DNA of 36,875 nucleotides from an uncultured Pelagibacteraceae bacterium (lineage in GTDB: Bacteria > Pseudomonadota > Alphaproteobacteria > Pelagibacterales > Pelagibacteraceae), in assembly GCA_902568875.1 (NCBI GenBank), contig CACFSG010000008.1:1-36875 (forward strand), read 5' to 3'. The notes under the pieces are model-generated. The model saw nothing but the letters and a program-made list of their open reading frames with translations. It ran no database searches and was not told where the DNA came from. Of this stretch, positions 1 through 36,875 are shown piece by piece. Position numbers and translations under genes: made by a program. Positions within the stretch are counted from its first letter, which is position 1, and each line of letters opens with the position of its first letter.

Positions 1-1
1 T

Positions 2-334
2 ATAGATATTAATAATACAGACCAAATGAAAAATATAATCAATGATTTAAAAATTTTATATGAGGATTATTGGAAGAATTTTAATGAAATAAATACTTCT
101 ATTAAATTACCTATATATATTAAAATTAAAGGCTTTGATAATTTGAAAGTATCAAATTTTGAGGAAACTTTAGATAAAACAAATTTAATTTATGATTTTT
201 TTATTTTAAAATTTGATAAAGATTTTATTCATTATCAAGTTACCTTTAATGGTACACGTGATAATTTTTTGAAATTAATGGGAAATAAAAATTTTATTTT
301 TAATATACAAAATAAGATATGGATTTTGGAATGA
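2..334 (+). CDS. Partial gene, C-terminal part of a possible DUF2066 protein
   Basis: The reading frame is open to the left edge of the window: in-frame codons for IDINNTDQ precede the first Met at 26, so this is probably the 3' end of a longer gene. About 110 residues are visible. They end in a segment (YQVTFNGTRDNFLKLMG, then IWILE) that looks like the C-terminal end of DUF2066 proteins, which sit directly upstream of hda in many proteobacteria. That context is the main support. The stop TGA overlaps the next gene's ATG at 331 (ATGA), suggesting translational coupling. The function of DUF2066 is unknown. The family call is tentative; the coding call is firmer. Confidence 0.55.
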   Translation: MDINNTDQMKNIINDLKILYEDYWKNFNEINTSIKLPIYIKIKGFDNLKVSNFEETLDKTNLIYDFFILKFDKDFIHYQVTFNGTRDNFLKLMGNKNFIFNIQNKIWILE

Positions 335-993
335 GAGATCTAAATCAAGAAATAATTAAATTTGATTATAAAAAGAATTTTAAAGATGATGATTTTTATG
401 TTTCTGAAAGTAACAAACATATATTTGAACTTTTAAACAAATGGCCAAAATGGGAGAAAAATTTTTTAAATATTAATGGTGAAAATTTTTCTGGCAAAAC
501 TCATTTAATTAATATTTTTTTAAAAAAATTTAATGGAATAAAATTAGAGTCAAATTCATTAAATAACAATGATTTAAAAGATATAAAAATTCATCAAAAT
601 ATAGTTCTGGAAAATTTGAATGAAAAGGTTGATGAAAATTTATTTTTTACTTTATGCAATATTATTGAACAAGATAACAAGTATTTAATAGTTACATCAA
701 ACCAACCAATTGTTGATATAAATTTTGATTTAATAGATTTAAAATCACGATCAAAAAATTTTCTTTTACAAAATATAGAAAAACCTGATGACGAATTGAT
801 ATTTGCTTTAATTTTAAAAAACTTATCTGATCGTCAAATATCAATAGATAAAAAGTTAATTAATTATATAATTAAAAGAATTGATAGATCATATGGTAAA
901 ATAATCGATTTTATATATAAGATTGACGAAGTAAGTTTGAAAAAAAAAAGATCTATTGATTTTAAAATAATTAAAGAAGTTTTGGGGGAATAA
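331..993 (+). CDS. hdaA: HdaA, DnaA-related replication inactivator
   Basis: A short AAA+ protein of about 220 aa related to the ATPase domain of DnaA but lacking the DnaA N-terminal domains and the DNA-binding domain. HdaA/Hda acts with the beta clamp to stimulate ATP hydrolysis by DnaA and so prevents re-initiation. The N-terminus (MRDLNQEIIKFDY) resembles the short clamp-binding leader of the family. The Walker A loop is GENFSGKTHL near residues 49-58. The Walker B region (IVLENLN) lacks the usual double Asp, which is common in degenerate Hda proteins. I chose ATG 331 over an in-frame ATG at 319 because it forms an ATGA overlap with the upstream stop and gives the expected N-terminus. aspS follows immediately. 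Confidence 0.82.
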   Translation: MRDLNQEIIKFDYKKNFKDDDFYVSESNKHIFELLNKWPKWEKNFLNINGENFSGKTHLINIFLKKFNGIKLESNSLNNNDLKDIKIHQNIVLENLNEKVDENLFFTLCNIIEQDNKYLIVTSNQPIVDINFDLIDLKSRSKNFLLQNIEKPDDELIFALILKNLSDRQISIDKKLINYIIKRIDRSYGKIIDFIYKIDEVSLKKKRSIDFKIIKEVLGE

Positions 994-2778
994 TTGAATA
1001 AATATAGAAGCCATACTTGTAATGGGTTAAGAAAAAAAAACGTTAAAAGTAAAGTATTCCTTTCTGGTTGGATTAATAAAAAACGTGACCATGGTAATCT
1101 TTTGTTTATCGACTTAAGAGATAACTATGGCATTACTCAATGTATTATAGATAAAGAAAATAAAAATTTTAAAGATTTAGAAAAGATTCAACTGGAGACA
1201 GTCATAAAAGTAAAAGGCAAAGTTGTTAATAGATCAAATGAAACTATTAATAAAGATATTGATACTGGTGAAATAGAAGTATCAATTGAAAATTTTATTA
1301 TTTTGGGTACTTGTAAAGAATTACCAATGCCTATTTTTAGTGATCAAGAATATGCTGAGGAGATTAGATTAAAATATAGATACCTAGATTTAAGAAGAAA
1401 AAAAATCCATGAAAATATAATTTTAAGATCAAAAGTTATTTCATTTATTAGAAGTGAAATGAATAATTTAGGTTTTTTAGAATTTCAAACACCCATATTA
1501 ACCTCTTCGAGCCCTGAGGGAGCAAGAGATTTTCTTGTACCAAGTAGATTAAACCCAGGTAAATTTTATGCTCTACCTCAAGCTCCTCAACAATTCAAAC
1601 AACTTATAATGGTTTCTGGTTTTGATAAATATTTTCAAATTGCTCCATGTTTTAGAGATGAAGATGCTCGTGCAGATCGAAGTCCAGGTGAATTTTATCA
1701 ATTAGATTTAGAAATGTCATTTGTTGAACAAGAAGATGTATTTGAAGTAGTTGAAAAATTGCTAGTAAAAACTTTTAAAAAATTTTCAAATAAAAAATTA
1801 ATATCAGATAAATTCCCTAAAATTACATACAAAGATGCTTTGTTGAAGTATGGAAGCGATAAACCAGATTTAAGAAATCCATTAATTATAAATGATATCA
1901 CTGAAGTTTTTTCTAGGGATGATGTTTCTTTTGAAATATTTAAAAAACTTGTTAAATCAGGATCAAAAGTAAGATGTATTGTTACAAAAAATACAAAAGA
2001 TAAACCAAGAAGTTTTTTTGATAATATTGACAAATGGGCTAAAGATCAGGGTGCTTCTGGTTTAGCTTATTTTACGATTGAAAAAGATAAAGAAATTTTA
2101 GCCAAAGGACCAGTTGGTAAATTTTTTTCTAAAGAATCTTTAGAAGAAATAATGAAAAAAACAAAAGCTAAAGTAGGGGATAGTGTTTTTTTAGCCTGTA
2201 GCAAACAAAAAGATTTAGAGAAAATAACATCAATTGCAAGAGATAAGATTGCAAGAGATTTAAATTTGATTGATGAAAATGTTTTTGCTTTTTGTTGGGT
2301 AGTTGATTATCCGATGTTTGAGATAGATGAACAAACTAAAAAAATAAAGTTTAGTCATAATCCTTTTTCTATGCCTCAAGGTAATATAGAAAAACTTAAT
2401 TTTGAAAAACCTTTGGATATGCTCGCCTTTCAATATGATATAGTTTGTAATGGTGTTGAACTTTCATCTGGAGCAATTCGAAACCATATTCCTGAATTAA
2501 TGTACAAACTATTTTCTATTGCTGGTTATGATAACAAACAAGTAGATGAAAAGTTTAGTGGAATGATAAATGCTTTAAGCTATGGTGCACCTCCTCATGG
2601 AGGAATAGCACCTGGAATTGATAGAATAATAATGCTTTTAGCTAACGAAAAAAATATTAGAGAAGTTACTATGTTTCCAATGAATCAAAATGCTCAAGAT
2701 TTAATGATGAATGCTCCTTCAGATGTAAGCGAAAAACAGTTAAAAGAGTTAAATTTATCTTTAAAATTAAAAAAATAG
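994..2778 (+). CDS. aspS: Aspartate-tRNA ligase
   Basis: A bacterial-type class II aspartyl-tRNA synthetase of 594 aa, the normal length. It charges tRNA-Asp in the cytoplasm. The N-terminal OB fold (GWINKKRDHGNLLFIDLRD) binds the anticodon. Motif 2 contains FRDEDARADRSPGEFYQLD, a bacterial GAD-type insertion follows, and motif 3 is GIAPGIDRIIMLLA near the C-terminus. The start is TTG, directly after the hdaA stop TAA at 991-993, with a strong GGGGGA ribosome site at 984-989. Whether it also charges tRNA-Asn (the non-discriminating form used with GatCAB) cannot be decided from this window. Confidence 0.97.
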   Translation: MNKYRSHTCNGLRKKNVKSKVFLSGWINKKRDHGNLLFIDLRDNYGITQCIIDKENKNFKDLEKIQLETVIKVKGKVVNRSNETINKDIDTGEIEVSIENFIILGTCKELPMPIFSDQEYAEEIRLKYRYLDLRRKKIHENIILRSKVISFIRSEMNNLGFLEFQTPILTSSSPEGARDFLVPSRLNPGKFYALPQAPQQFKQLIMVSGFDKYFQIAPCFRDEDARADRSPGEFYQLDLEMSFVEQEDVFEVVEKLLVKTFKKFSNKKLISDKFPKITYKDALLKYGSDKPDLRNPLIINDITEVFSRDDVSFEIFKKLVKSGSKVRCIVTKNTKDKPRSFFDNIDKWAKDQGASGLAYFTIEKDKEILAKGPVGKFFSKESLEEIMKKTKAKVGDSVFLACSKQKDLEKITSIARDKIARDLNLIDENVFAFCWVVDYPMFEIDEQTKKIKFSHNPFSMPQGNIEKLNFEKPLDMLAFQYDIVCNGVELSSGAIRNHIPELMYKLFSIAGYDNKQVDEKFSGMINALSYGAPPHGGIAPGIDRIIMLLANEKNIREVTMFPMNQNAQDLMMNAPSDVSEKQLKELNLSLKLKK

Positions 2779-2779
2779 A

Positions 2780-3604
2780 CTATTTTTTTCCTTTAAGATT
2801 TATTTTAACATCAGATAAATCTACTAAATTTTTTTTATAATTATTTCTTACAAATCCTTTACTTGTAATATCTTTTACAATTTTTAATAATTGGTTTTGA
2901 TCATCTGAATTTTGTTCGTCAAATTTAGAGTTTTCTGAATTGCCAATAGCAGGTGTATGAGCAAGATCTTCTCTATTTTGATAAGAAATTGCTAATTCCC
3001 TAAAAATATAATCTAAAATAGAAGAAGCGCTTAAAATTCTATCATTTCCATGTACTTTGCCGGAAGGTTCAAATTTTGTACCTACGAATGCACTTATAAA
3101 TTCATCTAGTGGAACCCCATATTGCAATCCAAGTGAAACAGCAATTGCAAAATTGTTCATTAAAGCTTTAACTAATTCACCCTCTTTACTTGTGTCAATA
3201 AAAATTTCGCCAATTTTACCATCTTCATATTCACCAGTATGTAAATAAACTTTATGGTCTCCGATAGTTGCTTTTTGGATATAGCCTTTTCTTCTATCGG
3301 GCATACCAAATCTTTTTCCTTGTTTTTCTGGATTGTTATTCTTTGATTTAATAAAATTTTCTAAATTTTTAGATGATGGTTCTTTAACATTTGGCAAAAT
3401 ATTAATTTTTTTATTTTCAACAATTTTTTTATTATTTGGATCGAGACTTTTTGTTTTTCTATTATCTAGCTTAACATCTAACACTTCAAATTTTCCATCA
3501 TCTCTTTTTTCAAGATTTTTAAGTTCAGTTTCGTTTATATTATCCAGGTAATGATTAACCTTAAACGTACAAGTATAATATGTTTCAACTAAATATTTTG
3601 CCAT
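2780..3604 (-). CDS. Stand-alone TSCPD-domain protein related to the C-terminus of class II ribonucleotide reductase
   Basis: A protein of 274 aa. Residues about 100-215 ([73 protein letters not shown]) closely resemble the C-terminal region of adenosylcobalamin-dependent ribonucleotide reductases of alphaproteobacteria (TSCPD domain). The catalytic barrel, its cysteines and the terminal CxxC zinc ribbon of full-length NrdJ are absent. The first 55 residues ([20 protein letters not shown]) are unfamiliar, and residues 56-100 form a Lys/Asn-rich linker. It could be a regulatory or accessory protein for DNA-precursor synthesis; that is inference. The start ATG at 3604 has a GGGG ribosome site. 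It converges on aspS with a 1-bp gap. Confidence 0.75.
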
Positions 3605-3719
3605 TTGACCCCAATTTTTAAATTTAATTTGAATAATGAATCAATTAATTTATATACAAAAACAAATTTTAGTCTAATTTAAATTATACAATTTTGAATT
3701 GAAAAATTAAAAAATTTTT

Positions 3720-4079
3720 ATGTTGACACTTTTTAAAAAAATTTTCACTTGGTGGAATCAAGATACTTTTGGAACAAAAATTAAAACAATTTTATTTGGT
3801 AAATTTGTTGGCAAAGATCATTTAGGTAACAAATACTATGAAAGTAAAAAAGGAAAAAGATGGGTTATTTATGTTGAAGAAATTGATGCATCAAAGATTC
3901 CAGTTGAATGGTATTCTTGGATTCATTTTACATCTAATAAAATTGAAAAAAAACATGATCTTAAAAAGTATGATTGGCAAAAACCTCATCAACCAAATTT
4001 AACTGGAACTGAATCAGCATATTATCCAAATAAAAATAAAGATGCAATTGAAAAAAAATATAAGACTTGGAAAAATTAG
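3720..4079 (+). CDS. NADH:ubiquinone oxidoreductase accessory subunit, NDUFA12 family
   Basis: A 119-aa protein of the NDUFA12/B17.2 family, a supernumerary complex I subunit shared by alphaproteobacteria and mitochondria. Typical elements are the N-terminal FFTWWN-like segment (KKIFTWWNQDTFGTK), VGKDHLGNKYYES, RWVIYVEEIDASKIPVEWYSWIHF and the Pro-rich end HQPNLTGTESAYYP. It probably binds the peripheral arm of complex I on the cytoplasmic side. The DUF2155 gene overlaps its 3' end, the usual alphaproteobacterial pairing. There is no recognisable Shine-Dalgarno sequence ahead of the ATG; the leader is almost pure A/T. Confidence 0.93.
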   Translation: MLTLFKKIFTWWNQDTFGTKIKTILFGKFVGKDHLGNKYYESKKGKRWVIYVEEIDASKIPVEWYSWIHFTSNKIEKKHDLKKYDWQKPHQPNLTGTESAYYPNKNKDAIEKKYKTWKN

Positions 4080-4443
4080 ATCAAACTTATTTATCTTAAT
4101 TTTATTTTTATTTATTTCTTTAGATGCTCACTCAAGCGATAATTTAGAAGGTACTTTTACTGATATTAAAATTTTAGATAAAATTTCTTCAAAAAATATA
4201 TTATTAAAACTTAAAAATAAAGAAGAAACAATATATAAAGATCTTTTGATTAAAAGCATGAAATGTAAAAATTCAGAGTTTGATGATAATCCTGAAATTA
4301 CTGCTTATATTCAAGTTAGTGATTTAACAAATAAAGATAAAAATAATGTATTTGTTTTTAATGGATGGATGTTTTCTTCTAGTCCTTCAATAACTCCATT
4401 TGATCATCCAGTTTATGATATATGGTTGGTTAGTTGTTATTAA
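4042..4443 (+). CDS. Exported DUF2155 protein
   Basis: A 133-aa protein with an N-terminal signal sequence: basic residues, then a hydrophobic stretch LFILILFLFISL, with likely cleavage around DAHS-SD near residue 31. The mature part matches DUF2155: ILDKISSKNILLKLK, a MKCKNSE cysteine segment, VFNGWMFSSSPSITPFDHPVYDIWLVSC. Two conserved cysteines (in MKCK and the terminal SCY) could form a disulfide in the periplasm. No function is established. The start overlaps NDUFA12 by 38 bp; the only ATG is at 4042, though TTG at 4048 is also possible. Its TAA shares a palindromic TTAA with the convergent accC stop. Confidence 0.85.
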   Translation: MQLKKNIRLGKIRSNLFILILFLFISLDAHSSDNLEGTFTDIKILDKISSKNILLKLKNKEETIYKDLLIKSMKCKNSEFDDNPEITAYIQVSDLTNKDKNNVFVFNGWMFSSSPSITPFDHPVYDIWLVSCY

Positions 4444-5777
4444 ATTATATTGTCGTTATCAAGCCAGCTTACATTAAAATCTGAATTAATAAATTTCTTA
4501 TGATTTAAAAGTTTTTTATGTAAAGGTATAGTTGTTGTAATTCCTTCAATTACAAACTCATCTAAAGATCTATTCATTCTCTGGATTGCTTCAATTCTAT
4601 TTCTTCCATGACAAATAAGTTTACAAATCATACTGTCATAAAATGGTGTGACTTTGTAACCTTGAAATATTGACCCATCTACCCTAGTTCTAAAACCAGA
4701 AGGTTGATGACACATTCCAATAGTTCCTGGTGAAGGCTGGAAGTTTTTACTTGGATCTTCAGCATTTATTCTACATTCTATTGCATGACCTCTAGGATTA
4801 ATATCAGATTGTTTTAATGCTGTTTCACCAGTAAATGCAATATGAATTTGTTCTTTAATAATATCAATCCCAGTAACCATTTCTGAAACTGGGTGTTCAA
4901 CTTGAACTCTTGTATTCATTTCTAAAAAATAGAATTTTCCATCTTCATAAATAAATTCTACAGTTCCAGCTCCTTCATAACCAATTTTACTAACCATTTT
5001 AACTGTTTTTTCAAAAAGATCTTTTCTAATTTCATTATTTAAAACAGGACTTGGAGTTTCTTCGATTAATTTTTGATGTCTTCTTTGAACTGAACAATCT
5101 CTTTCGTGTAAGTGAACAGTCCTATTTTTTCCCGACAAAATTTGAACTTCAATATGTCTTGGGTTTTGAAAAAATTTTTCTATATAAACTTCATCGTTAC
5201 CAAAATATTTTTGAGCCTCAGATTTTGCTGTTGAAAAAAGAGTTTCAAAATCTTCTTCTTTATGAACAATTTTCATTCCTTTTCCACCACCACCTCCCGA
5301 AGCTTTAATTAAAATAGGTAATCCTATTTTTTTACAAAGTTCTTTTGCTTCTGAAATATTGTTGACACCACCTTCAGATCCTTCAATCACAGGTAAACCA
5401 TTTTCTTTAGCAATTTTTTTTGCTTGAATTTTATCTCCCATCATTTTAATAAGTTTAGAGGAAGCACCAATAAATTTAATATTATTTTCTTCTAGTACTT
5501 TTGCAAAATTAGCATTTTCAGACAAAAAACCATAACCAGGATGAACTGCCTCTGCTCCAGTTAGATTAATTGCTGATAAAAGGGCAGGAATATTTAAATA
5601 ACTATTTGCAGGTTGGTGCGATCCAATACAAACACTTTCATCAGCCAATCTAACGTGCATGCTATCTCGATCAACATCTGAATGAACAGCAACAGTGGAA
5701 ATACCCCATTCTTTACATGCTCTAATTATTCTAACTGCAATTTCCCCACGGTTTGCAATTAATATTTTTTTAAACAT
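4440..5777 (-). CDS. accC: Acetyl-CoA carboxylase, biotin carboxylase subunit
   Basis: A 445-aa biotin carboxylase (ATP-grasp fold), the standard length. It carboxylates the biotin carried on AccB, using ATP and bicarbonate, in the first step of fatty acid synthesis. Visible landmarks are the N-terminal FKKILIANRGEIAVRIIRA, the glycine-rich ATP loop KASGGGGGKGMK around residues 158-169, and the catalytic segment EMNTRVQVEHPVSE around residues 286-299. It follows accB with only a 2-bp gap in an aroQ-accB-accC operon. The acetyl-CoA version (rather than propionyl- or methylcrotonyl-CoA) is supported by its size and by the adjacent small BCCP gene. Confidence 0.97.
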   Translation of the reverse strand: MFKKILIANRGEIAVRIIRACKEWGISTVAVHSDVDRDSMHVRLADESVCIGSHQPANSYLNIPALLSAINLTGAEAVHPGYGFLSENANFAKVLEENNIKFIGASSKLIKMMGDKIQAKKIAKENGLPVIEGSEGGVNNISEAKELCKKIGLPILIKASGGGGGKGMKIVHKEEDFETLFSTAKSEAQKYFGNDEVYIEKFFQNPRHIEVQILSGKNRTVHLHERDCSVQRRHQKLIEETPSPVLNNEIRKDLFEKTVKMVSKIGYEGAGTVEFIYEDGKFYFLEMNTRVQVEHPVSEMVTGIDIIKEQIHIAFTGETALKQSDINPRGHAIECRINAEDPSKNFQPSPGTIGMCHQPSGFRTRVDGSIFQGYKVTPFYDSMICKLICHGRNRIEAIQRMNRSLDEFVIEGITTTIPLHKKLLNHKKFINSDFNVSWLDNDNII

Positions 5778-5779
5778 TG

Positions 5780-6205
5780 TTATTCTAAAATGATTATTGC
5801 TTGGCCAAACTCAACTGGTTGACCATCTTCAACACATATTTCTTTAACGACTCCATCAGCTGTTGATGGTACATGATTCATTGTTTTCATAGCCTCAACA
5901 ATCATAACTGTATCGCCTTTTTTAATTTTTTTACCAACTTCAACAAATTTTTTGGCTCCAGGCTCAGGAGCATGATAAGCAGTTCCAATAATAGGAGACG
6001 TTACTTGTTTTCCAGAAAAAGCTTTTTTTTCAACTTCAGAAGTTTTAGATGTTGTCTGTTTAATTGAATGTGTTTGATTACTAATAGAAATATTATTTTT
6101 TGATACTTTTATTTTTGTATCCTTATCTGTGTATTCTAATTCAGTGAGATTAAATTCATCTAAGTAATCACTTAGTTCTTTTATAATTTTTTTATCAATT
6201 TTCAT
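5780..6205 (-). CDS. accB: Acetyl-CoA carboxylase biotin carboxyl carrier protein
   Basis: A 141-aa biotin carrier. The N-terminal helical part (residues 1-35) and a Ser/Thr-rich linker precede the biotinyl domain from about residue 68. The biotinylation site is K107 in EAMKTMN, the alphaproteobacterial variant of EAMKMM. The domain also shows the thumb-type segment PIIGTAYHAPEPGAK (residues 71-85) typical of AccB. It overlaps the end of aroQ by 11 bp and is followed after 2 bp by accC, so the three genes are almost certainly co-transcribed. Confidence 0.96.
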   Translation of the reverse strand: MKIDKKIIKELSDYLDEFNLTELEYTDKDTKIKVSKNNISISNQTHSIKQTTSKTSEVEKKAFSGKQVTSPIIGTAYHAPEPGAKKFVEVGKKIKKGDTVMIVEAMKTMNHVPSTADGVVKEICVEDGQPVEFGQAIIILE

Positions 6206-6641
6206 TTTCCAGGAGTTTTTGCATTGAAATTATGGCTAAAATATAACCATCATCACTTAATCCAAATATTCCACCAGTCACTATATCACTTATTAATGAT
6301 TTTTTTCTAAATTCCTCACGTTTGTAAATATTTGACATATGCACTTCAATTATTGGCTTTTTAAATATACTTAAGGCATCTCTTATTGCTACAGAAGTAT
6401 GAGTAAATGCTGCCGCATTAATAATTATTCCATCAAATTTTTTTATAGAATCTTGTATTATATTTACTAATTCACCTTCAATATTAGATTGAGCAAATTC
6501 AATAACTAATCCCAATTCTTTTGATTTTTTAAGACAATTTTCTTTTAATTTTTCAAAAGTAATTGATCCATATTGTGATTGTTCTCTTTCACCTAATAGA
6601 TTAATATTTGGACCATTAATAATAATAATTTTATTATTCAT
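6195..6641 (-). CDS. aroQ: Type II 3-dehydroquinate dehydratase
   Basis: A 148-aa type II dehydroquinase of the shikimate pathway, which converts 3-dehydroquinate to 3-dehydroshikimate. The N-terminus IIINGPNINLLGERE is the family signature. The catalytic tyrosine is Y24 (SQYGS). INAAAFTHTSVAIRDAL and IEVHMSNIYKREEFRKKS supply the substrate-binding Asn and catalytic His. It is the first gene of the aroQ-accB-accC operon, an order common in proteobacteria. Its start is only 16 bp from the divergent thiS start. Confidence 0.97.
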   Translation of the reverse strand: MNNKIIIINGPNINLLGEREQSQYGSITFEKLKENCLKKSKELGLVIEFAQSNIEGELVNIIQDSIKKFDGIIINAAAFTHTSVAIRDALSIFKKPIIEVHMSNIYKREEFRKKSLISDIVTGGIFGLSDDGYILAIISMQKLLENEN

Positions 6642-6657
6642 TCAGCTTTTATATACG

Positions 6658-6876
6658 ATGAAAAAAATAAAAAAAATAAAAATAAAATTAAATGGCAAAA
6701 TAAAAAATATTAATAAAAATTCTAAATTATCTAATATTATTAAAAACTTTAAAATACCCCTTAAAAAAGTAGCTATTGAATTAAATCAAGAAATAGTGGA
6801 TAAAAAAAAATTAAATAACATCAATCTAAAAAAAAATGATAAAATTGAGATAGTTCATTTTATTGGAGGTGGTTAA
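6658..6876 (+). CDS. thiS: Sulfur carrier protein ThiS
   Basis: A 72-aa ubiquitin-like protein ending in IGGG. ThiS is adenylated and thiocarboxylated at its C-terminal Gly-Gly and donates sulfur for thiazole synthesis by ThiG. Features are the KLNGK start, SKLSNIIKNF, VAIELNQEIVDKKKL and the closing NDKIEIVHFIGGG. The first 20 residues are nearly all Lys, Ile and Asn. Its identity is reinforced by thiG starting 2 bp later. The sequence coding for the GGG tail (GGAGGTGG) also serves as the ribosome site for thiG. A 5' riboswitch is excluded unless the transcript begins inside aroQ. Confidence 0.93.
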   Translation: MKKIKKIKIKLNGKIKNINKNSKLSNIIKNFKIPLKKVAIELNQEIVDKKKLNNINLKKNDKIEIVHFIGGG

Positions 6877-6878
6877 AA

Positions 6879-7652
6879 TTGAAAAAAGATAAGCTTATTA
6901 TTGCTAAAAAGAATTTTCAATCTAGATTAATTGTTGGTACAGGAAAATATAGAAATATGCATGAATGTGCAAAAGCCATTAGGTTATCTGGAGCAGAAAT
7001 TGTTACAGTAGCTGTTAGGAGAGTGAATATTGTTGATAAAAAAAAACCCTTATTGATGGATTATATTGATCCAAAAAAAATTACTTATCTTCCAAATACT
7101 GCAGGATGTTTTAATTCAAAGGATGCTTTAAGAACTTTAAGATTAGCAAGGGAAATTGGAGGATGGAATTTAGTAAAGCTGGAAGTTTTAGGAGATAAAA
7201 AAAATTTATTTCCTGAAATGATTGAAACACTAAAATCAACTGAGATATTAAGCAAAGAAGGTTTTAAAGTTATGGTTTATTGTAATGACGATCCATTAAT
7301 GGCTAAACGATTAGAAAATTCTGGTGCATGTGCAATAATGCCTTTAGCTGCACCAATAGGCTCAGGTCTAGGAATCCTAAATAAAATAAATATTAAAATT
7401 ATTAGAAATCAAACTAAATTACCTTTAATTATAGATGCGGGATTAGGTCAGGCATCTGATGCGACAATAGCAATGGAACTAGGGTGTGATGGAGTTCTGG
7501 TTAATACCGCAATAGCTAAAGCAAAAAAACCATTTGATATGGCTTTAGCATTTAAAAATGCTGTCATAGCTGGACGTCTATCATATCTTTCTGGAAGAAT
7601 TAAAAAAACATTAATGGGAAATCCATCTTCTCCAAAAAAGGGAATTATTTAG
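6879..7652 (+). CDS. thiG: Thiazole synthase
   Basis: A 257-aa TIM-barrel enzyme that makes the thiazole moiety of thiamine from DXP, ThiS-thiocarboxylate and an imine. The Schiff-base lysine is K100 in NLVKLEVLGD. Other signatures are SRLIVGTGKY, AEIVTVAVRR, LPNTAGC, CAIMPLAAPIGSGLGI and IIDAGLGQASDA. The start is TTG at 6879, 2 bp after the thiS stop, with a strong GGAGGTGG upstream inside thiS. The last 8 bp overlap the convergent RNase E gene. ThiG without thiF or thiO/thiH in the window means the remaining pathway genes lie elsewhere or are missing. Confidence 0.96.
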   Translation: MKKDKLIIAKKNFQSRLIVGTGKYRNMHECAKAIRLSGAEIVTVAVRRVNIVDKKKPLLMDYIDPKKITYLPNTAGCFNSKDALRTLRLAREIGGWNLVKLEVLGDKKNLFPEMIETLKSTEILSKEGFKVMVYCNDDPLMAKRLENSGACAIMPLAAPIGSGLGILNKINIKIIRNQTKLPLIIDAGLGQASDATIAMELGCDGVLVNTAIAKAKKPFDMALAFKNAVIAGRLSYLSGRIKKTLMGNPSSPKKGII

Positions 7653-9441
7653 CTTTTTTGTAAAATCTTTTTTTTTTGAAAGTTTTTTTTTTGAATTTTT
7701 TTTTAATCTTTAATTCAATAATATTATTATCTACACCTTGTTGTTCAAGATTTTTTAATTTTTCGAAATGTTCTATTAATTCAATTGTTTTTTTAGATTT
7801 ATTTTTTATATCGATAATATACTCAGGTATTATTAGATTATTGTCAGTAATTATATCAATTTTTATTTTATTTTTTTTTTCGAAGTAAGTAAGATCTCCA
7901 ATAAAGTTTTCTTTTAAAAAATCAGAAATCTTTTTACAAACTTTTAAATTAACAAATTTTGCTTTATTTAAAATTGCTTTAAGCTCAACTAATTTAAGAA
8001 TTTTAAGTGCAAAAGATTCATCTGTAAGATTTATTTTCCATTTTACAGAACTTTCTCTAAGTCTTTGTCTAGACATTTCTAATAAACCAAAATTAGATAT
8101 TCTGCCAATTTGAATTCTAGCTCTATCTGATCGACATTTTTCTTTTAATCTTCTCTCAACTAATTTTCTATTTCCATAATTTAACATATCTATGAAATCT
8201 ATAATAATTAATCCTGACAAATCTCTAATTTTAATTTGTCTAGCTATTTCGTCAGCAGCTTCAAGATTGGTGTCTAGTGCAGTACTCTCAACATTTTTTT
8301 GTTTTATTGAACTTCCTGAGTTTATATCAATCGAAACTAATGCTTCGGTTGGATTAATTACCAAATATCCTCCAGAAGTTAATTTTACTTGGGAGTCAAA
8401 AATTTGATTTAGTTTTTGTTCAATACCTTCTTCTACAAATAATGGTAATTTACCTCTATATTTTTTAATTTTTTTAACATGTGAAGGCATCATCATTTTC
8501 ATAAAATTTTGAGCTTTTTTATATCCTTCATTACCTTCAACAATAATATTTTTAGTGTTTTCATCATACATATCTCTTAAAGTTCTTTTAATTATCTCAC
8601 TTTCTTGATGAATTAGTGATGGAGCTATAGAGCTAAGTGCATTATCTTTTATTTGATTCCAACTATTTATAAGAGTTGTTAAATCGTGGTTGATTTCGTT
8701 TTTTGTCTTGTTACTTCCTGCTGTTCTAACTATTAATCCCATTTCTTTTGGAATTTCAATTTCATTTAAAATTGATCTAATTTTTTTTCTATCTGCAGGA
8801 TTAAATATTTTTCTAGAAATTCCACCACCTTTTGCTGTGTTTGGCATTAAAACTATATATTTACCAGCTATTGATATAAAAGTACTAAGCGCTGCACCTT
8901 TTTGTCCACGTTCATCTTTTGTGACTTGTACAAGAATAACTTGATTTGGTTTTATAACTTCTTGAATTTTGTATCTTTTAAACTTTAATTTATTTTCATT
9001 TTTTTTTTCTTTTTCATTATTTAAGCTTTCTTTTTCTCCAATGTCTTTTTTTTCAATTGGATCTTCTTTTTCTAAAGGATCGACTATTTCTAACTTTCCC
9101 TCGGCAAGATTTTTCTCTTCTTTAGCTTCAACTTTTTTTGATAATTCTTCTCGAGCTTTTTCTTCTTCTTGTTTTATAATCTCTAAATCACTTTTTGGTA
9201 TTTGATAATAGTCAGATTGAATATCGTTAAATGATAAAAAACCATGTCTTTCTCTACCAAAATCCACAAATGCAGCTTGTAATGATGGCTCAATACGACT
9301 AACTTTACCTAAGTATATATTATTTTTTATTAGGTTATTTTTTAAACCTTCATACTCATAGTCTTCAATATTATCTTCTGACTTAAGTACAACCCTAGTC
9401 TCATTTGGATGCAAGGCATCAATATATAAATTTTTTTCCAT
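7645..9441 (-). CDS. Ribonuclease E/G family endoribonuclease, short form without zinc-link motif
   Basis: A 598-aa RNase E/G catalytic protein. The S1 RNA-binding domain (YLGKVSRIEPSLQAAFVDFG, residues 43-62) is interrupted by a charged Glu/Lys-rich insertion at about 84-155, as in other alphaproteobacterial RNase E. Catalytic Mg-binding aspartates are D372 (EALVSIDINSGSS) and D415 (GLIIIDFIDM). After MSRQRLR (456-462) the family normally has a CPxCxG zinc link; here the text is ESSVKWKINLTDESF, without any cysteine. The long disordered degradosome scaffold of RNase E is missing, replaced by a Lys/Phe-rich tail (KKKFKKKTFKKKRFYKKAK). It should process rRNA and degrade mRNA. It could be called rne or rng. 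The C-terminus overlaps thiG by 8 bp. Confidence 0.93.
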   Translation of the reverse strand: MEKNLYIDALHPNETRVVLKSEDNIEDYEYEGLKNNLIKNNIYLGKVSRIEPSLQAAFVDFGRERHGFLSFNDIQSDYYQIPKSDLEIIKQEEEKAREELSKKVEAKEEKNLAEGKLEIVDPLEKEDPIEKKDIGEKESLNNEKEKKNENKLKFKRYKIQEVIKPNQVILVQVTKDERGQKGAALSTFISIAGKYIVLMPNTAKGGGISRKIFNPADRKKIRSILNEIEIPKEMGLIVRTAGSNKTKNEINHDLTTLINSWNQIKDNALSSIAPSLIHQESEIIKRTLRDMYDENTKNIIVEGNEGYKKAQNFMKMMMPSHVKKIKKYRGKLPLFVEEGIEQKLNQIFDSQVKLTSGGYLVINPTEALVSIDINSGSSIKQKNVESTALDTNLEAADEIARQIKIRDLSGLIIIDFIDMLNYGNRKLVERRLKEKCRSDRARIQIGRISNFGLLEMSRQRLRESSVKWKINLTDESFALKILKLVELKAILNKAKFVNLKVCKKISDFLKENFIGDLTYFEKKNKIKIDIITDNNLIIPEYIIDIKNKSKKTIELIEHFEKLKNLEQQGVDNNIIELKIKKKFKKKTFKKKRFYKKAK

Positions 9442-9520
9442 AATATGTTTTTTGATTGTTTCATTTAAATATTAAAATTTTGTTTGTATTCTTATGCCTT
9501 ATCTTTAACAAATTCCCATA

Positions 9521-9526
9521 TATAAT
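9521..9526 (+). promoter_or_regulatory. Possible -10 element for pbp1A
   Basis: A perfect TATAAT lies 9 bp before the pbp1A ATG in the 94-bp gap between divergent rne/rng and pbp1A. The -35 side is weak (TTATCT at 9499-9504, 16-bp spacer). If used, the mRNA leader would be only about 3 nt. The AT-rich background makes chance matches likely. Confidence 0.3.
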
Positions 9527-9535
9527 GGAAACAAA

Positions 9536-11872
9536 ATGAACAGGATAATTAAAAATATATTTGTTGGTTTTCTTAGTTTTTCATTACTATTTGTAATTAT
9601 TGTTTTGGGAGTTTTATGGAATTTTTCGAATAATATACCCGATTATAAATTTTTAAAGAATTATAAACCACCTGTTTCAAGTAAAGTTTATTCAGGTAAT
9701 GGTGATTTGGTAGCTGATTTTTCTAAAGAAAAAAGAATATTTGTTCCCTATAGATCAATACCAAAAAAAGTAATTAATGCATTTTTATCTGCTGAAGATA
9801 AAAATTTTTTTTCGCATCCAGGAGTTGATGCCAAAGGAGTTTTGAGAGCAATTGTAAATAACATTCAAAATTTTATGACTTCTAAAAGATTGGAAGGAGC
9901 CTCAACAATTACTCAACAGGTTGCAAAAAATTTTTTATTAACAAATGAAGTAAGTATTAATAGAAAAATTAAAGAGGCAATTCTTGCATTTAGAATAGAA
10001 AGAGCATTGTCAAAAGAAAGAATATTAGAACTTTATCTTAATCAAATTTATCTTGGAAGTGGTGCATATGGTGTTGCTGCAGCTAGTTTAGAATATTTTG
10101 ATAAATCTATAAAAGAATTAAATTACGAAGAAGCTGCACTTTTAGCAGCATTGCCTAAGGCTCCGAGTAAATATAATCCTTATAGAAATATTAAATTAGC
10201 TAAATTTAGAAGAGATTTAGTTATAAAAAATTTATTTGATAATAATTTTTTAAGTTTCAAAGAATATGAAGATTTAAGGAAAAAAAATATAAAATTAAAA
10301 AAAACAAAAAGAGTTTTTTTAGAAGATGCTCAATATTACATTGAAGATGTAAGAAAAGATATTATAGAAATCCTTTCTTATGAAAAAGTTTATAATCAAG
10401 GTTTTAATATAAATACTCCAATAAATTTAGAACTACAGAAAATTGCAACAGATTCTTTAAGAGATGGACTTATAAATTATGATAAAAGAAAAGGTTGGCG
10501 AGGACCCTTAACGAATAAAATTTATACAAAAAAATGGTCTAATAATTTAAAGAAATATGATTTAGAAAATTCTATTGGTTGGAAAATTGCTATAATTAAA
10601 AAGGTTTCTAAATTTTCTGCAGAAATAGAAACAAAAGATAAAATTATTGGAATAATTGAATATAAAGATATTTCTTGGACTAAAAAAGAATTTGATGATT
10701 TATTAAAAAAGGGTGACATAGTTTATGTAAAACAAATTAAAAATAATAAATTTAGTTTAAAACAAATCCCAAAAATTAATGGAGGCATTGTTGTAATGGA
10801 TCCTTATACCGGAAGAGTTTTAGCTTTAAGTGGAGGATTTAGTTTTAGAAATAGTGAATTTAATAGAGTATCACAAGCTTTAAGACAACCTGGCTCAGCT
10901 TTTAAACCTTTTGTCTATGCTCTTGCTTTAGAAAATAATTATACACCTTCTTCATTAATTTTAGATGCTCCTTTAGTTTTAGATCAAGGATCTGATCTTA
11001 AAATGTGGAAACCTGAAAATTATGGAAAAAAATTTTATGGGCCTTCGACTTTAAGAGTTGGTCTTGAAAAATCCAGAAATCTTATGACAGTAAGAATTGC
11101 GCAAAATTTGGGAATAGATAAAGTAGTTAATTTTTCAAAGGATCTTGGTATTTATGAAAACCCTGAAGAATTGATATCAATTTCCTTAGGATCTGCAGAA
11201 ACTACTTTAATTAAATTAACTTCAGCATATTCAGCTTTTGTAAATGGAGGAAAACTAGTTTCACCAATTTTAATTGATCGTGTTCAAGACAGTGAAGGAA
11301 ATACTATACTTAATAATGAAAAAAGAGCTTGTTCTAATTGTGATCAAATTTCATTTACTGGAAAAGATTATCCTAAGATTAAAAATAATTATAGACAGAT
11401 ATTTTCTTCTCAAACAGCATATCAAATTACTTCTTTGTTAGAAGGTGTGGTCAAAAGAGGAACAGGAAAAAAATTGAGAGATTTAAATTTAAATTTAGCT
11501 GGAAAAACAGGAACAACAAATGAAAATACTGATGCATGGTTTATTGGTTTCACATCTAATTTAGTAGTAGGAGTTTATGTCGGAATGGACAATCCACAAT
11601 CTCTTGGAAGATATGAAACAGGTTCAAAAACAGCATTACCAATATTTAAAAATTTTATCAAATCAGCTATTAAAAAATCTGATGCAAGACCTTTTAAGGT
11701 TGCTAATGGAATCACAATGATGGTTGTTGATCCATCTACTGGACAAAAAGCAAAATTTTCATCTAAAAATACAATTTTAGAAGCATATAAAAGCAAGAAT
11801 GTGATTGATGGTGTGATTTTGTATTCAAATAATAATAGATTAGATTCTAATAATATATTAAAGTTTTATTAA
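9536..11872 (+). CDS. mrcA: Bifunctional penicillin-binding protein 1A
   Basis: A 778-aa class A PBP that polymerises and cross-links peptidoglycan. A single N-terminal membrane anchor (residues about 8-29) precedes the GT51 glycosyltransferase domain with catalytic E87 (SAEDKNFFSHPG) and the GASTITQQVAKNFLL motif (121-135). An inserted OB-like region (about 320-410) marks it as the 1A type. The transpeptidase domain has the nucleophile S454 in SAFK, the second motif SRN at 513-515, and KTGT at 657-660. It acts on the periplasmic face of the inner membrane. The stop overlaps the prfB start (TAATG at 11870-11874), so the two genes are likely coupled. Confidence 0.96.
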   Translation: MNRIIKNIFVGFLSFSLLFVIIVLGVLWNFSNNIPDYKFLKNYKPPVSSKVYSGNGDLVADFSKEKRIFVPYRSIPKKVINAFLSAEDKNFFSHPGVDAKGVLRAIVNNIQNFMTSKRLEGASTITQQVAKNFLLTNEVSINRKIKEAILAFRIERALSKERILELYLNQIYLGSGAYGVAAASLEYFDKSIKELNYEEAALLAALPKAPSKYNPYRNIKLAKFRRDLVIKNLFDNNFLSFKEYEDLRKKNIKLKKTKRVFLEDAQYYIEDVRKDIIEILSYEKVYNQGFNINTPINLELQKIATDSLRDGLINYDKRKGWRGPLTNKIYTKKWSNNLKKYDLENSIGWKIAIIKKVSKFSAEIETKDKIIGIIEYKDISWTKKEFDDLLKKGDIVYVKQIKNNKFSLKQIPKINGGIVVMDPYTGRVLALSGGFSFRNSEFNRVSQALRQPGSAFKPFVYALALENNYTPSSLILDAPLVLDQGSDLKMWKPENYGKKFYGPSTLRVGLEKSRNLMTVRIAQNLGIDKVVNFSKDLGIYENPEELISISLGSAETTLIKLTSAYSAFVNGGKLVSPILIDRVQDSEGNTILNNEKRACSNCDQISFTGKDYPKIKNNYRQIFSSQTAYQITSLLEGVVKRGTGKKLRDLNLNLAGKTGTTNENTDAWFIGFTSNLVVGVYVGMDNPQSLGRYETGSKTALPIFKNFIKSAIKKSDARPFKVANGITMMVVDPSTGQKAKFSSKNTILEAYKSKNVIDGVILYSNNNRLDSNNILKFY

Positions 11873-12967
11873 TGGATCATAAATATATTGATTTCAAAAA
11901 GGAAATAGAAAAAATTAATCAAAGAGTTAAGGAGTATCTTTGATAAAAATAAAATTTATTTAAAGATAGAAAATCATAATAAAAGTATGCTCGATGCTAA
12001 TTTTTGGCAAGACAAGTCTTACTCAAAAAAAATTGTAAAAGAAAAAAAATTATATGAAGATTTAATTAATTCTTTTGAAACATCAATAAATAAACTTAAT
12101 GATTTAGATGATTTGAATAAATTAGCTCTTGATGAAAATAATTTAAATATACAGAATGAAGTTTTTGAAGATATAAAAGATCTTAGAACACTCGTTAAAA
12201 AAAATGAAATTAAATGTTTTTTATCTAAAGAGTCAGATTCGTTTGATTGTTATATAGAAATTCACGCTGGAGCAGGAGGCACTGAAAGTCAAGATTGGGC
12301 CGATATGTTAAGAAGAATGTATTTAAAATGGTCAGATAATAAAAAGTTTAAATCAATTTTGATAAGTGAACACAAAGGGGATGAAGCTGGTATTAAATCT
12401 TCAACGATTAAAATAGAAGGTGATTATGTTTTTGGATGGCTTAAAAAAGAATCGGGGATTCATAGATTGGTTAGAATATCACCATTTGATTCAGGAGCTA
12501 GACGTCACACAAGTTTTGCTAGTGTTTGGGTTTATCCTGTAGTTGATGAAAATATTAATATTGAAATATTTGATAAAGATATAAGAGTAGATACTTATCG
12601 TTCAAGTGGTGCAGGCGGTCAACATGTTAATACCACTGATAGTGCAGTTAGAATTACGCACTTACCTTCAAAAATTGTAGTTCAGTGTCAAAATGAAAGG
12701 TCACAACACAAAAATAAAGAAACATGCATGAACATGTTAAAAGCAAGACTTTATGATTTTGAAATTAAAAAAAAGGAAAAAGAAAATCAAAATATAGAGT
12801 CTTCAAAATCAGAAATAGGTTGGGGTCATCAAATAAGATCTTATGTTTTGCAACCTTATAGATTGGTTAAAGATAATAGAACTAATTTTGAAAGCACAAA
12901 CCCAGATAAAGTTTTAGATGGAGAAATTGATGATTTTTTAGAACAATCATTGTATCAAGTAAAATGA
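11872..12967 (+). CDS. prfB: Peptide chain release factor 2, with programmed +1 frameshift
   Basis: RF2, which terminates translation at UGA and UAA. It is encoded in two frames. Frame one starts at ATG 11872 (overlapping the pbp1A stop) and reads 23 codons to CTT at 11938-11940, followed by in-frame TGA at 11941-11943. Skipping the T at 11941 continues in the +1 frame at GAT 11942 to the stop at 12967. The product is 364 aa, against 365 in E. coli. The codon-recognition tripeptide SPF falls at 203-205 and the catalytic GGQ at 248-250, almost the same positions as E. coli. A Met-start reading from 11987 would lose about 38 N-terminal residues and is an artefact. The stop overlaps the next gene (ATGA). 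Confidence 0.95.
11929..11944 (+). promoter_or_regulatory. prfB programmed +1 frameshift site
   Basis: The sequence AAGGAG-TAT-CTT-TGA reproduces the well-known RF2 recoding signal: an internal Shine-Dalgarno (AAGGAG, 11929-11934), a 3-nt spacer, the slippery CUU codon and a UGA stop. Low RF2 slows termination at UGA and lets the ribosome slip to UUU, so RF2 controls its own synthesis. The base after UGA is U. Confidence 0.93.
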
Positions 12968-15138
12968 AAGTAATTTCTAGATTTATATTAATTTTATTTT
13001 TTATAGCACTTATTTTATTGTCTTATTTAAGTATAGTTGGAATAGAGACTGATAGATTTAACAAACAAATATCTAATAAAATTGAAAATATTAATAAAGA
13101 AATAGAAATTGAATTAAAAAAAATTAAGTTAGTTTTAGATCCATTTAAATTTAGATTAAATGTAAAAACAGTTGGTGCAAAATTAATAAGTCGAAATCGA
13201 ATTATTGAAATTGAAAATATAAAAACTCAAATATCATTAAGATCATTAATTGATAACCAATTTTCGATTGAAAATTTAGAAATTTCAACAAAATCTTTGG
13301 AGATTACTAAATTAATCTCATTTTTTAGATCAGTTAAAAATATTCCCGAACTATTTATTTTAGAAAAGTTTATAAAAAAAGGTTATTTAATAGCAGATAT
13401 AAAGCTTGAATTTGATAGAGAAGGAAAGATCAAAGATAATTATATAATCAATGGTTTTGTTAAAGATACCAAAGTAAGTTTATTAAAAAAATACCATATT
13501 GAAAAATTAAATTTTATTTTTGATTATAAAAAAGATGATTTACAGTTAGGAGATATATTATTTTCATTAAATGATTTACGTTTTCTTTCTGAAAAAGTAT
13601 CAGTAAAAAAAATAAAAGATGAATTTTTAATTAAGGGATATGTAAATCATGATGAATTAAATATTAATCAAAAAAATTTAGAATTATTTATAAAACCTTT
13701 TTTTTCAAATCTTAATATAGAAAGAATAAAAGTTAGTTCAAAAAACATTTTTTCTTTTAAATTAAATAAAAAATTTCAATTTAAAGATTTGAATATAGAA
13801 TCAGAAATGTTAATTAATGAATTAGAAGTTTTTAATAATTTAAGTTTAAAAAAGTTTTTTCCTGAAATTAAAAAAAATATCTTTTTTTCTAATAATCAAT
13901 TATCAGTAAAATATAAAAATAATAATTTTTCAATAAATGGAAATGGAAATGTTTTGTTACAAGACAAAAATGATAATTTGACTTATATTTTAAATAAAAA
14001 AAATAATGTTTTAGATTTTAAAACTTCATTAAAAATTAAAGATAATCCTTTTTTAATTGGTCCTTTAAATTATGAAAAAAATCAAAATGATGAAACTTTA
14101 ATTAAAATAGAAGGATTGAAAGATAAAAATAATTTGTTTCAAATAAAGTCATTTAGCTTAAATGAAGAAAAAAATAAAATTGATTTAGTATTTAATGATA
14201 AATTTGAGATTACAGATTTAGCAAATATTTATTTAAATTATGTTGATAAAGAAAAGCAAAAAAATTTAATTAGCTTAAGTAAAAAAAAAAATAAATATTC
14301 TTTAAAAGGTCCTTTTTTTAATGCTAATAAATTTATTGATGATCTATTAAGCGATGATGATAATTCTAGTATTTTTAATATAAATACCCAAATAAATATA
14401 GATATTGATAAAATTTATTTAGATAATGAATATCATCTCTTAAATTTCTCTGGAGATATAACTCTTAAAGATAAAAAAGTAGTAAAAGCTAATTTAGTTG
14501 GAAATTTTTCAAATGATAAGAAGTTAAAATTTACAATTAACACCAATGATAATAATAAAATTACCACTTTATATGTTGATAAAGCTGAGCCATTTGTAAG
14601 AAGATATAAATTTATTAAAGGATTTGATGAAGGATCACTTGATTTTTATAGTTCAAAAAAATTTGAAGAATCTATTTCAAAACTGAAAATATATAACTTC
14701 AAATTAAAAGAATTACCAATATTAACAAAAATATTAACCTTAGCTTCGTTACAAGGAATTGCAGATATTTTATCAGGAGAAGGAATACGTTTCGATGAAT
14801 TTGAAATGAATTTTAGAAATAAAAAAAATTTAATGACCATTGATGAGATTTATGCAATTGGTCCGGCGATATCTATTTTAATGAATGGTTATGTTGAAAA
14901 AAACAAACTTATAAGTCTAAGAGGAACCTTAGTTCCAGCAACCACAATAAACAAATTTATAGGATCTTTACCCGTACTAGGTAAAATATTAGTAGGCCAA
15001 AAAACTGGTGAAGGTGTATTTGGAGTAAGTTTTAAAATCAAAGGTCCTCCCAAAAATCTTGAAACAACAGTAAATCCTATAAAAACACTTACACCAAGAT
15101 TTATTACCAGAACATTGGAAAAAATTAAAAAAAATTAA
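12964..15138 (+). CDS. AsmA-like / DUF3971 (YhdP-related) envelope protein
   Basis: A 724-aa protein with one N-terminal membrane segment (ISRFILILFFIALILLSYLSI, described by residues 4-24) and a long beta-rich, Lys/Asn-rich body. The C-terminal 140 residues carry the AsmA-type C-terminal pattern: GEGIRFDEFEMNFRNKKN, IDEIYAIGPAISILMNGYV, GTLVPATTINKFIGSLPVLGKIL, GVFGVSFKIKGPPKN. Proteins of this group are thought to bridge inner and outer membranes and move phospholipids, so this one may maintain the outer membrane. It is coupled to prfB by an ATGA overlap. Its TAA shares a TTAA palindrome with the convergent tyrS stop. Confidence 0.78.
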   Translation: MKVISRFILILFFIALILLSYLSIVGIETDRFNKQISNKIENINKEIEIELKKIKLVLDPFKFRLNVKTVGAKLISRNRIIEIENIKTQISLRSLIDNQFSIENLEISTKSLEITKLISFFRSVKNIPELFILEKFIKKGYLIADIKLEFDREGKIKDNYIINGFVKDTKVSLLKKYHIEKLNFIFDYKKDDLQLGDILFSLNDLRFLSEKVSVKKIKDEFLIKGYVNHDELNINQKNLELFIKPFFSNLNIERIKVSSKNIFSFKLNKKFQFKDLNIESEMLINELEVFNNLSLKKFFPEIKKNIFFSNNQLSVKYKNNNFSINGNGNVLLQDKNDNLTYILNKKNNVLDFKTSLKIKDNPFLIGPLNYEKNQNDETLIKIEGLKDKNNLFQIKSFSLNEEKNKIDLVFNDKFEITDLANIYLNYVDKEKQKNLISLSKKKNKYSLKGPFFNANKFIDDLLSDDDNSSIFNINTQINIDIDKIYLDNEYHLLNFSGDITLKDKKVVKANLVGNFSNDKKLKFTINTNDNNKITTLYVDKAEPFVRRYKFIKGFDEGSLDFYSSKKFEESISKLKIYNFKLKELPILTKILTLASLQGIADILSGEGIRFDEFEMNFRNKKNLMTIDEIYAIGPAISILMNGYVEKNKLISLRGTLVPATTINKFIGSLPVLGKILVGQKTGEGVFGVSFKIKGPPKNLETTVNPIKTLTPRFITRTLEKIKKN

Positions 15139-16364
15139 TTTAATTGAATTTTTAAATGCCTTTTTTTACCAATCGAAAGCTTAATATAATTTTCATTAAA
15201 TAATTTGTGATTGATAATAAACTTGTCATCATCAATTATTTTATTATTTATTTTAATTGCATTACCTTTAATTAATCTTCGAATTTCACTTTTAGAGGAT
15301 TCTAATTTTGATAATATAATTAAATCAATAATGTTTATCTTTTTTTGTAGATCTGTGGTTTTAATTTTAATTGAAGGTAAATTAGATCCAAGTGAGTTTT
15401 CTGAAAACGCTTCTTTAGCAGCTTGTTGTGAATCTTGAGCTGCTTTTTTTCCATGGAGCATAGTAGTTGCTTCATTCGCTAATTTAATTTTAAGTTCGTT
15501 AATATCTTCATTTTTTATTTTATTTATTTCTTCAATATTTAAATCAGTAAACATTTTTAAAAATTTAATTACATCCTTGTCATCAATATTTCTCCAAAAT
15601 TGCCAATAATCATATGCTGACAATAGATTTTTATCCAACCAAACAGCACCATTTTCGGTTTTGCCCATTTTTGCTCCTGATGCTAATGTTATAAGAGGTG
15701 TAGTCAAACCGTAAGCTTGATTATTAGAATGTCTTTTAATTAGTTCAGTTCCATTAACTATATTCCCCCATTGATCTGAACCACCAATCTGTAAAGCGCA
15801 ATTTTCTTTTTTATTTAACTCTAAAAAATCATATGCTTGTAAGATCATATAATTAAATTCCATATAACTTAAAGATTGCTCTCTATCTAATCTGGTTTTG
15901 ACACTTTCAAAAGTAAGCATTTTATTTATTGTAAAATGTTTTCCAATATCTCTTAAAAAAGAAATGTAATTTAATCCCTTCAGCCAAGAATAATTGTTTA
16001 CGAATATGGGTTTAGTTTTTGGATCATTATTATCTAAATAATTTTTCAATATTTTTTCAATATTTTTAATATTTTTTTCTATTTCTTTTTCAGTTAAAAT
16101 TTTTCTTGTTTTATCTTTACCAGAAGGATCTCCAATTCTAGTTGTTCCACCTCCAATTAATACAATTGGTCTATGACCATGTTTTTGCATTAGTCTTAGG
16201 CACATTATTTGAAGCAAACTACCAACATGAAGACTTTCAGCAGTACAGTCAAAACCGATATAACCTTTGATTTTTTTTTTATCTAATAATTTAGATAGCT
16301 CTTCTTCGCTTGTGCACTGGTAAAAATACCCTCTATCTTTAAATTCTTTTAAAAATTTATTCAT
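15135..16364 (-). CDS. tyrS: Tyrosine-tRNA ligase
   Basis: A class I tyrosyl-tRNA synthetase of 409 aa. The HIGH-type motif is HVGS (AESLHVGSLLQIM), the tyrosine-binding region includes YMILQAYDFLEL and QIGGSDQWGNI, and the KMSKS loop is KMGKT, a normal variant for bacterial TyrRS. A C-terminal S4-like RNA-binding domain (SKSEIRRLIKGNAIKINN) is present. I prefer ATG 16364. The frame extends to a TTG at 16382, adding only MWNYRP, which does not match the usual N-terminus (MNKFLKEFKDRGYFYQC fits). It is divergent from anmK. Confidence 0.96.
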   Translation of the reverse strand: MNKFLKEFKDRGYFYQCTSEEELSKLLDKKKIKGYIGFDCTAESLHVGSLLQIMCLRLMQKHGHRPIVLIGGGTTRIGDPSGKDKTRKILTEKEIEKNIKNIEKILKNYLDNNDPKTKPIFVNNYSWLKGLNYISFLRDIGKHFTINKMLTFESVKTRLDREQSLSYMEFNYMILQAYDFLELNKKENCALQIGGSDQWGNIVNGTELIKRHSNNQAYGLTTPLITLASGAKMGKTENGAVWLDKNLLSAYDYWQFWRNIDDKDVIKFLKMFTDLNIEEINKIKNEDINELKIKLANEATTMLHGKKAAQDSQQAAKEAFSENSLGSNLPSIKIKTTDLQKKINIIDLIILSKLESSKSEIRRLIKGNAIKINNKIIDDDKFIINHKLFNENYIKLSIGKKRHLKIQLN

Positions 16365-16411
16365 AGGTCTATAATTCCACAATATACAATATTTAATAAA
16401 AAAAAATAAGA

Positions 16412-17590
16412 ATGGGAAAGATATATACAGCTTTGGGATTAATGAGTGGAACTTCTATGGATGGGGTAGATGCATCAATTATTCAAACTGATGGAAAGTC
16501 TAAATATAACGCAATTTTAGATAAGTATTTTGAATATCCTAAAAATATCTATAAAAATTTAACAACTCTTAGAGATAAAATAAAAAGCTCAAAAGATCTA
16601 AAAAAACATCAAAAACTAATAAAATCTGTTGAAAAAGAGATAACATTTTTTCATGCTAAAGCAGTCAATGAAATTCTAAAAAAAACTAAAAAAAATGTAG
16701 ATTTTATAGGATTTCATGGCCAAACCATTTTTCATAATGAGGAAAAAAAAATATCTAAACAATTAGGCAATGGAAAACTTTTATCAAAACTAACTAAGAA
16801 AAAAGTTGTTTATGATTTTAGACATAATGATTTAAAAAATGGTGGTCGAGGAGCACCTTTAGCACCAGTTTTTCATGCTGCACTTGTAAAAAATAAAAAA
16901 ATTCCAGTACCTGTTACTATTTGGAATATAGGTGGAATAACAAATTATACTGGTATTTATAACAATAAACGTATACGTGAAAAAAAACAACACAATGAAT
17001 ATCTAACTTTAGATTCAGACAGTTATCATGAAGGATTTTATTCCTTAGATATCGGTCCTGGTAACTGTTTAATTGATCAATGGATAAGAACTAAATCTAA
17101 AGAAAAATATGACAAAGGTGGACGAATAGCAAGATCTGGAAAAATAAATAAAAAACTTTTAGATAAAGCTATATATAATTTTAAAAAAAAAGTTCGTAAA
17201 TTATCTTATGATGTTAGTGATTTTAACATATCTTTTGTAAAAGGATTATCATTAAAAGATGGAACAGCAACTTTAACAGAATATACTGCTGAACTTTTAC
17301 ATGAACATTTTGTTGATGCCATGGATGGAGCAGTAGGCAATATTTTATCTGGTGGTGGGAGAAAAAATAAAACATTAATTAAGAGTATTGAAAATAAAAT
17401 AAAAAAGATGGGAGCATTAACTGAACCATTAAAATACATTGATGATTATGGTATCGATGGTGATTTCATCGAGTCCCAAGCATTTGCTTATCTTGCAATT
17501 AGATCTTATTTAAAATTACCAATTTCTTTTCCTAATACAACAGGATGTAGAAAACCTTGTACTGGCGGCGTTATAGTTAAAAATTTTTAA
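16412..17590 (+). CDS. anmK: Anhydro-N-acetylmuramic acid kinase
   Basis: A 392-aa sugar kinase of the AnmK family. It converts 1,6-anhydro-MurNAc, released by murein turnover, to MurNAc-6-phosphate. Signatures are the ATP-phosphate loop LMSGTSMDGVDASI near the N-terminus, IGFHGQTIFHNE, DFRHNDLKNGGRGAPLAP, WNIGGITNYT, SLDIGPGNCLIDQWI and GGGRKNKTLI. It is placed next to tyrS in many proteobacteria. A peptidoglycan-recycling role fits with pbp1A nearby. The stop TAA is shared as TTAA with the convergent hydrolase. Confidence 0.95.
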   Translation: MGKIYTALGLMSGTSMDGVDASIIQTDGKSKYNAILDKYFEYPKNIYKNLTTLRDKIKSSKDLKKHQKLIKSVEKEITFFHAKAVNEILKKTKKNVDFIGFHGQTIFHNEEKKISKQLGNGKLLSKLTKKKVVYDFRHNDLKNGGRGAPLAPVFHAALVKNKKIPVPVTIWNIGGITNYTGIYNNKRIREKKQHNEYLTLDSDSYHEGFYSLDIGPGNCLIDQWIRTKSKEKYDKGGRIARSGKINKKLLDKAIYNFKKKVRKLSYDVSDFNISFVKGLSLKDGTATLTEYTAELLHEHFVDAMDGAVGNILSGGGRKNKTLIKSIENKIKKMGALTEPLKYIDDYGIDGDFIESQAFAYLAIRSYLKLPISFPNTTGCRKPCTGGVIVKNF

Positions 17591-18243
17591 TAAAGAGCTG
17601 TTTCTTTTTTTATATATTTGTCTAAGCATTTTATTAACATATTTTCATTTTTTGAGAAAAAATGATTTGCTTCAGTTACAGATTGGAATTCAACTTTAAT
17701 TCCTTTTTGAGCACTTAATCTTTTTTCTAACTCTTTTATATGTTCAATAGGTACTAGCTCATCTTTTTTTCCATAAACCATAAGTCCAGATGTTGGACAG
17801 GGTGACAAAAATGAAAAATCATAAACATTTGGTTGTGGAGAAATTACGATAAATCTATTTATTTCTGGTCGTCTCATTAATAATTGCATAGCAATTAAAG
17901 ATCCAAATGAAAACCCAGAAACCCAACATTGTGAATTATCAAAATTTTCTCTTTCTAACCAATCTAAAGCTGCAGCAGCATCAGCTAATTCACCTTGACC
18001 ATTATCAAATTCACCATCACTTTTACCAACACCTCTAAAGTTTACTCGACAAACAGAGAAATTATTTTCCATAAAAGTATGAAAAGTATCAACAACAATT
18101 TTATTATTCATTGTGCCTCCATATTGAGGATGAGGTTGCAAGACAAGAGCTATTGGTGAAGTATTTTTTTTACTTTTGAAATATTTAGCTTCAAGCCTTC
18201 CAGCTGGTCCAGGAATAAAAATTTCTAAAATTTTGTTATCCAT
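17587..18243 (-). CDS. Alpha/beta hydrolase (COG2945-like)
   Basis: A 218-aa cytoplasmic alpha/beta-hydrolase. The nucleophile elbow is GFSFGS with S112. The oxyanion side is PHPQYGGTMNNKIV, and NFRGVGKSDGEFDNGQGELADAAAALDWL is characteristic of the COG2945 group. The likely catalytic Asp is in GKKDELVP and the His in EANHFF. The substrate is unknown. The gene precedes suf clusters in some alphaproteobacteria, but it is divergent here and no functional link to Fe-S assembly is shown. A Fur-like sequence lies just upstream of its ATG. Confidence 0.85.
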   Translation of the reverse strand: MDNKILEIFIPGPAGRLEAKYFKSKKNTSPIALVLQPHPQYGGTMNNKIVVDTFHTFMENNFSVCRVNFRGVGKSDGEFDNGQGELADAAAALDWLERENFDNSQCWVSGFSFGSLIAMQLLMRRPEINRFIVISPQPNVYDFSFLSPCPTSGLMVYGKKDELVPIEHIKELEKRLSAQKGIKVEFQSVTEANHFFSKNENMLIKCLDKYIKKETALY

Positions 18244-18247
18244 TTTT

Positions 18248-18266
18248 GTTAATGATAATTATTCTC
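18248..18266. promoter_or_regulatory. Fur-box-like sequence
   Basis: A 19-bp stretch matches the classical E. coli Fur box (GATAATGATAATCATTATC) at 16 of 19 positions by my count; the core is AATGATAATTATT. It sits 5 bp upstream of the hydrolase ATG and about 110 bp upstream of iscR. It may put iron control on either gene. The match is partly helped by AT-rich composition. Confidence 0.35.
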
Positions 18267-18325
18267 AAAAAAAAATTACATTTATCATAACTGTGTCATA
18301 AAATGTTAGTTTTTTTTTGACCATG

Positions 18326-18350
18326 ATACTTGACTATTTTAGTCAGGTTT
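18326..18350 (+). promoter_or_regulatory. IscR type 1 operator overlapping the suf promoter
   Basis: A 25-bp site with arms ATACTTGACTA and TAGTCAGGT around TTT. It agrees with the E. coli IscR type 1 consensus (ATASYYGACTR-www-YAGTCRRSTAT, from memory) at 24 of 25 positions. It overlaps a TTGACT -35 element (18330-18335); TATATA at 18352-18357 (16-bp spacer) or TATATC at 18354-18359 (18-bp) can serve as -10. Holo-IscR would therefore block RNA polymerase. A ribosome site AAGGA at 18369-18373 precedes the iscR ATG. Confidence 0.8.
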
Positions 18351-18376
18351 ATATATATCGTGTAAAATAAGGATTT

Positions 18377-18802
18377 ATGAAACTTACATCTAAAGGCAGA
18401 TATGCGGTAATGGCTTTAGTAGACCTAGCGAGATTTGATAATATTAACCCAGTTTCTCTTAGGGACATTTCTTTAAGACAAGGTATTTCATTAGATTATT
18501 TAGAACAAATCTTTTCAAGATTAAGAAAAAGAGAAATAGTTCAAAGCGTAAGAGGAACTCAGGGAGGGTATGTTTTAAATAAAAAAGCTAAAGAAATAAA
18601 ACTTTCAAATATTTTTGATGCGGTCGATGAAAAAGTAAAAACTGTTAAATGTAAGAAAGAATCAAAAAAAGGTTGTAATGGCAAAACAACAAAATGTCTT
18701 ACACATAATCTTTGGGATGAACTTGATAGCCATATAAATAACTTTTTTGAGCAAAAAAGTTTAGAAGATTTGGTTAAAGATAATGCTGAAAGAAGAATTT
18801 AA
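18377..18802 (+). CDS. iscR: Rrf2-family Fe-S regulator IscR
   Basis: A 141-aa Rrf2-type repressor. The N-terminal winged helix-turn-helix ([52 protein letters not shown]) is nearly the same as in E. coli IscR. The cluster-ligand segment has C92, C100, C107 and H110, slightly wider spacing than E. coli (92, 98, 104, 107). It senses [2Fe-2S] status and should repress its own operon when clusters are plentiful. This fits the type 1 operator directly upstream. It leads the suf operon, with a 2-bp gap to sufB. RirA, another Rrf2 protein, is the main alternative; the operator sequence favours IscR. Confidence 0.92.
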
Positions 18803-18804
18803 AG

Positions 18805-20247
18805 ATGGATACTAGAGAAAAAAATATAGAAAATTTAAAAGATTATAAATATGGTTTTTCTACTGATATTGAAAATATTAGAGCTCCTAAAGGTTTAAAC
18901 GAAGATGTAATTAAGTTTATTTCAAATATTAAAAAAGAACCAAAATGGATGCTAGATTTTAGGTTAAAAGCTTTTAAAAGATTTAAACAATTAAAAGAAC
19001 CTAGTTGGCAAAAACCGAAATATCCAAAAATTGATTATCAAGACTTATATTACTATTCAGCTCCTAAAAGCATAAAAGACAAACCAAAAAGTCTTGATGA
19101 GCTTGATCCTAAACTTTTAGAAACTTATAAAAAACTAGGTATTCCTTTACAAGAACAAGAAAGATTAAATGGTATAGCTGTTGATGCAGTTTTTGATTCA
19201 GTTTCTGTTGCAACAACTTTTAAAGAGGAATTAACCAAACAAGGAATAATTTTTTGTTCAATGTCAGAAGCAATACAAAAACATCCTGAGCTAGTAAAAA
19301 AATATCTTGGGACTGTGATACCAATCACTGATCATTTTTTTGCTACACTTAATTCAGCAGTATTTACTGATGGCTCTTTTGTTTATATACCCAAAGGTAT
19401 TAGATGCCCGATGGAACTATCAACTTATTTTAGAATTAATGCATCTGAAACAGGTCAGTTTGAAAGAACTCTTATTATTGCCGATAAAGGAAGTTATGTG
19501 AGTTATTTAGAAGGATGTACAGCTCCAATGAGAGATGAAAACCAATTACATGCCGCTAATGTAGAATTAATTGCACTGGATGATGCAGAGATTAAGTATT
19601 CAACAGTACAAAATTGGTATCCAGGTGATGAAAATGGTAAAGGTGGAATTTATAACTTTGTTACTAAAAGAGGATTATGTAAAGGAAAGAATTCTAAAAT
19701 TTCTTGGACACAAGTAGAGACTGGATCAGCTATAACCTGGAAGTATCCAAGTTGTATTTTAAAAGGTGATAACTCTATTGGAGAGTTTTACTCAATAGCA
19801 ATTACAAATAATTATCAAAAAGCAGATACTGGAACAAAAATGATTCATTTAGGAAAAAATACTAAAAGCAAAATTATTTCAAAAGGCATAAGTGCTGGAC
19901 ATTCAGATATGACTTATAGAGGACTTGTGGATATTAATTCTAAAGCAAAAAATTCAAGTAATTATACTCAATGTGACTCTTTATTAATGGGAAATAAATG
20001 TGGAGCTCATACTGTTCCTTATATTAAAAATAAAAACTTTGACTCAAATATAGCTCATGAAGCAACTACATCTAAAATAAGCGAAGAACAATTACATTAT
20101 TGTCAACAAAGAGGGCTAAATTCAGAGGAAGCTGTTGGACTAATTGTTAATGGATTTTGCAAAGAAGTTCTTCAGCAATTACCAATGGAGTTTGCAGTCG
20201 AGGCACAAAAACTTGTAGGTATTAGTTTAGAGGGGAGTGTAGGTTAA
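18805..20247 (+). CDS. sufB: Fe-S cluster assembly scaffold SufB
   Basis: A 480-aa SufB, the scaffold subunit of the SufBC2D complex on which Fe-S clusters are built. Landmarks are the N-terminal [22 protein letters not shown], the beta-helix core ([31 protein letters not shown]), and the C-terminal [16 protein letters not shown], whose cysteine matches the E. coli cluster and sulfur-accepting Cys405. [23 protein letters not shown] closes the protein. Its stop is directly adjacent to the sufC start (TTAATG overlap). Confidence 0.98.
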
Positions 20248-20981
20248 TGCTTAAGATAAATAATTTGAATGCAAATATTGACAATAGATCAATTTTAAAA
20301 GGTTTTTCATTAAATATTAATCCAGGCGAGGTACATGCAATTATGGGTCCTAATGGATCTGGTAAGAGCACACTATCTAATATTTTGTCAGGTAAAAAAG
20401 GTTATGAAATTTCTGGCGAGATTTTATTCGAAAATAAAAATTTATTTGATCTTGAAACTGAAGAAAGAGCTCATAAAGGAATATTTTTAGCATTCCAATA
20501 TCCTTTAGAGATTCCTGGAGTGAACACAAATATTTTTCTAAAAACTTCATTAAATGCTGTCAGAAAAGCTAGAGGAGAAAAAGAACTTGATGCTATTGAA
20601 TTTCTTAAACTTGTAAAAGAAAAAGCTAAGAAATTAAAATTTGATGAAGAAAAATTAAGTAGACAATTAAATGTTGGTTTTTCTGGAGGTGAAAAAAAGA
20701 AAAATGAAATTTTACAAATGTCTATATTAGCTCCTAAATTATCAATTTTAGATGAAACGGACTCAGGGTTAGATATAGATGCATTGAAGATAGTTGCTGA
20801 TGGAGTAAACACATTAAGAAATAAAGAAAATTCATTTTTAATTATAACTCATTATCAAAGACTATTGAATTATATTGAACCAGATTATGTACATGTTCTA
20901 ATGAATGGAAAAATAATTAAATCTGGTGGTCCAGAGTTAGCATTAGAGTTAGAAAAAAAAGGATACAAAAATTTTAATTAA
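20247..20981 (+). CDS. sufC: Fe-S assembly ATPase SufC
   Basis: A 244-aa ABC-type ATPase of the SufBCD complex. Walker A is GPNGSGKST (residues 35-43), the Q-loop [11 protein letters not shown], the signature [11 protein letters not shown] (the family usually has LSGGEKKRNEI), Walker B plus D-loop [16 protein letters not shown], and the switch His is in ITHYQRLL. It drives conformational changes that open the SufB-SufD interface. It overlaps sufB by one base and abuts sufD. Confidence 0.98.
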
Positions 20982-22226
20982 ATGACTGAGCAAATTAAAA
21001 TAGATTTTGAAAAAACAATAAAAACTTCAGAGTTATCAAAGGCAGATGCCAAGTTAAAAAAACAATTTTTGAAAAAATTTATTAAAAATGGTTTTCCAAG
21101 TAGAAAATTGGAAAATTGGAAATTTTCAGACATAAATCAAATTATACAAAAAAATATCGGAGAATTAAGTTTCTATAACGATTATTCATCATCAAATAAA
21201 ATTGATACATCAATTTTTGTTGATGGATTAGAACATAATAAGATTGTTTTTATAAATGGTAGATTGGAAAAAATTGACTTTAGTTATGAAGATAAGAATA
21301 AGGTTGAAATAAATGAAAGCTCTAATTTTAAAAATAATCTAGAAAATAATAATTCATTAACTGATTTAAATAGTGCATTTACAAATAAAAGTTACATAAT
21401 ATTAATTAAAAAAGATTATTATCTCAAAAAACCTTTAATTGTTTATCATTCAACAAATAATAAGATTAAATCAAAAAATATTAATTTGAGACTAGATTTT
21501 CAATTAGAGCAAAATAGCTCTTTAAGATTAATTGATTTTTTTAGTCATACTTCAAAAAAAAATTTTATTAATGTTTTTAATAATTTTGACTTAAAAAAAG
21601 ATGCAATTTTAAAAAATTATAAAATAGATAATTTACAAAATGAAAATATTAAATATTCTTTCAATAATATTGATCAAGATGAAAACAGTATTTCCGAAAC
21701 ATTTATTTTGTCTTGTGGATCTAATTTTTTAAAAAATGAAGTTATTTGTAATTTAAATGGCAAATATTCATCAGCATTTGTGAATGGTATTTTTTCATTA
21801 ATGAATAGACAACAACATGAAATTAGAACAATAATTAATCATCTTGTTGAAAATACAAAAAGTTATCAGTTAATTAAAAGTGTTCTTGGAAAAGAGTCTA
21901 AAGCTGTATATCAAGGAAAAATATTTGTTAACTCAGAAGCTCAAAAAACTGATGGTTATCAATTAAGTAAAGCAATATTGTTGGATAAGACATCAGAATT
22001 TAATGCCAAACCTGAATTAGAAATTTATGCAGATGATGTAAAATGTTCTCATGGATCTGCATCTGGAAGCTTAAATGAAAACTCAATATTTTATTTGATG
22101 TCTAGAGGGCTTAACTATCAACAATCTAAAGAATTGCTAATTAATGGATTTATACTCGAGGTAATTGAAAAAATTACTGACTCGGAAATAAAAAACTTAA
22201 TTAAGAATATAATTGAATTAAAATAA
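20982..22226 (+). CDS. sufD: Fe-S assembly protein SufD
   Basis: A 414-aa SufD, the second scaffold of SufBC2D. The N-terminus contains the family pattern GFPSRKLENWKFSDI. The beta-helix is more divergent and very Lys/Asn/Ile-rich. The conserved C-terminal part is VYQGKIFVNSEAQKTDGYQL followed by DDVKCSHGSASGSL, with the His corresponding to the Fe-binding His360 of E. coli SufD. It starts immediately after the sufC stop and overlaps sufS by one base (TAATG). Confidence 0.96.
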   Translation: MTEQIKIDFEKTIKTSELSKADAKLKKQFLKKFIKNGFPSRKLENWKFSDINQIIQKNIGELSFYNDYSSSNKIDTSIFVDGLEHNKIVFINGRLEKIDFSYEDKNKVEINESSNFKNNLENNNSLTDLNSAFTNKSYIILIKKDYYLKKPLIVYHSTNNKIKSKNINLRLDFQLEQNSSLRLIDFFSHTSKKNFINVFNNFDLKKDAILKNYKIDNLQNENIKYSFNNIDQDENSISETFILSCGSNFLKNEVICNLNGKYSSAFVNGIFSLMNRQQHEIRTIINHLVENTKSYQLIKSVLGKESKAVYQGKIFVNSEAQKTDGYQLSKAILLDKTSEFNAKPELEIYADDVKCSHGSASGSLNENSIFYLMSRGLNYQQSKELLINGFILEVIEKITDSEIKNLIKNIIELK

Positions 22227-23446
22227 TGAATATAGATACTATTAAAAAAGAATTTCCGATTTTTGATAATAAAATTCAAAACAATGATTTGGTATATTTA
22301 GATAGTGCTAATTCATCTCAAAAACCTAAAGTTGTTATTGATAAAATTAGTGAGTTTTATACAAAACAATTTTCCAATGTAGGGAGAAGCGTTCATTATT
22401 TAGCTGTTGCAGCTACAAATTTATATGAAAATACAAGATCTTCAGTCCAAAAATATATTAATGCAAAAGATAAAAATGAGATTGTATTTACAAAAGGTGC
22501 AACAGAGGCACTTAATCTAGTTGCAAATACTTTAGGTCAAAAATATTTAGAAGAGGGTGATGAAATTTTATTAACAGAATTGGAACATCATTCTAATTAT
22601 GTACCCTGGCACTATTTAAGAAAATCTAAAAACATCAAGATTAATTTTGCTGAAATTAATGAGGATGGTGAAGTGCCTATTGAAAATATTGAAAAAAAAA
22701 TAACTCTAAAGACAAAAGTTATAGCTATTAATCATTTATCTAATGTTACTGGTGCAATATTGCCAATTAAAGAAATAACAGAACTTGCTCATTCCAAAGG
22801 AATTATTGTCGTAGTTGATGGCTGTCAAGGAGGGCCACATTTAAAACTAGATATGCAAGATCTAGATTGTGATTTTTATGCAATTTCTTGTCATAAAATG
22901 TATGGACCAACAGGACTTGGAATTTTGTATGGAAAAAAGAAATGGTTAGAAGAGTTACCTCCATATCAGGGTGGAGGTGGAATGATCAAAGAGGTTAAAA
23001 AAGATAGAATTACTTATGGAGATTTACCAAATAAATATGAAGCAGGAACAATGGCTACAGCACAGGTAATAGCATTTGATCAATCAATTAAATTTTTAGA
23101 AAGTATTGGAATTGAAAATATAATAAAACATGAAAAAGAATTAATTCAGTATGGACAAGAAATTTTAAGAAAAAATAACTCTGTCAAATTAATTGGTAAT
23201 CCAAAAAATAAAGGTGGAGTTTTATCATTTACTATTCAAGGTGTGCATCCACATGATATAGCAACTATTTTAGATGAAGATGGTATTGCAATTAGAGCAG
23301 GACATCATTGTTGTCAAATATTACATGACAAACTTAAAATTTCAGCAAGTGCAAGAGCTTCAATTGGTGTCTATAATATTAAAAGTGATTTTGACCAATT
23401 AAATGAGTCAATAAATAAATGTAAAAAAATTTTTGATTTAAGATGA
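22226..23446 (+). CDS. sufS: Cysteine desulfurase SufS
   Basis: A 406-aa type II (group II) PLP cysteine desulfurase that supplies persulfide sulfur to the SUF scaffold. PLP is bound by K224 in SCHKMYGPTG. The active-site loop is IRAGHHCCQIL, with catalytic C362 followed directly by a second cysteine C363. NHLSNVTGAILP and YEAGTMATAQ are typical. The usual VDGAQ is VDGCQ here. It overlaps sufU by 4 bp (ATGA), matching their partnership in sulfur transfer. Confidence 0.97.
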   Translation: MNIDTIKKEFPIFDNKIQNNDLVYLDSANSSQKPKVVIDKISEFYTKQFSNVGRSVHYLAVAATNLYENTRSSVQKYINAKDKNEIVFTKGATEALNLVANTLGQKYLEEGDEILLTELEHHSNYVPWHYLRKSKNIKINFAEINEDGEVPIENIEKKITLKTKVIAINHLSNVTGAILPIKEITELAHSKGIIVVVDGCQGGPHLKLDMQDLDCDFYAISCHKMYGPTGLGILYGKKKWLEELPPYQGGGGMIKEVKKDRITYGDLPNKYEAGTMATAQVIAFDQSIKFLESIGIENIIKHEKELIQYGQEILRKNNSVKLIGNPKNKGGVLSFTIQGVHPHDIATILDEDGIAIRAGHHCCQILHDKLKISASARASIGVYNIKSDFDQLNESINKCKKIFDLR

Positions 23447-23907
23447 ATTTAAAAGAACTATATCAAGAAATAATTTTAGAACATGGTAAAAATCCAAGAA
23501 ATTTAAGGAAGACTGAAAATTTTAACAAAGATGCTAAAGGAAACAATCCTTTATGTGGAGATATTGTACATGTGTATTTAAAATTAAATGAACAAAAAAA
23601 AGTAGAAGATATATCATTTGAAGGAAGTGGTTGTGCCATTTCAATGGCATCTGCTTCAATTATGACAGATTTAATAAAAGGTAAAAGTGATAACGAAGCT
23701 AAAGAAATTATAGAAGATTTTTTGGGAATGATAAAAGAAAACCCTGAGCTTAAATCTAACATATTAAAAGAAGATGATAAAACAAAACTGATGTGTTTAT
23801 CAGGAGTTAAACAATATCCAATGAGAGTTAAATGTGCTACCTTATCATGGCATACTTTAATTTCAGCAATGGAAAATGATGGAAAAGAGGTTAGTACAGA
23901 AAGTTAA
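23443..23907 (+). CDS. sufU: SufU-type sulfurtransferase / scaffold
   Basis: A 154-aa SufU/IscU-like protein that accepts sulfur from SufS by zinc-ligand swapping. Ligands are C38 and D40 (PLCGDIV), C64 (GSGCAISMASAS) and C131 (VKCATLSWHTL). The insertion between helices, of about 20 residues, separates SufU from IscU. It replaces SufE, which is not in this operon. The first ATG gives the standard N-terminus MNLKELYQEIILEHGKNPRN. It is followed 6 bp later by the SufT-like gene. Confidence 0.95.
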   Translation: MNLKELYQEIILEHGKNPRNLRKTENFNKDAKGNNPLCGDIVHVYLKLNEQKKVEDISFEGSGCAISMASASIMTDLIKGKSDNEAKEIIEDFLGMIKENPELKSNILKEDDKTKLMCLSGVKQYPMRVKCATLSWHTLISAMENDGKEVSTES

Positions 23908-23913
23908 CATTTT

Positions 23914-24210
23914 ATGAAGGTTAAAGAAAAAATAATTGATGAAATAAGAAAGATTTACGATCCAGAATTACCAGTAAATATTTATGAACTTGGTTTAATT
24001 TATGATATTAAAGTAATTGGAAAAAAAGCTGAAATTAAAATGACATTAACTACACCAAATTGTCCTGTTGCAGAAAGCTTACCAAAAGAAGTTAAAGAAA
24101 GTGCGATGCAAGTAGAGGAAATAGATGATGTTGATTTAGAATTAGTTTGGGATCCTCCTTGGACAAAAGATATGATGTCAGATGCAGCAAAATTGGAGTT
24201 AAATTTATAA
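23914..24210 (+). CDS. sufT: SufT-like MIP18/DUF59 protein
   Basis: A 98-aa MIP18-family (DUF59) protein. Conserved features are DPELPVNIYELGLIYDI, the TLTTPNCPVAESLP segment with the single conserved cysteine, and VWDPPWTKDMMSDAAKLEL at the C-terminus. SufT proteins help maturation of Fe-S enzymes, possibly as carriers. Placement between sufU and sufA in the operon is typical in alphaproteobacteria. Its TAA overlaps the sufA ATG (TAATG at 24208-24212). Confidence 0.92.
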   Translation: MKVKEKIIDEIRKIYDPELPVNIYELGLIYDIKVIGKKAEIKMTLTTPNCPVAESLPKEVKESAMQVEEIDDVDLELVWDPPWTKDMMSDAAKLELNL

Positions 24211-24545
24211 TGAATCCCATTATTAAATTAAGTGATAATGCAGCAAATAGAATAAAAGAAATAATGTCTAGTGCTAAAAAAGATTCTCTAGGTGTTAGAG
24301 TTTCAATTAAATCTGGTGGTTGTGCAGGCATGTCTTATGTTATGGAGTACTTAAAAGAAGTTAATCCAAATGATGAAATTATTAAGGATAAAGGTGTAAA
24401 AGTTTATATAGATTCAGCAGCAGTAATGTATTTATTAGGTACAGAAATGGATTATAAAAAAGGGGAGCTTTCCTCTTCTTTTGTATTTAATAATCCGAAT
24501 GAAACTGAGCGATGCGGCTGCGGAGAGTCATTTAAAACTGATTAA
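24210..24545 (+). CDS. sufA: A-type Fe-S carrier SufA/IscA
   Basis: A 111-aa HesB/IscA-family carrier. The cluster-ligating cysteines are C38 (SGGCAGMSY) and C102, C104 (ERCGCGES). It receives clusters from SufBCD and passes them to apo-proteins. The frame is open back to an ATG at 24147, but that start would add 21 unrelated residues inside sufT. ATG 24210 overlaps the sufT stop and gives the usual N-terminus (MNPIIKLSDNAANRIKEI). It is the last gene of the suf operon. Confidence 0.95.
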   Translation: MNPIIKLSDNAANRIKEIMSSAKKDSLGVRVSIKSGGCAGMSYVMEYLKEVNPNDEIIKDKGVKVYIDSAAVMYLLGTEMDYKKGELSSSFVFNNPNETERCGCGESFKTD

Positions 24546-24576
24546 AACAGAGTATCCTATAAGTTGCATAGCAGTA

Positions 24577-24605
24577 TTGCGTTAAATGCATATCTCGTAT
24601 ATAAG
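24577..24605 (+). promoter_or_regulatory. Candidate promoter of the small gene at 24612
   Basis: TTGCGT at 24577-24582 and TATAAG at 24600-24605 are separated by exactly 17 bp. The ATG lies at 24612, 6 bp after the -10, where transcription would start, implying a leaderless mRNA. Two TGCATA direct repeats (24565-24570 and 24587-24592) flank and overlap the -35 region and could be regulator half-sites. Confidence 0.45.
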
Positions 24606-24611
24606 ATTCAT

Positions 24612-24782
24612 ATGAACAAATTTGAATTTAAAAATCTTGTAAAAAACCTTAAAGATTCTTTAAAAGAAAAAATTTTTTTTAAAGATTTACGTAAGGAAGT
24701 AGAAACAGGTGCAAACGGCACTCAAGATTACGTTGTTAAAAAAGGTGTTAATAAAGATACTGTTGCTACAACTAAGCAATAA
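24612..24782 (+). CDS. Small protein of unknown function
   Basis: An open frame of 56 codons from ATG 24612 (MNKFEFKNLVKNLKDSLKEK, then FKDLRKEVETGANGTQDYVV). I do not recognise a family. The N-terminal half looks helical and amphipathic (Phe/Leu every 3-4 residues); the C-terminal half is Gly/Thr/Lys-rich and probably unstructured. The frame also extends back to a TTG at 24564, but a good promoter overlaps that region, so 24612 is preferred. It converges on glnA with a 5-bp gap. Proximity to glnA hints at a nitrogen-related role but does not prove one. It could be a chance frame; the well-placed promoter argues against that. Confidence 0.55.
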   Translation: MNKFEFKNLVKNLKDSLKEKIFFKDLRKEVETGANGTQDYVVKKGVNKDTVATTKQ

Positions 24783-24787
24783 AGCAA

Positions 24788-26194
24788 TTAACTGCTATAA
24801 TACATCTCAAATTCTACAGGATGTGGTGCATGTTCAAATTTGTGAATTTCTTCAAATTTAAGTGCAATATATGCATCTATTTGATCGTCAGTAAATACAC
24901 CACCTTGAGTTAAAAATTCTCTGTCTTTATCCAAACTTTCCATTGCCTCTCTTAATGATCCGCATACAGTAGGAATAGATTTAACTTCGTTAGGCGATAA
25001 TTCATATAAATCTTTATCAAAAGATTTTCCTGGATTAATTTTATTTTTAATTCCATCTAATCCAGCCATTAACATAGCAGCAAAGGTTAAATAAGGATTT
25101 CCAGAAGCATCAGGAAATCTAATTTCACATCTTGCACCTTTTTTACTTAAAGTAATTGGTATACGACAAGATGCAGACCTATTTCTTGCTGAATAAGCAA
25201 GAAGAACTGGAGCTTCAAATCCTGGAATTAATCTTTTGTAACTGTTTGTAGTCGAGTTAGCAAAAGCATTAATTGCTTTCGCATGCTTTAGAATTCCTCC
25301 AATGTAAAATAATGCAGTTTTTGACAAACCAGCGTAAGCATCTCCAGAAAATACCGGTGTGTTTTCTTTCCAAATAGATTGGTGAATATGCATTCCTGAT
25401 CCATTATCTCCAGCAACTGGTTTTGGCATAAAAGTAGCAGTTTTACCGAAAGAGTGAGTAACCATTTGAACCACGTATTTATATAATTGAACATTGTCTG
25501 CTTGGTTAACTAATGTGCCAAAGTACATACCTAATTCATGTTGACTTGGCGCAACTTCATGATGATGCTTTTCAACTTTAATACCAACTTCTTTTAAATT
25601 TTTTAGATATTCACTTCTCATATCTTGTTCACTATCAACTGGAGGAACAGGAAAATATCCTCCTTTAATTGGAGGTCTATGACCTGTGTTACCATTTTCA
25701 TATTCTCTACCTGAGTTATATGGACCTTCTTTACTATCAATTTTAAATCCACATTCATTCATATCATTTTTAATTCTTACATCATCAAAAACAAAAAATT
25801 CAGGTTCTGGACCAAAAAAAGCTTTATCACCAATTCCTGAAGCTTTTAAATATTTCTCAGCTTTTTTTGCAACACCTCTTGGATCTCTTTCATAAGGAGT
25901 TTTCTTTACTGCATCTAAAATATCACAGAATAAAATTACTGTATTATGTGAAGTAAAAGGATCTAAAAAAAATCTTGATAAATCTGGTTTTAAAATCATA
26001 TCAGACTCATTAATTGCTTTCCAACCAGCGATTGAAGACCCATCAAAAAATACACCATCATTTAACATACCATCATCAACTGCAGTGGCATCCATTGTCA
26101 AATGTTGAAGTTTTCCTCTTGGATCAGTAAATCTTAAATCAACATATTCGGCCTCTTTATCTTTAATAAATTTTAAAACAGCCTTAGCACTCAT
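24788..26194 (-). CDS. glnA: Type I glutamine synthetase
   Basis: A 468-aa GSI enzyme that makes glutamine from glutamate, ammonia and ATP as a cytoplasmic dodecamer. Conserved features are the N-terminal beta-grasp ([19 protein letters not shown]), DGSSIAGWK, the metal-binding [24 protein letters not shown], the ATP loop [16 protein letters not shown] and NRSASCRIP. The tyrosine in DLYELSP matches the adenylylation site of GSI-beta (E. coli Tyr397). The start ATG has a strong AAGGAG 6 bp upstream, one of the best ribosome sites in the window, consistent with high expression. A palindrome about 75-100 bp upstream may regulate it. Confidence 0.98.
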
Positions 26195-26267
26195 TGTTTT
26201 CTCCTTTATAATTCTGTACGTTGTATTACCAAAAAAAGACTGATAAATAATCCTCTTTTACTTAATA

Positions 26268-26294
26268 ACACCTATGCATTTTTTACATAAGTGT
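26268..26294. promoter_or_regulatory. 27-bp inverted repeat between glnA and ybaK, candidate operator
   Basis: Arms ACACCTATG (26268-26276) and CATAAGTGT (26286-26294) are inverted copies with one mismatch, around a 9-bp A/T spacer. The site lies 74-100 bp upstream of the glnA ATG and 43-69 bp upstream of the ybaK ATG. Its geometry suits a dimeric regulator. The regulator is unknown; a nitrogen-response regulator is a reasonable guess only. Confidence 0.5.
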
Positions 26295-26336
26295 ATATTT
26301 AAATGTTTAAAATAACTAACAATTAAAAGTTGAATA

Positions 26337-26816
26337 ATGACTTTATTAGATAAAGAACCAGTAAAAAGAGTTGAGAGATTGTTAAAGGAATTTGATCAAA
26401 AACAAAGTGTTATTATTTTAGATACTTCAGCAAGGACTGCTTTAGAGGCAGCTTCGTCTTTAAGATGCGAGGTTGGGGCAATCGTAAAAAGCTTACTTTT
26501 TAGAACAGAGAATACTTTCACTTTATGTCTTGTTGCTGGAGATAGAAAGGCTTCTTTAAATAAGATTAAAAAAACTCTAAACATTAAAGATGCATCAATG
26601 GCTTCAGCTGATGAAGTTAAAAATGTTACAGGTTATACTATAGGTGGTGTTTCACCAGTTGGTCATTTAAATAAGATTAATATTTTTATAGATAATTCTT
26701 TAGAAAGATTCACATCTCTTTTTGCAGCTGCTGGTCATCCTAATTGTGTATTTAAAATTAATTTTATAGATTTACAAAAAATTACAAAAGGCTCTATTAA
26801 AGAAATAACAGAATGA
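26337..26816 (+). CDS. YbaK/EbsC-family aminoacyl-tRNA deacylase
   Basis: A 159-aa single-domain protein of the YbaK/ProX superfamily, which hydrolyses mischarged tRNAs (for example Ala- or Cys-tRNA-Pro). Signatures are EVGAIVKSLLF with the catalytic-site lysine, LCLVAGDRKASLNKI, ASADEVKNVTGYTIGGVSPVGH and IFIDNSLERF. AAGHPNCVFKI closes the pocket. The exact tRNA substrate cannot be assigned. It is coupled to the EamA gene by an ATGA overlap and is divergent from glnA. Confidence 0.9.
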   Translation: MTLLDKEPVKRVERLLKEFDQKQSVIILDTSARTALEAASSLRCEVGAIVKSLLFRTENTFTLCLVAGDRKASLNKIKKTLNIKDASMASADEVKNVTGYTIGGVSPVGHLNKINIFIDNSLERFTSLFAAAGHPNCVFKINFIDLQKITKGSIKEITE

Positions 26817-27697
26817 GACAACCAAATTTAATAGATTATTCATTATTAGTTTTTCTTGCTCTAATTTGGTCTTCAGCTTTTTTTAATATAAAAATTGCAA
26901 CTTATTCTTTTGGACCAGTAACAATTGCTTTTCTAAGAGTTTTTTTTGGAGCAATACCTGTTTTATTACTTTGTTATTACAAAGGTATTAAAATTGAGGC
27001 TTTTTCTAAAGACTGGCATTGGTTTGCGATGATAGGTTTTATAAATTTGGTTGCACCCTTTTTTTTAATTGCTTATGGAGTGCAATCTGTTCAAAGCAAT
27101 TTAGCAGCAATTTTAATGTCTACAACACCGTTAAGCTCAACTGTTTTAGGTCATTTTTATACAAAAAATGAAAAGTTTAATTTTATTAAAACTTTTGGAA
27201 TTTTAATTGGCTTTTCAGGAATAATTTATTTATTTTCAGATAATTTATTAATTGATGAAAATAATTTTTTTTCTGCATTATTAATACTCCTTGGTTCTAC
27301 TTGTTATGTAATAGGAGGGGTTTTAACTTTAAAAATTAGTAAGAAAAAAAATGAAAATGTAACAAGTTCAATATTGATTTGGGCAGTTATTATTTTAATT
27401 CCTTTGGTTAGTTTTATTGAACAACCATGGAATGTTGTTCCAAGGTTAGACTCAACAATATCAGTAATTTATTTGGGATTAGTTTCTACAGGAATTGCTT
27501 GGTTATTAAGATTTAAGATTTTGGTTAATAATGGTCTAATTTTTCAGTCTCAAGTTTCTTATTTAATTCCTATATTTGGAACTATTTTGAGCTATATATT
27601 TTTAAAAGAATTAATTACAATCAAAGTATTAATTTCATTAGCAGCAGTTTCTGTCGGTATTTATTTTGTTAGAAAAGCCGATAAAAAAATTAAATAA
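26813..27697 (+). CDS. EamA/DMT-family permease
   Basis: A 294-aa inner-membrane protein with about ten hydrophobic segments in two EamA repeats (residues about 8-140 and 150-285). Typical pieces are LVFLALIWSSAFFNIKIAT at the start, AAILMSTTPLSSTVLGHF, and YLIPIFGTILSYIFLKE near the end. These proteins usually export or import small metabolites such as amino acids, but the substrate here is unknown. It is coupled to the deacylase by a 4-bp overlap and its last 8 bp overlap the convergent TauE/SafE gene. Confidence 0.9.
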   Translation: MRQPNLIDYSLLVFLALIWSSAFFNIKIATYSFGPVTIAFLRVFFGAIPVLLLCYYKGIKIEAFSKDWHWFAMIGFINLVAPFFLIAYGVQSVQSNLAAILMSTTPLSSTVLGHFYTKNEKFNFIKTFGILIGFSGIIYLFSDNLLIDENNFFSALLILLGSTCYVIGGVLTLKISKKKNENVTSSILIWAVIILIPLVSFIEQPWNVVPRLDSTISVIYLGLVSTGIAWLLRFKILVNNGLIFQSQVSYLIPIFGTILSYIFLKELITIKVLISLAAVSVGIYFVRKADKKIK

Positions 27698-28436
27698 ATA
27701 TTTTTAAAGCCATCCTAATGGCAACAAAAATAACTAATAATGATGTAATTAAAGCAAGTATTCTACTAGAAAAAATTTTTAGATTTAAATAATTTCCAAA
27801 AAGACCACCAATCAATACTGTTAAAAATAAAGGCCAATATATTATAATTTCATTTAATATATTTTCTTTTGTTAATTGTCCAAAGACTCCAGAAATTGAA
27901 TTAATAAGTATAAATAATGATGCCGTGGTAACAATATTTTTAGGTTTATCAGCTTTTAATAAAAAAAGTATAGGACTTAAAAAAATTCCACCACCAATAC
28001 CTATTATTCCAGAAATTAACCCAAGAATAGAACCTATTAAAATTGATACAAACAAATGAAGTTTTTTGATTATTATGTTTTTATCTTCGTAAGATTTATT
28101 GTTTATCAGCAATAATAGGCCTGCAATTGACAATACTAAAAATAATAAAATTTCAAATATTTCTTTTTTAATTATTAAAGTACCGCCTATAAATGCTAAT
28201 GGAATTGACCCAATTAAAAATGGTATTAATAATTTAAAATTATGATTTCCTGCTCTTACGTAGTTAATAGAATTACCTGTAACAACAATTATATTACAAA
28301 ACAAAGCTATGACTGGAAAAATATAGTAAGGAATATCCCAAATGAGTAATAAAGCCAAATAAGTAGAACCACCACCAAAACCAACGCTTGAATATAAAAT
28401 AGCTGTTATAAAAAATAATATTGATAATATAATCAT
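27690..28436 (-). CDS. TauE/SafE-family membrane transporter
   Basis: A 248-aa polytopic protein with about eight membrane segments. The family repeat is seen as GFGGGSTYLALLL near the N-terminus and GIIGIGGGIFLSPILFLL in the second half. Relatives export sulfite, sulfoacetate or other organic anions; the substrate here is not known. The frame extends to a TTG at 28448, but ATG 28436 gives the normal hydrophobic N-terminus (MIILSILFFITAILYSSVGF). The moaB start lies just 14 bp away on the other strand. Confidence 0.88.
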   Translation of the reverse strand: MIILSILFFITAILYSSVGFGGGSTYLALLLIWDIPYYIFPVIALFCNIIVVTGNSINYVRAGNHNFKLLIPFLIGSIPLAFIGGTLIIKKEIFEILLFLVLSIAGLLLLINNKSYEDKNIIIKKLHLFVSILIGSILGLISGIIGIGGGIFLSPILFLLKADKPKNIVTTASLFILINSISGVFGQLTKENILNEIIIYWPLFLTVLIGGLFGNYLNLKIFSSRILALITSLLVIFVAIRMALKIFI

Positions 28437-28450
28437 TTTAAAAACCAATT

Positions 28451-28951
28451 ATGAAAGTAAATATTGCACTTCTAACTGTAACAGATACCAGAACATTTGA
28501 TAATGATAAATCTGGTGCAATCTTAGTAGATAAAATTAAAGAAGCTAATCATAATTTGTTAGATAGAAAAATATGTAAAGATAATAAGGATGAAATAGTT
28601 TTAATATTAAAAGGGTGGCTTAAGAATGAAAAAATTGATGTTATAATAACTACTGGTGGAACAGGTCTTACAGGTAGAGATATAACTCCAGAAGCTTTAG
28701 AAGAAATTGCAGATAAACATATTCCAGGATTTGGTGAAGTGTTTCGAAATATTAGTTTAAAAACTGTTGGAACTTCATCCATTCAATCAAGAGCTTGTGC
28801 AGTATTATCAAATGGTAAATATGTTTTTGCTTTACCGGGTTCGTCAGGTGGAGTCACAGATGCTTGGGAAGGAATTTTAAAACATCAATTAGATGTTAAT
28901 CATAAACCATGTAATTTTGTTGAACTCTTTCCAAGATTAAAAGAAAAATAA
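28451..28951 (+). CDS. moaB: Molybdopterin adenylyltransferase, MoaB/MogA family
   Basis: A 166-aa MoaB/MogA-fold protein that activates molybdopterin by adenylation before molybdenum insertion. Landmarks are IALLTVTDTRTFDNDKSG at the N-terminus, ITTGGTGLTGRDITPEAL in the nucleotide-binding centre, SRACAVLSNGKYVFALPGSSGG and the C-terminal LFPRLKEK. It opens the molybdenum-related block that runs to the window end. MogA is the close alternative; length and N-terminus favour MoaB. Confidence 0.93.
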   Translation: MKVNIALLTVTDTRTFDNDKSGAILVDKIKEANHNLLDRKICKDNKDEIVLILKGWLKNEKIDVIITTGGTGLTGRDITPEALEEIADKHIPGFGEVFRNISLKTVGTSSIQSRACAVLSNGKYVFALPGSSGGVTDAWEGILKHQLDVNHKPCNFVELFPRLKEK

Positions 28952-29197
28952 TTATTTTTGATATTTTTCTTTCCACTCTTGATAAGGCATTCCATAAACA
29001 TGTTCTCTAGCATCAGGATCTGAAATATTTATTTCTTTTTTTTCAGCTTCTTCCCTATACCATTTAGACAAGCAGTTTCTACAGAACCCAGCAAGATTCA
29101 TCAGATCTATATTTCGAACATCTTTTCTTTTTCTTAAATGTTCTATCAATCTTTCAAAGACAGCAGATTGTAATTCTTTTTTTGTATTATCATCCAT
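28952..29197 (-). CDS. DUF1244 protein
   Basis: An 81-aa protein that matches DUF1244 along its whole length: FERLIEHLRKRKDVRNIDLMNLAGFCRNCLSKWY, then DPDAREHVYGMPYQEWKEKYQ. The conserved CRNC pair and His/Asp residues suggest metal binding or redox chemistry, but no function is established. It lies between moaB and coxG on the opposite strand; its stop is immediately next to the moaB stop. Its start is only 24 bp from the coxG start, so the promoters must overlap. Confidence 0.9.
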   Translation of the reverse strand: MDDNTKKELQSAVFERLIEHLRKRKDVRNIDLMNLAGFCRNCLSKWYREEAEKKEINISDPDAREHVYGMPYQEWKEKYQK

Positions 29198-29205
29198 AAT
29201 TGATT

Positions 29206-29215
29206 AGTATATAAA
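29206..29215. promoter_or_regulatory. Overlapping divergent -10 elements (DUF1244 / coxG)
   Basis: In the 24-bp gap the plus strand reads TATAAA at 29210-29215, 6 bp before the coxG ATG, with TTATCA 17 bp upstream at 29187-29192. The minus strand reads TATACT at 29211-29206, 8 bp before the DUF1244 ATG. The two -10 boxes share two bases, and both genes would have leaders of 0-2 nt. Confidence 0.4.
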
Positions 29216-29221
29216 TAATTT

Positions 29222-29809
29222 ATGAAGCTTAACGGATCTTATCAAATTAATCTAGAGAAACAAAAAGTATGGGAAGCTTTGAATGACGCAGAAATATTAA
29301 AAAAGTCGATTCCTGGATGTGAAGAATTTAAAAAAGATTCTGAAACTGAATTCACAGCCACTGCAACAAATAAAATAGGCCCTTTTAATGCAAGTTTTAC
29401 TGGAAATATAGAGTTAAAAGAAATTAATGCTCCACATAGTTATATTATAGAAGGTTCTGGAAACTCACCCGTGGGTTTTGCTTCGGGAAAAGCTAAGGTT
29501 AAATTAGAAGAATCTGGAAACGGAACTAAATTGATTTATGAAGTTGAAGCAAATGTAGGCGGAAAAATTGCTCAAGTTGGTTCACGATTAATTGATATGA
29601 CAGCAAAAAAAATGGCAGATATTTTTTTTGGTAATTTTTCAGATTTAATTTCCTCAGAAAAAACTTTACAACCAATAAATACCAAACTGGAAAGTGAAAA
29701 TAAAAAGATTAGTGTGAATGATAAAATTTCTAAAATCAAAAATAAAAAAATTATCATTTTTATCATTGCAGCAATTTTATTAGGAATAGCAATATATTTA
29801 ATATATTAA
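29222..29809 (+). CDS. coxG: CoxG-like SRPBCC protein with C-terminal membrane anchor
   Basis: A 195-aa protein. Residues 1-150 form a CoxG-type SRPBCC domain (MKLNGSYQINLEKQKVWEAL, LKKSIPGCEEF, GPFNASFTGNIELKEI, SPVGFASGKAKVKLEE, GGKIAQVGSRLIDMTAKKMAD). After a charged linker a single membrane helix follows (IIIFIIAAILLGIAIYLIY, about 176-194). CoxG proteins sit in carbon monoxide dehydrogenase and related molybdenum hydroxylase clusters and may recruit the enzyme to the membrane. Its position 102 bp upstream of coxS supports this. No Shine-Dalgarno is visible, and a -10-like box 6 bp ahead suggests a leaderless transcript. Confidence 0.9.
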   Translation: MKLNGSYQINLEKQKVWEALNDAEILKKSIPGCEEFKKDSETEFTATATNKIGPFNASFTGNIELKEINAPHSYIIEGSGNSPVGFASGKAKVKLEESGNGTKLIYEVEANVGGKIAQVGSRLIDMTAKKMADIFFGNFSDLISSEKTLQPINTKLESENKKISVNDKISKIKNKKIIIFIIAAILLGIAIYLIY

Positions 29810-29862
29810 ATCGCGTTAAACTAGAATCTAAATTTCATAATTAATTGAAGATTATTTTTTAG

Positions 29863-29911
29863 TATGATTAAATGTTTTCAATAAATTAGTAACTTTTTTT
29901 AGGAGGCGGAA
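29863..29911 (+). promoter_or_regulatory. Likely coxS promoter -10 and strong ribosome site
   Basis: The 102-bp gap before coxS holds a TATGAT at 29863-29868 (weak TTAATT 16 bp upstream) and a perfect AGGAGG at 29901-29906, 5 bp before the ATG. This is the strongest Shine-Dalgarno in the window. No hairpin or riboswitch was seen in the gap. Confidence 0.45.
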
Positions 29912-30373
29912 ATGAAAAAGGTTAATGTGGAAATTAATGGTAAGAAGGTTATCAAAGATATACCTGATCATACGTTATTATCAGTTTTTTTAAGAGACAT
30001 TTTAAATTTAACAGGAACTCATGTTGGATGTGATACAAGTCAATGTGGTGCTTGTGTTGTTTTTGCAGATGGTAAATCAATAAAAAGTTGTACAGCATTT
30101 GCAGCTGATGTAAATGGCTCAAAAATTACAACAATTGAAGGGTTGGCAAAAAATGGAAAAATGCATCCTATGCAAGAGGCATTTAAAAAACTTCATGGAT
30201 TACAATGTGGTTTTTGTACTCCAGGAATGGTTATGAGTGCTGTAGATTTATTACAAAATAATAAAAATCCAAGTGATACAGAAATTAGAGAATGGTTAGA
30301 AGGTAACATTTGCAGATGTACCGGATATCAAAATATAGTAGCTGCAGTTAAAGAAGCAGCTTCTAAAATGTAG
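29912..30373 (+). CDS. coxS: Molybdenum hydroxylase small subunit, [2Fe-2S]
   Basis: A 153-aa iron-sulfur subunit of a xanthine-oxidase-family enzyme. The plant-ferredoxin-like cluster is held by C40, C45, C48 ([10 protein letters not shown]) and C60. The second, helical cluster is held by C99, C102 (LQCGFCTPG), C134 and C136 (NICRCTGY). It relays electrons between the molybdenum site in CoxL and FAD in CoxM. The first gene of a coxS-coxL-coxM unit, with a perfect AGGAGG ribosome site; 11 bp separate it from coxL. Confidence 0.95.
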
Positions 30374-30384
30374 GAGAAGAAAAT

Positions 30385-32760
30385 ATGGCAAGTTTAGTTG
30401 GATCTAGAGTAGAAAGAAAAGAAGACAAAAAACTTTTAACAGGAAGAGGAAAATATACAGCAGATGTAAATTTTATTAATCAAACATTTGCATATTTTGT
30501 ACGTTCACCTCATGCAAGAGCCCAAATTAAAAAGGTTGATATAGCTAAAGCAATGAAAGCTTCAGGTGTAGTATCTATACTTACAGGAGCAGATATCGCT
30601 AATGATAAAATTGGAGGATTAATAGCTGGATGGAGAATTAAAAGCGAAGATGGTTCAGATATGAAAGTTCCAGCACATCCACCACTTGCAAACGAAACAG
30701 TTAACTATGTAGGAGATCATGTTGCGGTAGTAATAGCAGAGTCACTTGATGAAGCAAGAAATGCAGCAGAGCTTGTTAAAGTTGATTATAAAATATTAAA
30801 AGCTGTAGTAGATACAAATAAAGCAATGAACTCAGATCAAATCTACAAAGATATTCCAAAAAATTTATGTTTTGATTGGTTATTAGGTGATAGAGCGAAA
30901 GTAAAAGAAGCTTTCGAAAAAGCTGATAAAATAATTAAAATTGATCTAATTAATAATAGACTTATTCCAAATGCAATGGAACCTAGAGCAGCTAATGCAG
31001 ATTATAATCCATCAACTGAAGAAATTACTTTATACACAACAAGTCAAAATCCACACTTAGCCAGAATAATTATCTCAGCATTTAATGGAGTTGCTCCTGA
31101 AAATAAACTTAGAGTAATAGCTCCAGATGTTGGAGGTGGATTTGGATCAAAAATTTATCCTTATGCTGAAGAAGTTGTTTGTAGTTGGGCAGCAAAAAAA
31201 ATTGAAAGACCTGTAAAATGGGTTGCAGATAGAACTGAATCCTTTTTATCAGATTGTCATGGAAGAGATCATGTTACTCATGCTGAACTTGCGGTTAAAA
31301 ATGATGGAACATTTTTAGGATTCAAAAATGAAACTATAGCAAATATAGGCGCTTACGCTTCTGTATTTGCAACTGTTACACCAACTTATTTATTTGGACC
31401 TTGTGCAACAGGAGTATATAAAATGCCTGCAGCATATACTAATGTAAAAGCTGTTTTTACAAATACTGCACCTGTTGATGCTTATAGGGGAGCTGGTAGA
31501 CCTGAAGCAACTTATACTATTGAAACATTAGTAGAAAAAGCAGCAAGGGAATTAGGTATGGATCCTGCTGAAATTCGTATGAAAAACTTTCCAACTCAAT
31601 TTCCATTTCAACAAACATTAGTACATTCAGTTGACTCTGGAGATTATGTTTCAGGTTTAAAAAAGGCTATGGAAGTAGCTGATTATAAAGGATTTGAGAA
31701 AAGAAAAAGAGATTCAGCTTCTAGGGGTAAATTAAGAGGAATTGGTTTATGTTCATACTTTGAAGCTTGTGGTATAGCACCGTCGCCAGTTGTTATGATG
31801 TTAGGATGTGGAATAGGCCTATGGGAGTCAGCAGAAGTTAGGTTTAACCCAACTGGAAATGTTACAGTTTTTACAGGATCTCATAGTCATGGACAAGGCC
31901 ATGATACTACTTTTGCACAAATAGCTGCAGATCAATTAGGAGTACCAATAGAAAATATCGAAATTTCTCATGGTGACACAGATAAAGGTCCTTTTGGTTA
32001 TGGAACTTATGGTTCAAGATCTTTAACAGTAGGTGGAACAGCTATCGTTAAGGCTTGTGATAAAATAATAGCAAAAGGTAAAAGAGTTGCAGCCAAAATG
32101 CTAGAAGCAAATGTAGATGATGTAGAATTTAGCAATGGAGAATTTGTTGTTGCAAAATCTAACAAAAAGAAAACGATAGGAGAAATTGCTTTTGCTTGCT
32201 ATTTACCAGGAACTTATGGTGAGGTTAAATCACCGTTGCCTGAAGGAGAAGAGCCAGGATTAAAAGAAACGTCATTTTTTGATCCTGCTAACTTTTCTTT
32301 TCCGGCAGGTTCACACATTTGTGAAGTAGAAGTTGATCCTGAAACAGGAGAAACAAAAGTAGCTAAATATACTGCAATAGATGATTTTGGAACAATTATT
32401 AATCCTTTAGTAGTTGAAGGACAGGTTCATGGAGGAATAGTTCAGGGAATAGGACAAGCTTTATATGAAAATTGTCATTATGATAATACAGGACAGTTGG
32501 TAACAGCTTCATATATGGATTATACAATGCCAAGAGCTGATAATTTTCCAGAATTTGATTTAGGATTTACATGTACACCTGCAACATCTAACCCTCTTGG
32601 AACTAAAGGATGTGGAGAGGCTGGAGCAATAGCGTCCCCTCCAGCTGTAATGAATGCAGTTATGAATGCAATAGGAACAGAAATTTCAATGCCGGCAACT
32701 GCAGAAAAAGTTTGGAAAGCTTGTAATCAAAATAAGAAAAAAAATTCGGAAGCAGCATAA
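30385..32760 (+). CDS. coxL: Molybdenum hydroxylase large subunit, form II CoxL-like
   Basis: A 791-aa molybdopterin-binding subunit. The N-terminal domain (GSRVERKEDKKLLTGRGKYTADV) and GGGFGSK (250-256) are standard. The active-site loop is AYRGAGR at 366-372, the form II signature; true aerobic CO dehydrogenase (form I) has AYRCSFR. The catalytic glutamate is E745 in GCGEAGAIASPP. The substrate is therefore probably not CO; aldehydes, purines or N-heterocycles are possible, and nothing here decides. The cytidylyltransferase nearby suggests a molybdopterin cytosine dinucleotide cofactor. A good ribosome site (AGGAG) precedes the ATG. Composition is richer in Ala/Gly than neighbouring genes, as in a highly expressed protein. 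Confidence 0.94.
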   Translation: MASLVGSRVERKEDKKLLTGRGKYTADVNFINQTFAYFVRSPHARAQIKKVDIAKAMKASGVVSILTGADIANDKIGGLIAGWRIKSEDGSDMKVPAHPPLANETVNYVGDHVAVVIAESLDEARNAAELVKVDYKILKAVVDTNKAMNSDQIYKDIPKNLCFDWLLGDRAKVKEAFEKADKIIKIDLINNRLIPNAMEPRAANADYNPSTEEITLYTTSQNPHLARIIISAFNGVAPENKLRVIAPDVGGGFGSKIYPYAEEVVCSWAAKKIERPVKWVADRTESFLSDCHGRDHVTHAELAVKNDGTFLGFKNETIANIGAYASVFATVTPTYLFGPCATGVYKMPAAYTNVKAVFTNTAPVDAYRGAGRPEATYTIETLVEKAARELGMDPAEIRMKNFPTQFPFQQTLVHSVDSGDYVSGLKKAMEVADYKGFEKRKRDSASRGKLRGIGLCSYFEACGIAPSPVVMMLGCGIGLWESAEVRFNPTGNVTVFTGSHSHGQGHDTTFAQIAADQLGVPIENIEISHGDTDKGPFGYGTYGSRSLTVGGTAIVKACDKIIAKGKRVAAKMLEANVDDVEFSNGEFVVAKSNKKKTIGEIAFACYLPGTYGEVKSPLPEGEEPGLKETSFFDPANFSFPAGSHICEVEVDPETGETKVAKYTAIDDFGTIINPLVVEGQVHGGIVQGIGQALYENCHYDNTGQLVTASYMDYTMPRADNFPEFDLGFTCTPATSNPLGTKGCGEAGAIASPPAVMNAVMNAIGTEISMPATAEKVWKACNQNKKKNSEAA

Positions 32761-32769
32761 GGAGAAATT

Positions 32770-33555
32770 ATGAAAACATTTAATTATCATTCAGCAAAAG
32801 ATGTAAAAGAAGCTTCAAAACTATCATCATCTAGCTCAGCTTTCCTAGCGGGTGGAATGACAACTATTCCATCAATAAAGTTAGGATTAGCAAGTTATAA
32901 AGATATTATTGATATAAAAAAAATAAAAAGTTTGTCAGGAATTAAAGTTACAGGCAAAACTGTAAGAATTGGTTCTACAACTAAACATGTAGAAGTTGCT
33001 AAGTCAAAAGATGTTAAAAAAGTAATCCCTTCTCTTGTTGCTTTAGCAGAGGGAATTGGAGATCCTCAAGTAAGAAATAGAGGAACAATAGGAGGATCTA
33101 TTGCTAACAATGATCCTTCTGCAGATTATCCATCTGCATGTATAGCTTTAAATGCAGTAATTCATACAAATAGTAGAAAGATTGATGCTGAAAAATTTTT
33201 TAAAGGAATGTTTGAAACTTCTTTAAAGAGCGGAGAAATTATAGAAGCAATAGAATTTTCGATACCAGAAAAGTCTAATTATCAAAAATATCCAAATCCT
33301 GCATCAAGATATGCTGTTGTTGGAGTTTATGTGGCTAAACATAAGAAAGGAGTTAATGTTGCGGTTACCGGAGCAAAATCTTGTGTTTATAATGATAAAG
33401 ATTTGTCAAAAGCATTAACAAATAATTTTTCATCTTCGGCTATAGATTCTGTTAGAATTTCTTCATCAGGAATGAACTCTGATATACATGCATCAGCAGA
33501 ATATAGAGCAAACATGGTAAAAGTGTTTGCAAAAAAAGCTGTTGAGGCTTGTTAG
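32770..33555 (+). CDS. coxM: Molybdenum hydroxylase FAD-binding subunit
   Basis: A 261-aa FAD subunit, slightly shorter than typical CoxM (about 285-290). FAD contacts are AFLAGGMTTIPSIKLG near residues 25-40 and GDPQVRNRGTIGGSIANNDPSADYPS around 97-122. It passes electrons from the [2Fe-2S] subunit to the final acceptor. It follows coxL by 9 bp with AAGGAGA as ribosome site. The gene order S-L-M differs from the M-S-L order of classical form I cox operons. Confidence 0.93.
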   Translation: MKTFNYHSAKDVKEASKLSSSSSAFLAGGMTTIPSIKLGLASYKDIIDIKKIKSLSGIKVTGKTVRIGSTTKHVEVAKSKDVKKVIPSLVALAEGIGDPQVRNRGTIGGSIANNDPSADYPSACIALNAVIHTNSRKIDAEKFFKGMFETSLKSGEIIEAIEFSIPEKSNYQKYPNPASRYAVVGVYVAKHKKGVNVAVTGAKSCVYNDKDLSKALTNNFSSSAIDSVRISSSGMNSDIHASAEYRANMVKVFAKKAVEAC

Positions 33556-33576
33556 CAAACATTTATATTTCATCAA

Positions 33577-33906
33577 ATGAAAAACTCGTTTGATGAAAAA
33601 ATTCTAGAAGAAGCCCATGACTGGGTAAAAGCTAATCAAAAAGTAGTTTTAGCAACAGTAATTCAAACTTGGGGATCCTCTCCAAGACAGGTTGGTAGTA
33701 GAATGATTGTAAATGAAAAAGGTGATTTTTCAGGGTCTATTTCTGGAGGCTGTGTTGAGTCAGCTGTTGTAAGAGAATGTATTGGTTTAATTAAAGATAA
33801 TAAACCTTATAAAAAAATAGAGTTTAAAGTTTCTAATGAAAGTGCCTGGGAAGTAGGACTTGCTTGTGGAGGAGAAATTGCAGTCTACTTAGAACAGATA
33901 ATTTAA
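33577..33906 (+). CDS. XdhC/CoxI-family protein, N-terminal domain half
   Basis: A 109-aa protein equal to the N-terminal domain of XdhC. It contains VVLATVIQTWGSSPRQVGSRMIVNE and the conserved SGSISGGCVESAVV, whose cysteine may handle the molybdenum cofactor. XdhC proteins bind molybdopterin, help sulfurate it and deliver it to the apo-enzyme. The C-terminal Rossmann domain is in a separate gene immediately downstream, an arrangement seen in other alphaproteobacteria, so this is a natural split and not a frameshift: the next ATG directly follows the TAA. Confidence 0.9.
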   Translation: MKNSFDEKILEEAHDWVKANQKVVLATVIQTWGSSPRQVGSRMIVNEKGDFSGSISGGCVESAVVRECIGLIKDNKPYKKIEFKVSNESAWEVGLACGGEIAVYLEQII

Positions 33907-34587
33907 ATGAAACATTCTCAACTTAAGGAAATAATTAAAAAAAAAGCTTCAAAGACAGAATTTGCAATTGTGACTAATCTTGGAAACGGTTTAAGCGAAA
34001 TATATGAACCTGGAAAATCCTTAAGTAAGGAATTTGAATTACACAAAGATCAAATTAATAATTTTTTTAAATTAAAAAAAAATGGAGTAATCGAAAAAAC
34101 AGAAATATTTGTTGAAACATATATTAGACCTATAAAAGTTATCATTATAGGCGCAGTTCATATAGCTCAATATTTAGTAGACTTCGCAAAGAGTTTAAAT
34201 TTTGAAATTTCTATAATAGATCCAAGAGGATATTTTGCATCAGAACAAAGATTTCCGGATATGAAAATAATCAATAAGTGGCCAGGTGAAGCTTTCAAAG
34301 AAATAGAAACAAATGAAAATTCTGCACTAATTGCATTAACTCATGATCCTAAAATAGATGATCCAGCATTACAACATGCATTAAAGAAAAAATTTTATTA
34401 CATAGGAGCGTTAGGTAGCAAGAAAACTCATGCAAATAGATGTGAAAGATTAAAAGTTGCAGGTTTTAGTGATACTCAAATTCAATCAATACATGGACCA
34501 ATTGGAATAAAATTAGGTGGAAGATCTGCACCCGAAATAGCCTTATCTATTATTGCTCAACTAGTTTCTGAAACTTATAAAAAATGA
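33907..34587 (+). CDS. XdhC/CoxI-family protein, Rossmann-domain half
   Basis: A 226-aa protein. The first 75 residues look like a divergent remnant of the XdhC N-terminal domain (KTEFAIVTNLGNGLSEIYEPG), then KVIIIGAVHIAQYLVDFAKSLNFEISIIDPRGYFA begins the XdhC C-terminal NAD-like Rossmann fold. ALTHDPKIDDPALQHAL, YYIGALGSKKTHANR and GPIGIKLGGRSAPEIALSI are family landmarks. It should act with the preceding protein in cofactor maturation for CoxL. The stop overlaps the mocA start by 4 bp (ATGA). Confidence 0.92.
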   Translation: MKHSQLKEIIKKKASKTEFAIVTNLGNGLSEIYEPGKSLSKEFELHKDQINNFFKLKKNGVIEKTEIFVETYIRPIKVIIIGAVHIAQYLVDFAKSLNFEISIIDPRGYFASEQRFPDMKIINKWPGEAFKEIETNENSALIALTHDPKIDDPALQHALKKKFYYIGALGSKKTHANRCERLKVAGFSDTQIQSIHGPIGIKLGGRSAPEIALSIIAQLVSETYKK

Positions 34588-35159
34588 TTAAAGCAATTCT
34601 CCTTGCTGCTGGTCAATCTAAAAGACTTAAATCTGAAAATAAATTAATAAAAATATATAAAAAAAAACCATTAATTAATCATTCATTAAATACATTGCAT
34701 AAAAGTAAAGTTGATAAAGTTATAATTGTTCTTGGTTATCAACATGAAAAATTAAAAAAAATTATTAAAAAAAATCGAAAAAATATTTTTATTTTAAACA
34801 AAGATTATAAAAAGGGCATGGCCTCATCGATTAAAGTTGGACTAAAAAAAGTATTAAAAAAAGACAAGGGTTTTATTATTGTTCAGTCAGATATGCCATT
34901 TATAAAAACATCAGACATTAATAAAATTTATAGTTTAATTAAAATAAAAAAGTTTTTAGTTTGTGCACTTAAGTTTAAAAATAAAATAGGCAATCCAATA
35001 GGTTTTGATATTTCTCTAATCAAAAAATTTAAAAATATCAAAGGTGAATTTGGTGCAAAATTTATGGTTAAAAGACTTAAGTACAGAACAAAATTTATTA
35101 GAATAAGTGCAGCTAAATCTTTTAAAGATTTTGATAAGGCTTCAGATTTTAAAAATTGA
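34584..35159 (+). CDS. mocA: MocA/MobA-like molybdenum cofactor nucleotidyltransferase
   Basis: A 191-aa nucleotidyltransferase. The N-terminal NTP loop is AILLAAGQSKRLKSENKLI, the metal-binding Asp is in VQSDMPFI, and GNPIGFDISL matches the substrate loop of MocA-type enzymes. MocA adds CMP to molybdopterin, giving the cytosine dinucleotide cofactor used by xanthine-oxidase-family enzymes. MobA (GMP) is the alternative, but the coupling to XdhC and CoxSLM favours MocA. It is extremely Lys/Ile-rich and basic. It is the last gene of the plus-strand cox block. Confidence 0.85.
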   Translation: MIKAILLAAGQSKRLKSENKLIKIYKKKPLINHSLNTLHKSKVDKVIIVLGYQHEKLKKIIKKNRKNIFILNKDYKKGMASSIKVGLKKVLKKDKGFIIVQSDMPFIKTSDINKIYSLIKIKKFLVCALKFKNKIGNPIGFDISLIKKFKNIKGEFGAKFMVKRLKYRTKFIRISAAKSFKDFDKASDFKN

Positions 35160-35164
35160 CTTAT

Positions 35165-35617
35165 TTAAATTTTTTCCTTTGCAATAGGATTTCCTTTTAA
35201 CCAAGCGCTATCCTCATTTTCATAATGTTCTTTTTTCCAAATTGGAGATCTTTTCTTAATCTCTTCAATTATAAATCTAGATAAGACATAAGCTTGGTCT
35301 CGATGTTTGCAAGCAACAGCTATAATAATACTTATATCTCCTAATTTAAGAAATCCTTTAGCATGTTCAATAAAAACTACTTTATCTGGAATATTAAGTT
35401 TTTGATTTGCTTCATTGTAAATTTCTTCAAAACTTTTGATAACCATTTCATCATGACTGTCATATGTAATTCCTGTCACTGTTTTATTATCATTGGTATT
35501 TCTAACAGTGCCTAAAAAATAAATTGACGCTCCAAACTTAGAGTCTTTGATAAATTTTTCAGCGTTTGAAGTAAGTATCTTCTCTTTTTTTGAGTCTACT
35601 ATTTTTGTATGAAGCAT
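35165..35617 (-). CDS. moaE: Molybdopterin synthase catalytic subunit MoaE
   Basis: A 150-aa MoaE, the large subunit of molybdopterin synthase, which turns cPMP into molybdopterin with sulfur from MoaD. Signatures are GASIYFLGTVRNTNDNKTVTGITYDSHD, VVFIEHAKGFLKLGDISIIIAVACKHRDQAY and the active-site segment SPIWKKEHYENEDSAW with catalytic lysines. Its ATG overlaps the moaD TAA (TAATG on the minus strand). It is the last gene of the moaC-thioesterase-moaD-moaE unit and converges with mocA (5-bp gap). Confidence 0.95.
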   Translation of the reverse strand: MLHTKIVDSKKEKILTSNAEKFIKDSKFGASIYFLGTVRNTNDNKTVTGITYDSHDEMVIKSFEEIYNEANQKLNIPDKVVFIEHAKGFLKLGDISIIIAVACKHRDQAYVLSRFIIEEIKKRSPIWKKEHYENEDSAWLKGNPIAKEKI

Positions 35618-35886
35618 TAACCTCCTCCGATAGGTGGTATAATACCAATTTTTTGATCCTTTGTGATTTTATAATTGTCACTAATTATTTCATTATTTTC
35701 AGAACAAAAAGCTGATGATTTTGCAATATTGATAAAACTTTTATTACCTTTAAAATTTTTGTCTAAATATTTAATGATCTCGTTTCTTAAATCGTTTACA
35801 GAAGCTTTATCTTGAATTTCAAGTTCTAGATGATCTTTTTCACTGAAATCTCTACTAGCACCAAATAATTCTAATTTAATTTTCAT
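35617..35886 (-). CDS. moaD: Molybdopterin synthase sulfur carrier MoaD
   Basis: An 89-aa ubiquitin-like protein ending in IPPIGGG; the terminal Gly-Gly is thiocarboxylated to donate sulfur. The beta-grasp pattern (MKIKLELFGASRDF, SVNDLRNEIIKYL, SAFCSENNEIISDNYKI) is typical. The segment coding for the GGG tail provides a GGAGG ribosome site for moaE, the same trick as thiS-thiG in this window. Its ATG overlaps the thioesterase stop (ATGA). Confidence 0.93.
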   Translation of the reverse strand: MKIKLELFGASRDFSEKDHLELEIQDKASVNDLRNEIIKYLDKNFKGNKSFINIAKSSAFCSENNEIISDNYKITKDQKIGIIPPIGGG

Positions 35887-36353
35887 GTTTTTAATTTTGA
35901 AGAAAATTTCAAATCTTTATCACTAAATTGGGATTTATTTTTATTAATAAAGTCATCCATTATTTGAACTTTTTCTTCTTCAAATTCTGCAACTTTTCTC
36001 TCATTTAAATCCACATATAAAGCTAGGACTTCAATTGTTGACGCAAGATACTTTTTTTCTTTATGTATCATTTCCATTTTATATTGAAGACGTTTTTTAT
36101 CATGATTAAAATAAACTAAATTTATATCAACTTCATCATTTAGAATAAGTTCCTGATTATATGTAATATGAGACTCAACCATCATTGTACTTTTCTTGGT
36201 AGTCTTTGCTGAATGTTCTCCCATTTTAAAAATATTGTTTAAAGTATCAGCACCATATTTATCAAAAATTAAAAGATAATAGGAAACATTCATATGGTCG
36301 TTGTAATCAATCCAATCTTTAATTATTTTTTGGGAACTTAGGTAAACAGACAT
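35883..36353 (-). CDS. Hotdog-fold thioesterase, betainyl-CoA/carnitine-type
   Basis: A 156-aa single hotdog domain. The segment DWIDYNDHMNVSYYLLIFDKYGAD corresponds to the active-site helix of 4-hydroxybenzoyl-CoA-type thioesterases, and the pattern DYNxHMNxxYY resembles the thioesterase domain attached to or encoded with carnitine dehydrogenase (betainyl-CoA thioesterase). SHITYNQELILNDEVDI and KYLASTIEVLALYVDL complete the fold. It is translationally coupled to moaD and lies 7 bp downstream of moaC, an unexpected place. The substrate is unassigned; betainyl-CoA is a hypothesis from similarity alone. Confidence 0.8.
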   Translation of the reverse strand: MSVYLSSQKIIKDWIDYNDHMNVSYYLLIFDKYGADTLNNIFKMGEHSAKTTKKSTMMVESHITYNQELILNDEVDINLVYFNHDKKRLQYKMEMIHKEKKYLASTIEVLALYVDLNERKVAEFEEEKVQIMDDFINKNKSQFSDKDLKFSSKLKT

Positions 36354-36360
36354 TAAAAAA

Positions 36361-36875
36361 TTAAAAAATATTTTTTAAAAATTTAGGTAATCCATCTGGA
36401 TTAGTCCACAATCCACTTTTTCCACCTTCTTTAATTAGTAATTTAATATTATCAATTTTGAGATGTGGGTTTACTATTTTGCTTAAGTCATAAATAGTTA
36501 TTAATGCTGCATTCACACCCATTATAGCTTCCATCTCAACACCTGTTTTAGCAACAGCAGATACTACACAAAAAACTTCTAATGAATTATCTACTTCATT
36601 CATAGTAATTTTAGTTGCAGTATGATCAATTGGAAGTGGGTGACATAAAGGAATTAGTTCGCTAGTTTTTTTGACACCTAAAACAGCTGATACTTCAGCT
36701 AAAGTAACAGGATCACCTTTAGGCATTTTTTTATTTTTAATTAAATCAAAAACTTCCTTGCCTACATAAATTTTTCCAGATGCTAAAGCTCTTCTAAAAG
36801 TTTCTTTTTTAGAAGAAACATCAACCATGTTAAAAGAATTTTTTTTAAAAATTTCTTCTGCCCAGTCTTTTAATT
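36361..36875 (-). CDS. moaC: Cyclic pyranopterin monophosphate synthase MoaC, 5' end uncertain
   Basis: MoaC catalyses the second step of cofactor synthesis, forming cPMP. Family motifs are NMVDVSSKKETFRRALASG, the active-site LIPLCHPLPIDHTATKI, and KTGVEMEAIMGVNAALITIYDLSK. The first Met in the window (36828) is that of MVDV, but MoaC proteins normally have about 14 residues before it. The frame is open for 15 more codons to the window edge, and IFKKNSFN-MVDV lines up with the strand preceding MVDV in E. coli MoaC. So the true start is probably outside the window. The gene heads the moaC-thioesterase-moaD-moaE unit. Confidence 0.88.
   Translation of the reverse strand, partial: LKDWAEEIFKKNSFNMVDVSSKKETFRRALASGKIYVGKEVFDLIKNKKMPKGDPVTLAEVSAVLGVKKTSELIPLCHPLPIDHTATKITMNEVDNSLEVFCVVSAVAKTGVEMEAIMGVNAALITIYDLSKIVNPHLKIDNIKLLIKEGGKSGLWTNPDGLPKFLKNIF

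Follow-up and report, generated by a model that had tools for sequence, protein, structure and literature searches.

Among the described systems, the iscRSUA operon of Escherichia coli shares with the SAR11 locus analysed here an operator of the same 25-bp class, a regulator gene in first position of an Fe-S assembly operon, and a regulator with Cys3-His ligands and the residues E43 and Q44. The two differ in that the SAR11 gene row codes for SUF components and the E. coli row for iscS-iscU-iscA; the cysteine ligands are spaced x5/x5 in E. coli IscR and x7/x6 in SAR11 IscR, residue 40 of the SAR11 protein is not serine, and E. coli iscR is preceded by three IscR sites (PMC3899308), compared with one detectable site in SAR11. 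The iscR-iscS-suf operon of Caulobacter crescentus is likewise a single iscR-led Fe-S operon, induced by iron limitation and repressed by IscR (PMC3751524; PMC11475020); its induction was reported to be independent of Fur (PMC3751524), and control by IscR was shown later (PMC11475020). In contrast to SAR11, the Caulobacter operon also contains iscS, the IscR regulon is large, with an estimated 302 genes (PMC11475020), the type I motif derived by the authors is different, and they describe the isc site as matching their type II motif weakly. For the region upstream of Caulobacter iscR, an IscR site had been predicted in 2006 (Rodionov 2006, doi 10.1371/journal.pcbi.0020163, as cited in PMC3751524), and the same study is cited for predicted alphaproteobacterial IscR sites in PMC4618611. 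In Rhodobacter sphaeroides, iscR is the first gene of an isc-suf operon and codes for a cluster-bound repressor, as in the SAR11 model developed below; unlike SAR11 IscR, this protein ligates its cluster by a single cysteine, and its targets are described by way of a 19-bp Iron-Rhodo-box, with no use of the term "type 1" (PMC4618611).

The type 1 operator and the iscR-suf operon

Positions 18326 to 18350 (forward strand) of the window, i.e., of the entire analysed stretch of 36,875 bp, are occupied by ATACTTGACTATTTTAGTCAGGTTT, a near-perfect type 1 operator that is real and strongly conserved and that is predicted to be recognized by IscR. Its arms, ACTTGACTA and TAGTCAGGT, are separated by three bases. 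Scored against the type 1 consensus published for E. coli, ATASYYGACTRWWWYAGTCRRSTAT, a partial palindrome of 25 bp (PMC3899308), the site matches at 24 of 25 positions, with T for A at 18349 as the sole mismatch; the E. coli K-12 iscR promoter reaches 24 in the same motif scan. When up to three mismatches were permitted, 18326 to 18350 was the only match in the window (100 dinucleotide shuffles gave none) and in the assembly from which the window derives (854,767 bp, rated 66.6% complete). A first-order Markov model built from the window predicts approximately 1e-4 matches with at most one mismatch in 854,767 bp on both strands, and approximately 2e-8 within the 133-bp gap that houses the operator.

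This gap separates a divergent alpha/beta hydrolase gene (17587 to 18243, reverse strand), a conserved neighbor of the operator in the class, from iscR (18377 to 18802, forward strand), and the operator ends 26 bp before the latter. The row continues on the forward strand with sufB (18805 to 20247; NF008773), sufC (20247 to 20981; TIGR01978), sufD (20982 to 22226; TIGR01981 with 219.3 bits, just under the cut-off of 222), the cysteine desulfurase gene sufS (22226 to 23446; TIGR01979), sufU (23443 to 23907; TIGR01994), a gene for a SUF-associated, PaaD/SufT-like protein (23914 to 24210; TIGR02945 with 137.1 bits vs. a cut-off of 143.4), and a sufA-like A-type carrier gene (24147 to 24545; TIGR00049 above cut-off, TIGR01997 SufA with 130.8 vs. 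136.2 bits); sufB, sufC, sufS, and sufU match their profiles above cut-off. The TTG start of the sufA-like gene at 24147 overlaps the preceding gene, and the recognizable domain starts at residue 26; the true start is probably located further downstream. Intergenic gaps in the row do not exceed 6 bp; additional promoters may be located inside the genes. The original prediction, made from the nucleotide sequence, had described a site with a 24 of 25 fit to the type 1 consensus in front of a SAR11-like suf operon headed by iscR; the scan against the published consensus confirmed the fit, the family profile matches bear out the gene order, and the nearest named IscR relatives are Pelagibacteraceae records with up to 92% identity.

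The operator tracks the first gene of the operon and is lost together with iscR

Two samples of loci were compared. The first comprises 104 SAR11-type iscR loci, 24 from the genus of the window (window included) and 80 from named records titled Pelagibacteraceae, Pelagibacterales, or Candidatus Pelagibacter; the collections overlap, and 103 of the upstream stretches are distinct. The second comprises 127 loci from the class outside the genus of the window (130 loci minus that of E. coli, L180, and two of the same genus, L185 and L186), in which as much as 1.5 kb ahead of iscR was searched; they come from 157 genomes with a match, mostly the better-scoring ones, with lower-scoring, unlisted, and a few skipped matches falling outside the sample. 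The labels of kinship at the level of class, family, and genus were assigned by the search tool, and their equation with Alphaproteobacteria and Pelagibacteraceae is inferred from the named IscR relatives.

All 104 SAR11-type loci carry an operator that scores 21 to 25 of 25 and ends 20 to 32 bp before iscR, even as IscR identity across these loci falls to 63%; conservation upstream of iscR in related genomes, on which the original prediction had staked its claim, is thereby established. Among 61 genomes (that of the window included), iscR was found in 43, and a site with at most three mismatches accompanies it in 42 of these; the remaining genome (G025) has a site with four mismatches at the right place. 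With the same tolerance, the 61 genomes contain 44 matching places, vs. eight for the reversed motif; the two located away from iscR (one on contig 3 of G026, one in G028, where iscR was not found) are probably due to chance. Two genomes rated 100% complete (G012 and G037) contain exactly one site each. Four genomes of the same genus appear without iscR; three of them (G009, G027, and G031) are also without sufB, and in the fourth (G033) the contig begins inside sufD. A loss of iscR in these four genomes was considered and rejected, as they look like assembly gaps from which this stretch of the locus is missing.

Loci of the sister family, which belongs to the same order, reach no more than 16 to 17 of 25 within 300 bp of iscR (16 of 16 loci), because cysE precedes iscR there; the operator is found instead before cysE, the first gene, and beside the same divergent hydrolase (19 of 19 loci). 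The operator thus tracks the first gene of the operon. A second contrast comes from another genus of the family to which the window belongs, represented by two genomes of one contig each (G148, 100% complete; G397, 99% complete). Both have kept sufB (80 to 81% identity), sufC, and the hydrolase gene, the latter directly facing sufB (L314 and L315). In these two genomes iscR was not found at E <= 1, and operator scores over the 4.4-kb stretch do not exceed 18, compared with up to 17 for the reversed control. Regulator and operator were lost together in this sister genus (two of two finished genomes), which slightly raises confidence in autoregulation by IscR and in the more far-reaching reading given below; a genus without either also provides a natural contrast to the iscR-bearing SAR11 bacteria.

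The regulator, the promoter, and the response to iron

The regulator (141 aa) is a member of the Rrf2 family (E = 7.7e-37). TIGR02010, the IscR equivalog profile, is its best NCBIfam match, yet with 177.3 bits it remains under the cut-off of 207.55; the broader rrf2_super profile is exceeded (139.8 vs. 73.3). The protein is therefore filed as an IscR-type Rrf2 regulator of the alphaproteobacterial branch, and not as a called member of TIGR02010. The best-matching solved structures (4hf0, 4hf1, 4chu, and 4hf2) are all named IscR. The cluster ligands, Cys3-His in a C-x7-C-x6-C-[LIVS]TH motif (C-x7-C-x6-CLTH in the window), are present in all 104 SAR11-type proteins; the general C..C..C..H pattern is found in 126 of the 127 class proteins. 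All 104 SAR11-type proteins also have a YLEQ or FLEQ motif with E43 and Q44, and it is E43 that prevents apo-IscR from using type 1 sites (PMC3899308). At a type 2 site, S40, Y41, E43, Q44, and R59 are listed as critical for E. coli IscR (PMC11475020). Residue 40 in the recognition helix is D, L, or V in all 104 SAR11-type proteins; by motif, the serine of E. coli is present in 15 of the 16 proteins from the sister family and in 101 of the 127 from the class. As a separate observation, residue 59 is lysine in 14 of 16 sister-family proteins.

The hexamer TTGACT at 18330 to 18335 (forward strand), within the left operator half, is the probable -35 box, and TATATA at 18352 to 18357 (forward strand), following a 16-nt spacer, the probable -10 box. 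TTGAC recurs in all 104 SAR11-type relatives and each column of TATAWA in 99 to 104 of them; the best-scoring spacer is 16 nt in 94 loci and 18 nt in 10. On this basis the proposal that the operator overlaps a -35 box ahead of iscR is plausible. As a caveat, the conservation of TTGAC is no independent proof of a -35 box, as these bases also belong to the operator; a generic promoter scan did not include the TTGACT/TATATA pair among its calls, and since a spacer test on 82 class loci gave no peak at 16 to 18 nt, the overlap is argued for SAR11 only.

Given the sequence, position, and conservation of the site, its tracking of the first gene, its joint loss with iscR, and the ligand residues of the protein, 18326 to 18350 is very probably the autoregulatory operator of an alphaproteobacterial IscR, through which holo-IscR would repress a single operon by feedback. 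When clusters are plentiful, [2Fe-2S]-IscR dimers would occupy 18326 to 18350 and cover the presumed -35 box and spacer, so that the promoter of iscR-sufBCDS-sufU-(SUF-associated)-sufA would be sterically closed to RNA polymerase. Under a shortage of iron or after a loss of clusters, IscR without its cluster would leave the type 1 site, and the operon would be derepressed. Binding, cluster dependence, promoter position, and repression are the predicted elements of this model. Weighing against it are the TIGR02010 score under the cut-off, the replaced residue 40, a second conserved block in the gap, the class loci that score in the range of the control, the scarcity of the near-perfect form across the class, and, in P. 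ubique, the absence of a rise in Suf protein and the P value of the regulator gene, the last four described below.

Expression data from Candidatus Pelagibacter ubique bear on it. The genes SAR11_0738 to SAR11_0745 are annotated as a regulator, sufB, sufC, sufD, csdB, a NifU-like gene, paaD, and hesB (PMC2864753), the same order as the eight genes in the window, and from this gene order we infer that SAR11_0738 is the orthologue of the iscR studied here. Under iron limitation the eight transcripts increased 1.76-, 2.00-, 1.80-, 2.29-, 2.44-, 2.24-, 2.00-, and 1.95-fold, respectively, with P = 0.062 for the regulator gene's own change; mRNA increased and Suf protein did not (PMC2864753). These arrays fit derepression without distinguishing IscR from Fur or Irr as its cause. 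SAR11 bacteria face very scarce iron with few regulators, and one conserved operator through which Fe-S status would act back on the suf operon offers a simple, testable reading of such iron-limitation arrays.

Usually only one operator is detectable per SAR11 genome, which gives IscR the appearance of a feedback regulator dedicated to the operon that encodes it. A more far-reaching reading, that SAR11 IscR has shrunk from a global regulator of two site types to a one-operator feedback switch, with regulator and operator co-lost in one genus, is tentative and on balance doubtful; it draws on the single type 1 site, the lack of a type 2 excess, the replacement of S40, and the joint loss. With up to three mismatches, the type 2 motif gave 29 matches in the 61 genomes vs. 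21 for the reversed control, which is no clear excess, and none of them in the assembly of the window. The replacement of S40 has possibly removed type 2 binding. What is new is modest: one site per genome, a changed residue 40 in the recognition helix, and the co-loss of regulator and operator. The 2006 compilation of predicted sites may, reportedly, have listed one for Pelagibacter. A literature search returned nothing related on IscR in Pelagibacter or SAR11, and none for "IscR-box" together with alpha-proteobacteria, within a coverage that excluded Rodionov 2006.

The alternative that survives best assigns the iron response mainly to a Fur- or Irr-type regulator acting through an upstream block, with IscR in a secondary role. 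The block, at 18248 to 18318, consists of TGATWATTATTCTCA, an A tract, a stretch whose center varies, and a T tract, and its mean modal fraction across the 103 distinct SAR11-type upstream stretches is 0.876, compared to 0.907 for the operator; being nearly as conserved as the operator, it implies that other regulators may act in the gap between hydrolase and iscR. It includes an inverted repeat of the form TGA-N9-TCA, TGATAATTATTCTCA, at 18253 to 18267, which by eye we take to be Fur/RirA-like; the block is possibly the promoter of the divergent hydrolase gene combined with a Fur-like box. A 17-bp motif, TTGATWATTATTCTCAA, has 384 matches with at most two mismatches in 41 genomes, vs. 128 for the reversed control, and P. 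ubique encodes both Fur and Irr (PMC2864753). Against these points, the inverted repeat lies 59 to 73 bp upstream of the operator and only 10 to 24 bp from the hydrolase start, so that it more likely serves the hydrolase gene; the sister family has no room for the repeat, with 13 to 17 bp between hydrolase and operator in the loci inspected; and the iron response of the matching Caulobacter operon is independent of Fur (PMC3751524). Primary control by Fur or Irr is accordingly considered improbable, and autoregulation by IscR is the preferred reading. The 29-bp middle stretch of the block is matched once in each of 13 genomes out of 41; in the six of these for which the position of iscR is known, the match is at this locus. 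An RNA function of the block was considered and rejected: Rfam gave no match at E <= 1, and a single RNAalifold run with 93 variants produced no consensus fold for either strand.

Distribution across the class and origin of the arrangement

A survey of 386 genomes across the class with at most two mismatches located the site in 31, three of them from the genus of the window; the reversed motif gave none. One genome with the site (G243) yielded no locus for inspection. Among the 29 loci inspected besides that of the window, the row next to the site includes an iscR or Rrf2 gene in 23, is a hydrolase-cysE-desulfurase row with no detected iscR in one, and includes a class-V, desulfurase-like aminotransferase gene in one, a sigma-70-family gene in two, and nothing recognized in two. 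In the 127 class loci, operator scores of at least 20 occur in 67 (control, none) and of at least 19 in 88 (control, six); the 39 loci that score 16 to 18 do no better than the control. In 114 of the 120 hydrolase-bearing loci, the best match lies between the hydrolase gene and the operon, although this gap averages only approximately 17% of the 1.5 kb, and cysE precedes iscR in 68 of the 127. It appears from these comparisons that the arrangement of a divergent hydrolase, an operator, (cysE)-iscR, and then isc/suf genes is ancestral in the class, that the operator has been lost or has degenerated in part of the class, and that the arrangement was kept in most SAR11 bacteria examined.

This distribution runs counter to the original prediction of a gammaproteobacterial type of autoregulation, specially applied to SUF: the same operator and neighborhood recur across the class, so that the label "gammaproteobacterial-type" is unwarranted, and the notion of type 1 IscR control as a gammaproteobacterial peculiarity is corrected. 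Control of SUF instead of ISC does not set SAR11 apart either, as both Caulobacter (PMC11475020; PMC3751524) and Rhodobacter (PMC4618611) have documented iscR-led, IscR-controlled operons of mixed isc-suf content. That SAR11 acquired iscR and operator laterally from a gammaproteobacterium merits very little credence: the SAR11 motif is indeed closer to the E. coli consensus than are most of the GC-rich sites in the class, but AT-rich genomes presumably yield a close match more easily, the consensus center being AT; moreover, the divergent hydrolase, cysE, and iscR form the same neighborhood in the sister family and the class, and the C-x7-C-x6-C ligand spacing is that of 104 of the 127 class proteins, in contrast to C-x5-C-x5-C in E. 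coli. It is very improbable that the palindrome is no more than part of a promoter or terminator with a chance resemblance to an operator, even though TTGAC is both half-site and -35-like and a promoter/terminator scan flagged the palindrome with its T-rich tail as terminator-like, for only about 1e-4 such matches are expected per genome, conservation extends to both half-sites, and thus to the right one, which lies downstream of any -35 box, the element recurs at the same place in the class with a control of zero at scores of at least 20, and it is missing where iscR is missing.

Two class loci (L163 and L166) have a type 1-like site at 1501 to 1525, between a sigma-70-family gene and a pseudouridine synthase gene; by size and domains, the sigma-70-family gene is presumably RpoH-like. 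As Caulobacter IscR is reported to bind at rpoH (PMC11475020), this site may be a second conserved IscR target. The alpha/beta hydrolase gene, for its part, is found no farther than 1.5 kb upstream of iscR in 120 of the 127 class loci and adjoins sufB even where iscR is absent; this neighborhood suggests an unrecognized tie of the hydrolase to Fe-S assembly.
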